Positions 1 to 54,681 of a stretch of 54,681 bases of DNA are shown here, piece after piece. The translations under genes and the position numbers were made by a program. The stretch comes from a virus. Positions within the stretch are counted from its first letter, which is position 1; every line of letters starts with the position of its first letter. The notes under the pieces were generated by a model that made no database searches, was not told the DNA's origin, and saw only the letters and a program-made list of their open reading frames with translations. The stretch lies in IMG/VR virus record IMGVR_UViG_3300034022_000682, positions 1 to 54,681 of that record, one strand, 5' to 3'.

Positions 1-2942
1 CAAATGGAGAATTATTAACTCCATTCTCTATAGTAAACGGACAAGTTGCATTTAATGGAGCTGTTAGTTTTTCTTCAGGCACTACTGGTCCTGCTGGTCC
101 TGCCGGTACTAATGGTATTAATGGTACTAATGGTAGAGATGGTGCTGATGGTACAAATGGTTTAAATGGATCAAATGGTCTCCCTGGAGCACCTGGTGCC
201 GATGGAGTTTCTACATATTTCCATGTTGCATATGCTGATACTGCTTCAGGCGGAGGATTCAGTCAATTACCAGCCGGCAAACTCTATATTGGTACTTATG
301 TTGATACAACTGCAGATGACGCATCATCTGCTAGTAATCTATGGAAATGGCAACTAGTTAAAGGAGAAGATGGTCTTAATGGAGAAAACGGTATCGCCGG
401 TGTTAATGGTGCTGATGGATTAACTTCATATTTACATATTGCCTATGCTACAAACGCAACAGGTACAACTGGTTTTCACTTAAGTCAATCACTAGATAAA
501 ACTTACTTAGGAACATACACTGATTTTACTGAAGCTGACTCAACAAATCCAGCTCTTTATACATGGACTTTAATTAAAGGTGCTGATGGTGCTGATGGTT
601 TAAATGGATCGGATGGTCTTCCTGGAGCACCTGGTGCTGATGGAGTTTCTACATATTTCCACGTTGCCTATGCTGATAATGCTTCAGGTGGAGGATTTAG
701 TCAATCTGCTGCTGGTAAACTTTATATCGGTACTTATGTTGATACAACTGCCGCAGATGCAGCATCTGGTAGTAATCTATGGAAATGGCAATTAGTTAAA
801 GGTGCTGATGGTGAGAATGGAGAAAATGGTATAGCGGGTCAAAATGGTACTGATGGATTAACTTCATATTTACATATTGCCTACGCTAACAATTCAACGG
901 GTACAGTTGCTTTTCACTTAAGCGATCCAATAGGCCGAGAATATTTAGGAACATATACTGATTTTAATCAAGCTGACTCAACAAATCCAGCTCTTTATAC
1001 ATGGACTTTGGTTAAAGGTGCTGATGGTGCGGACGGAGTAAACGGAGCAGACGGTGCAGATGGTTCTGCTGGAGCAAACGCAAGAGCAGTAAACCTAACT
1101 TGCACAAGTCAAATATTTACATATAATACTTCTGGAACAACTCCATCTCCTTCCAATACCGTAATCACAGCAACTGCTTTGAATACAAGTGGAACTGTAT
1201 ATTATCAATTCTTTAAGAATGACGTATCAGTACAGAATACAATATCAAATGCATATACCTACACTCCACAGTCTAGTTTTACCAACATGCCTGATAAAAT
1301 AGAAGTACAAATTAGAGAAGGAGCTGCAACCGGAACTGTTAAAGCACGTGACCAAATAACAATGGCTGGAATTAAACCAGGCGCAAATGGTTCAAATGGT
1401 TCTAATGGAGCAAATGGTAGAGATGGTTCCGATGGTGCTGATGGTTATAATGGAGTTGATGGTGTAAATGGTGAACCAGGTGCTGATGGTACCGATGGTA
1501 TGACCATAATTCTTAGTAATGAAGCACATACTTTACCAACAACAAATACAGGAACTGTAACATACACTGGTTCAGGAACTACTATAAAAGTATTTGAAGG
1601 AGCTACAGAATTAAATTATACTATATCGGGAGATAGTGAAGGTACTTATGCAGTATCAGGAGCAGGTAGTTCAATTACAGTAGGAAGTATTACAGATAGC
1701 GGTACATTTGCAACTGTTAACAATCATAGCAATATGACTGCTAATACCGCTTCAATTACATATACTATTGCTGGATATAGAGCAAATGGAGCATACTTCA
1801 CCTTTACTAAAACTCAAAGTTTTGCTAAATCTGTACAAGGTGCAGTTGGTCCACAGGGTCCAGCACCAGATACCTCACAATATTTAACTACTACAACAAC
1901 TATTGATGGTGGTAAAATAACTACAGGTATAATTAAGAATGGTAACTTCCCAGCAAATCATACAACAGCATGGAATACTTATTCTACCGCCGGTATGGGT
2001 ATAAACTTAGATCAAGGCGCAATAAACGCTAAGAATTTCTATATTGCACCAGATGGTACTGCAGCATTTAAAGGAGACATCGATGTTACTTCAGGAGCAA
2101 CAGTTGGTGGAAGTCCAATGAATGACTTCTTTGAGGTTGACGATGTTATAGAAGAAGGTACACCACGTCGAGTTCTTAAAATGAGAAATGATGCATACAT
2201 TGGAACTGTAAAATTTAGTGGTTTTAGAAGTGATTTTGAATTAACAAAAAGTGATCTTAATAATTATAAAACTGATTTTAACTTAATTGCAGATGATTAT
2301 GCAACTCGATTTAACTCAGACCCACGTGGAGATGGTAGTGGTGAAATTTCACCAGATCCTGGTTTTGGCGCAACATTATCTCACATGTACGTTAAAAGAA
2401 ATGATGCTGTATTAGAAATTGGAGACCTTGTTAAGTTAGATGAAAATAATGAATTAGTTAAAGCATCTTCTGCAAAAGACAAAACAATCGTTGGTATTTT
2501 ATGGCAAGAGGTTGATTTTTCTATAAAAGAAAGTCCATTAGATAAATTCATAATAAGTGGTAAAGATACTTCAGAAAAAGATTATCAATACCGAGATTCA
2601 TTTGGAAATAAAATACCTTCGGAAGACAGAGATCAAAAAAGTATCTGGAAAGTTGCTTCATTAGGAGATTCATTCGATGCAGGTGCCGGATTACAAGGTA
2701 TGAAAGTATGTAACCAAAACGGACCTGTTGTTAAAGGAGATCTATTATGTTCATCAGACGTACCAGGTTATGCTATGAAACAACCGGTTGAATATGTTAT
2801 AATCGGATTTGATAATGATGTACCTCAATACGAAGAACGTCAAACAATAAATTCATTCACTTTAGGTAAATGTATGGAAACCTGTACATTTGATGGTGAA
2901 GGTAAAGCAACCGGAATCTACGGTTATCTTTATTGTGGATAG
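1..2942 (+). CDS. Collagen-like tail fibre protein, 5'-truncated
   Basis: The frame is open from the first full codon (base 3) to the stop at 2940-2942, so the gene begins before the window; 979 residues are visible. Gly-X-Y collagen-like stretches separate about 70-residue modules with the pattern SYxHxAYA...YxGTYxD...LWxWxLVKG. The modules occur as A-B-A-B. Two beta-rich, Ig-like segments follow (about nt 1080-1375 and 1500-1830), each next to more Gly-X-Y repeats. The last 300 residues are non-repetitive and include GDLLCSSDVPGYAMK, a motif type I associate with phage tail appendage C-termini. The likely role is a trimeric host-binding fibre on the virion. The internal ATG at 1008 lies mid-repeat and is not the start. 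Family assignment is by pattern only. Confidence 0.85.
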   Translation, partial: NGELLTPFSIVNGQVAFNGAVSFSSGTTGPAGPAGTNGINGTNGRDGADGTNGLNGSNGLPGAPGADGVSTYFHVAYADTASGGGFSQLPAGKLYIGTYVDTTADDASSASNLWKWQLVKGEDGLNGENGIAGVNGADGLTSYLHIAYATNATGTTGFHLSQSLDKTYLGTYTDFTEADSTNPALYTWTLIKGADGADGLNGSDGLPGAPGADGVSTYFHVAYADNASGGGFSQSAAGKLYIGTYVDTTAADAASGSNLWKWQLVKGADGENGENGIAGQNGTDGLTSYLHIAYANNSTGTVAFHLSDPIGREYLGTYTDFNQADSTNPALYTWTLVKGADGADGVNGADGADGSAGANARAVNLTCTSQIFTYNTSGTTPSPSNTVITATALNTSGTVYYQFFKNDVSVQNTISNAYTYTPQSSFTNMPDKIEVQIREGAATGTVKARDQITMAGIKPGANGSNGSNGANGRDGSDGADGYNGVDGVNGEPGADGTDGMTIILSNEAHTLPTTNTGTVTYTGSGTTIKVFEGATELNYTISGDSEGTYAVSGAGSSITVGSITDSGTFATVNNHSNMTANTASITYTIAGYRANGAYFTFTKTQSFAKSVQGAVGPQGPAPDTSQYLTTTTTIDGGKITTGIIKNGNFPANHTTAWNTYSTAGMGINLDQGAINAKNFYIAPDGTAAFKGDIDVTSGATVGGSPMNDFFEVDDVIEEGTPRRVLKMRNDAYIGTVKFSGFRSDFELTKSDLNNYKTDFNLIADDYATRFNSDPRGDGSGEISPDPGFGATLSHMYVKRNDAVLEIGDLVKLDENNELVKASSAKDKTIVGILWQEVDFSIKESPLDKFIISGKDTSEKDYQYRDSFGNKIPSEDRDQKSIWKVASLGDSFDAGAGLQGMKVCNQNGPVVKGDLLCSSDVPGYAMKQPVEYVIIGFDNDVPQYEERQTINSFTLGKCMETCTFDGEGKATGIYGYLYCG
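166..1041 (+). repeat. 438-bp tandem duplication inside the fibre gene
   Basis: Bases from 166 onward recur from 604 onward with an offset of 438 bp (146 codons). The first module aligns without indels; for example both copies contain ggagtttctacatatttcca or a one-base variant. The second half-module (from about 416 and 854) keeps the same offset. Differences are mostly synonymous, so the duplication is not brand new and has been kept in frame. Confidence 0.85.
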
Positions 2943-3001
2943 ATAATTTAGAATTTATATAATATAAAATAAACGCCACACCATTTAATCGAAAACCTAC
3001 C

Positions 3002-3031
3002 AAAGGGATGAAGAAATTCATCCCTTTTTTT
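3002..3031 (+). terminator. Intrinsic terminator after the fibre gene
   Basis: A perfect 11-bp stem, AAAGGGATGAA (3002-3012) with TTCATCCCTTT (3017-3027), is closed by a GAAA tetraloop and followed by a T run to 3031. It lies 60 bases after the fibre stop and just before the next promoter-like box. Confidence 0.9.
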
Positions 3032-3035
3032 ATGT

Positions 3036-3043
3036 GATATATA
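3036..3043 (+). promoter_or_regulatory. Putative late promoter box GATATATA
   Basis: GATATATA starts 12 bases before the ATG at 3048 and directly follows a terminator. The same box precedes seven other genes here and resembles the T4 late box TATAAATA. If initiation is 5-7 bases downstream, as in T4, the transcript would begin almost at the start codon. The assignment is inference from recurrence. Confidence 0.5.
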
Positions 3044-3047
3044 CAAT

Positions 3048-3743
3048 ATGAGAACAATTTATAAATTTGAAGATTTCATGGGCGAGAGTAGAAGTAAGTG
3101 GGACGGTTTAGCATCTAGTTTAACTAGTCTTGTATTCAAGGCATGGATTAAAGGATACCAGAACGGTATGTCTGAGATAAATTACATGGATCAAATAGAA
3201 GATAAATTAGAATTTGATCTTGACGCTACAATTTACATTGATAAAAGATTCAAGGGATTTGAAGTCTTAGAAGGTACTGGTGCCGATGCTAGAGACATTG
3301 ATGACGACGACGATGATCAAACTCCTTTTATTAATATATACTTTGGTATAAATCCTGAATGGTTACCCGGAGAATGGTCTATGGTTTATTTTCATTTAGC
3401 AGATGTAATGCGACATGAAATGGAACATATTACACAAGATGGTGCAGGTGTTGGTAATTATAAAGCTGGAAAACCAAATGAAGATGATTCTGAACTTAGA
3501 CATCTTATTAATCTGGGAATATTACCTAAAGCACATTATATGATGTTACCGAAAGAAGTTGATGCTAATTTACATGGACTTAGATTCGAAGCTAAGAAAA
3601 GAAGAGAACCAATTATAGATGCAATCAATAGATACTTAGATACACAAGAACAAGGTGGTATTATTGATGGTGTCGAACGAGAAGAGATATTAGATCTTTG
3701 GAGACGAAGAGCACAACAAATCGGTGGAATACCTAAATTTTAA
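3048..3743 (+). CDS. Putative packaged HExxH metallopeptidase-like protein
   Basis: This 231-residue protein begins MRTIYKFEDFMGES, one of several related N-termini in this cassette that resemble the T4 capsid-targeting peptide. A prohead-protease-type site (M-x-E) would lie at residues 11-13. The body has HEMEH at 123-127, a classic HExxH zinc motif, and a candidate third ligand E170 in LPKEVDANLHG. A very acidic run (DIDDDDDDQ) lies at 83-91. Known biology: HExxH plus a downstream Glu is typical of gluzincin peptidases. Inference: it is carried in the head and injected. No signal peptide or membrane segment is seen. The substrate is unknown and catalysis is not shown; it could be a zinc protein without peptidase activity. 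Confidence 0.7.
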   Translation: MRTIYKFEDFMGESRSKWDGLASSLTSLVFKAWIKGYQNGMSEINYMDQIEDKLEFDLDATIYIDKRFKGFEVLEGTGADARDIDDDDDDQTPFINIYFGINPEWLPGEWSMVYFHLADVMRHEMEHITQDGAGVGNYKAGKPNEDDSELRHLINLGILPKAHYMMLPKEVDANLHGLRFEAKKRREPIIDAINRYLDTQEQGGIIDGVEREEILDLWRRRAQQIGGIPKF

Positions 3744-3746
3744 ACT

Positions 3747-4295
3747 ATGAAACACGTAAAATTATTCGAAGAATTTATGAATGAAAAATCAGGAGACTCT
3801 TATTCTTCAGGTTGTGTAATGCTATACTTTAACTTTCCAACAATGAACAAGATTCATGAAGCGATAGATGAAGCTGACTTATACGAAGAAGAGGGTGATA
3901 GAACATTTGGCCTTGAAGATGAGCCACATTGCACTTTATTATATGGACTTGAAGGTTCTGTAACAGTGTCGCAAGTAACTGAGATCTTAAATACCCAAAT
4001 ATTTGGAACTTGCAAAGTACATAATGCTTCTTTATTTGAGAATCAATATGACGTACTTAAATTTGATGTCAATGGCGATTCTTTAAATGCATGCAACAAA
4101 GCGTTGTGTGAACTTCCATATAACAGTGATTTTCCAGACTATCATGCACATATGACTGTTGCTTATTTAAAGAAAGGTACCGGTAAAAAGTATTGTGAAT
4201 CTATGAGTGGACAAGAATATGAATTAGTACCGACATATGCTGTTTTTAGTCAACCTGATGGAACTAAAACAGAAATAAAAATTAAAGTAAATTAG
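3747..4295 (+). CDS. Putative packaged 2H phosphoesterase
   Basis: This 182-residue protein begins MKHVKLFEEFMNEKSG, the clearest capsid-targeting-like N-terminus in the window, with a potential cleavage after E13. It then carries two H-x-T motifs: PHCTLLYG (H61, T63) and YHAHMTVAYL (H135, T137). Paired HxT/S motifs about 70 residues apart define the 2H phosphoesterase superfamily (LigT, CPDase, T4 Acb1). These enzymes open or hydrolyse 2'-5' or cyclic phosphodiester bonds. The gene starts 4 bases after the previous stop and is co-oriented with the other tagged genes. Inference: it is delivered with the DNA and may act on nucleotide second messengers or RNA ends. The exact substrate cannot be read from the sequence. 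Confidence 0.75.
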   Translation: MKHVKLFEEFMNEKSGDSYSSGCVMLYFNFPTMNKIHEAIDEADLYEEEGDRTFGLEDEPHCTLLYGLEGSVTVSQVTEILNTQIFGTCKVHNASLFENQYDVLKFDVNGDSLNACNKALCELPYNSDFPDYHAHMTVAYLKKGTGKKYCESMSGQEYELVPTYAVFSQPDGTKTEIKIKVN

Positions 4296-4299
4296 TCTA

Positions 4300-4482
4300 A
4301 TGGGCAAATACTGTATTATCAAACACATTAATTCAATAAATGGGACAAAAGTTCCAGTAATTATTCTAGATAGCTTAGGAGAAGTTTTAGAATTTGAAGA
4401 ATTACATGAAGCTGAAGATTTAAAGGAGCTCTTTCAAAAGAATTCGGATTCTGGTTATACGTATACTGTAAAAAAGATATAA
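4300..4482 (+). CDS. Small hypothetical protein
   Basis: A 60-residue ORF sits tightly between two tagged genes, 5 bases after one stop and 2 bases before the next ATG. It begins MGKYCIIKHINSINGTKVPV and lacks the capsid-targeting-like peptide. It has a basic beta-like first half and an acidic helical second half (EFEELHEAEDLKELFQK). I do not recognise a family. Support for its being real is the tight spacing and co-orientation. Confidence 0.6.
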   Translation: MGKYCIIKHINSINGTKVPVIILDSLGEVLEFEELHEAEDLKELFQKNSDSGYTYTVKKI

Positions 4483-4484
4483 TC

Positions 4485-4940
4485 ATGAAACATATAAAAC
4501 TTTTTGAGAAATTTATAGAAGACAGAATTAAATGTGATAACTGTGGGTGGACATGGGATCTTAAAAAGGGTGGTAAGGATTTATATATATGTCATGAATG
4601 TTTTCATGATAATACTGAGATTGCGAATGAATCATTTGTGTTACGAGATTTAGAAGATAAATATGGTATAGATTTGGATTTATATGACAATGGTAAATTC
4701 TTAGAATTATCAAGGATCGTTATTCCAAAAGATAAAAGAGGCGAAGGTATTGGATCTGAAATCATGCAACAAATTAATGATTATGCCGATTCTAAAGGTT
4801 TAAAAATATACTTAACGCCATCTAAAGATTTTGGAGCTACTTCAACTTCTAGGTTAGAAAAGTTTTATAAAGATCATGGATTTGTAAAGAATACTGATAA
4901 GAGTGAAACCAGAAATACAATGGTAAGATTACCACAATAA
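4485..4940 (+). CDS. Putative packaged zinc-ribbon GNAT acetyltransferase
   Basis: The 151-residue protein has three visible parts. Residues 1-14 are a capsid-targeting-like peptide (MKHIKLFEKFIEDR). Residues 17-39 hold two CxxC pairs (C17/C20 and C36/C39) that should form a zinc ribbon. Residues 60-151 look like a GNAT N-acetyltransferase domain, with the acetyl-CoA loop RGEGIG at 85-90 after a hydrophobic strand (LELSRIVIP). The C-terminal RLEKFYKDHGFVKN is the usual GNAT motif B region. Inference: it is an injected acetyltransferase that could modify a host protein or small molecule early in infection. The substrate is unknown. Confidence 0.75.
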   Translation: MKHIKLFEKFIEDRIKCDNCGWTWDLKKGGKDLYICHECFHDNTEIANESFVLRDLEDKYGIDLDLYDNGKFLELSRIVIPKDKRGEGIGSEIMQQINDYADSKGLKIYLTPSKDFGATSTSRLEKFYKDHGFVKNTDKSETRNTMVRLPQ

Positions 4941-4943
4941 ATT

Positions 4944-5819
4944 ATGAAGAAAGTATTATTATTTGAAGAGTTTCTAGATGAAGCTAAAAAGAAAATGGAC
5001 AATCCATGTTGGAAAGGTTATACTATGTATGGTACTAAAACTGATGAGGATGGAAATGAAGTACCTAATTGTATTCCTGTCGAAGAATCAAATAATATAG
5101 AAGACTCTTATAATGATTATCCTGAAGATGCTAAAAAGAATGCTCAGTTGGCAATTGACTGGAAAGAGAAATATGGTAGAGATAAAGTTGAAGCTGGAAC
5201 TGCAGTTGGTTGGGCAAGAGCTAATCAATTAGCTAAAGGTGAAAATATATCAGGTGATACTGTAAAAAGAATGGCATCATTCAATAGACATCGTAAAAAT
5301 TCAACTATTGCTCCTGAATTTAAAGAGACTCCATGGTTAGACAAAGGATATGTTTCTTGGTTGATTTGGGGTGGAGATGAAGGTGTTGATTGGGCTTTAG
5401 AAAAATCTAAAACAATTACAGAAAGCAAATCTCTTTTCGAAGAATTCTTATTAGAAAAGGGTAAGAAAAGCAAACCAAAAACCGATAAAGAAAAAATTAA
5501 GGACCTGTCTAAAAAACAAAAAGGTCTTGCTAAAAAAGTAAGAGATATTAAAGGTGATATGCTTGATATTTCAAAAGATAAAGAAAAGGAGCCTACTGAT
5601 AAACTACAAGGTTTATTACTAAAAACTCAAATGCAGCAATCTGCTGTAGATGCTAAAAAGGCAGAAGTTCAAATTCAGCAAATTGGTTTAAAAGCTAAAT
5701 TAAAAACTGCAAAGAAAAAAGAAAAGGCGCTTAAGGATGCAGAGAAAGATAATCCTAAACCTGAAGTCGAAGTTAAACCAAAAGAAAAGTCTAATAAAGA
5801 TAACCCTAAAAAAGCTTAA
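4944..5819 (+). CDS. Packaged protein with two targeting-like peptides and a phage domain of unknown function
   Basis: This 291-residue protein starts MKKVLLFEEFLDEAKKK, a capsid-targeting-like peptide. Residues about 18-46 form a short CWKGYTMYGTK...PNCIPVEE segment seen in many phage head or protease proteins. Residues 55-153 match, from memory, a widespread phage domain of unknown function (pattern AIDWKEKYGR...ARANQLAKGENIS..TVKRMASFNRH...WLIWGGDEG). A second targeting-like peptide, SLFEEFLLEKGKK, occurs internally at about 163-175, followed by a Lys/Glu-rich coiled-coil-like tail. It may be a fusion of two tagged proteins, or be cleaved twice by the prohead protease into separate peptides. 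Function unknown. Confidence 0.7.
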   Translation: MKKVLLFEEFLDEAKKKMDNPCWKGYTMYGTKTDEDGNEVPNCIPVEESNNIEDSYNDYPEDAKKNAQLAIDWKEKYGRDKVEAGTAVGWARANQLAKGENISGDTVKRMASFNRHRKNSTIAPEFKETPWLDKGYVSWLIWGGDEGVDWALEKSKTITESKSLFEEFLLEKGKKSKPKTDKEKIKDLSKKQKGLAKKVRDIKGDMLDISKDKEKEPTDKLQGLLLKTQMQQSAVDAKKAEVQIQQIGLKAKLKTAKKKEKALKDAEKDNPKPEVEVKPKEKSNKDNPKKA

Positions 5820-6695
5820 ATGCATTTATACGATACTGATTTTTTTAAGCGAAGCCGTGTGTGGAGAGCTGATTTTTTAGAAAAACTCAAGACAAAACCT
5901 GCACAATATTGGTATGATTATCAATATGATCTAGAACAACACATAGATAAAATATATGTGTTATATCTTCCACATCGAGAAGATAAGAAAAATATATTAA
6001 CAGAAAGATTAAAACAAACCAAAACTAAAGAATCAAATCTATTGGATTCAGTTACTTGGTGGGAAGGTCATTTTAATAAAACTGAATGGGATCCTAAAAT
6101 ACACGATGCCAATTATTCATTAAAATATGCATGGGATATTGAACCTACTCCCGAAGTAATATATAATATTGGTCTAGGCGGAAATGTTATCATAGATGAT
6201 CTAAATAAAATTAGCGTTACTGCATCTCTACCGGAAAGTAATATAGCATTAGGACATGCATCTATTTTACAAGATATAGTCGATAATGATATTCAACATG
6301 CACTTATATTGGAAGACGATGCATTATTTAGTCCTGGTTTTTCTTGGTTAATGGAAAGAATGTTTAAGCAATTACCAGATGATTGGGATATATTTTATGT
6401 TTCATATCAACCGTCTATATATGGATTTAAAAGTGAACCATATACCGAAGACATAGTTAAGATTACATCCGGTGTATGGTGGCTTTCAGGCGTTTTTATT
6501 AATCAAAGAGCTGCTAAGAAATTAATAGATAATTTTCCTATTATTGGTCCAATAGATGTTTGGATCAACTATCATTTTGATGATTTGAACGTATATGGTA
6601 CAATGTATAATTGTATTAATCAGGATTATAAATCTACTTCTGATAATAAAAACTCTTTTAGAGGAGCCATAGACAATTTGAAAAATAATTTGTAA
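5820..6695 (+). CDS. Glycosyltransferase family 25-like protein
   Basis: The 291-residue protein starts immediately after the previous stop codon. IDKIYVLYLPHREDKK near residue 42, SNIALGHASILQDIV, and HALILEDDALFSPGF (the EDD motif near 165) are the signature of GT25, the LPS/lipooligosaccharide glycosyltransferases. The acidic EDD motif binds the sugar nucleotide through a metal. No signal or membrane segment is visible, so it should act in the cytoplasm on a lipid-linked or protein acceptor. It lacks the capsid-targeting-like N-terminus of its neighbours. It may alter host surface sugars to block re-adsorption or decorate virion proteins; the sequence does not decide. Confidence 0.75.
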   Translation: MHLYDTDFFKRSRVWRADFLEKLKTKPAQYWYDYQYDLEQHIDKIYVLYLPHREDKKNILTERLKQTKTKESNLLDSVTWWEGHFNKTEWDPKIHDANYSLKYAWDIEPTPEVIYNIGLGGNVIIDDLNKISVTASLPESNIALGHASILQDIVDNDIQHALILEDDALFSPGFSWLMERMFKQLPDDWDIFYVSYQPSIYGFKSEPYTEDIVKITSGVWWLSGVFINQRAAKKLIDNFPIIGPIDVWINYHFDDLNVYGTMYNCINQDYKSTSDNKNSFRGAIDNLKNNL

Positions 6696-6706
6696 TTAAT
6701 TACATG

Positions 6707-6718
6707 GATATATAAATA
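6707..6718 (+). promoter_or_regulatory. Putative late promoter GATATATAAATA
   Basis: This 12-base box contains TATAAATA exactly, the T4 late promoter consensus, and lies 29 bases (first G to A of ATG) before the acidic core-like gene. It is the best T4-like match in the window. Confidence 0.65.
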
Positions 6719-6735
6719 AAAAATAATACCTTATT

Positions 6736-7329
6736 ATGACTAAAAAAATACTATCATTCGAAGAGTATGCTGCTAGTAAAAACTTTACTAGTAACGATGA
6801 TATTGCCGAAGAAAACGAAGAACTTTGTGAAACTTGTGAAAAGGATCCATGTATATGTGAATCTTCCGAAGAAGATGAAGACGACGAGGAAGAAGAATCT
6901 GAAGAATCTGAAGAATCTGAAGATGAAGACGAGGATGAAGATGAGGAAGAATCTGATGAGCATGAAAAATTAGAAAGTCCAGACGAAGAAGCTAAAGAAG
7001 ATGAAGAAGAAGCTGAAGGCGGTGAAAAAGCTGAAGACGATCAAAAAGTAAAAACAGTAGCAGAAATGTTAGAATCATGTTTTAGCGATGCTGTTAAAGA
7101 AGCATGTGATTATGACAAAGATGAGTATCCTGACCATACTTTAGAATCATATCTTAAAGAAAATGCTTCATTAATTGCAGCAATGAGTGCTAAGACTTTA
7201 GAGCAAGCACACGCTGAACTTAATGATGAAGCTCTTGAAAAAGAAATGTATGAAGCATGTCTTAATGATATGAAGGAATCTTATTGTAAAAAAATAGAAG
7301 AGCTTAAAGAAGCTTGGTCAGCACAGTAA
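6736..7329 (+). CDS. Highly acidic head-core-like protein with Cys cluster
   Basis: The 197-residue protein begins MTKKILSFEEYAASK, a divergent version of the capsid-targeting-like peptide. It then has a compact Cys cluster (C31, C34, C39, C41 in LCETCEKDPCICES) that could bind zinc. Residues about 43-105 are almost all Glu and Asp, and the rest is predicted helical (residues about 108-197). Small acidic proteins with a processed N-terminus are typical of T4 prohead cores (gp67/PIP type). Inference: scaffold-core or internal head protein. It has its own promoter-like box, consistent with a need for high expression. Confidence 0.6.
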   Translation: MTKKILSFEEYAASKNFTSNDDIAEENEELCETCEKDPCICESSEEDEDDEEEESEESEESEDEDEDEDEEESDEHEKLESPDEEAKEDEEEAEGGEKAEDDQKVKTVAEMLESCFSDAVKEACDYDKDEYPDHTLESYLKENASLIAAMSAKTLEQAHAELNDEALEKEMYEACLNDMKESYCKKIEELKEAWSAQ

Positions 7330-7331
7330 TT

Positions 7332-7631
7332 ATGAAACACTTAAAAACATTTGAAGCATATTCTTTCGATCACGAAGGAACCGATATTAGAAACCCATTC
7401 ACAGATGAGACATCAATGAATGATGTTGATCCTAATAGTTATTACGGTAAAGACTATGCAAAATCAGACATTAAAAAAATTGTTGATGCATCTGAAAATT
7501 TTATAGCTAAGTATAACGAGTGGAAAGAATTAAATCCTTTAGATAAAAGCGAAGATTTAAATGCTAACTACGAAGAATATGTTAAACCTGCTTTAGATAT
7601 ATTAACAAATATAGTAAAGAAACACGGGTAA
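7332..7631 (+). CDS. Small capsid-targeted-like protein
   Basis: I place the start at ATG 7332, two bases after the previous stop, giving 99 residues. An upstream TTG at 7314 is in frame but overlaps the previous gene and would bury the conserved N-terminus. The protein begins MKHLKTFEAYSFDHEG, matching the first half of the tagged N-termini (MKHxKxFE) but losing the hydrophobic-x-Glu cleavage site. The remainder is acidic and helical and is not recognised. It is the last gene before a terminator. Confidence 0.65.
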   Translation: MKHLKTFEAYSFDHEGTDIRNPFTDETSMNDVDPNSYYGKDYAKSDIKKIVDASENFIAKYNEWKELNPLDKSEDLNANYEEYVKPALDILTNIVKKHG

Positions 7632-7658
7632 TTCAAATCCAATCGAATTAAACTTTTT

Positions 7659-7691
7659 AAAGGGTCTATGTATAATGCATGGACCTTTTTT
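7659..7691 (+). terminator. Intrinsic terminator closing the tagged-protein cassette
   Basis: AAAGGGTCTATG (7659-7670) pairs with CATGGACCTTTT (7678-7689) through 12 positions including two G-U pairs, with a 7-base loop and a T run to 7691. It lies 28 bases after the last tagged gene. Confidence 0.85.
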
Positions 7692-7709
7692 ATTTAAAAG
7701 ACATTTATT

Positions 7710-8222
7710 ATGCCAAGAATACCAGTAGAAATCATTTATATGCAAATGGCATATCAAACTGCCAAATTAAGTTATGCACAACGACGAAGAGTTGGGTGCA
7801 TCATTGTTAAAGACGAACAAATAGTATCATATGGTTATAACGGAACCCCACATGGATTTGATAATCTATGTGAAGAGGACGATGTTAAGTTTTATGAAAA
7901 TCCAGATATGGCAGTGGTGTTAGAAGAATATGGATATACATGTGAAAATGGATGCTGTACTAAAAAAGATGCTATCACAAAAAGAGAAGTCTTGCATGCA
8001 GAATCAAATGCTATTACCAAGTTAGCAAAATCCACAATGACATCTAATGGTGCAGATCTATACACTACAACTGCACCTTGTTTTGATTGTGCAAAACTAA
8101 TTATCCAAGCAGGAATTAAACGAGTATACTACTCAGAAGACTATCGCGATATGAGCGGTGTCGAATTATTAAATAAAGCTAATATTGAAGTAAAAGAAGT
8201 TATATGTTGGAACGCAGAATAG
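7710..8222 (+). CDS. cd: Deoxycytidylate (dCMP) deaminase
   Basis: The 170-residue protein has the zinc-binding and catalytic motifs of the cytidine/deoxycytidylate deaminase family: H96-A-E98 and P123-C124-F-D-C127. It also has the substrate-side GYNGTPHGFDN near residue 41. It should convert dCMP to dUMP, feeding thymidylate synthesis for phage DNA, as T4 cd does. Length matches the family. An extra Cys-rich insert (CENGCC at about 78-83) may bind a second zinc, as in T4-type enzymes. It is the first gene after a terminator and overlaps the helicase gene by 19 bases. Confidence 0.92.
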   Translation: MPRIPVEIIYMQMAYQTAKLSYAQRRRVGCIIVKDEQIVSYGYNGTPHGFDNLCEEDDVKFYENPDMAVVLEEYGYTCENGCCTKKDAITKREVLHAESNAITKLAKSTMTSNGADLYTTTAPCFDCAKLIIQAGIKRVYYSEDYRDMSGVELLNKANIEVKEVICWNAE

Positions 8223-9934
8223 ATCAAATTATTGACAAAGCGTTAGAGCTTAATACTTTTGGAAAAGACTTTGAATTCAGAAAAGGACAAAGAGAAATTA
8301 TCACTAAGATTTGTGAAACTTATTTAGAGGATCCAGAATCCACGTTAGTAATAGATGCACCAACTGGTGCTGGTAAGTCACTAATAGCTATGTGGTCAGC
8401 TCATATCCTAAAAGAACTAGGTAATAGAGGTTACATGGTGACTAGTGACCTGAGTCTTCAGGATCAGTATGAATCTGATTTCTATAATTATGGTTTGAGA
8501 TGGCCTTCTATTAAAGGTGTAGACAATTACGAATGTTCTGTTAATGGTTTGCCATTTTCATTAGGTGATTGTAAACTCAAAGGAATGGGTTATGAACAAG
8601 CTGAAAAACTACCATGTTATAATTCATGTGAATACCTACAAAATAGACGCAGAGCTATCGATCAACCTATTGCGCTTCTTAATTATTCATTTTGGTTAAT
8701 TCAAAGAAATTATGTTGAGGCTAAAATGTTGCAAGACGATAGACCAGTTCCATTTGAGCAAAGAGATTTTGTCTTCTTTGATGAAGCACACCGAATTGAT
8801 GACATAGTTCAAAGTCACTTTAGTCCACGTATTGAACCTGGATTAGTTGAGAGAATGATGACTTTAAATCGTTTTGCTAGCAAGCAAGGATTTCAAGAAG
8901 CTTCTTATACTAAGAACAAAATACAATCATTAGTCAATCACATGATGGTTGGTGGCAAGAACGATGTGTTTACTGCGATGAGTGAATTCGAAAGAATTCT
9001 ACATGGTTTTGGTAAAGTTAGACAAGTTGCCAATAAAATGGCTAAGAAAAGATATGGAACTGCAGGTGTACCTAAAGATTGGCAAACTGCATTTGGACAT
9101 TTCGATAGACTTAAAGATGTACATTGTAAAGTAGAAGATTATTTAAGCCTAATCAAAGAAGTTGGTATAGATAAAATGGTTCTCGATCAAAACGAACATG
9201 AAGCAAAATTCATGTGTGTTGAAGAGAGCTTAATGATTAATAAGTATCTTCACGAAAAGGCAAACTTCAAAGTATTTATGAGTGCCACTATTGGTGATCC
9301 TAGAGCTTTTGTAAAAATCATGGGAATTAAGAATGCCAAGTTTATTAGAATGGACAATGCATTTAACTATGACAAATCTCCAGTAGTTTTTGTTAATCGT
9401 CACAAGCTTTCATTTAGAGAGCGTGAAGAAAGTTTACCTAAAGTTGTAGAGATAATGGATCAAATCATAAGCAAGCATAAAGGACAGCGTGGTATTATTC
9501 ACTGTGGATCTTATGAGTTTATGAACTATATTCAGTCTAAAAGTAAACACACTTTTAGATTAATGAACTATGAAAATTCTAAACAAAAAGCAGAAGTGCT
9601 TGAACTGTTTAAGAAAAAAGAAGATGCAGTATTAATGGGTCCTTCATTATTAGAGGGACTAGATTTAAAAGATGATACTAGTAGATTTCAAATATTTTTT
9701 AAAGTACCATATCCGTCATTAGGCGATCCTTTGATTAAAGCTAAAATGCAAACATCAAATGAGTGGTATGATTGGAAAACTGGAATTAGTATAATGCAAG
9801 GTGTCGGAAGATCAGTTAGAAGTAAAGACGATTGGGCAGTAACTTATGTTCTGGATGCTTGCTTTAGAAGCTTGATAAATAAGCCAGGGTTCTTCCCTCC
9901 AAGTTTTATGGAACGAATAAAAACGATTAAATAA
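8204..9934 (+). CDS. XPD/DinG-type superfamily 2 helicase with probable Fe-S cluster
   Basis: The 576-residue protein has Walker A APTGAGKS at 52-59, a DEAH box at 193-196 (FFDEAHRIDD), MSATIGDP in the middle, and a C-terminal motif VI QGVGRSVRSKDD. Between motifs I and II lie four cysteines (C111, C123, C138, C142) in the position of the 4Fe-4S domain of XPD/DinG/Rad3 helicases. These enzymes unwind 5'-3' and act in repair or R-loop and recombination-intermediate removal. The start ATG 8204 overlaps the deaminase gene and gives a full-length N-terminus before the Q-like motif FRKGQRE. The role in this phage is inferred. Confidence 0.85.
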   Translation: MLERRIDQIIDKALELNTFGKDFEFRKGQREIITKICETYLEDPESTLVIDAPTGAGKSLIAMWSAHILKELGNRGYMVTSDLSLQDQYESDFYNYGLRWPSIKGVDNYECSVNGLPFSLGDCKLKGMGYEQAEKLPCYNSCEYLQNRRRAIDQPIALLNYSFWLIQRNYVEAKMLQDDRPVPFEQRDFVFFDEAHRIDDIVQSHFSPRIEPGLVERMMTLNRFASKQGFQEASYTKNKIQSLVNHMMVGGKNDVFTAMSEFERILHGFGKVRQVANKMAKKRYGTAGVPKDWQTAFGHFDRLKDVHCKVEDYLSLIKEVGIDKMVLDQNEHEAKFMCVEESLMINKYLHEKANFKVFMSATIGDPRAFVKIMGIKNAKFIRMDNAFNYDKSPVVFVNRHKLSFREREESLPKVVEIMDQIISKHKGQRGIIHCGSYEFMNYIQSKSKHTFRLMNYENSKQKAEVLELFKKKEDAVLMGPSLLEGLDLKDDTSRFQIFFKVPYPSLGDPLIKAKMQTSNEWYDWKTGISIMQGVGRSVRSKDDWAVTYVLDACFRSLINKPGFFPPSFMERIKTIK

Positions 9935-9941
9935 TAAACAT

Positions 9942-10172
9942 ATGGGATTTAACAAATTAATTTTACCGGATATCGAAAGACTTAAAAGTCATTTAGCAGA
10001 TTTAGGTGAAGAAGAGTTCGGCAAACATTGGTTAAGACGACTACAAAAAGCTGATGCAATTATGGGATCTGTCGAATCTGACAAGTTTCTTAAACCTTTT
10101 ACAGATAAAGCGTATAATGAAAGTAAATTAATATTTGCGCAAAATGAAAATTTTACAGAGATTAAAAAATAA
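9942..10172 (+). CDS. Small hypothetical protein
   Basis: A 76-residue protein begins MGFNKLILPDIERLKSHLAD, 7 bases after the helicase stop. It is charged, probably all-helical, with no Cys, membrane or signal features. I do not recognise it. The spacing suggests co-transcription with the helicase. Confidence 0.6.
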   Translation: MGFNKLILPDIERLKSHLADLGEEEFGKHWLRRLQKADAIMGSVESDKFLKPFTDKAYNESKLIFAQNENFTEIKK

Positions 10173-10176
10173 ATTT

Positions 10177-10806
10177 ATGTCTAAAGAACAAAAAACTGGA
10201 AATCGCCAATTTTATGTTTGGATTAAATCCGAGCGAATTGGTCAAATTGTAGAAGTTGCTGAAGTACAAGATGATGCAGCTTGGTTAAAATTTACTGATG
10301 GAACTCAATGTAATAGCGAAATCACTAACGAGTACTTATTGCCTGCATCTTCAGAAGATCAAGCTAATATGATTGCTAAGGATTTTGGTGGAATTACAAC
10401 ATTCACAAATCAATCAATAGAAGATGCAACACCAACTAGACCTCGTAGAGATCTTGAACCGGTTGATGCAACACCTGTTAGACCACGGAGAGATCCTGAA
10501 AGTGAAGAAGTTAACGTGATGCGTGAGATGCTTAGAAAAATGAGTACTAAGAATAAGGCTGATATGCCTATTAAGATTAATATTCCTTCTAAAGAAATCT
10601 ATGCTTTGCTTAAGGATCAAATGGACATTACTAAAAAGGACTTAAATAGTCAAATTATTGCTCTTGTAGAGGATCAGATAGATAATCAGAGAGACAGCTT
10701 AAAAGAACAAGTAGAATCATTTATTAACAATTATTATAATGGAAAACCAAACACAACAAGTAGAGGAAACTCAAGTACAGGAGAATCAACAGATTCCGAA
10801 TCGTAG
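10177..10806 (+). CDS. Hypothetical protein with a Pro/Arg repeat
   Basis: I choose ATG 10177 (MSKEQKTGNRQFYVW), 4 bases after the upstream stop, giving 209 residues. Earlier in-frame starts (TTG 10135, ATG 10144) overlap the previous gene. The first about 70 residues look like a small beta domain (YVWIKSERIGQIVEV..AAWLKF). A duplicated segment, DATPTRPRRD and DATPVRPRRD, follows at about 88-110. The C-terminal half is helical and coiled-coil-like, ending in a Ser/Thr-rich tail. The last 68 bases overlap the next gene in another frame. Function unknown; a structural or assembly role is possible. Confidence 0.6.
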   Translation: MSKEQKTGNRQFYVWIKSERIGQIVEVAEVQDDAAWLKFTDGTQCNSEITNEYLLPASSEDQANMIAKDFGGITTFTNQSIEDATPTRPRRDLEPVDATPVRPRRDPESEEVNVMREMLRKMSTKNKADMPIKINIPSKEIYALLKDQMDITKKDLNSQIIALVEDQIDNQRDSLKEQVESFINNYYNGKPNTTSRGNSSTGESTDSES

Positions 10807-11158
10807 AGAACGTCGTTACAGACTGAAACAACAAGGTGTATTGAAATACCTTAGTAAACTTTCTTTTTTAAACCCAGTTGCGGTAAATTATCGTGCAGAA
10901 AATCTTAAAGTGGGTCAAAGAATTCAGGACATTCTTCGTGAAAGAAATGAAAAACAATGGGAAGAGACTTTCATGGATAAATTAGAAAAAATGAAAGAAA
11001 CATGGTATGAGATTGGTTATAATGCCGAAGAGATTACAATGTTAGAAGAGGCTTCAGCTATTCACTTCGCTAAGAATAAGGCAACTTATCGCGAAGATAA
11101 AAAAGAAGCTAGAGAATTAATGAATAAAGCTAAAGCTAGTTTAGCTTCTAGAAAATAA
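10739..11158 (+). CDS. Hypothetical basic/helical protein
   Basis: The 139-residue protein starts at ATG 10739 inside the end of the previous gene (68-base overlap). The N-terminus is Gln/Glu-rich (MENQTQQVEETQVQENQQ), followed by a basic stretch RRERRYRLKQQG and a helical, mixed-charge body. No family is recognised. No later ATG would retain the basic segment, so the overlap is probably real. Confidence 0.6.
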   Translation: MENQTQQVEETQVQENQQIPNRRERRYRLKQQGVLKYLSKLSFLNPVAVNYRAENLKVGQRIQDILRERNEKQWEETFMDKLEKMKETWYEIGYNAEEITMLEEASAIHFAKNKATYREDKKEARELMNKAKASLASRK

Positions 11159-11166
11159 GATAATCT

Positions 11167-11487
11167 ATGTTAAGTATCGGTATTGAGCCAGCAGATAATG
11201 GCGTTATAAAAACATTAGTTGATGACAATGTAAATGGTGGTGGTGAAGAATTCGAATCTAGACAAGTCTACGAATTCGAAGGACCGATGAAACGTTCTAA
11301 TCAAATAAAATTCTTTAGGGATTTGATATTTGATTTAGGAATTGATGTTGGAACAGAACTTGATCCAGATCACGTTCAGGTTACAATAGGTTGGGGTACT
11401 CAATATCGAGGCTCAGAGACCGAAATAAAAAATAAGATCCAATCTTTACAAAAAGAAATTAAAAGGTTGGAATCTATGCTATCATAA
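11167..11487 (+). CDS. Small hypothetical protein with C-terminal coiled coil
   Basis: The 106-residue protein has a mixed acidic front half (VKTL..., GGGEEFESRQVYEFEGP) and a clear heptad-like end (EIKNKIQSLQKEIKRLESMLS). It begins 8 bases after the upstream stop and its own stop shares a base with the next ATG (TAATG). The arrangement suggests translational coupling. No family is recognised. Confidence 0.6.
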   Translation: MLSIGIEPADNGVIKTLVDDNVNGGGEEFESRQVYEFEGPMKRSNQIKFFRDLIFDLGIDVGTELDPDHVQVTIGWGTQYRGSETEIKNKIQSLQKEIKRLESMLS

Positions 11488-11888
11488 TGAATTTAAAAAT
11501 AGAAGGTGTTTGGTGTAAAACTAGGACAGAATTTGATAAACTATCTAAAGGTGGTAATTATGATCTGACCGTGTCTTACTATGACATTTTTAATCGCTTG
11601 GTTAAAAGTGATCCTGATAATGCCGAACCTTCTAATATAATTATTTCTATTTACATTAGAAAAGCAATTGAAAAAGCATTAATGGATCTTGATGGACAAC
11701 CGGAAGTCAAGATCCTTTATATGTTTAAAACCTTAAGTGCAGAAACAGTATCTAATTTTAGATTGTTTGTAAACGAAATGGTAGAAAATGAATGTGAACT
11801 AGATTTACTAGTTGTCAATAGATGTGACTTTCCTAAAACTGGCGTATTAAGTAAATTTGATAATGTTAGATTTTTAGATAATGATTAA
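11487..11888 (+). CDS. Hypothetical protein
   Basis: The 133-residue protein starts in a TAATG overlap with the previous gene and overlaps the next gene by 8 bases. It begins MNLKIEGVWCKTRTEFDKLS and appears alpha/beta, with hydrophobic strands (NIIISIYI, VKILYMF, ELDLLVVNRCDF). I do not recognise it. Tight coupling on both sides supports it as a real gene. Confidence 0.6.
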   Translation: MNLKIEGVWCKTRTEFDKLSKGGNYDLTVSYYDIFNRLVKSDPDNAEPSNIIISIYIRKAIEKALMDLDGQPEVKILYMFKTLSAETVSNFRLFVNEMVENECELDLLVVNRCDFPKTGVLSKFDNVRFLDND

Positions 11889-12480
11889 GCATCAACTCTT
11901 TTCAAAGGGTGATCAAATCCATGCCCTTATTTCAACTACTCAGCAACCTAATCTTTTAATTCCGGTTAGAGCAACTATTTATGACGTTAAATTCGATGAC
12001 GTTAATCCACAATATCAAGTCAGAGTTAAAAAATTCTACGATCAAGTTTACTTCTTAAAGAAGAATCTTTTTGGTGGTAGATTTATAAAAGACTTCGAAG
12101 GTAGAGATACCAAAATAAATTTAAAAAGAGCACTATATCCAACTGTAGATGATATTGAAACCAATATCTTTAATGGTGATAAATGGAAACAATACTTAAT
12201 TATAGTTGACTCTGTATTTTGTACGAGAACTCGGGCTGAACAAGAAACCCTGTTTAATAATATCCAAACCTTTCATATAGAAATGAAACTCAAAGAACTA
12301 TATGAGCTTGTCAATCGTACTGTCTATAAAGATGGTGAATTTTATTGGCATACCAAAGGTGAATATGTAAAATCTTTACAGAAATTTTTAGGAGATAAAT
12401 ACCCTAAAGATCCTAAATGGTCTGACGCTTTACTTTATAGACCAGAAACCGACGAAATGGACAACGTGGAGTGGGTTTAA
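11881..12480 (+). CDS. Hypothetical protein
   Basis: The 199-residue protein starts MIKHQLFSKGDQIHALIS and includes a beta-rich first third (VRATIYDVKFDDVNPQYQVRVKKFYDQVYFLKK). Helical, aromatic-rich regions follow (FYWHTKGEYVKSLQKFLGDKYP). No motif is recognised. It closes the block of unknown genes before the tail cluster and is followed by a promoter-like box. Confidence 0.6.
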   Translation: MIKHQLFSKGDQIHALISTTQQPNLLIPVRATIYDVKFDDVNPQYQVRVKKFYDQVYFLKKNLFGGRFIKDFEGRDTKINLKRALYPTVDDIETNIFNGDKWKQYLIIVDSVFCTRTRAEQETLFNNIQTFHIEMKLKELYELVNRTVYKDGEFYWHTKGEYVKSLQKFLGDKYPKDPKWSDALLYRPETDEMDNVEWV

Positions 12481-12504
12481 TATATTATCCTACCATATAA
12501 GGTA

Positions 12505-12516
12505 GATATATATAAA
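12505..12516 (+). promoter_or_regulatory. Putative late promoter GATATATATAAA
   Basis: The box begins 28 bases before the ATG at 12533. A 5-bp hairpin (CTACC 12490-12494 with GGTAG 12501-12505, loop ATATAA) abuts it on the upstream side. It lies at the boundary between the unknown block and the tail genes. Confidence 0.55.
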
Positions 12517-12532
12517 AAAAACATTCATTCAT

Positions 12533-14386
12533 ATGCCGTTAGGAATTGTAGATGACGCAAACTTTATTTTTAAGAAAGCACTTAATGTTGTAGACAAAAC
12601 AACAGGTTTACCTGTGACTCAGTTTGTTTATGAAGATACTAAGTCTGGTAAAAAAGTAAAAACTAAAAAAGAGAAAAAGGGTGCGGTAAATCAATCTCAA
12701 GCTAAACCAGTTGATACAGCTGGTACAGCGCAAACTACATTAAGTGAAGATAATACTACTGCTAAACGAGAACGTCCCGGTCAATCATTATATCCTGTGG
12801 ATGGTGTTGATTCAAAATCATATAAGGTAGATACTGTTGTATCTGGTTCTGATCCTAAAAAAGTTACATACGAAGATACGGGTGATACAGTTACTTTAGG
12901 AAAAGCACCTCGAAGTTTATTTAATAATTGGACTTTGCATAGATACGCTAATAGATCTGGTGTTGTAAATTACAGTTTGAATCCAACTAACGGTGCTGAT
13001 TATAATAAACCTGTTTTTAGGGGATTTGGCGATACTAATTCAATGAATCCTACTGCTAAAAATATAGTAGAATACTCTAAACTTACTGGTGGTGAAGGAT
13101 TCGCTTATAACTTTAGTGACTTTATTCAGATGGAACACTACGGCCAAATATCTAATGATTATTTAATTACTCTTAGAAGATTTGCGCATCCAGTGCCCGA
13201 TGATATATTATCGCCTCAAAGACAAGGTGCAGATGGAAAACCGCCAGTAGATAATAGTGAACCTGATTTGGCTAGAGCAGTAACTTGGTTATCGCCAGCT
13301 TTAGGAAATGATTTAAAAGAAATACTTAAATTCCAAATGGGATTTAATTGGGAAGAAGCAAAATCTAAACTTCAAGAAGCTGAATCTAAAGAAGCTGATA
13401 GAGGTGAATTAGGTGCAAAAATCGATGCAAGTCCTACAGCTTCTGCAATAGAATCTGGTTTAAATGGATTTACAGCAACTCAAGCTAGACAAATTAAAAA
13501 TACTGGAGGTAACCACGATTACGCTAAAGAAACATATCCTAACAAAGTTTTTGGACCACTTAATATTATTGATAATGTTTTAGCAAGACAAGCTGGTTTA
13601 AAATTTGAACAGGAATTTAAATTAAATTTCATATATGAACTTAAAGCATTTCCTGGTACTAGTCCTAAAGTTGCATTTATGGATACTCTTGCAAACGTTT
13701 TAGCACTTACATATAATAATGCACCATTCTGGGGTGGAGCTGTAAGATTCAGTGGTACTGGTAAAACTGGTAAACCATTTGGAGATATGAGTAAATTAGC
13801 ATCTGGAGATTATGCTGGTTATATTGGATCTATTGCTGATAAATTAGCAGGTATGGGTGGAAACTTTTTGGATCAATTAAAGAAAACTGCTTCTAATATT
13901 GGAAGTGGCGCAGGAATTAATAAAATATTAGGAGATTCTAGTATTCTTGAAAATATTGTTGGTGGTGGACTTATGAAATTATTAGGTGGACCAAGTGGAG
14001 GTACAATTATTAATGCGTTCTTAACTGGTGATCCAACTGGACAATGGCATGTAACAATAGGAAATCCAATGAATCCTATTATGGTTTGTGGAAACTTATG
14101 TTTACAAAACAGTCAAGTTAGTTTCGAAGGACCTTTAGGTTTTGAAGGTTTTCCAACAAAAATGAAAGTTGAAATCACATTAAAACCCGGAAGACCAAGA
14201 GATAAAACTGAAATCGAATCTATGTTTAATGCAGGTCGAGGTAGAATGTATTTACAACCATCATGGGGTAAAGGTTCAGAAATGGATATTAACGCTATGG
14301 TTAACATTGATGCATATGGCGGAAAATCTGGTCAAAGTAAAAATGCACCGTACTTAAGTAGACTATCTGATATGTCTGCAGGATAA
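12533..14386 (+). CDS. Tail tube/baseplate-associated structural protein
   Basis: The 617-residue protein opens the tail block. Its N-terminal 100 residues are low-complexity and Lys-rich. The core contains EYSKLTGGEGFAYNFSDFIQ and LITLRRFAHPVPDD. The C-terminal region has GQWHVTIGNPMNPIMVCGNL and FPTKMKVEITLKPGRPRDKTEIESMFNAGRGRMY, a pattern of tube-like or tube-cap proteins at the hub-tube junction (T4 gp48/gp54 position). A Gly/Ala-rich segment lies at about 415-500. Inference from context and pattern: baseplate-tube connector. A purely structural role of another kind is possible. Confidence 0.6.
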   Translation: MPLGIVDDANFIFKKALNVVDKTTGLPVTQFVYEDTKSGKKVKTKKEKKGAVNQSQAKPVDTAGTAQTTLSEDNTTAKRERPGQSLYPVDGVDSKSYKVDTVVSGSDPKKVTYEDTGDTVTLGKAPRSLFNNWTLHRYANRSGVVNYSLNPTNGADYNKPVFRGFGDTNSMNPTAKNIVEYSKLTGGEGFAYNFSDFIQMEHYGQISNDYLITLRRFAHPVPDDILSPQRQGADGKPPVDNSEPDLARAVTWLSPALGNDLKEILKFQMGFNWEEAKSKLQEAESKEADRGELGAKIDASPTASAIESGLNGFTATQARQIKNTGGNHDYAKETYPNKVFGPLNIIDNVLARQAGLKFEQEFKLNFIYELKAFPGTSPKVAFMDTLANVLALTYNNAPFWGGAVRFSGTGKTGKPFGDMSKLASGDYAGYIGSIADKLAGMGGNFLDQLKKTASNIGSGAGINKILGDSSILENIVGGGLMKLLGGPSGGTIINAFLTGDPTGQWHVTIGNPMNPIMVCGNLCLQNSQVSFEGPLGFEGFPTKMKVEITLKPGRPRDKTEIESMFNAGRGRMYLQPSWGKGSEMDINAMVNIDAYGGKSGQSKNAPYLSRLSDMSAG

Positions 14387-14400
14387 AATAATATATTAAT

Positions 14401-15237
14401 ATGAATTTTAAAATATTTAAAAATAAAAAGACTAGTACTAATGAAGATAAACTTTTATTGGCTCAACCAACTATGCTTTTTGGTAGTTTAGATCCTGAAG
14501 AGTATACTTTAGTCGCTACACATATAGTTAAAGATGATGAGATAGTAAGACCTGATTTATTAGCTGTACAATATTATGGATCAGATGCTGGTCTAGATAT
14601 TATTTTAAAATTTAATGGTATCTCAGATCCGTTTTCTATTATGCCAGGTGAGACTATATATGTGCCTTTAGATACTATTCCATATTATAAGTTAGATTCT
14701 CCTGGTATGTACGAAGAGAACCCAATTAAGCAACAATTTATAGATACAAAAAGATTAAGTAAAACTGATCAACGAAGAATAGAAGCACTTAAGAAAAAAT
14801 ATAACAAAGAAACTTTATTGCCGCCTAATGTTATACCTGTCGGTAAAAAGAATTACGAATTTGATGGAACCATGGTTAGATTAGGTATGCATGCGCAAAC
14901 AGATCCTGTAGTTAATGCTATTTTATCTGATATAAATGGTAATGATAGTGTTATTAAAACTAAAAATATAACACCAGAACTTATTATTGATACCGCTGAT
15001 AATTCACAAGTAACTAATACGCCTATTAATGATGCAGTTTCATTTGAAGATGCATTGATTAAAAACTCAGGTGTTAAAGGCGCAGGAACTGGTAGTGGAG
15101 CCGGAGCTGGAGCTGGTAGTGGAACTGAAAAAACTGACAAAGCAGATAATCTTGGAGGTGGTAAACCAGATGGAAGTGCACCTGCTAACAAAGACAATAA
15201 TCCTACCAATAACCCAGATTCACCTTGCTCTAAATAA
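14401..15237 (+). CDS. 53: Baseplate wedge protein, gp53-like (LysM-type)
   Basis: The 278-residue protein has a LysM-like segment at about 56-90 (VQYYGSDAGLDIILKFNG..IMPGETIYVP), the feature that characterises T4 gp53-type wedge proteins. gp53 joins wedges around the hub. A basic helix follows at about 115-140. The C-terminal 60 residues are a disordered Gly/Ala/Ser/Pro/Asn tail rich in GAGSGAGAGAG-type sequence, unusual for the family. It lies between a tube-like gene and the hub gene. Confidence 0.75.
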   Translation: MNFKIFKNKKTSTNEDKLLLAQPTMLFGSLDPEEYTLVATHIVKDDEIVRPDLLAVQYYGSDAGLDIILKFNGISDPFSIMPGETIYVPLDTIPYYKLDSPGMYEENPIKQQFIDTKRLSKTDQRRIEALKKKYNKETLLPPNVIPVGKKNYEFDGTMVRLGMHAQTDPVVNAILSDINGNDSVIKTKNITPELIIDTADNSQVTNTPINDAVSFEDALIKNSGVKGAGTGSGAGAGAGSGTEKTDKADNLGGGKPDGSAPANKDNNPTNNPDSPCSK

Positions 15238-15242
15238 TAAAT

Positions 15243-17462
15243 ATGGAATTAGCAAATAATATATTAGCAGTAATTGAGCCTAAAATTAGGCCAACTGAAA
15301 TAAAGATTGACGCTTTAGCTGAAGAAAAACCAGATGAAGCAAAGGCTAATCAGACTAGCGTGATTGCTACGCTGAAACCCATGGTGCTTATAAATGGATA
15401 CCAGTTTTCTCCAAAAGATATTACTTTTTTTGAATTAGATTTATCTCAAATATTACCAACATGTAAATTAAGTCTTACTGACAGTGCTGGTAAATTTGCA
15501 GTTGGAAGTTATCCAAGAGATGGTGATTTCTTTACTATATTAATTAACTCTAAAAATCAGGAAACGTTTAAGTCTATTCACATGGACTTTGATATAGCTA
15601 GTTGTGATGCACCAAAGGCAGGTAACACAGGATCTGCAACATTTAATATAGAAGGTTTTTGTAAAATTCCTAAAATTTATGGAGAAGACTGTAAGCACTT
15701 TGAAAATGGAACTTCGTTGGACCATATGAAATTAGTATCTGCTGACCTAGAACTTGGATTAGCAACTAATATAGATGCAGCGGATGATTCTCAAGTTAGA
15801 ATTATGGCATATGAACCTTATATGGATTTTATTAAAACTATTGTAAAAGAAAGTTACGTAGGTGAGGAATCATTTCAAAAATTTTGGGTTGATCCTTATT
15901 ATTATTTAAATTATGTCGATGTTAATGCATTATTTAATTCTCCAAACCCTCCTATTTTGGAATTTGCAGAATCTTTAGCTTCAGCTGCGGAGTCTATGAC
16001 ACCTAGCGAAGAAGATAAAAAAAATGCTGACTTTGGTAATGATATTGAGGTACCTTTGTTATTAACTAATCATATTAAATTCATGGGAAATAATGCTTTT
16101 ATTGAAGCACATGAACTAATTAATAATTCTGCTGAAATTAGTGCTAAAGCTGGTTATGCAAGAGAAGTTACTATCTATGATAATAATGGCGATAAAAAGA
16201 AACAGGAATTTAGAATTGAACCATTAGGTGGTAAAGATCTAAAAGAATTAGAAGAGCCATTAAGAGGTAATAGAAACGATAAAAGACACTTAGATCAAAT
16301 TAAGTATAAGTATATTGGAAGACAAGAAGCTGGTGACGATGGATTAGGAAACGTTCATCCTAATGCAGCATTTGCACAATTACACAATACTCAAAATGCA
16401 ATGGAAGTTCAAAAGATGAAACTTAAAGTTACTTTAAATTCATTTAATCCTTCATTGTATAAGTATCAAAAGATTCCTGTATTAATGTACATTGTTAATA
16501 AAAAGGCTATTGAACAAAACGAAAGAATTAAAGGTGATAAGAAAGAATTAGGTATGGATAAAGATGAACCTTTCAATTTAGGTGAAGATACCGAAAGCAT
16601 TACACCAGGAAGAAGTCCTAGTAATGCATTAGATACATTTTTATCAGGATATTATATCATTGAAGATATTGTATATCGAACAAGTGATGGTGAAACTAAA
16701 CAACATGTTACACTTCTTAGAAGAGAATGGCCTACTAGAACTGAGAATTTACTTAATCCTCCAGGTTTAGCTGAAGATGCTACTCCTGAAAAGAAAGCTG
16801 AGAATATTAAAGAGAATAGTCCACCACCAGCACCACCAGAACCTACTCCTGCACCAACGCCTGAACCTACTCCGCCAGTTGAAGAGCCAGTATTTACGAT
16901 AGATCCTGAACTAATTAAGAGAAGAAATGGTATTGGATCATGGTTTGATTATACCGGCAAATTAAAATGGAATGCTGATGATATATCTCTGGTGACAGAA
17001 ACTCCTAAAATTAAATTAACATTTAAGGGTGCATCTGGTCATGAAGTTCAAGCTACGGTAACTATGGAAGATAAATTTACGCCAGGTCCTGGTGGATATG
17101 GACAAATACCATATAATACAGAATTTACAGTAGCTAAAAATACATTTAAAGATAAAGAAGGAAAGTATACTATTGATATAGTATTGACATATAAAGATCA
17201 AACTGTAACTGAAACAGTTAATTGGGAATTTTATAAATGGACTCCTGATAAAATCTATGACCAAGGTGCTATAAGAAGCGGTAAATTATTATATACATGG
17301 CAGACTATTTCTGCTAAAGAAGCTGGTAATTTCATAGGTCAGTATACGCTGAAAGGTGAAGCTACCAAAGATGGTAATGGACCTAGAAATGGTAAAATAG
17401 AAGGTACAGATATAAATGATGTTATAAAACGTACAGAAAATGCTGGACAATCAGAAGCTTAA
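15243..17462 (+). CDS. Baseplate hub protein, gp27/gpD-like
   Basis: The 739-residue protein has a beta-rich N-terminal half with FFELDLSQILPTCKLSLTDSAGKF. A conserved-looking segment GEESFQKFWVDPYYYLNYVDVNALF is typical of the gpD/gp27 hub fold, which forms the trimeric adaptor between tail tube and spike. Residues about 526-549 are a Pro-rich linker (APPEPTPAPTPEPTPP). An Ig-like C-terminal domain of about 150 residues follows (KIKLTFKGASGHEV..ATVTMED). The C-terminal extension is unusual for a hub and may face outward. It lies 5 bases after gp53. Confidence 0.7.
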   Translation: MELANNILAVIEPKIRPTEIKIDALAEEKPDEAKANQTSVIATLKPMVLINGYQFSPKDITFFELDLSQILPTCKLSLTDSAGKFAVGSYPRDGDFFTILINSKNQETFKSIHMDFDIASCDAPKAGNTGSATFNIEGFCKIPKIYGEDCKHFENGTSLDHMKLVSADLELGLATNIDAADDSQVRIMAYEPYMDFIKTIVKESYVGEESFQKFWVDPYYYLNYVDVNALFNSPNPPILEFAESLASAAESMTPSEEDKKNADFGNDIEVPLLLTNHIKFMGNNAFIEAHELINNSAEISAKAGYAREVTIYDNNGDKKKQEFRIEPLGGKDLKELEEPLRGNRNDKRHLDQIKYKYIGRQEAGDDGLGNVHPNAAFAQLHNTQNAMEVQKMKLKVTLNSFNPSLYKYQKIPVLMYIVNKKAIEQNERIKGDKKELGMDKDEPFNLGEDTESITPGRSPSNALDTFLSGYYIIEDIVYRTSDGETKQHVTLLRREWPTRTENLLNPPGLAEDATPEKKAENIKENSPPPAPPEPTPAPTPEPTPPVEEPVFTIDPELIKRRNGIGSWFDYTGKLKWNADDISLVTETPKIKLTFKGASGHEVQATVTMEDKFTPGPGGYGQIPYNTEFTVAKNTFKDKEGKYTIDIVLTYKDQTVTETVNWEFYKWTPDKIYDQGAIRSGKLLYTWQTISAKEAGNFIGQYTLKGEATKDGNGPRNGKIEGTDINDVIKRTENAGQSEA

Positions 17463-17485
17463 ATTAAAATAAAGATAAATAATAT

Positions 17486-18916
17486 ATGTCAGACTTTAGC
17501 CACATTAATGAATTTAGAAAAGGTTCTATTTTAAGAAAGATCAGTGAAGATCCAACCTATCTTAGCTTCTTTTTTATGTTTGATACTGTCGATAGAGAAC
17601 ATTCGCCTCTATTTGCTGGACCAGCAGAAGAATATTTAGCTGATTTTGTCGATCATGATCACGGTACTAATTATGCGGCTAATTTAACAGCATTTAAAAC
17701 AGTTTTACTTAAAATTAATAAAGATATGCCATGGTTTTGGCAAAAGGTAAGTGGACTAGAATTGACACAAACGTTTGCTAAGATGGAAGAACCTTGGAGA
17801 GGTGCTGAAGCTCCAAAAATAGACATCGAGTGTTTAGAAGAAAATATTGAGTTAACTGCAATTGGTTTGATGAGTTTATATAAACAAGCGGTTTATGATT
17901 ATGAAAGATATGTTGAAATACTTCCTAAAAATATAAGACATTTTAGAGTATGGATTTTACTTTCAGAAGTTAGAACATTTCAACAAGATATAGGCGCAAG
18001 AGATCTAGATCTTTATGGAACGCCAATGCCAAAAGATAATGCTAGTAAATCTATTAACATTATTCCTAGAGCAAAAGGAAGTGAGACTGCAGTTGGTAAA
18101 AACTCAGGTAAATTCGAGGCAGATGTAGTTAAACATTATGCAGCTGATGCAAAACCCCATATAATGTTTGAATTAGGTTTTTGTGAATGGCAACAAGATT
18201 CGATCGCGGACATGTTCGCTGATGCTTCTAAAACACCTGAATTGAAAAAACCTAAAATAAGTTTTTCATGGGCAACTTGTAGAATAAATGCTCAAAAATT
18301 TGGACCGAATATAACAAAACCTACTGATGAGAGTGCAATGAAAGATACTAAGCCGAAAGATGGTTTATATCCTAATACACCCTTTAATCCTTTAGCAATT
18401 GCACAAAACGCTATTAGTGATAAAGTAAATGGTATTGCTGGAGCTCTTGTAAATAGATTTAATAATTTAAAGAATGGTTTACCAGGTTTTGGTAAAAACC
18501 CAATGGGAGCTGTTTACCCAGAAAGATTAACAGGAGCTGCTGCTAGTTTAGCAAATGCTGGAATGGATAAATTAAAATCATTATTATTAGATAATGTACA
18601 TGGTTTAGGAGGAGGTTTGGGTACTTTAGGTGATATTGACTCTGCACTTTCTGCAGGTAGTATTAATGGTATAACAAACTTAATTGGTGGAATGATTAAA
18701 AAATCAGATAAAAAATCAACACCGGGTAGTATTTCACCTAAACAAGTTTATGACGAAATAACAACAGACACTAGTCCTGATGGAAAACTAAACGAAAAGG
18801 TATATGATCCGATTGCTAAACCAAGCAAATCTATTAGGATCACACCTGGAAGAATACATCCTAAAGGTGTAGATAGTAGTCCAGATAATTCACTTAACGA
18901 TAACATATATAAATAA
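17486..18916 (+). CDS. Baseplate structural protein between hub and spike
   Basis: The 476-residue protein lies between the hub and spike genes and its stop overlaps the spike ATG by one base. The first 180 residues are helical and aromatic-rich (YLSFFFMFDT, MPWFWQKVSGLELTQTF). A beta segment at about 215-275 (HIMFELGFCEWQQDSIADMF..ISFSWATCRI) looks tube-like. The C-terminal third is Gly/Ala-rich and helical (about 320-405). I infer a baseplate hub or tube component from position; the exact T4 counterpart is not recognised. Confidence 0.6.
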   Translation: MSDFSHINEFRKGSILRKISEDPTYLSFFFMFDTVDREHSPLFAGPAEEYLADFVDHDHGTNYAANLTAFKTVLLKINKDMPWFWQKVSGLELTQTFAKMEEPWRGAEAPKIDIECLEENIELTAIGLMSLYKQAVYDYERYVEILPKNIRHFRVWILLSEVRTFQQDIGARDLDLYGTPMPKDNASKSINIIPRAKGSETAVGKNSGKFEADVVKHYAADAKPHIMFELGFCEWQQDSIADMFADASKTPELKKPKISFSWATCRINAQKFGPNITKPTDESAMKDTKPKDGLYPNTPFNPLAIAQNAISDKVNGIAGALVNRFNNLKNGLPGFGKNPMGAVYPERLTGAAASLANAGMDKLKSLLLDNVHGLGGGLGTLGDIDSALSAGSINGITNLIGGMIKKSDKKSTPGSISPKQVYDEITTDTSPDGKLNEKVYDPIAKPSKSIRITPGRIHPKGVDSSPDNSLNDNIYK

Positions 18917-19629
18917 TGGCAGACGAACTTGTTCAAGATAATTTAAGAGACCAACATTGGTTAGGAGAAGTTGTTGTAAATGAAGATCCTTTACTTAATG
19001 GAAGATGTCGCGTTAAGGTATACGGGAAATTTGATAAACTTACAGATGATGCAATTCCATGGGCAACGCCTATGAATAGAGATGCAGTAGGTTCTCATAA
19101 TGTACCAAGAGTTGGCGATATAGTTGCAGTTAGATTTGATAATGGTAACTTATATCATCCTGAATATTGGTTTCAAATAGATCAAAATAAAGATTTAAAA
19201 TCGGATATATTAGAAGCTTCTGATGCACCTCACGATGTTGTCAGTTTAGTATATGACTCAGTTCGTAATATTAGAATTTATCATTCACCCGAAGATGGTT
19301 TAGTTATCACTCGTGGAACTGGTGCAAAAGAAAGACCTATGATTCAAATAGATGAAGAGGGATTTATTAAGATAAGCACAGACGCTAAGATATTCTTAGA
19401 CTGTGGTGATATATTTGTCTCAAACACCGGTGAACCTGGTGCAGATGAGACAGAACCGGCAGTTAGAGGTCAATCTTTACAAGATTGGTTGCAAATGTTT
19501 TTAGATGATTATAACGCACATATTCATCCAACGGGAGTTGGTCCATCTGGACCTCCAATGCCACCTACACCAACTACTGTAGGTAAATTATCGAGTACTC
19601 ACATTAAGTATCAACAAAAAGGTAAATAA
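18916..19629 (+). CDS. Baseplate spike protein, gp5/gpV-type OB-fold
   Basis: The 237-residue protein has the OB-fold pattern of contractile-tail spikes: GRCRVKVYGKF..IPWATPM followed by VPRVGDIVAVRFDNGN..PEYWFQ. It then has a short beta-helix-like region and a C-terminal NAHIHPTGVGPSGPPMPP segment, a histidine motif common in spike proteins. There is no lysozyme domain, unlike T4 gp5. The spike pierces the outer membrane as the sheath contracts. The one-base overlap with the upstream gene suggests coupled synthesis. Confidence 0.8.
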   Translation: MADELVQDNLRDQHWLGEVVVNEDPLLNGRCRVKVYGKFDKLTDDAIPWATPMNRDAVGSHNVPRVGDIVAVRFDNGNLYHPEYWFQIDQNKDLKSDILEASDAPHDVVSLVYDSVRNIRIYHSPEDGLVITRGTGAKERPMIQIDEEGFIKISTDAKIFLDCGDIFVSNTGEPGADETEPAVRGQSLQDWLQMFLDDYNAHIHPTGVGPSGPPMPPTPTTVGKLSSTHIKYQQKGK

Positions 19630-19631
19630 TT

Positions 19632-21464
19632 ATGCCAGCACTATGGCCATCTTTCATACCAGCACTAGCTGGTGATATAGCAGGACAATCGTTTACAAAA
19701 GCGGGCGGTGCTTTAGTGTCTTATGCTTTACCTAAAGTTGGTAAAGATCAAGTACCTATTTTTCCTCCGTCACCTGAGTTAATTGAATCTCTTAAACCGG
19801 GAAATCCACTAAATGCTGACTTAAGTATTAATCCATTAGATTTAATTAATGCAATAAATTTAAATCCATTAAGTGGTAGATATGATTTTGGTGTAAGAGT
19901 AGCTGAACGATATATTGCAGCTGTTAAAGGTTTGGCTATGACACCATTTGGTGCAACGCATACTAATAATGGAGCTGCAGAATTTTTATTAAAACAGGGT
20001 TATGGTTTGGTATTCGAAAGAATATTAAAAGAGGGTGATATTCCATTACAAGATCAAAAAGATAAAGATGGGAAAATAATTAAGATGGGAAAGGAATCAC
20101 ATCCAGCATATGCTGATTTTTGTCCAGGACCTATCGCTATGCCAGATCCTGTCGAAGAAGAGAAAAAACAAAATAAGAAATTTAATAAATTTATTGAGAA
20201 GTTTAAAACAGATCCAGCAATGGACCTTAAACAATTTAAATTCTTTCAGTTTCATTGCTTAGATGGTAAAGAAACTCAAAGTGATTTTATACAACTTATA
20301 GTAAATAGATTACTACAGCAATTTGAAACCTATACAAAGACAGATGACATGTGGGATTATTTTTCATGGGTTGACAGTTTAGGTAAAGAGAGATATAAAA
20401 ATATTACTGGTATTAATCTTGGTGGAAGCGATTTTAATAGTTTAAAACCATATCCAAATATTCCAACCGGTGTTAGATCTTCTATAAATAAAGCTGGTTA
20501 TAAATGGGAAGAAGTAGCCGATGGTGTTAGAAGTCTTTTTTTAAAAACATTAGAACCAGTATTTCCTGTATATGAAAAGATAGTTAGTAATACAAATACT
20601 AAAATTACTGATTGGGAAAAAAGAATTAAGAATGGTGCAAAAGCTCCTATTGTTAAACCTTGGCCATTTGATCCTGCTGAAAATGCAGAGTGTCCTTTAA
20701 ATAGATATAAGATTCAAGTTTCTTTTAATAGAGAACATAATCCACCAGACAATCCTAGTAAAAGACCAGAAATTTTAACTGATCAATTCATTACTACGTT
20801 TTCATATGACAAATCAACTAAAAAATCATTTATAGATTCTTTAAAAACTATTGAATGGTATGATAAAGATACTAATTATACAAACACACATTATAAGTTA
20901 GTTGAATATGATACATGGTGGATGAAAGTACCTGATGCTATTAATACTGTTAGGCAACCTGAGGATATGGTTAAAATTGATCCAAAATTAGGTGGTACAA
21001 ATTTTAAGTTTCAAAGACAAGAAGTAATAGATGCTATTGCAGCAGCAAAAGAATGTGATGACGTTGAAGCAGATAGTGGTATAGATTATACTTGGCCAGG
21101 TGGAGATCCATACGAAGAAATGGCAGAGATAACTATTGCATATTGGTATGCATGTATTGTAAAACCATTTGCACCAACACCAGCTGCTTTACCAGCTTTA
21201 ATACCTGCACCATTAGGTGGAATTTACATACCAATTTATTATGGAGGTAAAAAGAGATTAGCTAATAATTTAAGAAAGGCTTGGAATAGTGGTAAAGCAT
21301 TTGCAACTTTGCCAGTGCCTGCACCGCCAGCATTAGTAGTTGCTACAGCAGTAGCAGCAGCATATGCTTTGCATTTATTAGAATTTAAATTATTATACTT
21401 AGGTGGTATACCAACACCGGCAGGCCCAGTGCCAATGGTGGGTATAGTTCCTGTAGTATTCTAA
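19632..21464 (+). CDS. Virion structural protein with hydrophobic Pro/Ala-rich C-terminus
   Basis: The 610-residue protein starts 2 bases after the spike stop. The central part is helical and charged. The C-terminal 100 residues are strongly hydrophobic and Pro/Ala/Gly-rich (APTPAALPALIPAPLGGIYIPIYYGG, then VPAPPALVVATAVAAAYALHLLEFKLLYLGG). This region could enter a membrane or pack inside the baseplate. I do not recognise the family. Position after the spike suggests a baseplate component or membrane-contacting protein. It ends the tail block before a promoter-like box. Confidence 0.6.
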   Translation: MPALWPSFIPALAGDIAGQSFTKAGGALVSYALPKVGKDQVPIFPPSPELIESLKPGNPLNADLSINPLDLINAINLNPLSGRYDFGVRVAERYIAAVKGLAMTPFGATHTNNGAAEFLLKQGYGLVFERILKEGDIPLQDQKDKDGKIIKMGKESHPAYADFCPGPIAMPDPVEEEKKQNKKFNKFIEKFKTDPAMDLKQFKFFQFHCLDGKETQSDFIQLIVNRLLQQFETYTKTDDMWDYFSWVDSLGKERYKNITGINLGGSDFNSLKPYPNIPTGVRSSINKAGYKWEEVADGVRSLFLKTLEPVFPVYEKIVSNTNTKITDWEKRIKNGAKAPIVKPWPFDPAENAECPLNRYKIQVSFNREHNPPDNPSKRPEILTDQFITTFSYDKSTKKSFIDSLKTIEWYDKDTNYTNTHYKLVEYDTWWMKVPDAINTVRQPEDMVKIDPKLGGTNFKFQRQEVIDAIAAAKECDDVEADSGIDYTWPGGDPYEEMAEITIAYWYACIVKPFAPTPAALPALIPAPLGGIYIPIYYGGKKRLANNLRKAWNSGKAFATLPVPAPPALVVATAVAAAYALHLLEFKLLYLGGIPTPAGPVPMVGIVPVVF

Positions 21465-21474
21465 AAAATGATAG

Positions 21475-21485
21475 GATATATAATA
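21475..21485 (+). promoter_or_regulatory. Putative late promoter GATATATAATA
   Basis: The box begins 36 bases before the ATG of the S1-domain gene and lies 10 bases after the preceding stop. The spacing equals that of the next box (22837). Confidence 0.55.
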
Positions 21486-21510
21486 TGTTACACTTTTAAT
21501 ATAAAAATAA

Positions 21511-22818
21511 ATGAACACAGAAAAAAACAAAAGAGTTAGACTTGGTGAATCTAAAGCCAAAGAAAACACAAAAGAAGAGTCTGATTTGTCGCTAGACTTT
21601 CTTAAAAAAATGGCAGGAATTCCAACATCTAAAGAGGATTCTCTTGCTACATTTTACGACAAAGACGGAAATTTTATGTGGGATGCTTATGAAGCAGATT
21701 GCCCATCTAAACTTAGAAAACCAAATCCTCACATTAAAACTCAAAACGGAGACAAAGTTTATTCAAGAGAGTCATACGCACAAGAGATGTATGATAAACT
21801 TATATCATTCGATAGTTCTCAAGGTGTAATGGTATCTGACTTAACTGTTGGAGAAATTCTTAATGGTAAAATCTATGCAGTAAGTCATGATTTTATTAGT
21901 GTTGATGTTGGTTACAGAGAATTAGTATATGTCAAGTATGACAAGGAACCTTCTGAAATTCAATCATTAAAACCAGGTGATGAAACTGCTGTATTGATTA
22001 CACAATTTGGAAATAATTCACATGTGTTAGGATCAATTAATGGCGGTGTTAAACACAAAGTATTCATGGATCTTAGAGAAGCTGTTGAAACCGGTGGAAC
22101 TGCATGGGTAGGTAAAGTTACAAATATGATTGAGAATGGTGGTTACATGGTGACAGTTCAAGGAATTGAATGTTTTATGCCAGGATCACTCGCAGGTATT
22201 AATAAATTACACGATTTTAGTTCTATTATTGGAACAGAAATGTATGTTGTCCCTGTAAGTTTCTCACCAGAAAGAGGTACGCTAGTAGTTTCTCATAGAA
22301 AATATTTACAAGCTTTAATACCTCAAGAAATTGAAGATTTAAGAGCAAATCAAGGTGCAACAATTACAGGTAATGTAACAGGTTCTGCTAAATATGGTGT
22401 GTTTGTTGAATTTAATGGATGTTTAACGGGTATGATTCATAGTAATGACTTAGACGAAGAAACTACAGTTAAGTTTAAAGCTAGACAAATTTTACCAGGT
22501 GATGAAATTGAATTCATCGTTAAAGATATTATTAGTGATACTAAAATTACACTTACTCAAAAAGCAAATTCTGTATCCAATCCTTGGCATGATATTGCTT
22601 CAAGATACCAGATTCCTTCTGTGATTCAAGCAACTGTAAAAACTAAAAAAGATTACGGTTTGTTTATTACAATTGAAGAAGGTGTAACTGGACTGTTGCA
22701 TGTTAGTGAAGTTGGAGAAGATATTATGGAGGTATTTAAAAACGGAGATCCAATCACCGTACAAATTACACGAATTGATGTTGATTCAATGAAAGTATTT
22801 TTGAAAATGCCTCAATAA
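21511..22818 (+). CDS. Ribosomal protein S1-like protein with four S1 domains
   Basis: The 435-residue protein has a Lys/Glu-rich N-terminus of about 108 residues, then four S1/OB repeats at about 109-180, 195-265, 283-355 and 370-435. The last two are the most canonical: GNVTGSAKYGVFVEFNGCLTG and ATVKTKKDYGLFITIEEGVTG. bS1 binds A/U-rich mRNA leaders and brings them to the 30S subunit. A phage copy could favour its own SD-less transcripts. It has its own promoter-like box and a typical AAATAATG start. It could instead be a general RNA-binding protein; no ribosome-binding region can be proven from sequence. Confidence 0.8.
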   Translation: MNTEKNKRVRLGESKAKENTKEESDLSLDFLKKMAGIPTSKEDSLATFYDKDGNFMWDAYEADCPSKLRKPNPHIKTQNGDKVYSRESYAQEMYDKLISFDSSQGVMVSDLTVGEILNGKIYAVSHDFISVDVGYRELVYVKYDKEPSEIQSLKPGDETAVLITQFGNNSHVLGSINGGVKHKVFMDLREAVETGGTAWVGKVTNMIENGGYMVTVQGIECFMPGSLAGINKLHDFSSIIGTEMYVVPVSFSPERGTLVVSHRKYLQALIPQEIEDLRANQGATITGNVTGSAKYGVFVEFNGCLTGMIHSNDLDEETTVKFKARQILPGDEIEFIVKDIISDTKITLTQKANSVSNPWHDIASRYQIPSVIQATVKTKKDYGLFITIEEGVTGLLHVSEVGEDIMEVFKNGDPITVQITRIDVDSMKVFLKMPQ

Positions 22819-22836
22819 CTATTGCACCGAGAGTGT

Positions 22837-22846
22837 GATATATATT
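22837..22846 (+). promoter_or_regulatory. Putative late promoter GATATATATT
   Basis: The box begins 36 bases before the ATG at 22873. A second AT-rich run, GATAAATATC (22852-22861), lies between box and start. Confidence 0.45.
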
Positions 22847-22872
22847 GAAACGATAAATATCATAATCTTAAT

Positions 22873-24180
22873 ATGCAAAAGCTAACTTACGATTCTCCTA
22901 GAGAATCAATATTGAACGCAGCACTTATGGGTGTTGAGTTTGAATTCTATTCTAATCTCGATCTAGAAGAAACCAGAAAATCTTTGGTTAAACTTCTAGA
23001 TCGAAAAATTAGGTTAGAAGATAAGGCCCACTCTGAATTTCAGCCTTCCGCTGAAGAATTCAAAATGGAACCTGATATGTCTGGTGGTAAAGGTTTAATT
23101 GAATTGGTTACTGGACCAATACCTTACAGAAATGCTAGAATTATGGTTATTAAGATGCTTAAATGGATATCGGAAAATGGATATACTACTGATAGAGCAT
23201 CTATTCACATCAATTTATCGTTCGATAAACAATTTCTACAAGATAAAGATCTTCTTTCTAAGATGAATGTTCTTAAATTCATTTTAGAGTTTGATGAAAA
23301 ACAGGTTTATAAGTTTTTCCCAAACAGAGAAAAATCTGCTTATGCTAAAAGTATTAAGTGGGTAATGCCAAAATGGGAAGCATTCCATTTTGATGCTAAT
23401 CAAATTGCTTCAAATAATTTTAAATTTGCTGACACTAAATATTATGGAATTAACTTCTCTAAAAAAGAGAAAAACTATCTTGAATTTAGATATTTAGGTG
23501 GAGCAGATTATGAAAAGAAAGTAGATGATATTTTATATCTAACTGAAAGATTTTTAGCTCAAATGTGGAAGTCATGTAATGATGCTAGATTTACTCCTGA
23601 AAATAAAATAGAATTACAAAAAATCTTAAATAAGAATAAGCCGGTTTCTGATATGCTTAAAGATTATACAAAAGTCGCAGAACATTGGCCTAAAATTAAG
23701 ATCTTAGCAGATTTACAAGATACTCCTATTATTATAAAGGTGCATTGGGACAGATTTAAAATGAGAGTAATGGATTTGTTAGTAAATGGATCTATGACTG
23801 AGGGTACTATTAACTATGATTCAGATTACGGTGCAGTTCAAGTAAAGGATGGTAAATTCCCAACTGTTTATATGTTAGAGAATTTTGAATTTATTGATTG
23901 TGAACTTGCTGGTAATTTAACTAATTGTAGTTTTTACAATTGTGAAGTTTCAGGTTCTGCTGTTATGTGGGGAAGTTTATATCAAGGTACTAAAATAAAA
24001 GACTCTAAGGTTGAGTCTAGTTATACACACGGAAGTTGTGAATTAACCAACTGTTATGTTGCTGGTAGAGATACTATGTTTAAAGGCAAAATGATAGGTG
24101 GAATATTTAGAGAAGGTTTCATAAGTGATTCGGCTAGATTCGAAGAAACGGAAGTAGTAGTAAGTAAAAAAATAAAATAA
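22873..24180 (+). CDS. Amidoligase-like (COOH-NH2 ligase) protein with repeat-rich tail
   Basis: The 435-residue protein resembles the glutamine-synthetase-fold amidoligase family found in some large phages. It has GVEFEFYS at 20-27 (acidic metal-binding pair E22/E24), IELVTGP near 76-82, SIHINLSF near 115, and NYLEFRYLGG near 205. Family members form amide or peptide-like bonds using ATP. The last about 90 residues have short repeats with many Cys, Asn and Ser (FEFIDCELAG, CSFYNCEVSG) that suggest a small beta-helix. The substrate and the purpose in a phage are unknown. It sits between the S1 gene and the wedge genes. Confidence 0.6.
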   Translation: MQKLTYDSPRESILNAALMGVEFEFYSNLDLEETRKSLVKLLDRKIRLEDKAHSEFQPSAEEFKMEPDMSGGKGLIELVTGPIPYRNARIMVIKMLKWISENGYTTDRASIHINLSFDKQFLQDKDLLSKMNVLKFILEFDEKQVYKFFPNREKSAYAKSIKWVMPKWEAFHFDANQIASNNFKFADTKYYGINFSKKEKNYLEFRYLGGADYEKKVDDILYLTERFLAQMWKSCNDARFTPENKIELQKILNKNKPVSDMLKDYTKVAEHWPKIKILADLQDTPIIIKVHWDRFKMRVMDLLVNGSMTEGTINYDSDYGAVQVKDGKFPTVYMLENFEFIDCELAGNLTNCSFYNCEVSGSAVMWGSLYQGTKIKDSKVESSYTHGSCELTNCYVAGRDTMFKGKMIGGIFREGFISDSARFEETEVVVSKKIK

Positions 24181-24184
24181 TAAA

Positions 24185-25027
24185 ATGGGTCAAATTATAA
24201 GCGGTTCAAATAATGATTTAACTACTGGAAGAAGTTTCAGTGCGAATTGTTTAAATGCATTTCTTGATGAAATAGCAGACGAAATTACAGGAGCTTGTAT
24301 GGTTCCAGTTAACTTACCACAAAAAGAGATTATTAATATAATTAAGAGATCTAAAAAATGGTTCTATAAAAAATATGAGTATGCTGTAAAAGAAAATCTT
24401 TATCATATTCCAAATGACGTATTTTCTTCTGAATATTTTAAAAACACTAGAACTCTTAATTTACCAGGCCCAGGCATTGATGGTGGAGGTGGAGTTTATT
24501 CTGTATATGGATTATATGACTTAGCTTCTGGATTTGGTGGTCAAGGTGGTGGATTGGATCTTAGATTTCAATCAGGCGGTGATTTCTCTATGGAAAGAAT
24601 GTTATTTAGAGGTATGTATGAAGGTTCTGGTATGGCTGAGGCTGCAGAAGAATTACAATACTATGTATTGAATGCATCTATGGCAGATCTTTCTAGACAG
24701 ATCTTAGAAAATCCCATTTCTTATGCATATTCACAATTAACTGGAGAACTTAAGTTTTTAGGTGATACACCTAAAGGTGATGTGATCTTAGAAATTTATG
24801 AAACAATTCCAGATTGTGCTTTATATGACGATGAAATTTTCTTTAGATATGTTAGTGCTAAAATCAAACAATCATTAGGTACTAAGTTAGGTATTTTTAA
24901 ATTTGCTTTACCGGGTAACGTTGATTTTGATTATGATGCTATCAAATCCATGGGAGATGATGAACTTACAGCTATTGAAGAGGAAATCAAAGGAGATGAA
25001 GGTGTGGATTGGATGATGCATACATAA
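24185..25027 (+). CDS. Virion structural protein, possible neck or wedge component
   Basis: The 280-residue protein starts 4 bases after the previous stop and lies 21 bases before the gp25 gene. It has a helical N-terminus (NCLNAFLDEIADEITG.., IINIIKRSKKWFYKKY), a Gly-rich middle (about 97-120), and an alpha/beta end (GDVILEIYETIPDCALYDDEIFFRYVSAKIKQSLG). It may be a neck or tail-completion protein, but this is inferred from location and I do not firmly recognise it. Confidence 0.55.
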   Translation: MGQIISGSNNDLTTGRSFSANCLNAFLDEIADEITGACMVPVNLPQKEIINIIKRSKKWFYKKYEYAVKENLYHIPNDVFSSEYFKNTRTLNLPGPGIDGGGGVYSVYGLYDLASGFGGQGGGLDLRFQSGGDFSMERMLFRGMYEGSGMAEAAEELQYYVLNASMADLSRQILENPISYAYSQLTGELKFLGDTPKGDVILEIYETIPDCALYDDEIFFRYVSAKIKQSLGTKLGIFKFALPGNVDFDYDAIKSMGDDELTAIEEEIKGDEGVDWMMHT

Positions 25028-25048
25028 ATAAAGAAGATACATACATAG

Positions 25049-25405
25049 ATGGAATTATATATAAAATACCCAACTGATCCTAATTACGACGAAAACCAGG
25101 TTCAAACTAATAGTGAAATAGAAATGTTAATCACACAGATTCAAACTGCTCTATTTACTAATACGAGAGAAGTTATGGGTTCTGAGAATTTTGGATGTAA
25201 TTTGGAAACACTTATATATGATTTAAATGTTAATGAATATAATATAGTTTCTACAATAACTGATCAGATAAATCGATATTGCCCCTTAGCTAATAAGTAT
25301 AACTTTAATGTAGATGTTACATTTATGAAGGGTGAAGTTAGAGATATTGCATTTATAGATATTTCAATAGATGGCAGATATTCTATAAAAATAAGTATGT
25401 TATAA
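25049..25405 (+). CDS. 25: Baseplate wedge protein gp25-like
   Basis: The 118-residue length fits the gp25/W family. The core is SEIEMLITQIQTALFTNTREVMGSENFGCNLETLIYDLN, matching the family pattern in which a GERVM-type segment and FG.L follow the first helix. gp25 sits at the junction of wedge, sheath and hub and triggers sheath contraction. It is followed directly by the gp6-like gene, as in T4 and other contractile systems. Confidence 0.85.
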   Translation: MELYIKYPTDPNYDENQVQTNSEIEMLITQIQTALFTNTREVMGSENFGCNLETLIYDLNVNEYNIVSTITDQINRYCPLANKYNFNVDVTFMKGEVRDIAFIDISIDGRYSIKISML

Positions 25406-25421
25406 AAAAGTAAATACAATA

Positions 25422-27251
25422 ATGGCTGAATTAAAATTTTTAAGTAGAATTAGAACAGGTGCAGCTGACATCAGACAAGATGCTCAGACGTATATTTCTA
25501 GGGTCTACAGTAGAGCTAATACTCTATTTACGGTGGCTTCACCGTTTGCCCAAATAATTTCAGTATTATCTGAAATATCTGATTTAATTATGTTCTACAT
25601 TGAAGATTCAGTAGTAGAACAAAACATATATACTGCTCAACAAGCAGAATCTATATATGGTATGGCTAGATTAACTGGTCATGATGCTACTAGAGGATTT
25701 GCTGCAACGGGTGAGATTGAATTTAGATGGAAACCCGGAGCAGATATGTCAAAGATTGCTGGAAATACATTAAATATACAATCTAGAGCTCAACTAAAAT
25801 TTGATGCAAATGGATTAATGTATACTCTTTTAAATTCTAACGATAGTTTTAAATTAGAAAAAACAAATTATACATCTATTAAGACTGCTATTATTCAAGG
25901 TAAGTTTGAATCACAGACATTAACTTCTAGTGGTGAAAAATTACAATCATTTAGTATTAATACCGGTGGTATAACAGATCATACTAAAGTAAGTGTTAGT
26001 GTTAATGGAGAACTTTGGACAAAACATCAATCTTTATATGATTTAGGTTCTGAAGAAAAAGCATATTTAGTTAAGACTGGAATTAGTGGAGGTTTAGACC
26101 TTTATTTTGGTAACGGAAGTTTTGGAATGGTACCACCCAATGGTGCTACAATCGAAATAGAATATGTAAAGCATAGTGGAATGACAGGTAATTTAGATGA
26201 TTCACCTGATTTAACTATTAAATGGGACGCAGTTGGTACTGATTCAAATGGTAATGAGCATGATCTAAATCAATTTTTAGACGTAACTATTACTTCATCG
26301 CCTAAAATGGGTGGTGATAGAGAAGATACCAGATTTACAAAGATTATGACACCAATGGCAAGTAAGTCTTTTGTATTAGCAACTCCTGATAATTATGAAT
26401 ACTTCTTATCAAGATATAATATGTTCTCTTATATAGATGCATATAATACAACTGACGACCAATATTTGGACGATGATAATGTTATTTATATTTTCGCAGT
26501 TCCTGATATTAAAAAGAAACTTGCAAAAAACCAAGATTATTTTAATATTCCACAATCTGAAATGTTTTTAGATCAAGGTGAATATGATGCAATGCATAAG
26601 GTATTAGAAGATAGCGGACAACAAATGGTAACTACCGAAGTTGTTTTTGTTAAACCTCAAGTAAGATATTACAGTATGGATATTAACATTAGATATTTTG
26701 AAGGTTACACTAGAGATGAAATATACAATGCGGTTAGAGCTAAAGTTTCTGAATATTTATTGAGTATCACACGAAGAGATAAATTACCTAAATCTGATAT
26801 AGTTTATATTTTGGAAGAAGTTGCAGGAATTGATGCAGTGAATGTTAGATTTATTTCTGAAACTGAAGAAACTGCATTAAGAAATGGTTACTTTGAATCT
26901 GTTAATGTAAGCGTTGTACCACAAGAACCCGTAACACTTGAAACTGTTGGAAATGGTAAACAAAAATACGTTTTCTTTAAAAGAATCGAAGATGTAAAAG
27001 TAGTACCCGTTAAATATTCAATGGATATACCTGATACTGTAAAAGGATTGGATCAATGGGGTGATATTATAATGGAGAAAGAAGAAGTTGCTGTATTTAG
27101 AGGTGGATGGTTAGATAGAGATGGTGATGTTATCGAAGATGATGTATTAATGAATGCTGAAGCTGCAGTTAGTATTAACTTTGAAGCAGATCCTGTACCT
27201 AGAACAATTTACACTAGAATACAAGCTGGAAATAGAAAAGCACTTAAGTAA
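25422..27251 (+). CDS. 6: Baseplate wedge protein gp6-like (baseplate J family)
   Basis: The 609-residue protein starts 16 bases after gp25. The N-terminal helical part (FTVASPFAQIISVLSEISDLIMFYIEDSVVEQNI.., AESIYGMARLTGHDATRGFAA) and central beta-rich region follow T4 gp6 and gpJ organisation. The C-terminal part contains RAKVSEYLLSITRRDKLPKSDIVYILEEVAGIDAVNV, the typical J-type segment. gp6 forms the inner ring of the baseplate. Its last base is shared with the next start. Confidence 0.8.
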   Translation: MAELKFLSRIRTGAADIRQDAQTYISRVYSRANTLFTVASPFAQIISVLSEISDLIMFYIEDSVVEQNIYTAQQAESIYGMARLTGHDATRGFAATGEIEFRWKPGADMSKIAGNTLNIQSRAQLKFDANGLMYTLLNSNDSFKLEKTNYTSIKTAIIQGKFESQTLTSSGEKLQSFSINTGGITDHTKVSVSVNGELWTKHQSLYDLGSEEKAYLVKTGISGGLDLYFGNGSFGMVPPNGATIEIEYVKHSGMTGNLDDSPDLTIKWDAVGTDSNGNEHDLNQFLDVTITSSPKMGGDREDTRFTKIMTPMASKSFVLATPDNYEYFLSRYNMFSYIDAYNTTDDQYLDDDNVIYIFAVPDIKKKLAKNQDYFNIPQSEMFLDQGEYDAMHKVLEDSGQQMVTTEVVFVKPQVRYYSMDINIRYFEGYTRDEIYNAVRAKVSEYLLSITRRDKLPKSDIVYILEEVAGIDAVNVRFISETEETALRNGYFESVNVSVVPQEPVTLETVGNGKQKYVFFKRIEDVKVVPVKYSMDIPDTVKGLDQWGDIIMEKEEVAVFRGGWLDRDGDVIEDDVLMNAEAAVSINFEADPVPRTIYTRIQAGNRKALK

Positions 27252-27532
27252 TGGCATTATTTGATAATTTATTTGGATACAGAAGAGTTAGAAGATATGA
27301 CAGTGTAAAAATTAGAAAAGATTCTAGATTGCACACTGGATATGACTATGAAAATTTACCACCAAGTGAATTCATAGGTAGAGCTTTGTCTGGTCACATT
27401 CAAAGAAATGAAACCATTAGATATTTCTTAATGTTTTTAGATGACAATTTAAAGACGTTATTAAGAGGCGTTAGATACCTTAAGAACTATAAAAATTATA
27501 CCGTCAAAGAAGACGATAACCAAACTAGATAA
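27251..27532 (+). CDS. Small hypothetical baseplate-region protein
   Basis: The 93-residue basic protein overlaps the gp6-like stop and the next start by one base each. It is Arg/Lys/Tyr-rich (FGYRRVRRYDSVKIRKDSRL) with a helical hydrophobic centre (IRYFLMFLDDNLKTLLRG). No family is recognised. Its position inside the wedge operon suggests a structural or assembly role. Confidence 0.65.
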   Translation: MALFDNLFGYRRVRRYDSVKIRKDSRLHTGYDYENLPPSEFIGRALSGHIQRNETIRYFLMFLDDNLKTLLRGVRYLKNYKNYTVKEDDNQTR

Positions 27533-30357
27533 TGTACGATAATTTAAGATTTTTTAGGGGATTAGAATATGACTTGAATTTCGAGAAAGACGAATTCGAT
27601 GTATATGAAGGTACTGTTCATTTGTCCCAAGTTTCTGCAGGTTTGTATGAAACTGTTAACTTATTCATCGTAGAAGAATGTATCTTTAATGGTGATCCTA
27701 ATATTAATTTTCCTACGGCAGAAACTTCTAGCCCTACTAAATTTATATTTGAATGGGAACAAACCAATAAATTTGATAGCACATCAATCATTTTATATGA
27801 TATTGATAATACTGGAAATATTCCTACTATCAAAGAATTAAAGTCGCAAACAATTGATTTATTAAATAATTCAAATACGAATTCTATTGTAGATGGTGTT
27901 AAATATTTAAACGCTAGTTCTAATGTGGCTATTCAACTTAATATTGCATTAAGTTCAACAACTCCAGGCCCACATGTTAGAAACTTAAACGTATACGAAT
28001 ATAAATTAGGAGTTAAAACTCTAATAGCTACTATTGAATTTTACGGAGAAGTTGTAGCTGAAGACGAAAGACTTTCAGTTCTTTTGTCTAATTTTGGTGC
28101 ATCTTTATCAGAATCAGATTTCTTATTATTCAAAGATCATGACATTAGTGAAATGTCTCCTGATTATATTTTATTAAATCAAAAAAGAAAGGAACTTCTT
28201 TTAGAACTTCATAACATTAAACCATTTGTTGGTACATATAAAGCAATTTTAAATGCAATTGACTTCTTTGGTTACGATAAATTAACTCTTAAAGAATATT
28301 GGTTAAACATCGATAGTTCTGTTAAGAATTTTGGTAAATTATTTGCTGTTCCAGTTGCTCATTCATCAGTAAGAGGCGAATCAATTAGAAAGAAATTAGC
28401 TTTTAAATTGCCATCTAATACGATGAAAAAAACCAGTAAGTTTAGTTTAGTTTATAGATTAAATGAACCTAATGGTACATATGACGAATGGGATATTCCT
28501 AATGTAACTGAAACATTTGATTATACACCTGAAGAGGTTTTAATTAAATTATATGGTTTAAAAGCCAAGTTACAACAAGAGTACTTACCGCTTCAAGCTA
28601 AGATTATTGACATAACTGCTGAAGGTGATTATTTTGATCAAAGAAATTTAAATGTTTGGAATAATCAAAATGCTATTGATTTCTTTAGTGAAGGTCATAG
28701 AATTAAATTTAAAGTTGTTCCAGGTGATAGAGATCTTTTTATCGAAGATATGTCAATGGTTCTTAAACCATCGTTAGATCAAAACAATGATGCTGGTAAT
28801 TATAACTTGTTTTTAAATTTAGGAATAGGTAAAGAAGATAATTTAACACCTGCAAATAGAATAGAATTAAAGAATGCAATTTATAAGTTTTACGAAACTT
28901 ATCACGATAGAGAATTATATTCTTACAATCCAAATATTCCAATAGGTTGTCCAATTATATTAGATGGAACTGATTCATTTGATGATGTATGGGACGAGGC
29001 TAAGTTTACATGGGAAGATGCTCACGATCCAAATTCAACTTTGTTAATAACATGGAATGATTGGTGGAAAGCATGGGTTTATGAAATCGAATGGGTAGTT
29101 ACAAGTAAAGAAAGAGGTTTTAACCAGACATATAGAGGTGCGATCGATGATTACTTGGTACTTCCACTGATATTACCATATGCCGATTCTTACAGTGTGG
29201 AAATGAGAACGTATGATCTATTTGGGCACAGATCACATTATAGAATGAATGATGTTATAGATGTTAAATTAAAAAATCTAGAACTTTATGGAATTTATAA
29301 GTGGTTAGAATTTGATAACTGGGATAGTAAGAAGTTACCTTGGAATAAAGCTGGAGGTTATTGGAATTCACCTCAAGACAATAAGACATTAGTTGAAGAT
29401 AATTTAGCTACACTTTATTTGACTTTAGACAGAGCTAATTATATTCACTTAGAAGAAGATCAAGGAATTAGATTTTCTACAGTTAGAAGATATATGGACA
29501 TATATTCTGAAACTGGTTTTAGTGAGACTACTGGACCATACACATGGGACGAATCTACATTTAGATTTGAAGATAGCAAACACATTGCATGGAATTTCAT
29601 GAGAGTTGGACCTGATTTAACTTCAAGTTTTAAAATCAATGACATACAACAAGGTGATAAATTAGTTATCAAATACAAACATCCTATAAATGGCACAGTT
29701 AGCTTCGGTGAACATACTATTATAAATGCAACTCCTACTACTTTCAATGATGTAAATGGATGGAAACAAATAATGGATGAATTAAATGCTAGCACCGATC
29801 CTGTTATTAGTAAATTTAATTATAATGCAATATTCGAAGATCTAGATGATAATGATACAAATGATGTATTTAGATTTATTTTAGCAGTAGGTTGGGAATA
29901 TTCAAGTATATATGATTTTGATACTGTTTCTATTGTGAAAGTAAATCCGGCGGCTCAAAGTTATATCCAACAACAGAGTAATTATGTGAATCCCGGTAAT
30001 TATGTTGGTGTAGATTTTAATTTAAATTCTGTTTCTAATTCAAATGTAACTGGTGAAACACATGTTGAACATTTTAATCCAACATGGGACGATACTAGAG
30101 TATTTACAAATTATGCAGAAGTTGAAAGATCAACACATGTTACAATATCTACTGATATTTCTAAGTTTCCTGGTAGAAAAAATGCTAAGTGGACAATCAC
30201 AAATATAAGTAACCCAAAAATCACTGATATATACTATAATAATATGTGGCTGACGTACATCTTTAAAGAACCTGGATACTATTCAATTCAATTAGAGGCT
30301 GAAGACACACATGGTAATAAAAACCTTGTAAAAAGAAACATGTTAAAAGTAAAATAA
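27532..30357 (+). CDS. Large baseplate wedge protein (gp7 position)
   Basis: The 941-residue protein follows the gp6-like and small genes with a one-base overlap. It is rich in acidic and aromatic residues. The helical segment KRKELLLELHNIKPFVGTYKAILNAIDFFGYDKLTLKEYW is wedge-like. The end (GYYSIQLEAEDTHGNKNLVKRNMLKVK) looks like a PKD/Ig-type domain. In T4 the gene after 6 is 7, a large wedge protein; that assignment here is by position and size rather than by recognised motifs. Confidence 0.6.
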   Translation: MYDNLRFFRGLEYDLNFEKDEFDVYEGTVHLSQVSAGLYETVNLFIVEECIFNGDPNINFPTAETSSPTKFIFEWEQTNKFDSTSIILYDIDNTGNIPTIKELKSQTIDLLNNSNTNSIVDGVKYLNASSNVAIQLNIALSSTTPGPHVRNLNVYEYKLGVKTLIATIEFYGEVVAEDERLSVLLSNFGASLSESDFLLFKDHDISEMSPDYILLNQKRKELLLELHNIKPFVGTYKAILNAIDFFGYDKLTLKEYWLNIDSSVKNFGKLFAVPVAHSSVRGESIRKKLAFKLPSNTMKKTSKFSLVYRLNEPNGTYDEWDIPNVTETFDYTPEEVLIKLYGLKAKLQQEYLPLQAKIIDITAEGDYFDQRNLNVWNNQNAIDFFSEGHRIKFKVVPGDRDLFIEDMSMVLKPSLDQNNDAGNYNLFLNLGIGKEDNLTPANRIELKNAIYKFYETYHDRELYSYNPNIPIGCPIILDGTDSFDDVWDEAKFTWEDAHDPNSTLLITWNDWWKAWVYEIEWVVTSKERGFNQTYRGAIDDYLVLPLILPYADSYSVEMRTYDLFGHRSHYRMNDVIDVKLKNLELYGIYKWLEFDNWDSKKLPWNKAGGYWNSPQDNKTLVEDNLATLYLTLDRANYIHLEEDQGIRFSTVRRYMDIYSETGFSETTGPYTWDESTFRFEDSKHIAWNFMRVGPDLTSSFKINDIQQGDKLVIKYKHPINGTVSFGEHTIINATPTTFNDVNGWKQIMDELNASTDPVISKFNYNAIFEDLDDNDTNDVFRFILAVGWEYSSIYDFDTVSIVKVNPAAQSYIQQQSNYVNPGNYVGVDFNLNSVSNSNVTGETHVEHFNPTWDDTRVFTNYAEVERSTHVTISTDISKFPGRKNAKWTITNISNPKITDIYYNNMWLTYIFKEPGYYSIQLEAEDTHGNKNLVKRNMLKVK

Positions 30358-30370
30358 TAAAAACAATAAA

Positions 30371-30937
30371 ATGGCAAACATTACTGAAATCTTAGGAACT
30401 GACTCAGTTTCTTCATCAAGACCGATTATCAATAGTAACTTTGAGTTATTAAACGACGAGTTAGCATCTGTTACGGCACTACTAAACCCTACAACATTAA
30501 CCTTAAGTGGACTCGCAAGTGTTTCTACTTCATCGTTGACTGTTGCACAAGGAGGTATAAATTTACTACTTATTAATAATTTAGGCGCTGTATTTAATGT
30601 TGCGGCTACGTTTGCATCAAGTGCTAAATTTGGAGGTACTTTAATTAAAAGCGGAGTATTGGGTACTGCTGCAGTTCCAACTACACAAGTTACACCAACT
30701 GTTATCACAGCAATTACATATTTTGTTGACACTAACTTTACTTTACCTGAAGCAACAGATGGTCAAGAGGTAACTGTAATTAATGTTTCTTCGGCTTCAC
30801 AATCTGTATTAGCAGGTGTAGGCGCTTCTTTAGCAGCAAGTACAATTGCATTAACAGGATTAAATTCTACAGTAACATTAAGATGTTTCGCTAATAAATG
30901 GTATGTTATTGCATCTCACAAAACAACAATTGTATAA
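30371..30937 (+). CDS. Small beta-structured tail/fibre protein
   Basis: The 188-residue protein is low in charge and rich in Thr, Ser, Ala and Val. It begins MANITEILGTDSVSSSRPIIN, an N-terminus that resembles that of the collagen-like fibre at 44183 (INIQEILHPSDSDSIKFEKIN). The middle is repetitive and beta-helix-like. It ends with VTLRCFANKWYVIASH, typical of small phage fibre tips. I infer a virion-attached short fibre or fibre-attachment protein. Confidence 0.6.
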   Translation: MANITEILGTDSVSSSRPIINSNFELLNDELASVTALLNPTTLTLSGLASVSTSSLTVAQGGINLLLINNLGAVFNVAATFASSAKFGGTLIKSGVLGTAAVPTTQVTPTVITAITYFVDTNFTLPEATDGQEVTVINVSSASQSVLAGVGASLAASTIALTGLNSTVTLRCFANKWYVIASHKTTIV

Positions 30938-30956
30938 AACAAAATTTAATTAATAA

Positions 30957-32894
30957 ATGGCAACTCCTCTAGTTAGAATACCGCAGCCCATGGGAGGCAC
31001 AATGTATGCTTTTGCTTCTTCAGCAAGAGATATGACTAGAGCTTTTAACAGTTCGGACTTAAATTTTGAATTTAGCAAATATGCTTTGTTAGATCTTCCA
31101 GATTTTACTGATTCAGTTAATGGTTCTAACACTATAGATTTTGAATTAAAACTTAAACAACCTTCGGGCCAAGCGTATATTGCTGGAATGCCTAATGTTG
31201 ATTTTGCACAAACATTTCAGAATTACGCATTAAACATGGAAGAGTTATTATTACAAGATGATGACTACGATCCAATTATTTTACAATCAGATGCTGAAAA
31301 AATATTCTTTAAATGGTTATCTTCTTTAGGTGCCATTGATTTTATTACAGCAGATTCTAACCAAACTCTTTTAGGTAATTATACAGAGAAAGTTAATGGA
31401 AATTTAGCGAGTGCTAATTATGACAGAGTGGTTAAATATTTAGGAACTATTGATGTTGAGAATGATGTTGCTTATCAAGGTAACACATATCATGAAGTTT
31501 ATATTAATGTTCCTACTTCAGTTGGTTATACACCGACAGTTTTGTTTAAGCCATCAAATTACAATACATCTGCAACCAAATTATATGCTAGTGATTATAT
31601 AGAAGGTAGAGCAGGACAAACACATCCTGATCCTAATATTAATATCAATACAGTTGTTGATGCTTACGCTTTAAGTAGTGGACCATATTACAATATTCAA
31701 ACGAATGCAACTAATAGTGTTGGTATTCAATTTGATCCAAGTGCATATGAAGAAATTAACAATGATGTTGATGTAAAGTCATTATTAGATTTTGCTAAAA
31801 AAGGACAGAAATTTAATTTCAATGCAATATTAGTTTACTATGATATTTATAGTCAATCAGTACCTGCTAATAGAGCAACAAACTTATATGGTATTTTAAT
31901 ACTTGATGATATTCAAGATTCTTATGGACCTGGTTCTAAGATTAACGAACAAATTAAGTATAAGCCAAATGAAATTACAGGTTTAAATGGTAATGCATTC
32001 TCTTTAAAATTAAATTTAAAATTTAATTCATCATTAGATAATGTTGGTGTTGAAACTAGTATAAATGACTTTACTACGTTTTCTATGGATTTATTCATGG
32101 ATACAACTACTGCTTTAGAAAATGCTACTGAACTTTTAATTCAAGCAAATAATAGATATGGCGCGGTTGTTAATAGATTAGATGCTATTGAAAATATAGT
32201 TGCTGCTAAAGAAAATGCTACGGCACTTTTAAGTAGAATTGTTTCTTTAGAAGATTCATTTCAAAATGCCTCTATTCAATTAGCAGACTCTAACTCTCTT
32301 TTGGAATTAATTACAAAGGCACACAATAAAATCAATTCATTAATTGACGGAACAATACCTGTAGAATTGCAATATAATACTGATGTTTTATTTGCTGGTA
32401 AAGGTACAGAGGTTGATAAATCTATTCCTAATAAAATTAAAATTAACAGTACAGTTGATGGTTATACTTTGAATAGTGTATACCTTTGGAATATGGTTGC
32501 TAATGCAATTGCAACACAATTATCTTCGACTGTACAATTTGATGCAGGAAATGTTGGTAATGGTTCTGGTAAATTTGCAATCTGGTCTAGATTAGAATCT
32601 TTTACAAATAGATTAAGTCTTAGGGGTTTAATCTCAACTGATCCTGAAAGTAATCTTAATATATACATTGATGATAGTCTTACTGCTTGGAAAAGCGGTC
32701 AAACTTTTAAAATCACATTTGACACAATCAATATGTCTGGTAATAATATTAAAATTTGGACTAGTAAAACAACTGGATTTGATAAATTAGTAGCAGACAT
32801 AGACGCAACTCAATTAATAACAAACAAACCGTATATTGAATTAGTATGTATAAATCCTGCTAATTATCAATTCGAAGCTGATATTTTAAGATAA
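30957..32894 (+). CDS. Virion structural protein with central coiled coil
   Basis: The 645-residue protein has an alpha/beta N-terminal half, a helical stretch at about 380-470 (ALENATELLIQANNRYGAVVNRLDAIENIVAAKENATALLSRIVSLEDSF), and a beta-rich C-terminus. It begins MATPLVRIPQPMGGTMYAFASSA. No specific family is recognised. Location in the wedge block suggests a gp8-gp10-type peripheral baseplate protein. Confidence 0.6.
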   Translation: MATPLVRIPQPMGGTMYAFASSARDMTRAFNSSDLNFEFSKYALLDLPDFTDSVNGSNTIDFELKLKQPSGQAYIAGMPNVDFAQTFQNYALNMEELLLQDDDYDPIILQSDAEKIFFKWLSSLGAIDFITADSNQTLLGNYTEKVNGNLASANYDRVVKYLGTIDVENDVAYQGNTYHEVYINVPTSVGYTPTVLFKPSNYNTSATKLYASDYIEGRAGQTHPDPNININTVVDAYALSSGPYYNIQTNATNSVGIQFDPSAYEEINNDVDVKSLLDFAKKGQKFNFNAILVYYDIYSQSVPANRATNLYGILILDDIQDSYGPGSKINEQIKYKPNEITGLNGNAFSLKLNLKFNSSLDNVGVETSINDFTTFSMDLFMDTTTALENATELLIQANNRYGAVVNRLDAIENIVAAKENATALLSRIVSLEDSFQNASIQLADSNSLLELITKAHNKINSLIDGTIPVELQYNTDVLFAGKGTEVDKSIPNKIKINSTVDGYTLNSVYLWNMVANAIATQLSSTVQFDAGNVGNGSGKFAIWSRLESFTNRLSLRGLISTDPESNLNIYIDDSLTAWKSGQTFKITFDTINMSGNNIKIWTSKTTGFDKLVADIDATQLITNKPYIELVCINPANYQFEADILR

Positions 32895-32895
32895 T

Positions 32896-35800
32896 ATGAA
32901 TACTAACAACTCTATTTCTAATTCACTCAAGAAACTACTTGAGATCAACGCTAATTCCTTAAAGACTTTTGAGAGAATTAATGAAGCAATCACGACTGAT
33001 CAACAAGATGTACCTCTTGAGATAATAACTACTGATGGAACTAAAACAGTTTATGTACCGTCATTTGGTTATATGAAAAGAGAGTTAGAAAGATTAGACA
33101 CTAATCTAAAATCTTTAGCGGGTTTAGGTAAGGGTAATACTAGAATTAAGTTACCAGATGGTACTTATCAAAATATTATTACATCTACTTTAAAATCTCC
33201 AGCTAATGATATTACTGTGTTTAATAGACCTGTTAATTTTTCAACTAAGCCTAATTATTTCTTTGAAGATTTCTTAAATCCTTTATTGACTACTACTATT
33301 AATGTTGGTGGACAAATACCTACCAATACTGAAAAGATATTAGTTAAAAGAATTTTATTTGATTCTTCGAATGCAGTTACTGTTGATTATTTTAACACTA
33401 ACTTTAAGAATAAAGAAAATATAGATTATGCTACTGCAATTAGAGATATTGCAATCAATAGTTTAACATATACTTTAGATGAAGACACTAGAGATTTACC
33501 TTATAGAAATGCACAATACACTGGTAAATTTGATGTATTAAAAATTAACAATTCTAAGAGAGAAGAAACTGTCGAGGGTGTTACAACTAAAAGAGGTATA
33601 AAATTATATGCTTTAGATAAATTAACATATAGTGATTCTACAAAGGCTTTTGCTGAAACAGAAACATTAAAAGTTGGTGATGAACTTATGATTCAAGGTG
33701 GTCTTAGAAACACCAGATATAAAATTACTAGAATTGATGGATCTACAAATCAAGTAGAACTATTATTAGTTGAAGGTTATGAATCTATTAAGATTGGTGC
33801 TGATCAATTAGGAATCTATAAAAATGATGATAATAATCTAAACATACAAGTTAATGTTGGTTTTAATGAAAGACTTTTAGTATTTATTAAAGCAATAGAT
33901 CCTGATTCTAAAATATTGGCAGAAAATTGGTCACCTGGTATTGGTTTTTATTCTAACGAATTAACATTAGTACAAACCGATGGTTCATCAATAAGATTAG
34001 ACGATTATTACAAGGCTGAAGTCGCTGACTTTGGTAGATATATTAATGCACTTAAAGAAGATGCTATTCCACCAGCAACACAGGGTATTACTCCTGATGC
34101 TCCGACACTGGATCTTAATAACTTTAAGGTAGTACAAATTAATACTCACCTTACAGCTAATGACAGCGCTGACAAGATTAAAAAGTTAGCAGCTGACAAA
34201 GTTTCTGTTGAAGAGAAGATTAAAAAATTAGATGAAATTATAGTTAAGAAAAGAGCTGAGATTTCTACTAAGAAATATGAATCTAATATTCAAAAAGATA
34301 AAGATAAAAACGAATTAAATTCACTTATCACTGAAAGAACTAGTGAAACAAGTTTATATAATAGTATTGTAAACCAAATCCAATCATTGGCTTCGGGTTC
34401 TAATACAACTAAGGTTACTCCAAAATATAGAGTTAGAGGTTTTTGGGCTATTCCAGAACCTAAAAAAGTTGCTGATACTGTTGATCAAAGTGTTGTACAA
34501 TTTATTATACAATACAGATACTTATCTACTAGTGGAAAAGCAAGTGAAGTTTCACAACTTCCATTCACCGAAGGTACAAGACAAAAAACTGCAGTTTTCT
34601 CAAATTGGAACGAAATGACGACTAAGGCTAGAGACAGATATAGAGATACTGTTTCTGGTAAATTTGCATGGCAAGCTAGTTTAGTTGAAGATGCTCAAGA
34701 AGTAAACTTTAATCAATTAGATATTTCAATTAATGAAGGTGAATTAGTAGAGATCAGAGTTAAATCTGTTTCTGAAGCTGGTTATCCTGCAAATCCAATA
34801 TATTCTGATTGGTCGGAAGCAATTACTATTGATTTCCCAATTGCTGAAATTGATACTACAAACGTAGAGGCATTATTAATGTCTAATGCTGCTGAAACAG
34901 CTGCTGTTAAAATTTCAGAGGAATTAACATCTAAAGGTGTATTTACACATATAGATGATAGCTTTAGTGCTAATGAAAAATATTATGCACACAGTGCAAC
35001 AAGTATTGCTTCAGGATTCTTATCTGCTGAACAGAAACCAATTTCGGTTTATGATAAAATTGCAGAATTAGAAGCTCAAATAGCATCGCTTAAAGTTACT
35101 GTTGAAGTGGAAATCGGTGAACTTCTTGTTAAGATCATGGACGAAGATGGTACAGTTACTGTTATTAACAATGATACTAAAAATCAAATCTTTGCAGGTT
35201 ATTATACTGACGAAGTTGCGAGTTTAACTATTAAGAAAGGTCACATTGTTACTAAAACATTTAAACTTTTATTAGAAAATACAAAGGCTACTAAATTAGA
35301 ATTAGTTTCAAGATTAGTTGGTGATAGAAATTTGCCAGCATATAGATCTACTTCAGCAGGATCTGCAATTGCAGATAGTGGTTTTGGTGTAAGATTAAAT
35401 GATAGCGGAATTGCAGATACTGATAATAAAATTAGTTCAGATAATTATTATACATCTGAGGGTAAATATGATTTAGTACCAATTCAATATCAAAACATCG
35501 ATGCAACATCAATAACATCATATGCATTATTAGCTGAAGCACCATATCAATCTGCACAAAGACGTGGACAATTTGTTTACTCTAGATTTATGGATATTGC
35601 TAATCAAAATCCATTATACGTGACGGAATCTTTATTGTCTGGTGCACTTCCAAATTTAACAAATTATGAGTATCCTCTTAGTTATGCAACATTTCAAGGA
35701 ACTGCTGCTGGAATTCAATTAATTGATCCAAATGGAAGTGGTAATTCTGTTGATTTTATATGGACTGGAACATTCGGTAAAGGTGATACGGGTGTCACTG

Positions 35801-36612
35801 GAAATATATCTGGAGATTTTACTAAAGATAAAATAGATGTATGTAGTGTATCTACTATAGGTGCTGCAAATTATAATAATGGTTTATACATCCATAAGGA
35901 TCATCCAGATTTACAAAACTTATATACAGATTTACAAAGTATTGCAACAAACGATGCTGCAGTTACTGATACTGAACAACGAAGTAACGTTCAGGCTATA
36001 GTAAATAATGCTATTTATACAATGCCTATTACTGCAACCTATGCAACTGGAACTTCATTTATATATAGCGGTATAAATAATTTAATCGGAAACTCATTTG
36101 CAGTTTCAGCGATTGATTCAATTCAGTCTACTAAACAATTAGCATTCCAAAAAACATCTGGTTTAATTGCAGCTGGTGATAGAACATTTAAAATGTCTTT
36201 CGATGCAAATGATCAATATCTTTTAGGTGGTCGTTCTTGTGGAGCTTTCTTATTTTTATCGCCAATTAATTTAAACACATTAAGAGTAGAAGGTGATGCT
36301 AAACAAAGTAGAAAAGAAATTAAATCTGCAGTTGGTACACTAGACACTTCTAAATCGCTTTCGGTTGACATCATGTTCCAATATAGAATGACTGATTATT
36401 TTGGTAATGATTCATCTAGTGATATTGGTAGAGTTGGAGGTCAAGCTAAATTAACATTCCCTAATTTAACATATACTAAGAAAATTGGATTAGACATATT
36501 TGATAAATACGATCAACAATTTTCGTTTGATATTGAAGTATTTGCTAAGTACAGTCCAGCTGGTAAAAATCTAAATTCAATTAGAGCCGCTAAGTTGACT
36601 AGATTTGCCTAA
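32896..36612 (+). CDS. Large baseplate/tail protein with long coiled coil
   Basis: The 1238-residue protein starts 1 base after the previous stop. Residues about 416-498 form a long Lys/Glu coiled coil (ADKIKKLAADKVSVEEKIKKLDEIIVKKRAEI...). A probable fibronectin-III-like domain follows at about 505-665 (VQFIIQYRYLSTSGKASEVS...GELVEIRVKSVSEAGYP). The C-terminal third is beta-rich. The layout suggests an elongated trimeric protein linking baseplate and fibres (a gp10-like role), inferred only. Confidence 0.6.
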   Translation: MNTNNSISNSLKKLLEINANSLKTFERINEAITTDQQDVPLEIITTDGTKTVYVPSFGYMKRELERLDTNLKSLAGLGKGNTRIKLPDGTYQNIITSTLKSPANDITVFNRPVNFSTKPNYFFEDFLNPLLTTTINVGGQIPTNTEKILVKRILFDSSNAVTVDYFNTNFKNKENIDYATAIRDIAINSLTYTLDEDTRDLPYRNAQYTGKFDVLKINNSKREETVEGVTTKRGIKLYALDKLTYSDSTKAFAETETLKVGDELMIQGGLRNTRYKITRIDGSTNQVELLLVEGYESIKIGADQLGIYKNDDNNLNIQVNVGFNERLLVFIKAIDPDSKILAENWSPGIGFYSNELTLVQTDGSSIRLDDYYKAEVADFGRYINALKEDAIPPATQGITPDAPTLDLNNFKVVQINTHLTANDSADKIKKLAADKVSVEEKIKKLDEIIVKKRAEISTKKYESNIQKDKDKNELNSLITERTSETSLYNSIVNQIQSLASGSNTTKVTPKYRVRGFWAIPEPKKVADTVDQSVVQFIIQYRYLSTSGKASEVSQLPFTEGTRQKTAVFSNWNEMTTKARDRYRDTVSGKFAWQASLVEDAQEVNFNQLDISINEGELVEIRVKSVSEAGYPANPIYSDWSEAITIDFPIAEIDTTNVEALLMSNAAETAAVKISEELTSKGVFTHIDDSFSANEKYYAHSATSIASGFLSAEQKPISVYDKIAELEAQIASLKVTVEVEIGELLVKIMDEDGTVTVINNDTKNQIFAGYYTDEVASLTIKKGHIVTKTFKLLLENTKATKLELVSRLVGDRNLPAYRSTSAGSAIADSGFGVRLNDSGIADTDNKISSDNYYTSEGKYDLVPIQYQNIDATSITSYALLAEAPYQSAQRRGQFVYSRFMDIANQNPLYVTESLLSGALPNLTNYEYPLSYATFQGTAAGIQLIDPNGSGNSVDFIWTGTFGKGDTGVTGNISGDFTKDKIDVCSVSTIGAANYNNGLYIHKDHPDLQNLYTDLQSIATNDAAVTDTEQRSNVQAIVNNAIYTMPITATYATGTSFIYSGINNLIGNSFAVSAIDSIQSTKQLAFQKTSGLIAAGDRTFKMSFDANDQYLLGGRSCGAFLFLSPINLNTLRVEGDAKQSRKEIKSAVGTLDTSKSLSVDIMFQYRMTDYFGNDSSSDIGRVGGQAKLTFPNLTYTKKIGLDIFDKYDQQFSFDIEVFAKYSPAGKNLNSIRAAKLTRFA

Positions 36613-36621
36613 TGCTAACTA

Positions 36622-36674
36622 ATAAATCTTAGATATATAACAGAGACAGGAACTCTGTTTAATAAAAGATTTAT
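36622..36674 (+). promoter_or_regulatory. Late-type box within a nested inverted repeat
   Basis: GATATATAA (36632-36640) lies 47 bases (first G) before the ATG at 36679. It is enclosed by an outer inverted repeat, ATAAATCTT (36622-36630) with AAGATTTAT (36666-36674). An inner hairpin, AACAGAG (36639-36645) with CTCTGTT (36653-36659), has a 7-base loop. This gap is the whole intergenic region before the giant gene. Confidence 0.55.
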
Positions 36675-36678
36675 ATAA

Positions 36679-39600
36679 ATGGCATCAATTTCAATTAAGA
36701 CAATTCCATACGCAACTAGTGTTTTAGCATGTACTAATGGACCTGCTGCGAGTGGCACCCTAACATTATATTATAATGACACTACATTTCCAACATTTGG
36801 AATAAATGTTATTTTATATACAGATATTGCCATGTTATTGGTATTTAATGGTGGTGATACTTGGTATTATAAAGCGATTGGTACAGAGACTATTCAAGTT
36901 GATAGCAATGGTAAAATAACTGATATGGCTGTATGTGCAGCGCCAACTCCAGTAGTTACTGCAACACCAATAGTTACTGCAACACCAATAGTTACTGCAA
37001 CACCACTTCCACCAACAGCTACTGAAATTCCACCAACGGCTACACCAGTTCCTACTGTTGTACCGACGGCTACACCAATTCCACCAACGCCAAGTCCTAC
37101 ACCTGATAGTGTACCGATTGCGATAAGTGCTGCATATGGTGTTTCTTGGAATGGAACATTGACTATTACATTGACAGGTCTAGATGATCAGACTACTAAT
37201 TTATTTTATACTATTGTTGACCAACCTACTAAAGGTACATTGACTAGAGTCGGTGTTGCTGGTTCGGCAGTATATTCATATGTGCATACAGCATCTACAA
37301 TTGGATCTGATTCATTCACATTTACAGTAAAAGATGGAAATAATCAAACTTCTCCATCTGCTACTATAACAATTAATCCTGCAAATGCAGTTCCTGTGAT
37401 CGTAAATCCGGGTACAATATATGTAACGCAAAATAGTTTTTCTAATTTTAATATATCTGTTACCGATTCAGACGGAGACACTGTAACTTTATCTACTATA
37501 ACTAGTCCTATAAAAGGTGCTATAACAATAAATGGTCAAACTGGAAATACCATAAGTGTAAAATATACACCTAATTTGGGTATATTTGGTAATGATAGTT
37601 GGACTATAAGAGCTACTGATTCAAAGGGTGGACAATCTGTACCATTTACGGTTGCGTTTAGTATTATGTCAACGCCTAGGTTTCAGATGAATATTGGATC
37701 GTTTGGAAATGATCCAGATTCAATATGTTTTGCTGCTAAAAATAATTTAGCGTATGGTTCTACTTCTCAGGCAAATAACGTATCACAATTAGTAGCTCGT
37801 ATTAATGAGGTACCTGCTACACCGGGTACACCTGCAATACCTGCAATTCCAGGTGATTCTATTTATTACGATGAAAGTCTAGTTAACAAAGTGGTTCCAG
37901 CCAGTTCTATTATAAATTTAGTACCGGTGTCTGATAGCTCTGCATCTGTAATTTTAGGAATAGATCTTTCTGGTGAAATTATCAGCATTACTCCATGTGG
38001 TATTACGTCTACATCGTCTTCTGTAAATGTTAAGTATGCTACAAATTCCAGAGATTATTGTTCGGGTGATTATCAATACGTAACGCTATGGTATGAAGGT
38101 AGTGTGTCTAAAACTTTAAGTGACTTAGTTAATTACGACATACCTCTTTTTAGTAGCGAATATTATTCTAATTTATATACAAGTACAGGCAGTCAACTTG
38201 GTCAAATAGATAGCGGAATTTACAGTGCTTTAAATTCGACCAGTGTTTACTATAAACGATCTACTACAAATACATGGGGTAAATCAAGACCCTCTTCAGA
38301 TGATTTTGAATGGCTATGTGGTATATTACTTCCTAACGAGACTTTTGAATTAACTTCTATTTATAAAACTAATTTATCAGATCCTACTATAAATCAGTTT
38401 TGTGCTGGAACTGCAAGTTCAACCTCTTTATTTTATGTTAGACAAGAAGGTATGCGACCGTTTAGTGGTTTATTGGAGCTAGCCAAATCAAATACACCTA
38501 TTTATAAATCTAGTATTGGCGCTACGGTAGAAGATCCTGATGATTTATTTGAATCTAATATATTTGAAGATAACACCGGATATTTAATTTGGGAAAATCT
38601 AGGTGATGGAGTTAATTTTAAATGGTACGGTTATAATAATAATAAATTATTGGTATCAGGTGGTGCTATATCTACATATGGTGAGTGTGAAGATTACATC
38701 AAACCTGAAATAGTTACAAATGAGTTCATCACTAATGGAAATATAGAAAATGTATTTTACGGATTTTATTCATGTACTCCTGAAATTGAAGGACCTCAAG
38801 CTGGTAATAATGTTGAGACTTTATTTTGGCCTATATACATCATAGATGGATTGCATACTAATTATCCTGGAGATTCAGGTAGTTATATAAAAGATTTTGT
38901 AGATACTTTATCGTTTGGAAACGTCATATCTTCCAGCAGCTTCGATAGCTGTTTAGAATACAGCTTTAAAATTATTGCTGAAGACATTGATGAAGCTAAA
39001 TCTTTATTGTTGGCTGCAATTGCAGAAGAAACACAAGCGCTGTATGTCGCAAATTTAATACCTTCACCAGTTCCACAAAAGCGCCCAGTTGTTTCAAGTG
39101 GAACGCAAATTGGTTTAGGAAGTGAAGCTATTATACAAGTATACGGAGATACAAAACCATGTATTTCTAATGTTACTGGTTTAGTATTAGAAACTTATAC
39201 GTTTCCATTAATAGCTGATTATGAAACTATTAAAGCGGGTCCTAATTTTAGGACTCAAACTAATTATCAATTAGATAATGTTACAAAACCATTATTGAGA
39301 ACTAATCCAAAATTATCGGGTAATATTAAAATTGTTACAAGTTCAAATGGTTCTGTTTATTTAGAAAGTATTAATGCTTCTAAAGAATTGGCCGCTATAA
39401 AATATAAAAAGAATGTAGTTAATCCTAATGGTAACTATGCAAATGATGTTGCGAATTTCTTTAAAAATACTGGAACACCTTCTGATTTGATTTATTTAAC
39501 AAAAAGATCTGAATCTGATTTAACAGTATTAGGTTCTTATGATAAACAAATAGAAGAGGAATACCAATATGGTACAACATATAATTATTCTAAAAACTAT

Positions 39601-42600
39601 GATGAAAATTATAGAATTTTTGCACCTATATGGGCTGACAATAATATGCCAGATAATTTTGTAATTTTTAAAGTTAAAAATCCAACAGGTATCGATGCTG
39701 CGACAGTTAGTACTGATAACGTTTCAAGAATTCAAGAGATATTAAAAAATGCTGAAATAGTTAAAACATTTGATCTATCTAAAAAATCAGATTTAGGTAA
39801 GTACATTAGAAATCATGTACAACAAGAAACTTTTCCAAAGGCACCAATTACTGTTTCGTTTGGTAAAAATGACATGACTAGTTTTAATGGTATTGATATT
39901 AAGTCTGGTGAATTAACTAGTAAAGGTGAATACATTTACAAAGATTATGTTGAAGCTGACAAACCTCTTATTGAAGCCAATGATTTTATCACAGATGGTT
40001 TTAGAAGAAATGGTATGTTATGTGCTAACTTGTTAAACTTAGAGTTTTTGTTTGACGATGAAAGTTCAAGTGACTATAGCGTTAACAGATACTTTGGATT
40101 ATATGTTGATGCAATTGATTCTGGAATAGGTGAAATAAATTCTATAGATAATAATATTATTAAGTTTAGTAATGTTACTTCTTATGTTGATGCTAATAAT
40201 CCTATTACTGCAATTCCATCACATAAACAAATGTCTACTTCGCCTACATTAGGTTACGTGTCAATAAACGATATTTACTATAAGATTTCTAATTCAGGAC
40301 TTTATGATCCTAAACAATTAGAAGTTAAAATAGATGATACTACTGGAAATATACCGAGCACGATTGGAATATCTAACACTGGAAGATCGGTTGATTTAAT
40401 CAAGACCGATGAAAGAGGTTATGACTTTGTTAAAATGTCAATCATAGATGTCCCAGATAGTAGCGATGCAATTGCTGTTGTAAGTTCAAGAGAAGAATCT
40501 TACAAGTTTACATTTGTAAAACATACACCAGGTGAAAATATTAGCATTAATATTGAAGATTCTACTGGACCATATCAATTTACGTTTACTACTGGTTCTA
40601 CTTTCAATTTAACAATACTTAATATGTTAAACGCTTGGAACAATTTTACTTTTTTAAATAATCCAACTAATCCGATATTAGAATTAAATATTGATGCAGT
40701 TAAAAAATCATTTGTTATTACTGAGATAAAAACAAATTTAGGTGATCTTAACATGTATGTTTCTGGAGCAATTAGTTCTATCATAAGAGTTGATCAAATT
40801 CAAACAAACATAAATATTCAAAACAGAACATATTCTGCTAATTATACTTTACCGAAAGGAACATATAGTGGAAAATTCTTTTCTAGTCAAGGTAAATTAG
40901 GTGATATTGCTTCTGCTTTAGCAAGTGCTATACATGCTGATGATAGTGCATTAGATGCATTTAATATTGGATCTGATATTTGGATTAAGTCTAGAATTCC
41001 AGGTTATAAATTATTGCAATATACAGTTTTGGTTAATAAATCAAATGTTATTGATTTTGTAAAAGTTAACAATAGAGATACTGATAATATTCTAAAATTA
41101 AGAGATGGAGCTAATACAGTATTGTTTAAGTGGGATGCATATTATTTAACTGGTGGTAATTCTACTGGCAAATCCATCTTTATTAACAATACGACTATTA
41201 GCGAAATTTCTATAGGAGATTATCTAGAAACTAGACATGCCAATGAATTTAATAGAGTGTTGGATATTGTTGAAGATATAACTGTTCCTAATTCTACTAG
41301 ATCTAAATTAATAATGCAATTAAAGTCAGATACACCTGACGGTGAAGCTAGAGTATTTAATGAAAACATAGTTAAAATTGGACTATTCTCAGCGTATGAC
41401 ATATATGACATGAATTTTGATTTTTACGATACTTCTAATTCTGATCTAAAAGAACTAGATTATGAAACTAGAACTAACTTAAATTACGAACCATATGAAA
41501 ATGCTATAGCAAAAATTGATCCTATTACTGGTGAATTTAATACTAAGTTAGATGCTAATGATATATTTGATGATAGTTTTGCATTAGATCCTATAAACTA
41601 TTTCTCAAATCTTTCTGAAATATTATCGGAAGAAACTGTAGTAGAAATAGCTGGTCAGAATATTACAAGTGAGTTTGATAGATTAAAAGAAAACGAACTT
41701 AAAGAATTTGCTATAAACTCAAGAGTGGTTCCTAATATTAATAAGTGGGTTTTAAAAGATTCATTGACGGTAAGAGATCAACCTTATTATTTAAATACTA
41801 ATGAGGCTTTTGGTAGAACTAATTTCTCACCAGATTTAGGTGCTACTAAACGTAATAGAAATGATATGACTCATGAATGGTTTTATATGGATAAAAAACC
41901 AAAGTATTTAAGATATGACGAATTAAATGATACGTTTTCATATGTTAATTTTATTGAAGACTTTGAATTAACTGCTGATTTATTTAAGAGCACTAAGAAC
42001 AATTATTTTGATAAGTTCATGATAACCGAAGGTTTTGAAAAGAACCTGGATGCAAATGATATAACGAGTATTTATAATAAGTTTGGTGAATTCACTAGAA
42101 GCTATTTAAATCCAGATGATGTAAACAATACTTTCTTTAAAACAAATCTAAAGAAAAAATATACATTAATCGACGGCGGTGATACTAGTGCTTTTGCTAG
42201 TACTATATTTAAGGGATTAAAAGTTGTTCTTAAAAATAGAAAAGAATTTACAGAAAAAGTTGCATTAGACTTTGTACCTACAAGTGAATTTAATGGATAC
42301 AAATTTAGTATTTTATTGAAGACTAATACTGATGTGAAAACTAATAGTGTTGATTTTGAAGTAATTCAAAATAAGAAATTTAAATTTGTAATATTCTTTA
42401 TTAACTTAAACATAAGTGATTATTGGATTAAGGGAAATATGAATAGAAAACTACTTTATGAATTAAACCATAAAATAGTATACGATCATACAATAGAAGA
42501 CTATAATTATGCTAACACTTCTTTTAGTGGTGCATTAAGTTGGAATACTGCGGATTTTACTGGAAGTACACCATTTGTTGTTGAAGGTATTAATCATTTT

Positions 42601-44181
42601 GATGGATCTGTTCCTAATTTTGAGAATGATATTTTAATAGGTGAAAATGGATTATTTGGAGAAGTATTAATGGACATTTATCCGGAAACTCCTGGTAATA
42701 CAATGTATAAATTTTCAATTTATTCAATTCAAGATACTAACACTATGTTTGTTGTTTCAAAGCCAGTTAATGTTAATGATCCAAATGATATATTAGATGT
42801 TACATATTTGCCTAATTATACTCAAAGAAAAATTAAGTATTATTACACAAATGGAGGTGGTCATATTCACAAGACTCTTTTAGAGAAAATATCTATAAAC
42901 AAGGTTGCTGATATGATTAATTTAAATGATGATAGTGTTACATATACTACAGTTGAAGAAGATGGAACTGTAAATAATAATAGATTTACTGTCAACTTCG
43001 ATGATGGTAATGAAATAATTAAATACGCAACTATTTCTATTGAGGAAGATAACGATAAACCTAAAAGTTATAAATTATTTAAAGGTATTATTGGTTATAA
43101 TCTTGTTAGATCTGATGAGGCGTCATACTATCCATTCTTAGTTAGACATAATGGTGCATACACTGTTGATTTTACACCAGTGATAACATTTACCGATATG
43201 TACACTCATTTTAAATCTAATAGAATTCAGGCGAGTGCAGATCAAAGAGAAACTGGATTAGAGCCTATATTATATAGGCATTCGTTAACTGATGGATATG
43301 AATTAACTACGGCTAAATCATATTATGAAAGATATAATAGATGCGGTACTGCATTTAATGTAGGATTTATACAAGATGATGGTACGCATGATAAATATTT
43401 CGGTGTTATTAAAAACCATTTTTATCACAAGGTTAATGAAATAAATCCAACTGGTATTACAAAGCTTTCGGAGTCATCTGATAAACTTCCGTTGTACCCA
43501 TTAATTGATGAAGTTGCTATTTCTAAAAAAGATGTAAACGTATTTAGATCTTCATGGGATGCTGGTTATTATACAAGAGCTTTTTCTGGTGGAAAATCAG
43601 AAGACATTCCTGGAACATTAGATAACACTGAAGAAAGATCTTATCTTGCATCTACAGTAATGAAGGTTAAAGATAATTACGATCTTATTTCGTTTAAATA
43701 TCAGTCTATAAATAGCAAAGAAAAGTTAGATGAAATATTAAGTAACTCTATAAATGAGGCAGAAGTGTTAATGTTCGAAGATGAGAATGAAATTGTTGCT
43801 GATTTTTATATTACTGATATTACTACTAGATTATTAAAAGAAGACGGAGTATTAACTGGAATTCAAAACTATGTAAGTGTTCAAAATTCAGCAGGTGATA
43901 AAACAACATTGTCTGATGATGCTGATTTTTATATAAGTAAAAATATCATCGAACAGTTTGTTGTTGATTCTGTAAAACTGTACACTAAAAGATTCAAAGG
44001 GGCTGCATCAAGTATAGTTAGTTCTAATGATATTAATTTAATTGGTGATGGAGGATTTTCCCCTGATAATAATTTCACTTATAAACCTCATAAGCAAACG
44101 CCTATGAATTTTAGGTTGATATATAATAAAAGATTAGGATATTCTTACGACATTAAACCTATGATAAAAATAAAGTCATAA
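36679..44181 (+). CDS. Giant 2500-residue tail adhesin/structural protein
   Basis: A small N-terminal domain (1-88) is followed by a Thr/Pro/Ala linker of repeating TATPxxP units (about 89-144). Two tandem cadherin-like or Ig-like domains come next (about 145-332; SDSFTFTVKDGN and GNDSWTIRATDSKGG). About 2150 further residues contain DENYRIFAPIWADNNMPDNFVIFKVKNP near 980 and many beta-rich stretches. No transmembrane segment is seen. This looks like a modular virion protein, with an adhesive front end fused to a long structural body. No enzyme motif was recognised. A recombined adhesin fused to a conserved baseplate protein is an alternative reading. Confidence 0.65.
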   Translation: MASISIKTIPYATSVLACTNGPAASGTLTLYYNDTTFPTFGINVILYTDIAMLLVFNGGDTWYYKAIGTETIQVDSNGKITDMAVCAAPTPVVTATPIVTATPIVTATPLPPTATEIPPTATPVPTVVPTATPIPPTPSPTPDSVPIAISAAYGVSWNGTLTITLTGLDDQTTNLFYTIVDQPTKGTLTRVGVAGSAVYSYVHTASTIGSDSFTFTVKDGNNQTSPSATITINPANAVPVIVNPGTIYVTQNSFSNFNISVTDSDGDTVTLSTITSPIKGAITINGQTGNTISVKYTPNLGIFGNDSWTIRATDSKGGQSVPFTVAFSIMSTPRFQMNIGSFGNDPDSICFAAKNNLAYGSTSQANNVSQLVARINEVPATPGTPAIPAIPGDSIYYDESLVNKVVPASSIINLVPVSDSSASVILGIDLSGEIISITPCGITSTSSSVNVKYATNSRDYCSGDYQYVTLWYEGSVSKTLSDLVNYDIPLFSSEYYSNLYTSTGSQLGQIDSGIYSALNSTSVYYKRSTTNTWGKSRPSSDDFEWLCGILLPNETFELTSIYKTNLSDPTINQFCAGTASSTSLFYVRQEGMRPFSGLLELAKSNTPIYKSSIGATVEDPDDLFESNIFEDNTGYLIWENLGDGVNFKWYGYNNNKLLVSGGAISTYGECEDYIKPEIVTNEFITNGNIENVFYGFYSCTPEIEGPQAGNNVETLFWPIYIIDGLHTNYPGDSGSYIKDFVDTLSFGNVISSSSFDSCLEYSFKIIAEDIDEAKSLLLAAIAEETQALYVANLIPSPVPQKRPVVSSGTQIGLGSEAIIQVYGDTKPCISNVTGLVLETYTFPLIADYETIKAGPNFRTQTNYQLDNVTKPLLRTNPKLSGNIKIVTSSNGSVYLESINASKELAAIKYKKNVVNPNGNYANDVANFFKNTGTPSDLIYLTKRSESDLTVLGSYDKQIEEEYQYGTTYNYSKNYDENYRIFAPIWADNNMPDNFVIFKVKNPTGIDAATVSTDNVSRIQEILKNAEIVKTFDLSKKSDLGKYIRNHVQQETFPKAPITVSFGKNDMTSFNGIDIKSGELTSKGEYIYKDYVEADKPLIEANDFITDGFRRNGMLCANLLNLEFLFDDESSSDYSVNRYFGLYVDAIDSGIGEINSIDNNIIKFSNVTSYVDANNPITAIPSHKQMSTSPTLGYVSINDIYYKISNSGLYDPKQLEVKIDDTTGNIPSTIGISNTGRSVDLIKTDERGYDFVKMSIIDVPDSSDAIAVVSSREESYKFTFVKHTPGENISINIEDSTGPYQFTFTTGSTFNLTILNMLNAWNNFTFLNNPTNPILELNIDAVKKSFVITEIKTNLGDLNMYVSGAISSIIRVDQIQTNINIQNRTYSANYTLPKGTYSGKFFSSQGKLGDIASALASAIHADDSALDAFNIGSDIWIKSRIPGYKLLQYTVLVNKSNVIDFVKVNNRDTDNILKLRDGANTVLFKWDAYYLTGGNSTGKSIFINNTTISEISIGDYLETRHANEFNRVLDIVEDITVPNSTRSKLIMQLKSDTPDGEARVFNENIVKIGLFSAYDIYDMNFDFYDTSNSDLKELDYETRTNLNYEPYENAIAKIDPITGEFNTKLDANDIFDDSFALDPINYFSNLSEILSEETVVEIAGQNITSEFDRLKENELKEFAINSRVVPNINKWVLKDSLTVRDQPYYLNTNEAFGRTNFSPDLGATKRNRNDMTHEWFYMDKKPKYLRYDELNDTFSYVNFIEDFELTADLFKSTKNNYFDKFMITEGFEKNLDANDITSIYNKFGEFTRSYLNPDDVNNTFFKTNLKKKYTLIDGGDTSAFASTIFKGLKVVLKNRKEFTEKVALDFVPTSEFNGYKFSILLKTNTDVKTNSVDFEVIQNKKFKFVIFFINLNISDYWIKGNMNRKLLYELNHKIVYDHTIEDYNYANTSFSGALSWNTADFTGSTPFVVEGINHFDGSVPNFENDILIGENGLFGEVLMDIYPETPGNTMYKFSIYSIQDTNTMFVVSKPVNVNDPNDILDVTYLPNYTQRKIKYYYTNGGGHIHKTLLEKISINKVADMINLNDDSVTYTTVEEDGTVNNNRFTVNFDDGNEIIKYATISIEEDNDKPKSYKLFKGIIGYNLVRSDEASYYPFLVRHNGAYTVDFTPVITFTDMYTHFKSNRIQASADQRETGLEPILYRHSLTDGYELTTAKSYYERYNRCGTAFNVGFIQDDGTHDKYFGVIKNHFYHKVNEINPTGITKLSESSDKLPLYPLIDEVAISKKDVNVFRSSWDAGYYTRAFSGGKSEDIPGTLDNTEERSYLASTVMKVKDNYDLISFKYQSINSKEKLDEILSNSINEAEVLMFEDENEIVADFYITDITTRLLKEDGVLTGIQNYVSVQNSAGDKTTLSDDADFYISKNIIEQFVVDSVKLYTKRFKGAASSIVSSNDINLIGDGGFSPDNNFTYKPHKQTPMNFRLIYNKRLGYSYDIKPMIKIKS
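36961..36996 (+). repeat. 18-bp tandem repeat encoding the TATP linker
   Basis: GCAACACCAATAGTTACT occurs twice in direct succession (36961-36978, 36979-36996), with a degenerate copy before it and a partial copy after it. It codes for ATPIVT units. Closely related tracts occur in the genes at 44183 and 45871. Confidence 0.8.
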
Positions 44182-44182
44182 A

Positions 44183-45826
44183 ATGGCAATTAACATTCAA
44201 GAGATATTACACCCAAGCGATTCGGACTCTATAAAGTTTGAGAAAATCAATTATAACTTTGATCAAATTTTAGCGAATGGTGGTGGGCCAATTGGACCAA
44301 AAGGTCAAAAAGGTGATCAAGGTCTACAAGGAACTACTGGTCAAAAAGGTCAAAAAGGTGAAACAGGACCTATTGGTTTAAAAGGTGTTTCCGGAGCTAC
44401 TGATAGTCCATGGTACAAAGTTAATGTCGATACAAATAATGATGGTCAAAATGAAGTTAGTATTTTAAAACCTAAAATTGGATCAGATTCAAATATGCCT
44501 ATTATTTGGTTAGGTGATGATGATTTTGTTGAAGATGTAACTGATGGTGATATTTCTACTAATGCTAGATTATCAATTGCCAAAGATACTACCTTTGAAA
44601 ATTATATTAAATTATATCATGCTATCGATAAAGCGCTTGTAATGACAAGTAATGCTGATGGTATATTTTCTAAATTTAATTGGCAAAATGCATTTGGTAG
44701 TTCAAATATAGAGTTTGGAGCTACTACAGATAAAATTACATTCCTAGCAAATAATTATGCATTTTCAGCCAGTGGTGTTGGAATGAATTTAAAGTCAATT
44801 GGTAATACAAATATCAAACTCAGTAGCACTGGTTTTGGAATTTTAGATGTAGACATGAATGCTGAATTTAAGGGTTATTTAAGATTGCCTGCTGGTACTA
44901 CAGGTCAAAGACCTTCTGTACCTCAATTAGGCATGATTAGATTTAATACCGATTTAGATATTGTTGAAGCTTATTATAATAATGGTGGAACTCCTGAATG
45001 GAGAGAATTATGTACTGATTGTGGAACACCTGTTGGTGACAGCATCGGTATTTCGGGTGGAGATATAAATGCTAATGCTGATGGATCTCCAGCAACTGAT
45101 ACAATTGAAATTACAGGTGGAGATATAAATGCTAATGCTGATGGATCACCATATTCTGCAGTAAGCGCAACATTAAGTGCAGTTGGATCTACTTCACTTA
45201 CAGCAACTTATAATATTCCAACAACGCTGTATTTAAATTATACAATTGCACCTACATCATCTGATCCAGGATCTTCTAACGTATTTGTTAATACTCCTGG
45301 ATTAACTATCACTCCTGAACCTTCTAGTAATAGAATAAAAGTTGTGACAAGCGTTGATGTTGTTGGTAAAACTTGGAACGTAACAGTTAAACATCCGTTA
45401 GATTCGAATGTTATGGTAGTTTGGAATATATCATTAGTAAGTGCTGCAACGCCAACTGCAACACCAGTTGTGCCAACTGCTACACCAGTTCCAGCTCCGA
45501 CTGCAACCCCTATCCCAGCTGCAACTGCAACAATAACTAATGTGGTACATGTTGTTGATGATACTGCTAGCGTTGTTTTCAACTTAAGTGATACTGTTAA
45601 TTGCTCGGCAGTTACAGTTCAATATGGTTCTAATCCAACTGGACCGTGGACAGGTGCTACATCGGGATGTTCATCACCTCGTTCAGTAAATATTTTTGGT
45701 GCATGTGGTAATACATATTACTTTAGAGTTGTTGAAACTAGAAGTGGTTTAACTGATGTTATATCTAATGTATATCAATTCACATATCCAGATTGCGGTG
45801 GAGGTGGAGGTGGATCACCTTCATAA
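44183..45826 (+). CDS. Collagen-like tail fibre with TATP linker and FN3-like tip
   Basis: The 547-residue protein begins with an INIQEILHPSDSDSIKFEKINYNF motif (3-26) shared in pattern with the gene at 30371. A Gly-X-Y segment follows (GPKGQKGDQGLQGTTGQKGQ, about 34-75). A tail-fibre core includes GTTGQRPSVPQLGMIRFNTDLDIVEAYYN, then a duplicated GGDINANADGSP segment, an Ig-like domain, a TATPVVPTATPVPAPTATP linker, and an FN3-like domain (CSAVTVQYGSNPTGPW..YYFRVVETRSG). It ends DCGGGGGGSPS. The collagen and fibre parts support a trimeric receptor-binding fibre. Confidence 0.75.
   Translation: MAINIQEILHPSDSDSIKFEKINYNFDQILANGGGPIGPKGQKGDQGLQGTTGQKGQKGETGPIGLKGVSGATDSPWYKVNVDTNNDGQNEVSILKPKIGSDSNMPIIWLGDDDFVEDVTDGDISTNARLSIAKDTTFENYIKLYHAIDKALVMTSNADGIFSKFNWQNAFGSSNIEFGATTDKITFLANNYAFSASGVGMNLKSIGNTNIKLSSTGFGILDVDMNAEFKGYLRLPAGTTGQRPSVPQLGMIRFNTDLDIVEAYYNNGGTPEWRELCTDCGTPVGDSIGISGGDINANADGSPATDTIEITGGDINANADGSPYSAVSATLSAVGSTSLTATYNIPTTLYLNYTIAPTSSDPGSSNVFVNTPGLTITPEPSSNRIKVVTSVDVVGKTWNVTVKHPLDSNVMVVWNISLVSAATPTATPVVPTATPVPAPTATPIPAATATITNVVHVVDDTASVVFNLSDTVNCSAVTVQYGSNPTGPWTGATSGCSSPRSVNIFGACGNTYYFRVVETRSGLTDVISNVYQFTYPDCGGGGGGSPS
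45056..45147 (+). repeat. 32-bp direct repeat, 60-bp spacing
   Basis: A 32-base sequence starting ggtggagatataaatgctaa is identical at 45056-45087 and 45116-45147, encoding GGDINANADGS twice in the fibre gene. It is an in-frame duplication of 20 codons. Confidence 0.85.
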
Positions 45827-45870
45827 TATTAAACTAAAATAAAATTAAAATAAATATAAAAACATAAATA

Positions 45871-47154
45871 ATGGCAGCTAACGATTACATAAGAACGGTA
45901 AATATAACACCATTGAGTACTAGTTACTCTTGGGATACCCCACCGAGTTGGATCACTATTACTAGAATAGGTACATCTAATGATTGGACTATAACACTTG
46001 CAGCTAATAGCGGCGTAGCTAGAAATGCTACACTGACAGTTAGACATGCTAATACAACTACGGTTGACACAATTGCAGTTTCTCAAAACGGTGCGAGTGC
46101 AACACCAACACCAACACCAACTTCGGGTTCAGGTGCTGGACCAACTGCAACACCAATTGTGCCAACTGCAACACCAATTCCACCAACGCCAACGGCAACT
46201 TCACCAGCGGGTGCAGGTTACGCTCTATCTTTTGTTGACTCCAGTTATACAATTGATGATTTTAATAATGGAGCAGGTTCTTATGTTGATTTAGTTTATA
46301 ATATTACAGGTGCTACAACTCCGCCTACATTGGTAGAAAAAGATAGTAGAATAAGTTGGACTAATAGATCAGGACCTACTGGTGGTGTTGGTACAATTAG
46401 ATTGTATAGTTTAATGTCAGCTGGTGATCCACCTTCTAGTTTTTCAATGTCACCAGACTTTAAAATTGCACATCCATTAAGTAGTAGTGTAACAGCTTCT
46501 ATTCCTGGCTATATAATTCAGGCAGATGGTGGAATTAGATTTGTATCGCCAACAGCAACAGCAATGCCTAGTCCAACAACACCACCATATACTGGCGGTG
46601 GAGGCGGTGGAGGCGGTGGATGTCACATTGCTGGAGAAATGATTACGATGGCAACTGGTGAAACTAAGGCTGTTGAAAACATTCAAGTAGGCGATCAATT
46701 ATTATCATTTAATGTAGATGGATATAATTATGATGAAGAAGCATATAAAAATTGGTCTTCTCATATAGATAACTTTATAGGTGAATTTACATCGGTTCAA
46801 GTAATCAAAGTGATGGCTGATACATATACATCTTACTATGACTTTAATAATGGAGCTCTTAAGATAACGTACGAACATCCTATATTGATCAAAGATATAA
46901 ACAATGTAGTTTCTTGGAAAATAGCTAGAGATGCTTCTATAGGTGAATCTATGTTAAACGAAAATAATCAATGGATTTTAATTAGTGCTAAGTCATTTAT
47001 AGAAACAGAAGTTCCATTCTCAACTTGGAGTTTTAATGTAGAAACTGAAGATGTTTACTTTGCAAATGGTATATTAGTACATAACTTAGTAAACGAACTG
47101 GAAAAGGGTTTTGATGACGGTTCCGGTGGTGGTACTGGCGAAACAATAAGATAA
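45871..47154 (+). CDS. BACON-domain tail fibre with C-terminal Hint self-processing domain
   Basis: The 427-residue protein has four parts. Residues about 1-75 match the BACON domain (WITITR...WTITLAANSGVARNATLTVRHANTTTVDTIAVSQNG), common in Bacteroidetes surface proteins and their phages. A TPTPTP/TATP linker follows at about 77-112, then a beta domain at about 115-228. A nine-Gly run (242-250) then leads into a Hint domain from C251 to N405. A 22-residue tail starts with Leu406. The start is ATG 45871 in an AAATAATGGC context. I infer a surface-binding virion protein whose front part can be released or covalently transferred by the Hint domain. Confidence 0.75.
   Translation: MAANDYIRTVNITPLSTSYSWDTPPSWITITRIGTSNDWTITLAANSGVARNATLTVRHANTTTVDTIAVSQNGASATPTPTPTSGSGAGPTATPIVPTATPIPPTPTATSPAGAGYALSFVDSSYTIDDFNNGAGSYVDLVYNITGATTPPTLVEKDSRISWTNRSGPTGGVGTIRLYSLMSAGDPPSSFSMSPDFKIAHPLSSSVTASIPGYIIQADGGIRFVSPTATAMPSPTTPPYTGGGGGGGGGCHIAGEMITMATGETKAVENIQVGDQLLSFNVDGYNYDEEAYKNWSSHIDNFIGEFTSVQVIKVMADTYTSYYDFNNGALKITYEHPILIKDINNVVSWKIARDASIGESMLNENNQWILISAKSFIETEVPFSTWSFNVETEDVYFANGILVHNLVNELEKGFDDGSGGGTGETIR
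46621..47085 (+). other. Hint (intein/Hedgehog-like) domain within the fibre gene
   Basis: Codons 251-405. Block A is CHIAGEMITMATGETKAVENIQVGDQLLSF, with nucleophile C251 preceded by Gly250. Block B is TYEH (T333-H336, TxxH). The end is FANGILVHN with H404-N405. The residue after Asn is Leu, not Cys/Ser/Thr, so standard protein splicing is not expected. Cleavage or transfer at the Gly-Cys thioester, as in Hedgehog or bacterial intein-like domains, is possible. There is no room for a homing endonuclease. Confidence 0.8.
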
Positions 47155-47168
47155 TAAATTTTAAACAA

Positions 47169-47981
47169 ATGGAAATTAAAGAAAACATAAAACAATTTTT
47201 TTCAAATAAGAGCCTGGTTATTTTTGTAGCCGGTGCTCTTTTTGTTTTATTGTTTTTAAAACAGTGCAATCAAATAGACAATTTAAAAGCTAAAGTTGAG
47301 ATGACTGAAAAAGATTCTCAAAGAAACTTTAATAATTATTTGGCTTCTAAAGATTCAGTAAGAATTGTAGTTGCTAAGAATGGTAATTTGATTGCTGAAA
47401 AAAGAAGTTATGAATTTGATCTTAATGATTTAAAGGGAGATCAAAAAGAACTAATTGAAAAATATAAAGATGCTTTAAATTTAAATAGAAATTTAAATAA
47501 GGTGAATACTTTATTGACTGCTGATTTAAAAATAAAAGACACGTTTGTAGCTGGTACTAGTACTACTAAAATAGACTCGATAAATACTAAGATTAAGTTT
47601 AGTAAATTTGATGATTTTGGAAAAGGTAATTCTAGAGATCTTTCAGGAGAAATGCTAATCACAAAAAATGGTACAGATTTTAAATACAGTGATGCTACAT
47701 TCTCTATAAACCATAAGATTAATTTAATGGCTGCTATAGAAAATGTTGATGGAGCTGATCAATTAAAAATTTCAACTTCTTACCCTGGTTTAACGTTTGA
47801 CAATATAGAAAATATAAACCTAATTAATACTAAATTAAATCAAAAGCCTGTTAAAAAAGGTGGTTTTGCAATCGGTATTGGTTTAGGATATGGAATAAAT
47901 TTAAATAATAATCAAATAATAAGTACTGGTCCATCAATAGGCCTTGGACTCTACTACTCACCAAAGTGGTTAAGATTTTAA
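47169..47981 (+). CDS. Inner-membrane-anchored coiled-coil protein, possibly spanin-like
   Basis: The 270-residue protein has a basic N-terminus and one transmembrane helix at about 15-31 (SLVIFVAGALFVLLFLK). A periplasmic helical, Lys/Asp-rich region runs from about 36 to 115. A middle beta region and a Gly-rich end follow (GGFAIGIGLGYGINLNNNQ..SIGLGLYYSPKW), which looks like outer-membrane beta-hairpins. This arrangement bridges both membranes, as expected of a spanin-like lysis protein, but it could be another envelope protein. It lies alone after the fibre genes, with no holin or endolysin recognised nearby. Confidence 0.55.
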   Translation: MEIKENIKQFFSNKSLVIFVAGALFVLLFLKQCNQIDNLKAKVEMTEKDSQRNFNNYLASKDSVRIVVAKNGNLIAEKRSYEFDLNDLKGDQKELIEKYKDALNLNRNLNKVNTLLTADLKIKDTFVAGTSTTKIDSINTKIKFSKFDDFGKGNSRDLSGEMLITKNGTDFKYSDATFSINHKINLMAAIENVDGADQLKISTSYPGLTFDNIENINLINTKLNQKPVKKGGFAIGIGLGYGINLNNNQIISTGPSIGLGLYYSPKWLRF

Positions 47982-47994
47982 AATAATATAAATA

Positions 47995-50058
47995 ATGGCA
48001 CAATCATCAAGATATTTTTACTTAGACTCAGACATTTTATTAGAGTTTATTTACCACGATCAAAGTAATCCTTCTAAATACCAAATAGAGGTTGATGAAA
48101 ATGGTAGCGAGGTAAAATTCTTAGATACAATTAAGGGTGATCCTTTCAGTCAAAGACATTTGATTAGTGAGTTAGGTAGTGCTGTTGTAAACTTTGATGT
48201 TACAGAAACCAATGGTTATTTGTCAGTTGAAAATTTTGCAGCTAGAACTCTTTTACTACAAAACGGTAAAACCTACAAATTTAATTTAAGTCAATTAGTA
48301 AATCCTAGTTTATTTGCCATAAGTGGTACACTTGGAATTTATTCATATTCTAGTGCAACTGAAATTGGTCAATTTACTCCTACACAAAACGGTACAGTTG
48401 ATTATTCATATGAAGGTTTAAAGGGTGGAAAGATAATCGTTGACGCAAGAGCTAATCCTTTATTTGCAAATCCTGATGAAAATACAGGAAATGATATTAA
48501 TCAAACTATCGGTAGATACCACGCTGTACAGACCGATGCTACTGCAACTAAATATGCTTTATTAGGATATGATTCTACTGGAGATTATGAGATGCATAAT
48601 TATATTAATAATAATGTAGATTGGGCTGGAGGAAATGAGACAGATCTTTTAAATTACCAAACTGATGCTACTGCTAATATTAATTTTATAAAATACGATA
48701 GTATTAGACTACACTTAAGAAGTGGTTATAGTTTTTCTGCAAGAGGTTATGAAGGATTCTTATTTCAAGTAGCTGCAAAAAGAGAAACAGGTATAAGAAA
48801 TTACTTAACGCAATTAGTTTATTTAAATACTAGTAATTATGAATATGCAAACCCTAAGCCATTCATTTTAGGAGAGACTTTATATAGTAAATTTATTGAT
48901 ATAAAAATACCTACATTAATAAATCAGAATAGTGAGTTTAACGATTTATTTTATGGAGATGGTACATTAGATTCTAGTGATTTACATCCTAGTGCAAACT
49001 ATGAACTTACATTTAAGTTAATAAATAATCTAGAAACTTTTAATGGTTTTGATTATTTTACAACCGCAGAAGAAAATAAGTTTACTATTTCGAGAGAAGA
49101 CGAGTTTCAAGATTTTACAGTAGTGGTTGAAGATGCAACTGATGGAGATTATTTTAGAATATATGGTGAAAAGGACAATTCAATTGGAGCATTCGAAGCT
49201 TATATTCTAAATCAAATCACTAAAACATCTGATGATATTATTGTAATGTTTGACGTTGATGTTTTTGAAAGTATAGGAACTTCAGAAGTTAAAACATTCC
49301 AAACAACTTATACACAGTACGAAGATTTTAATACACCGATTGTTTTTAGACCTGTTATTATTAATAGTAATATAGCTTCTAGTTTCTCAATTGATGTAAC
49401 TATGAGAATATGGAATCAAACTGATAATACACAGATTGTAAAACGTGCAAGTTTGTCAATTGATCAAGCTGCAAAATATGGTAAAAGATTACAAAAACTT
49501 AAAATTGATTCACCAAATCAATTAACTGAAGTTTATAATGTGTTGCCTCAATTAGCATCTAATAAAATTATTGCTGGTATATTTACTGATAATTTACCAA
49601 GAAGTGTTAAATATGTACCTGCATTTGTAGAGAGACATAATGTAATTGCTACTAGTGCCACTGTTAGATTCGATACTAGTAATGAAAACATAATGACACA
49701 AAATATTAATGAAGTTGATACTTCTAGTTTTAAAACTGAAGGCGAATTACTTATTAAAGTTCCACCTTTTACATCTTATTACAAATTCGTTGTTGCCAAA
49801 AGAAAAGAAGACGATATAGAATTTATATCTTTTGCTAATACTGAAAATGTTGTAATGACATTCAGTGATGGAAATCAAAAACTAAAATTCAATCATGTTT
49901 CTAATAAAGACATTAATATGGGTGAAGGTGAATTACTATTTAAAATTAGTGAAGCTAATGCAAATACTATAAGAGGTATGAAAAACAATACATTTTATAT
50001 TAGTGTTAATAACGGAATAGACGAAAATATGATTTTGTCTGGTAAATTTATGATTTAA
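47995..50058 (+). CDS. Virion structural protein
   Basis: The 687-residue protein starts MAQSSRYFYLDSDILLEFIYHD in an ATAAATAATGGC context. It is beta-rich, with aromatic strands, no coiled coil, and no recognised motif. Neighbours are a membrane protein and a tube-like protein. I infer a tail or baseplate structural protein and cannot assign a T4 counterpart. Confidence 0.6.
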   Translation: MAQSSRYFYLDSDILLEFIYHDQSNPSKYQIEVDENGSEVKFLDTIKGDPFSQRHLISELGSAVVNFDVTETNGYLSVENFAARTLLLQNGKTYKFNLSQLVNPSLFAISGTLGIYSYSSATEIGQFTPTQNGTVDYSYEGLKGGKIIVDARANPLFANPDENTGNDINQTIGRYHAVQTDATATKYALLGYDSTGDYEMHNYINNNVDWAGGNETDLLNYQTDATANINFIKYDSIRLHLRSGYSFSARGYEGFLFQVAAKRETGIRNYLTQLVYLNTSNYEYANPKPFILGETLYSKFIDIKIPTLINQNSEFNDLFYGDGTLDSSDLHPSANYELTFKLINNLETFNGFDYFTTAEENKFTISREDEFQDFTVVVEDATDGDYFRIYGEKDNSIGAFEAYILNQITKTSDDIIVMFDVDVFESIGTSEVKTFQTTYTQYEDFNTPIVFRPVIINSNIASSFSIDVTMRIWNQTDNTQIVKRASLSIDQAAKYGKRLQKLKIDSPNQLTEVYNVLPQLASNKIIAGIFTDNLPRSVKYVPAFVERHNVIATSATVRFDTSNENIMTQNINEVDTSSFKTEGELLIKVPPFTSYYKFVVAKRKEDDIEFISFANTENVVMTFSDGNQKLKFNHVSNKDINMGEGELLFKISEANANTIRGMKNNTFYISVNNGIDENMILSGKFMI

Positions 50059-50060
50059 TT

Positions 50061-50612
50061 ATGGTTCTTAATAGTAGAAATAATGGTTTTGATTTTAGAT
50101 TTCCCAGAGGATTTATACCTGCTGAAGTATCAGATAAGTATAAAAAATATCTTAACAAGGTTCCTGGTGGTTTATTATCAGAACCTGTTGATTTTGTAAA
50201 TTATAGTATTCAAGGTATTAATATTCCTGGAATTTCATTTGATCCAGTTACACAAGAAGATAATGATGGAACTAAGAGATACCATAGAGGTGCAATGCCA
50301 ATTCAAAATACAATTAATAGAGAATTTACAGTGACTATGCAGTTGCTAGACGGTTTTATTAATTACTGGATTATGATGGATACTCTATTGTATTATTATG
50401 CACGATCAACTAAACAAGCTTATATTGATCCATTAAATTTGAGAATACTTGATGCCGAAGGTGCATCTGTTGCATATATGGAATTCACTGATTGTATTAT
50501 GAATTCTATTAATGAATTAAGTTTGAATTTTGCAGAGAACACTGCATCTTTTAGCACATTTGAAGTTACGTTCTTCTATAATAAACTAAACCTCAGATTA
50601 GAGGTCGAATAA
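50061..50612 (+). CDS. Tail tube-like protein
   Basis: The 183-residue protein has the look of the gp19/gp54 tube fold. It has a short N-terminal FRFPRGFIPAEVSDKYKKYL, a beta strand with VDFVNYSIQGINIPGISFDP, a central REFTVTMQLLDGFINYWIMMDTLLYYYAR helix/strand, and a final ELSLNFAENTASFSTFEVTFFYN. Tube proteins bind each other in hexameric rings, and paralogues form the tube cap. Its location after the fibre genes rather than beside the sheath suggests a tube-like cap or paralogue. The assignment is by pattern. Confidence 0.55.
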   Translation: MVLNSRNNGFDFRFPRGFIPAEVSDKYKKYLNKVPGGLLSEPVDFVNYSIQGINIPGISFDPVTQEDNDGTKRYHRGAMPIQNTINREFTVTMQLLDGFINYWIMMDTLLYYYARSTKQAYIDPLNLRILDAEGASVAYMEFTDCIMNSINELSLNFAENTASFSTFEVTFFYNKLNLRLEVE

Positions 50613-50618
50613 ATATCA

Positions 50619-50627
50619 GATATATAA
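50619..50627 (+). promoter_or_regulatory. Putative late promoter GATATATAA
   Basis: The box starts 12 bases before the ATG at 50631 (GATATATAACATATG). The spacing equals that of the box at 3036, the other one in front of a capsid-targeted gene. Confidence 0.5.
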
Positions 50628-50630
50628 CAT

Positions 50631-50999
50631 ATGAAAACATTTAATACTTACTTGCTTGAAAACTCAGCTACTGAAAAAGAGATGAAACTTATTAATGAAG
50701 GTTTACAAGAAGAGTGGACCCCAGAATTAGAAGCTAAAATCAACGCGGCTTTGGAATCATTTGCTTTAGAATATCAAAGACCCGATGGTACATATGATAT
50801 TGAAAAACTTAATGAAGAAATTACAAATGAAGGTTTCTTTGGTTCTATTATTGGTGGAATTACTGGATTTGCTTTAGGTAAATCAGTAGGTATGATGATA
50901 GCTAAAGTACTTGGTATCGAAAAGGGTATTTTCTATGATTTATTAACCTCAAGACTAGTTGGTGCCGCTTTAGGTGCAAGTCTTGGTAATAGAATATAA
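50631..50999 (+). CDS. Capsid-targeted-like protein with Gly-zipper membrane segments
   Basis: The 122-residue protein begins MKTFNTYLLENSATEKE, close to T4 internal proteins (MKTYQEFIAE) with a possible cleavage after E10 (L-L-E). After a charged helical region (15-67), residues 68-120 are small and hydrophobic with regularly spaced glycines: GFFGSIIGGITGFALGKSVGMMIAKVLG, then LVGAALGASLGNRI. This is a Gly-zipper pattern able to insert into or cross a membrane. Inference: a packaged protein that enters the host envelope during DNA delivery, or a minor head protein. Confidence 0.65.
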   Translation: MKTFNTYLLENSATEKEMKLINEGLQEEWTPELEAKINAALESFALEYQRPDGTYDIEKLNEEITNEGFFGSIIGGITGFALGKSVGMMIAKVLGIEKGIFYDLLTSRLVGAALGASLGNRI

Positions 51000-51650
51000 A
51001 TGAATTTTTTAGCAGTAGACTTTTCTTTGAATTCCCCAGGAATTTGCATATACAATGATAAGAGTAAGAAATATCATTTTATTAGTTACATGAAGCCTGG
51101 TACAGGCACTAAAGCAGAACAAAAACTTCAAGAAGAGTTATCTCTTTTAAGTGATGTTACTCTTATTAATCAACCTGACTTTACAAACACCGAATCATTT
51201 TCAAGTGCAGAACTTCTCAAAGTTAAGCGTTATGATAAAATGGCAGATGACATAATAAACCTTGTCTTACAAAATAGTTTTGATGGTGATGGGTTTATAA
51301 TTGCCTTTGAAGGAACTTCTTATGGTTCTAACGGTGGAACTAACAACATGATTGACATGGCTGCAGGTGCTGCAATCCTAAAACTAAAACTTTTAAAGAC
51401 TCTTAATCCCGATGACATTAAAACTGTGGCTCCAACCACTATTAAGAAGTTTGCTGGTAAGGGTAATATGAATAAGCTTCAATTGTTTGATTGCTTTCAA
51501 CGAAACGTGAACGAAGACCCAATCTTGGCTAAAAGCCCTTTGTGGAAAATCGTTAAAGACCTTGAAGTTGGAAAGAAGATCCCGAAGCCTTTAGACGACC
51601 TAGTCGATGCTTATTTTCTCGTTGCGTTCGTTGCAACCCCAAACACCTAA
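51000..51650 (+). CDS. RuvC-like Holliday junction resolvase
   Basis: The 216-residue protein starts immediately after the preceding stop. It has the acidic active site of RNase-H-fold resolvases: D7 in FLAVDFSLNSPG, E104 in IIAFEGTSYGS, and D199/D200 plus D203 in LDDLVDAYFLV. RuvC-type enzymes cut four-way junctions, needed before packaging of branched phage DNA. It replaces, or adds to, the T4 endonuclease VII role. It is adjacent to the replication and recombination genes gp32, primase and UvsY. Confidence 0.8.
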   Translation: MNFLAVDFSLNSPGICIYNDKSKKYHFISYMKPGTGTKAEQKLQEELSLLSDVTLINQPDFTNTESFSSAELLKVKRYDKMADDIINLVLQNSFDGDGFIIAFEGTSYGSNGGTNNMIDMAAGAAILKLKLLKTLNPDDIKTVAPTTIKKFAGKGNMNKLQLFDCFQRNVNEDPILAKSPLWKIVKDLEVGKKIPKPLDDLVDAYFLVAFVATPNT

Positions 51651-51698
51651 TCTTTCCTCTGGCGTAAAGACATATTTTATATGCTAGTTGCGTAAAAC

Positions 51699-51745
51699 TG
51701 TTTCATTTTATTTAAAAAAAAATAAAAATAGTTCTCCATGAAACA
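51699..51745 (+). repeat. Nested AT-rich inverted repeats upstream of the 51805 gene
   Basis: TGTTTCA (51699-51705) pairs with TGAAACA (51739-51745), and inside it TTTTATTT (51706-51713) pairs with AAATAAAA (51720-51727). It lies in the 154-base gap after the resolvase gene, the longest non-coding stretch in the window, and precedes a late-type box. It may act as a terminator or a regulatory structure. Confidence 0.5.
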
Positions 51746-51757
51746 AAACTAAACTTA

Positions 51758-51768
51758 GATATATAATA
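51758..51768 (+). promoter_or_regulatory. Putative late promoter GATATATAATA
   Basis: CTTAGATATATAATA matches the box before the giant gene (CTTAGATATATAAC), and the spacing from the G to the ATG (47 bases) is identical. It would drive the small gene at 51805 and probably gp32 and the downstream genes. Confidence 0.6.
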
Positions 51769-51804
51769 AGTATACTATTAAAGTAGTAACATAAGGCAAA
51801 AGAA

Positions 51805-52002
51805 ATGGCACAGTTAGTTACAATCGATTTCATCCGACTAAACACAATCCTACACAAAATGGTTGTAAATGGTCAGCTCTCAAATGAAGAGCGTGAAGCA
51901 TTATTACACAAGTCAGGGCTACTTAAGCTTACGGATACTTGTTGGAGTGAAGACGAAAATTCTATATTAACATTTCCTTTTCCTGAAGTTGAAACTTTTT
52001 AG
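51805..52002 (+). CDS. Small hypothetical protein
   Basis: The 65-residue protein begins MAQLVTIDFIRLNTILHKMV. It has two helices (NTILHKMVVNGQLSNEEREALLHKSGLL), a Trp/Cys segment and an acidic-aromatic end (FPFPEVETF). An AAGG sequence lies 11 bases before the start. It is not recognised. Placement directly before gp32 and behind a promoter-like box supports expression. Confidence 0.6.
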   Translation: MAQLVTIDFIRLNTILHKMVVNGQLSNEEREALLHKSGLLKLTDTCWSEDENSILTFPFPEVETF

Positions 52003-52020
52003 AGTATACGATTATAAGTA

Positions 52021-52080
52021 TTGAAAGCAATTTCAAGATAAACAATTTAATAATTTAAACAAACTAAACAATTTAAAGGT
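52021..52080 (+). promoter_or_regulatory. gp32 mRNA leader: hairpin plus TTTAA repeats
   Basis: TTGAAA-GCAA-TTTCAA (52021-52036) forms a 6-bp hairpin with a GNRA loop. It is followed by an unstructured tract with TTTAA at 52046-52050, 52054-52058 and 52072-52076, and AAAGG just before the ATG. This resembles the T4 gene 32 autoregulatory operator, where gp32 binds A/U repeats downstream of a folded element. Analogy only. Confidence 0.5.
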
Positions 52081-52995
52081 ATGAGTGATTCATTTGACAT
52101 TTTTAACTTAGGTGTAGAAGACGTAGAAACGCACCAAGTAACAACAAGTACTTCTTCAAACGAAGTGTACAAACCAACCGCAGACGATGGTAAAGACGGA
52201 ACTTACAAAGCATTAGTGCGATTTGTTCCAAACCCTGAAAACCCTCGTAATTCCCTAATTCAAAAATATGTGCACTGGATGACAAATTCAAGTGGTGATG
52301 GTAAACTAGTTGATAGTCCATCTACTATTGGTGAAAAGTGTCCTATTGCAGATGTATTTTGGAAACTACGTAAATCAGATTCAGCTGTTGACCGTAAGGC
52401 ATCAGAGAAATTGAAAAGACGTCAACAGTATTATGCTTTGATCAAGATCATTAAAGATCCACAAAACCCAGAATTAGAAGGACAATACAAAGTCTTCAAA
52501 TTTGGTTACAAAATCAAAGAGAAAATCGACGCAGAATTGAAACCAGACTTTGGTGAACCAACACAAGTATTCGACCTTTTCGAAGGTAAGAACTTTGAAT
52601 TGATTATCACACGTCAAGGTGACTTCAATAACTACGACAAATCTAAATTCTCAGCTAGTAAATCAGCTATCATTATGGGCGATGCACCAGCAGAGCGTAA
52701 TAAAGAGACGATGACTACTATCAAAGCAGAATTAGACACAGCTCCTTCATTAAAAAGTTACGATTATCAAGCATGGGACGAAGAAACTCGATCATTTGTA
52801 AATGATGTATTGAGAATGTATTTAAACCCAGGTGATTCAATCGGTGAGATGACTTCAAGTGCTCCTAAGAAAGCTACTAAAAGTACAAGCTCTGTAGCTG
52901 AAATGGAAGCTCCAGCGAAAGCAAAAACAGAATCAACATCAAATGTATCAAATGACGATGACTTAGATTCTTTTTTGAATGACCTCGACATCTAA
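52081..52995 (+). CDS. 32: gp32-like single-stranded DNA-binding protein
   Basis: The 304-residue length is that of T4 gp32. The core includes YKALVRFVPNPENPRNSLIQKYVHWM, QYYALIKIIKDPQNPELEGQYKVFKFGYKIKEKI and FDLFEGKNFELIITRQGDF, typical of the gp32 OB-fold. The end is a Ser/Lys linker followed by an acidic tail (NDDDLDSFLNDLDI, 290-304), which binds partner replication proteins. Only one Cys (EKCPI) appears in the region of the T4 zinc site, so zinc binding is probably absent. Codon usage is less AT-biased than in its neighbours, consistent with high expression. It overlaps the primase start by 17 bases. Confidence 0.9.
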   Translation: MSDSFDIFNLGVEDVETHQVTTSTSSNEVYKPTADDGKDGTYKALVRFVPNPENPRNSLIQKYVHWMTNSSGDGKLVDSPSTIGEKCPIADVFWKLRKSDSAVDRKASEKLKRRQQYYALIKIIKDPQNPELEGQYKVFKFGYKIKEKIDAELKPDFGEPTQVFDLFEGKNFELIITRQGDFNNYDKSKFSASKSAIIMGDAPAERNKETMTTIKAELDTAPSLKSYDYQAWDEETRSFVNDVLRMYLNPGDSIGEMTSSAPKKATKSTSSVAEMEAPAKAKTESTSNVSNDDDLDSFLNDLDI

Positions 52996-54055
52996 CATAA
53001 ACCTATCTGAAGAGTTAAAGGATAAAATAAGATATTCACTTAAACAAGTAGTATCTCAAAAACATCCTGAACCTAATAAGAAACTACTTAAAGACATGCA
53101 TGGGCGAATAACCCTTGCATGTCCTTATTGTGGTGATTCTCATACTGATGATACCAAAAAAAGAGGTAACATTTTCTGGGATACACTACAATATCACTGT
53201 TATAATTGTAGCCATCATACTAATGTTTATACTTTTCTAAAAGATCACGAAGTAAAGATGGATAATTCAGATGACTCGTTCGCAGTTATCGATTATATTC
53301 AACAAAACAAAATACAAGTTAATCCTGAATCGGTTCTAAAACACCAAGCTTTAGAAACTGTTCATAATCTTGCGATTGAGGTTGATGAATTTAAAAAACA
53401 TTTTAGGGCAAAACCAATAGTTCCAGGTGACTGGATTTGGTTTCAATTAAAAGCAAGACTTCTACATAATAGAGTAGATGATTTTTTATATTCAGAGAAA
53501 GAACATCGTTTGTGGATTCTAAACTTTAGTACAGATGGTAAAATTATAGGAGCTCAGACTCGTAGAATGAAAGGATATGGTCAAAGATACTTAACGTATG
53601 ATCTACCTAAACTATATGAGGAAATGGGTAAACCGTTAGAAATGACCAATGAAGAGTTAAATGCACTTACAAAAATATCAACTTTGTTTGGTATTATGCA
53701 ATTAAATTTTCAAAGAACAATCACATTATTTGAAGGACCATTAGATGCAAAGTTTATGAATAATTCATTAGCTCTTGCAACTGCAGGTAGATCAACAGAA
53801 GATTTCGATGAGATACCAACTGTTAGATATATGTTCGATAATGATGCAACAGGTAAAAAGAAAATGGCTGAAAAACTTAAAAGAGGCAGATCCGTATTTA
53901 TGTGGTCTAAATTTCTTAAGGAAAATAAGCTGGATACATATAATATTAAAGATCTAAATGACTTAATATTGAAATGTTTTGAGCTTAAAATCGATGCTCA
54001 TAAAAAGATCGATCAATATTTTACATCAAGTCAATTAGATTTATGGTACGTATAG
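52979..54055 (+). CDS. 61: DNA primase, gp61-like
   Basis: The 358-residue protein has an N-terminal zinc-binding region, C48-P-Y-C51 and C74-Y-N-C77. A TOPRIM core includes LFEGPLDAKF (about 248-258, catalytic Glu) and FDNDATGKKK (about 285-294). These are the marks of DnaG-like primases, and the length is near T4 gp61 (342). It makes RNA primers for lagging-strand synthesis together with a hexameric helicase (not in the window). Its start lies inside the end of gp32, so the two are probably co-translated. Confidence 0.88.
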   Translation: MTSTSNINLSEELKDKIRYSLKQVVSQKHPEPNKKLLKDMHGRITLACPYCGDSHTDDTKKRGNIFWDTLQYHCYNCSHHTNVYTFLKDHEVKMDNSDDSFAVIDYIQQNKIQVNPESVLKHQALETVHNLAIEVDEFKKHFRAKPIVPGDWIWFQLKARLLHNRVDDFLYSEKEHRLWILNFSTDGKIIGAQTRRMKGYGQRYLTYDLPKLYEEMGKPLEMTNEELNALTKISTLFGIMQLNFQRTITLFEGPLDAKFMNNSLALATAGRSTEDFDEIPTVRYMFDNDATGKKKMAEKLKRGRSVFMWSKFLKENKLDTYNIKDLNDLILKCFELKIDAHKKIDQYFTSSQLDLWYV

Positions 54056-54264
54056 CAGATATTAGTAGTATGGTTGAAGATAATTTGGATGACTTTCAAA
54101 AAGACAGTGATAGATTTAAAGGTATGAAACTCTTAATAGATTTCTCACCATTAGATCTTAGTGTCAATTCTCCAGATATTAAAATGCCAGAACCTAAATT
54201 TAAAAAGAAACAAGTTATTACAAAATTTATTAAGCCTAATCCTAACAAAAAATCATTATTTTAA
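54043..54264 (+). CDS. Small hypothetical protein
   Basis: The 73-residue protein overlaps the primase end by 13 bases. It has an acidic helical start (ADISSMVEDNLDDFQKDSDRF) and a basic Lys/Pro-rich end (KFKKKQVITKFIKPNPNKKS). No family is recognised. Position between primase and the UvsY-like gene suggests a replication accessory role. Confidence 0.6.
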   Translation: MVRIADISSMVEDNLDDFQKDSDRFKGMKLLIDFSPLDLSVNSPDIKMPEPKFKKKQVITKFIKPNPNKKSLF

Positions 54265-54266
54265 AT

Positions 54267-54681
54267 ATGAGCAAAGAAGTAATATTAGCGCTTGATAAAA
54301 AATTAAGTAGCCAACGAATAGAATGGACTAACAACATCAAAGAACTTGCACAAAGTCTTAGACGTTTAAATGAATTAGAAGGAACTATCGCAGAGGTACT
54401 TTCTTCAAGACAATCTTTGGTCGAACAAATATCATATTTAAATATGAAGATTAAAGAACAAAGAAATAAAGTTAATGTCAGATATAGAGAAGCCTATATT
54501 AGATATTATGAATATGATTACAAGCTCGGTGAAAAGCAAAAAGAGAAGTTTATCGAAACTGATCTAGCCGATGAAAATATGATATTGTCTCACTTAGAAA
54601 ATCAAGTTGAATTTTTTAGAGACTCGGTAAAAACTCTAGATAACATGGGATTTGCCATCCGTAATAGACTTGCATTAAAAG
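54267..54681 (+). CDS. uvsY: UvsY-like recombination mediator, 3'-truncated by window end
   Basis: The frame from ATG 54267 (MSKEVILALDKKLSSQ) stays open for 138 codons to the window edge. It is helical and charged. The end of the visible part, LENQVEFFRDSVKTLDNMGFAIRN, matches the T4 UvsY C-terminal pattern (LLDFCSGALDAIKSRGFAIKH), and T4 UvsY is 137 residues. UvsY loads UvsX recombinase on gp32-coated ssDNA, consistent with the nearby gp32, primase and RuvC genes. The match is by eye, so another coiled-coil accessory protein is possible. Confidence 0.65.
   Translation, partial: MSKEVILALDKKLSSQRIEWTNNIKELAQSLRRLNELEGTIAEVLSSRQSLVEQISYLNMKIKEQRNKVNVRYREAYIRYYEYDYKLGEKQKEKFIETDLADENMILSHLENQVEFFRDSVKTLDNMGFAIRNRLALK

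Follow-up and report, generated by a model that had tools for sequence, protein, structure and literature searches.

Tagged genes of the window

The window, by which we mean the whole stretch of 54,681 bases analysed here, is a fragmentary IMG/VR virus record of 32% G+C with genes for a T4-type tail tube, baseplate, SSB and primase. Neither a gp21-family prohead protease gene nor capsid genes were found in this fragment. It is collinear with the 150-kb record G008 (IMGVR_UViG_3300031705_000001), which encodes a gp21-family protease, and the proteins common to both are mostly roughly 60-91% identical. In the phage collection, the uncultured phage LR756500.1 (462 kb) is the closest long relative. 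The window phage probably has a Bacteroidetes host, since its cultured relatives, which are distant, are phages of Flavobacterium, Tenacibaculum or Chryseobacterium. Seven genes start with variants of one short peptide, here called the tag (a slash marks a cleavage site, which for the tagged proteins is predicted):

3048..3743, + strand: tagged HExxH protein, 231 amino acids (tag alignment in eight relatives; AF2 model)
3048-3086, + strand: tag of the 3048 gene, MRTIYKFEDFMGE/SR, predicted cut after Glu13
3747..4295, + strand: tagged 2H phosphoesterase, predicted Acb1-like, 182 amino acids, HxT at residues 61 and 135
3747-3785, + strand: tag of the 3747 gene, MKHVKLFEEFMNE/KS
4485..4940, + strand: tagged Zn-ribbon and GNAT protein, 151 amino acids (Pfam Acetyltransf_7, E 2.3e-7)
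4485-4523, + strand: tag of the 4485 gene, MKHIKLFEKFIED, residue 13 being Asp, not Glu
4944..5819, + strand: tagged protein, 291 amino acids, whose domain also occurs in head genes of other viruses
4944-4982, + strand: tag of the 4944 gene, MKKVLLFEEFLDE/AK
5436..5456, + strand: second, internal copy of the motif, FEEFLLE, residues 165-171 of the 4944 protein
6736..7329, + strand: tagged acidic protein, 197 amino acids, start MTKKILSFEEYAASK (MTKKILSFEEY)
7332..7631, + strand: tagged protein of unassigned fold, 99 amino acids, start MKHLKTFEAYSFDHE (MKHLKTFEAY)
50631..50999, + strand: distant tagged gene between the tail tube and RuvC genes, 122 amino acids, tag MKTFNTYLLE/NS

All seven ORFs for which the sequence-only reading had claimed such a start were found at these positions, and an aromatic pair starting at residues 4-8 is present in 7 of the 48 ORFs of the window (binomial p 3e-5). 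The same reading had seen a hydrophobic-x-Glu cleavage site behind the peptide in several members, and had missed the second, internal motif copy of the 4944 protein. The site is in place in the 3048, 3747, 4944 and 50631 proteins and is missing or displaced in three others: 4485 has the Asp, the 6736 protein has no site straight after the tag and instead a displaced IAE/E at residues 23-25, and near the tag of the 7332 protein such a site was not found. The displaced site parallels that of T4 IPI, ITE/A at residues 17-19. The description of 3048-7631 as a tagged cassette is correct for six genes and has to be amended for ORFs 4300 (60 amino acids) and 5820 (a GT25 glycosyltransferase), which lie within the interval and are untagged. 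The tag of the 50631 gene comprises exactly 10 residues, as in T4; the Gly-zipper label earlier attached to this protein is weak (E 0.002, below the cut-off). Homologs of the 50631 protein occur in G008, G002, G010 and LR756500, and those of the 6736 protein in G010 and G002, in the same place before dCMP deaminase.

Passenger domains and modularity

The model of the 3747 protein (pLDDT 87) has as its best matches the phage anti-CBASS enzymes 9q2y and 7t27 (E about 4e-6), closely trailed by other 2H enzymes. The fold test gave a 2H protein with two HxT motifs, at residues 61 and 135, that are conserved in the alignment. Its Pfam Acb1 score of 21.9 bits lies below the cut-off of 27, with 2_5_RNA_ligase2 scoring equally, and we therefore name the protein Acb1-like rather than Acb1. 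Judging from the model, this passenger is a 2H enzyme, predicted to be Acb1-like. The HExxH protein encoded at 3048 also gives a well-folded AF2 model (pLDDT 83, residues 1-12 below 50), for which neither a fold match in the PDB nor a convincing sequence match was found; the tag is poorly ordered in both models. In the haloarchaeal virus HGTV-1, the domain of the 4944 protein lies inside the protein annotated as prohead protease; it also occurs in head genes of other viruses.

Comparison of close relatives indicates how tags and passengers are combined. The near-identical relative L061 encodes an HExxH protein 95% identical to that of the window, has an additional tagged gene between the HExxH and 2H genes, and lacks ORFs 4300 and 7332; whole tagged genes are acquired or dropped from one near-identical phage to another. 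A G002 protein with 94% identity to the GNAT part of the 4485 protein lacks the Zn-ribbon and has the tag directly adjoining the GNAT domain; the GNAT homolog of G010 has no tag in front. The 2H homologs of Maribacter phage Molly and of LR756508 have no tag and begin at the tag boundary. The 105 tagged proteins of eight related records can be grouped into 68 passenger families, of which 52 are singletons, in agreement with the earlier observation of unlike domains behind one start peptide. A single paralogous family with C-terminal parts diverged past recognition would also have common N-termini, often in tandem, but the passengers are known unrelated folds and passenger homologs exist without the tag. 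Such an origin is refuted for passengers with assigned domains, and we hold it to be extremely improbable as an account of the set.

Distribution of the tag

A search for the motif across related phages, as the sequence-only reading had proposed, showed that the tag is by no means confined to the window. In IMG/VR, 89 stretches match a degenerate 30-base pattern for MKHxKLFEEF and none match its residue-shuffled version; the ORFs behind these matches are varied: besides a 2H enzyme, an AAA kinase and a nucleotidyltransferase, they include Zn-ribbon proteins and unassigned proteins. Applied to 21 phage records, a pattern looser than this one, hereafter called the strict tag pattern, gave 132 matches in 13 records (among them 22 in G001, 17 in LR756500 and 14 in G002) and its reversed control a single match. 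It had no match in immuto, pT24, MaF61, T4 or Lak-A1, and a tag with site was not found at the protein N-termini of the cultured phages immuto, pT24 and MaF61, which were considered as relatives with possible virion data; the search yielded no tag-bearing phage in culture. On at least 19 of its proteins, LR756500 has a tag of the Y type (MKYIxxYEEFxxE and variants). G018 and LR756500 have many matches in common and are probably near-duplicates; one of the three matches in G009 has a stop codon inside.

Positional statistics were obtained from 1,294 mechanical ORFs of eight phage records, which are akin to each other so that the ORFs are not fully independent; in this set, 95 ORFs (7.3%) have [FY]xx[FYW] beginning at residue 7, compared with a frequency of about 0.38% per position in the remainder. 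A hydrophobic-x-Glu site follows the aromatic pair in 75 of 132 cases (57%) at residues 4-8 and in 33 of 876 (4%) beyond residue 12 (Fisher 2e-50). With one representative per passenger family, the site is present after 47 of 63 N-terminal pairs versus 65 of 1179 (p 3e-40). The shuffled and reversed pattern controls, together with this internal background, rule out a chance origin of the tag.

Upstream octamer and codon usage

Several tagged genes are preceded by a late-promoter-like octamer, which in the window lies ahead of three of them:

3036..3043, + strand: GATATATA, exactly −12 from the 3048 ATG
6707..6714, + strand: GATATATA, −29 from the 6736 ATG
50619..50626, + strand: GATATATA, exactly −12 from the 50631 ATG

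This is the top enriched upstream 8-mer, with 132 upstream occurrences, nearly all on the coding strand, and none in the coding controls. It is found ahead of head, tail and baseplate genes, and precedes 18 of 38 operon-leading tagged genes versus 103 of 606 others (p 3e-5), a distribution that fits late expression of the tagged genes, if indirectly. The common start could itself be a nucleotide element, either a signal for translation initiation or for leaderless mRNA, or a repeat by which genes are shuffled through recombination, as might be argued from the octamer exactly 12 bases ahead of the ATG in several tagged genes and from the fact that tagged genes are shuffled. However, the majority of genes with the octamer at −12 are untagged, and codons for the same tag residue in different genes of one genome are identical in 65.6% of cases versus 59.7% expected from codon usage. 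DNA identity is thus not kept, which argues that selection maintains the peptide and not a DNA repeat. The codon analysis largely refutes a nucleotide element or recombination repeat, and we consider either to be very improbable.

Agreement with the T4 capsid-targeting sequence

The T4 internal proteins IPII and IPIII start with MKTYQEFIAE/A, and IPI with MKTFKEFTS, followed further on by ITE/A. According to T4 mutagenesis reviewed in PMC9026906, residues 4 and 7 serve targeting and residues 8 and 10 processing, with Asp at residue 10 permitting targeting but not processing. The tag FEEF-LNE is in register with T4 YQEF-IAE at both the targeting (4, 7) and the processing (8, 10) residues. In the alignment of the HExxH family, [FY], F, the aliphatic residue and E are kept in nearly all members and the other tag positions vary; at the aligned position, the immuto polyprotein has VMAE/GR. 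Being a fragment, the window has no head genes, and the main predictions of a T4-like targeting function were therefore tested on relatives; most of the sequence-level predictions were borne out.

We consider it highly probable that the peptide is a T4-type capsid-targeting sequence by which proteins are loaded into the head, then cut and probably ejected. The peptide might instead target proteins elsewhere in the infected cell, such as the membrane, the tail or a replication compartment, or be merely an extended protease site. The Glu site alone does account for part of the motif. Nevertheless, the cleavage-like sites of the capsid protein (LINE/A, LYE/D) need no aromatic pair whereas the tag keeps it, and this pair matches both the T4 targeting residues and the scaffold repeat described below, which makes another destination or a mere protease site quite improbable.

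Head operon and scaffold repeats

A gp21-family protease is encoded in 13 of the 17 tag-bearing IMG/VR records searched, and a gp23-type capsid protein likewise in 13; the rest are fragments. In seven relatives (G002, G007, G008, G010, G011, G012 and G017) the protease gene is immediately preceded on its 5′ side by a tagged gene of about 110 residues, and a gene with a tagged or tag-like start is located just past the capsid gene, separated from it in G010 and G011 by a glycosyltransferase-like gene. Since two tagged genes of the relatives are within the head operon, the tagged set is not purely one of effectors. It could even be proposed that tagged proteins in general enter the head by means of the tag and have their role within it, as components of the core, as structural proteins or in organising the DNA, and are not injected effectors. 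The tagged genes on both sides of the protease/capsid operon, the 4944 domain in head genes elsewhere and the conserved homologs of 50631 and 6736 would agree with this. Against it, most passengers are accessory and variable among close relatives, and enzyme folds (2H/Acb1-like, GNAT, zeta-toxin/AAA kinase) occur among them; a resident role for the whole set seems rather unlikely to us. We continue to favor targeting to the head followed by cleavage and probable ejection.

In the relatives, the prohead protease and a scaffold part are joined in a single protein, a pairing that PMC9723584 names as well. The scaffold half contains [YF]xx[YF][LIV]xE repeats, mostly at a spacing of 14 residues. 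The motif occurs in 13 tandem copies in G001 and 12 in LR756501; there are 10 copies in G005, 8 in G015 and 7 in G009, and only 2-3 in LR756500, G008, G011 and G012. Two or more internal copies were found only in the seven protease-scaffold proteins, which belong to the seven head-module genomes of the eight records. The repeats came to light in the internal background count. LR756501 has scaffold repeats yet no match to the strict tag pattern. In immuto, pT24 and Lak-A1, from which the strict tag pattern is absent too, neither protease nor scaffold proteins were found to have such repeats; T4 gp22 has none either, though T4 possesses the targeting sequence.

When scored with the scaffold-repeat profile, T4 YQEFIAE reaches the score of the one top-ranking window among 330,140 from the proteomes. 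The profile recovers the tags moderately, with 7 of the top 100 windows being tags at residue 7 where 0.39 are expected, and the tags favor F and N where the scaffold repeat has Y and A. Because the tags fit the repeat profile only moderately, the proposal that the tag binds by imitating the 14-residue scaffold repeat is one that we regard as evenly balanced between true and false.

Proposed mechanism and implications

The tagged proteins would be made late in infection alongside head and tail proteins. The aromatic pair and the aliphatic residue ([FY]xxF-[LIVM]) may attach to the prohead's inner scaffold core, and the passenger would thereby be enclosed as the shell forms. The gp21-type prohead protease would then cut after the Glu behind the tag and release the passenger within the head, from which it would probably exit with the DNA into the next host. 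Packaging and cleavage of the tagged proteins are well supported by the sequence comparisons but unproven; injection of the passengers into the host is what we infer by analogy with T4. If mimicry applies, the scaffold would be largely a tandem 14-residue repeat, [DE]K.I.Y[SA]EY[LI]AE[NS][LV], each unit of which would provide an assembly surface as well as a protease site. Cargo would enter the head wearing one N-terminal unit, and the cuts that dismantle the scaffold would also free the cargo.

If the targeting function is correct, the head-packed proteins of a huge phage can be predicted merely by reading the sequence of a 13-residue start. These may number as many as about 20 in one genome, and the strict tag pattern occurs in 13 of the 21 phage records searched. 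The outcome would be a list of candidates for injected proteins of counter-defence and takeover, including the Acb1-like enzyme. Mimicry, if true, would moreover suggest a binding partner of the T4-type capsid-targeting sequence and a reason for the protease site at its end, and would describe a general protein-loading system in which new cargo is recruited by adding about 13 residues.

Comparison with known systems

The system is a much enlarged version of the T4 internal-protein system. We found no published account of it: no paper with the peptide, or with such repeats plus targeting, was present in the literature covered, which comprised few subscription journals and no preprints. Like T4 IPI-IPIII, the tagged proteins have a short leader with aromatics three residues apart and then hydrophobic-x-Glu, and in both systems the mature parts are unrelated, and the loci are variable and accessory. 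Like T4, most tag-bearing records encode a gp21-family protease. A tagged gene of the relatives also occupies the position of gp67/gp68. The T-even Ip1-3 products inhibit type IV restriction enzymes (PMC12373910), and the gain and loss of tagged genes resembles the variable internal-protein loci of T-even phages. In contrast to T4, the leader has 13 residues instead of 10 (the 50631 protein excepted), a record may have as many as about 20 tagged genes where T4 has three, passengers are enzyme-like, the protease is fused to the scaffold, and the motif is repeated in the scaffold, unlike in gp22.

The bS21 phages of Bacteroidetes likewise have a scaffold/protease protein, and the available text of PMC9723584 on these phages describes neither an N-terminal tag nor a scaffold repeat and contains a remark pointing to packaging of bS21. 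In our set, bS21 is encoded in G002, G007, G008, G010 and G012; it was considered as a tagged cargo and set aside, as its reading frames comprise only 65-72 amino acids. Giant phages of the SPN3US/phiKZ type also load many proteins into the head, where the prohead protease cuts them.PMC5694885 Their propeptides are mostly longer than 100 residues and only occasionally similar to one another,PMC5694885 whereas the leader of the tagged proteins comprises 10-13 residues and is common to dozens of proteins.

Octamer upstream of start codons

Across eight related phage records, 21 genes carry the late-promoter-like octamer GATATATA exactly 12 bases 5' of the start codon, and the remaining copies lie at -25 to -65 from it. 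The window holds the following copies with this spacing:

3036-3043, GATATATA at -12, ATG of 3048
50619-50626, GATATATA at -12, ATG of 50631

If the octamer is a T4-late-like -10 element, the genes with the -12 spacing would give leaderless late mRNAs.

Tagged proteins and their homologs

ORF 3048, the tagged HExxH protein, is homologous to the C-terminal HExxH region of gp088 from the cultured distant phage immuto; this region is preceded by VMAE|GR, a possible cleavage site. The immuto protein (L001:27131-29854, 908 aa) is annotated as NadR and also has two HExxH regions inside. L113 (G010 104868, 309 aa) consists of an untagged GNAT domain, an in-frame MKHLNLFESFVNEA and a second passenger, in that order, and is a fusion with an internal tag. 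Another relative encodes a tagged protein that, by eye, looks Dps/ferritin-like:

L137:522-935 (G015 80522), tagged protein, start MITTFNNFVNE

Within the tagged cassette, window 5820-6695 encodes a GT25-family glycosyltransferase without the tag, which the near-identical relative L061 has too. Genes for ribosomal protein bS21 are carried by G002, G007, G008, G010, G012, LR756501 and LR756504.

Scaffold repeat and T4

In four phage records the scaffold contains a 14-residue repeat that recurs regularly over long stretches, with a hydrophobic-Ala-Glu site in every repeat unit:

L242, L244, L247, L248, protease-scaffold genes from G001, G005, LR756501, LR756504

In T4 (L179:13591-14410), the gene for 57B, a 2H enzyme, adjoins the ipI gene; 57B starts with MMEFKDF, which has an aromatic pair three apart without the site.

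Follow-up and report, generated by a model that had tools for sequence, protein, structure and literature searches.

Hint domains of the bacterial intein-like (BIL) kind are known mostly from bacterial proteins, and to our knowledge they have been assigned no settled purpose after two decades. Those of type A combine a C-terminal His-Asn with the lack of a nucleophile at the following (+1) position; they give rise mainly to cleavage products (PMC4031507; PMC7664689), with weak splicing being possible by way of amine attack (PMC4031507). On tail fibres and spikes, peptidase S74 acts as a C-terminal intramolecular chaperone that detaches itself (PMC7824862). Here we describe a Hint of the type A BIL kind at the end of a putative viral tail fibre, where it probably serves as a tag that removes itself.

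The DNA under study (hereafter the window) is a stretch of 54,681 nucleotides making up the IMG/VR virus record IMGVR_UViG_3300034022_000682. The fibre-Hint gene lies on its plus strand at 45871..47154, an ORF coding for 427 residues plus a stop; the coordinates are exact, and the numbering of all residues named below was re-checked on the translation. An assembly artefact is ruled out, since the same protein recurs with 100% identity in two further viral contigs (L001 and L002). PHROGs and NCBIfam searches with the window protein returned no match. It is probably a tail fibre, to judge from its genomic surroundings and from the annotation of relatives as tail or virion proteins: a collagen-like fibre gene lies just upstream (44183..45826, plus strand), its own product ending CGGGGGGSPS without a Hint, and further upstream, at 25422, there is a baseplate wedge match, which suggests a contractile-tailed phage. 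Also coded nearby is a 2500-aa protein with Ig-like/cadherin-like domains, and the genes downstream, beginning with that at 47169..47981 (plus strand), are kept in all close relatives.

Within the fibre-Hint gene, all the features of which lie on the plus strand, residues 23-72 (45937..46086) are plausibly a BACON domain, as had been proposed, although the match to Pfam PF13004 (E 8.3e-4, 19.7 bits) falls below the cut-off of 25 bits. There follow a linker rich in Pro, Thr and Ala with PTATP repeats (46087..46221), modelled with pLDDT <50 over residues 79-113, and an all-beta domain (residues 118-218; 46222..46524), a candidate host-binding part that is variable or replaced in relatives. In the full-length AlphaFold2 model the latter has a pLDDT of about 84-94 over most of its extent; modelled in isolation it is poor (pLDDT 59), and the structure search with the whole model gave it barely any coverage. 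PTATP-type linkers are found in three adjacent tail genes (36679-47154 of the window), and short stretches of such linkers cross-align between genes of relatives, which points to a possible route of module exchange. Residues 242-250 form a run of nine glycines (46594..46620), after which the preliminary description had placed a complete Hint domain from C251 to N405, with TxxH at 333-336, and then a leucine; both the residue numbers and the fold are confirmed. This 155-aa Hint (46621..47085) holds C251 (46621..46623), the predicted nucleophile of an N-S acyl shift with the predicted cut after G250, block B with T333-Y-E-H336 (46867..46878) and block G with H404-N405 (47080..47085). An acidic, unconserved tail of 22 residues (47086..47151), of which Leu406 is the first, closes the protein.

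By every feature of sequence and predicted fold tested, the Hint belongs with the type A BILs, having Cys1, TxxH, the C-terminal His-Asn, a fold closest to that of BILs and a non-nucleophilic residue at +1. A phmmer search matched the C. thermocellum BIL domain 2lwy over residues 252-405 (E 6.5e-7). In the AlphaFold2 model, where residues 251-405 mostly exceed a pLDDT of 90, the best structural match is BIL2 of Tetrahymena (6y75, 6tmm; Z 21.1, rmsd 1.5, 140 aa), followed by the same C. thermocellum BIL (Z 19.0, rmsd 1.6, 134 aa), with DnaB inteins (Z 18.1) and Hedgehog (Z 17.1) ranking lower; Foldseek agrees. C251, H336, H404 and N405 are invariant in 35 aligned Hints and T333 is present in at least 90% of them. 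A profile search for further Hints in the window found none besides that at C251-N405. The likeness that had been drawn between the Gly-Cys junction and both BIL and Hedgehog domains holds for BILs in terms of fold and signature; a Hedgehog-type adduct is a weak proposal and disfavoured, given the lower fold rank and just 22 aa past N405, and the sterol-recognition region of a Hog domain is lacking. An ordinary (class 1) intein is rejected on account of Leu406 at +1 and a host protein that does not resume after the Hint, and 155 aa are too short to house a homing nuclease; a class 3 intein would need the N-terminal Cys/Ser to be absent, but C251 is there. A toxin-releasing PT-HINT is also rejected, since the Pfam PT-HINT match over residues 258-405 (E 1.1e-3, 19.7 bits) lies under the 27.7-bit cut-off and no toxin domain comes after the Hint. 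Thus, the statement that the domain cannot splice normally stands as regards the class 1 pathway, which is closed by the lack of a +1 nucleophile, but "cannot splice" is too strong, as type A BILs splice weakly (PMC4031507) and Thr is found at +1 in one close relative (L003) and in most of the jumbo-phage orthologs described below.

Selection has acted unevenly along the protein. The Hint gives a dN/dS of 0.13-0.19 in same-type pairs (window, L003 and L005), a sign of purifying selection; the corresponding figures are 0.06-0.14 (0.06-0.13 in these same-type pairs) for the BACON part, the most conserved of the protein, and 0.35-0.60 for residues 118-230, a variable part. Past N405 the ratio reaches 0.63-1.7 in pairs of the window, L003 and L005 (0.63-0.90 for the window against L003 and L005), a value drawn from 18-20 codons only, and the net charge of this tail ranges from -1 to -6 across ten relatives. 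The similarity of many relatives to the window protein stops near residue 104-122. Because the BACON domain is the slowest-evolving part, whereas residues 118-230 vary, it looks like the virion anchor and likely attachment end and not like an adhesin, and the earlier idea of a released BACON adhesin is not supported.

The close relatives fetched from viral contigs carry a Hint either of the window type (L003, L005) or of another type (L004, L006). The latter two share 89-91% DNA identity with the window over the BACON part but 44-47% over the Hint, and their blastn similarity runs out within the Gly codons, at 46611/46616 (the Cys codon, at 46621, lies 5-10 bases further on), to restart at 47169 (L004), exactly at the start of the next gene, and close to it at 47153 (L006). 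In a maximum-likelihood tree, the window-type Hint groups with Hints of collagen fibres (L020/L023) and the L004/L006 type with L074/L056; forcing the two types together is rejected (p-AU 0.004, lnL 28 worse). As read from these alignments, the whole Hint cassette is swapped in L004 and L006 for one of another clade, the replacement retaining the Cys, the block-B His and the HN. When the N-terminal 250 residues were used as the query, all full relatives of the BACON fibre, a small set of about ten distinct proteins, had a Hint, and in all those not cut by a contig end the Hint finished in HN, with Leu, Thr, Ala or Val at +1 (Ala, Val or Leu in most close relatives, Thr in L003). In L004 and L006, two shorter BACON paralogs without a Hint adjoin the Hint-bearing gene.

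A wider distribution emerged from profile searches, which recovered 84 distinct full-length phage Hints, with 47 of the 84 lying no more than 25 aa from the stop and 15 following a Gly-run; the presence of Cys and HN in 84/84 is a partly circular count, the domains having been chosen by full-length profile match. Among clusters formed at 60%, a Gly-run precedes the Hint in 10/48 from phages versus 2/45 from cells (Fisher p 0.028), in a sample that is small and search-dependent. One carrier of a Gly-run and Hint, L062, is a lambda gpI-like tail assembly protein (PHROG 32, E 3e-25), in which the Hint looks like an addition because nearly the entire tail-protein profile precedes the Gly-run; further carriers are baseplate-hub proteins (L046, L082; PHROG 2048), a tail-tip protein (L021) and collagen or BACON fibres. 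As a separate observation, a set of viral-contig proteins of about 750-910 aa (L027, L028, L032, L034, L037, L043-L045, L048, L052, L067) has three or four C-terminal Hints in a row with 2-6 residues between them, the first often being without Cys (it starts SGSLI or similar). Tandem Hints also occur in archaeal MAG proteins (L089, L101), nine in Thermoplasmata and four in Nanoarchaeota, each unit ending HN, mostly with the next Cys within a few residues. Many bacterial proteins, mostly from Bacteroidota (L108-L152), end in a Hint with HNK/HNR plus a few residues, a layout of the protein end that matches that of the phage proteins.

Collagen-like fibres that terminate in a Hint of 26-32% identity also occur in 44 phage records, most of them from jumbo phages of Erwinia amylovora, along with those of Dickeya and Yersinia. 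Each of 12 orthologs examined over its whole length shows Cys, THEH and HN, with 7-12 aa (about ten) left behind the HN and with Thr at +1 in 11 of the 12 and Val in fHe-Yen9-02; nearly all jumbo orthologs have the Gly-Cys junction (PHROG 38766; Y3 gp110, NCTB BN7874_136). Their tail has a conserved KAEKT, the codons of which hold GCGGAG a few bases before the ATG of the next gene; a ribosome-binding site of that gene accounts for the conservation, so that no functional C-extein is needed and this candidate role for the tail is rejected. In Salmondvirus JA11/JA29, where the gene order is the same, the orthologous fibre ends ITARNPK, seven residues short of G|C, and the coverage of the remaining JA records is likewise 66%. 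Because NCTB and Afa-NA1, which are more distant than the JA phages, carry the Hint, its loss in the JA phages would be the simpler history. Searching viral sequences with the complete jumbo fibre protein yielded only two partial loci.

Some further records from these phages deserve mention in their own right. Directly adjoining the NCTB tail protein with the intact Hint is a stand-alone degenerate Hint gene (BN7874_135; L014:11698-12159) without the N-terminal Cys or the block-B His. In Yoloswag and Afa-NA1, the products labelled "putative large intein domain protein" (L016:9505-11526, L015:8585-9811) gave no Hint match, and the label seems to have been taken over from the Hint-bearing NCTB homolog. 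Records PV550095.1 (Alcaligenes phage Afa-NA1) and PV359490.1 (Salmonella phage Sen-NF) gave the same match with identical statistics despite their different hosts, and one or the other may be contaminated or mislabelled.

The reading that we consider probable is that the C-terminal Hint is a temporary tag that cleaves itself at G250/C251, such that the mature fibre ends in poly-Gly. C251 would attack the G250-C251 bond in an N-S acyl shift assisted by T333 and H336, and the thioester at G250 would then be resolved, mostly by water, to leave the glycine run as the fibre terminus; in parallel, cyclisation of N405 may detach the 22 residues behind it. The work of the tag, whether on folding, trimerisation, solubility or timing, would be done ahead of assembly or while it proceeds, after which the tag would be gone; the delay, on the model of S74-type chaperone domains, might serve the folding or the order of assembly. 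Because the JA phages lack the Hint and the cassette is exchangeable, the importance of the domain would seem to lie in its chemistry, not in a permanent place in the fibre. In favour of self-removal, the Gly-run at the end of the neighbouring collagen-like fibre resembles the expected product of the cut, and the keeping of the catalytic set through cassette replacement points to a kept function. Against it may be counted the Thr at +1 in 11/12 jumbo orthologs and L003, which could support splicing there, and the fact that an uncut Hint valued for its fold alone would give the same sequence pattern. Virion mass spectrometry of these proteins was not found in the literature searched.

Between the two outcomes envisaged in the preliminary description, i.e., release and covalent attachment, the Hint-less JA relatives favour simple removal. 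In coupling, the Gly250 thioester would pass to an amine, either of a Lys or of an N-terminus, on the host surface or on a second tail subunit, creating an isopeptide bond; this appears unlikely, even though such a bond is reportedly formed through splicing by BIL2 (PMC8616854), whose fold is the nearest, and a flexible Gly-run before the Cys is common in phage Hints by the cluster counts above. No acceptor is seen, the JA phages manage without the Hint, the domain is exchangeable between phages, and the Gly-run may be a mere flexible joint or recombination point. We would allow but a small chance that the Gly-run-Hint cassettes are exchangeable built-in ligases fixing the fibre covalently without ATP. 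Splicing at a low level, with the Hint being excised by the type A BIL route and the fibre joined to its short tail, draws on the intact Cys and HN, the ability of type A BILs to splice (PMC4031507) and the Thr at +1 of L003 and of the majority of jumbo orthologs; it is nevertheless very improbable, as Leu406 is at +1 in the window, Ala, Val or Leu is at +1 in most close relatives, and nothing would be gained with a tail that drifts here and is explained by a ribosome-binding site in the jumbo phages.

Two other alternatives keep the Hint in the virion. It might remain uncut and act upon host contact, freeing the part before or beyond it, as would accord with its place at the C-terminal, usually distal, fibre end and with the regulation of certain inteins, e.g., by zinc (PMC8616854). 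However, on one side the cut would free nothing but the Hint and the 22-aa tail, the BACON domain behaves as an anchor and no sensor is seen, which leaves such triggered release with a slim chance. Alternatively, the chemistry might be lost and the beta domain be retained for its fold, as a tip cap or for binding. The fold itself is well predicted, but two distinct cassettes both keep the catalytic residues and purifying selection is strong, making an inert Hint at most a faint prospect.

Searches of the openly available literature turned up no work on Hint domains carried by tail fibres or other tail proteins. GenBank does record such domains on phage tail proteins: the product names/notes of NCTB and Y3 already read "phage tail protein, contains intein domain", and the function is not discussed in the papers found. 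In the same literature we found no earlier description of the exchange of cassettes, of an ortholog without the Hint, of the drift in the tail or of the recurrence on tail proteins that are unrelated. These observations place the BIL class on isolated, cultivable phages, i.e., the jumbo phages of Erwinia, Dickeya and Yersinia, and on several unrelated tail proteins; with Hint-free relatives and cassette swaps both occurring in nature, a role in virion assembly becomes directly testable. A tail tag that cut or coupled itself would add a new stage to the maturation of tails, and the Gly-Cys cassettes could be put to use as C-terminal thioester tools.

A parallel with peptidase S74, for which the window protein has no Pfam match, may be struck only in the way it works, its Ser/Lys chemistry being unrelated. 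With the PT-HINT of polymorphic toxins, the window Hint shares the best-named Pfam Hint match, yet one beneath the cut-off and with no toxin domain following. BIL2 of the Tetrahymena BUBL polyubiquitin locus is closest in fold; it too does without ordinary splicing, and it donates the protein that precedes it, as the phage Hint would. BIL2, however, is flanked by domains of the ubiquitin-like kind and its locus also supplies the acceptor Lys, whereas for the phage Hint no acceptor is known. The fibre of the jumbo phages likewise has its Hint at the C-terminus of a tail protein, but its N-terminal part is collagen-like where that of the window is a putative BACON domain, and its +1 residue is usually Thr where that of the window is Leu. 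With the C. thermocellum BIL (2lwy), the fold, Cys1, TxxH, His-Asn and the lack of a +1 nucleophile are held in common; what sets the window Hint apart from the type A BILs is its place at the very end of a fibre, behind a Gly-run and with a drifting 22-aa tail.
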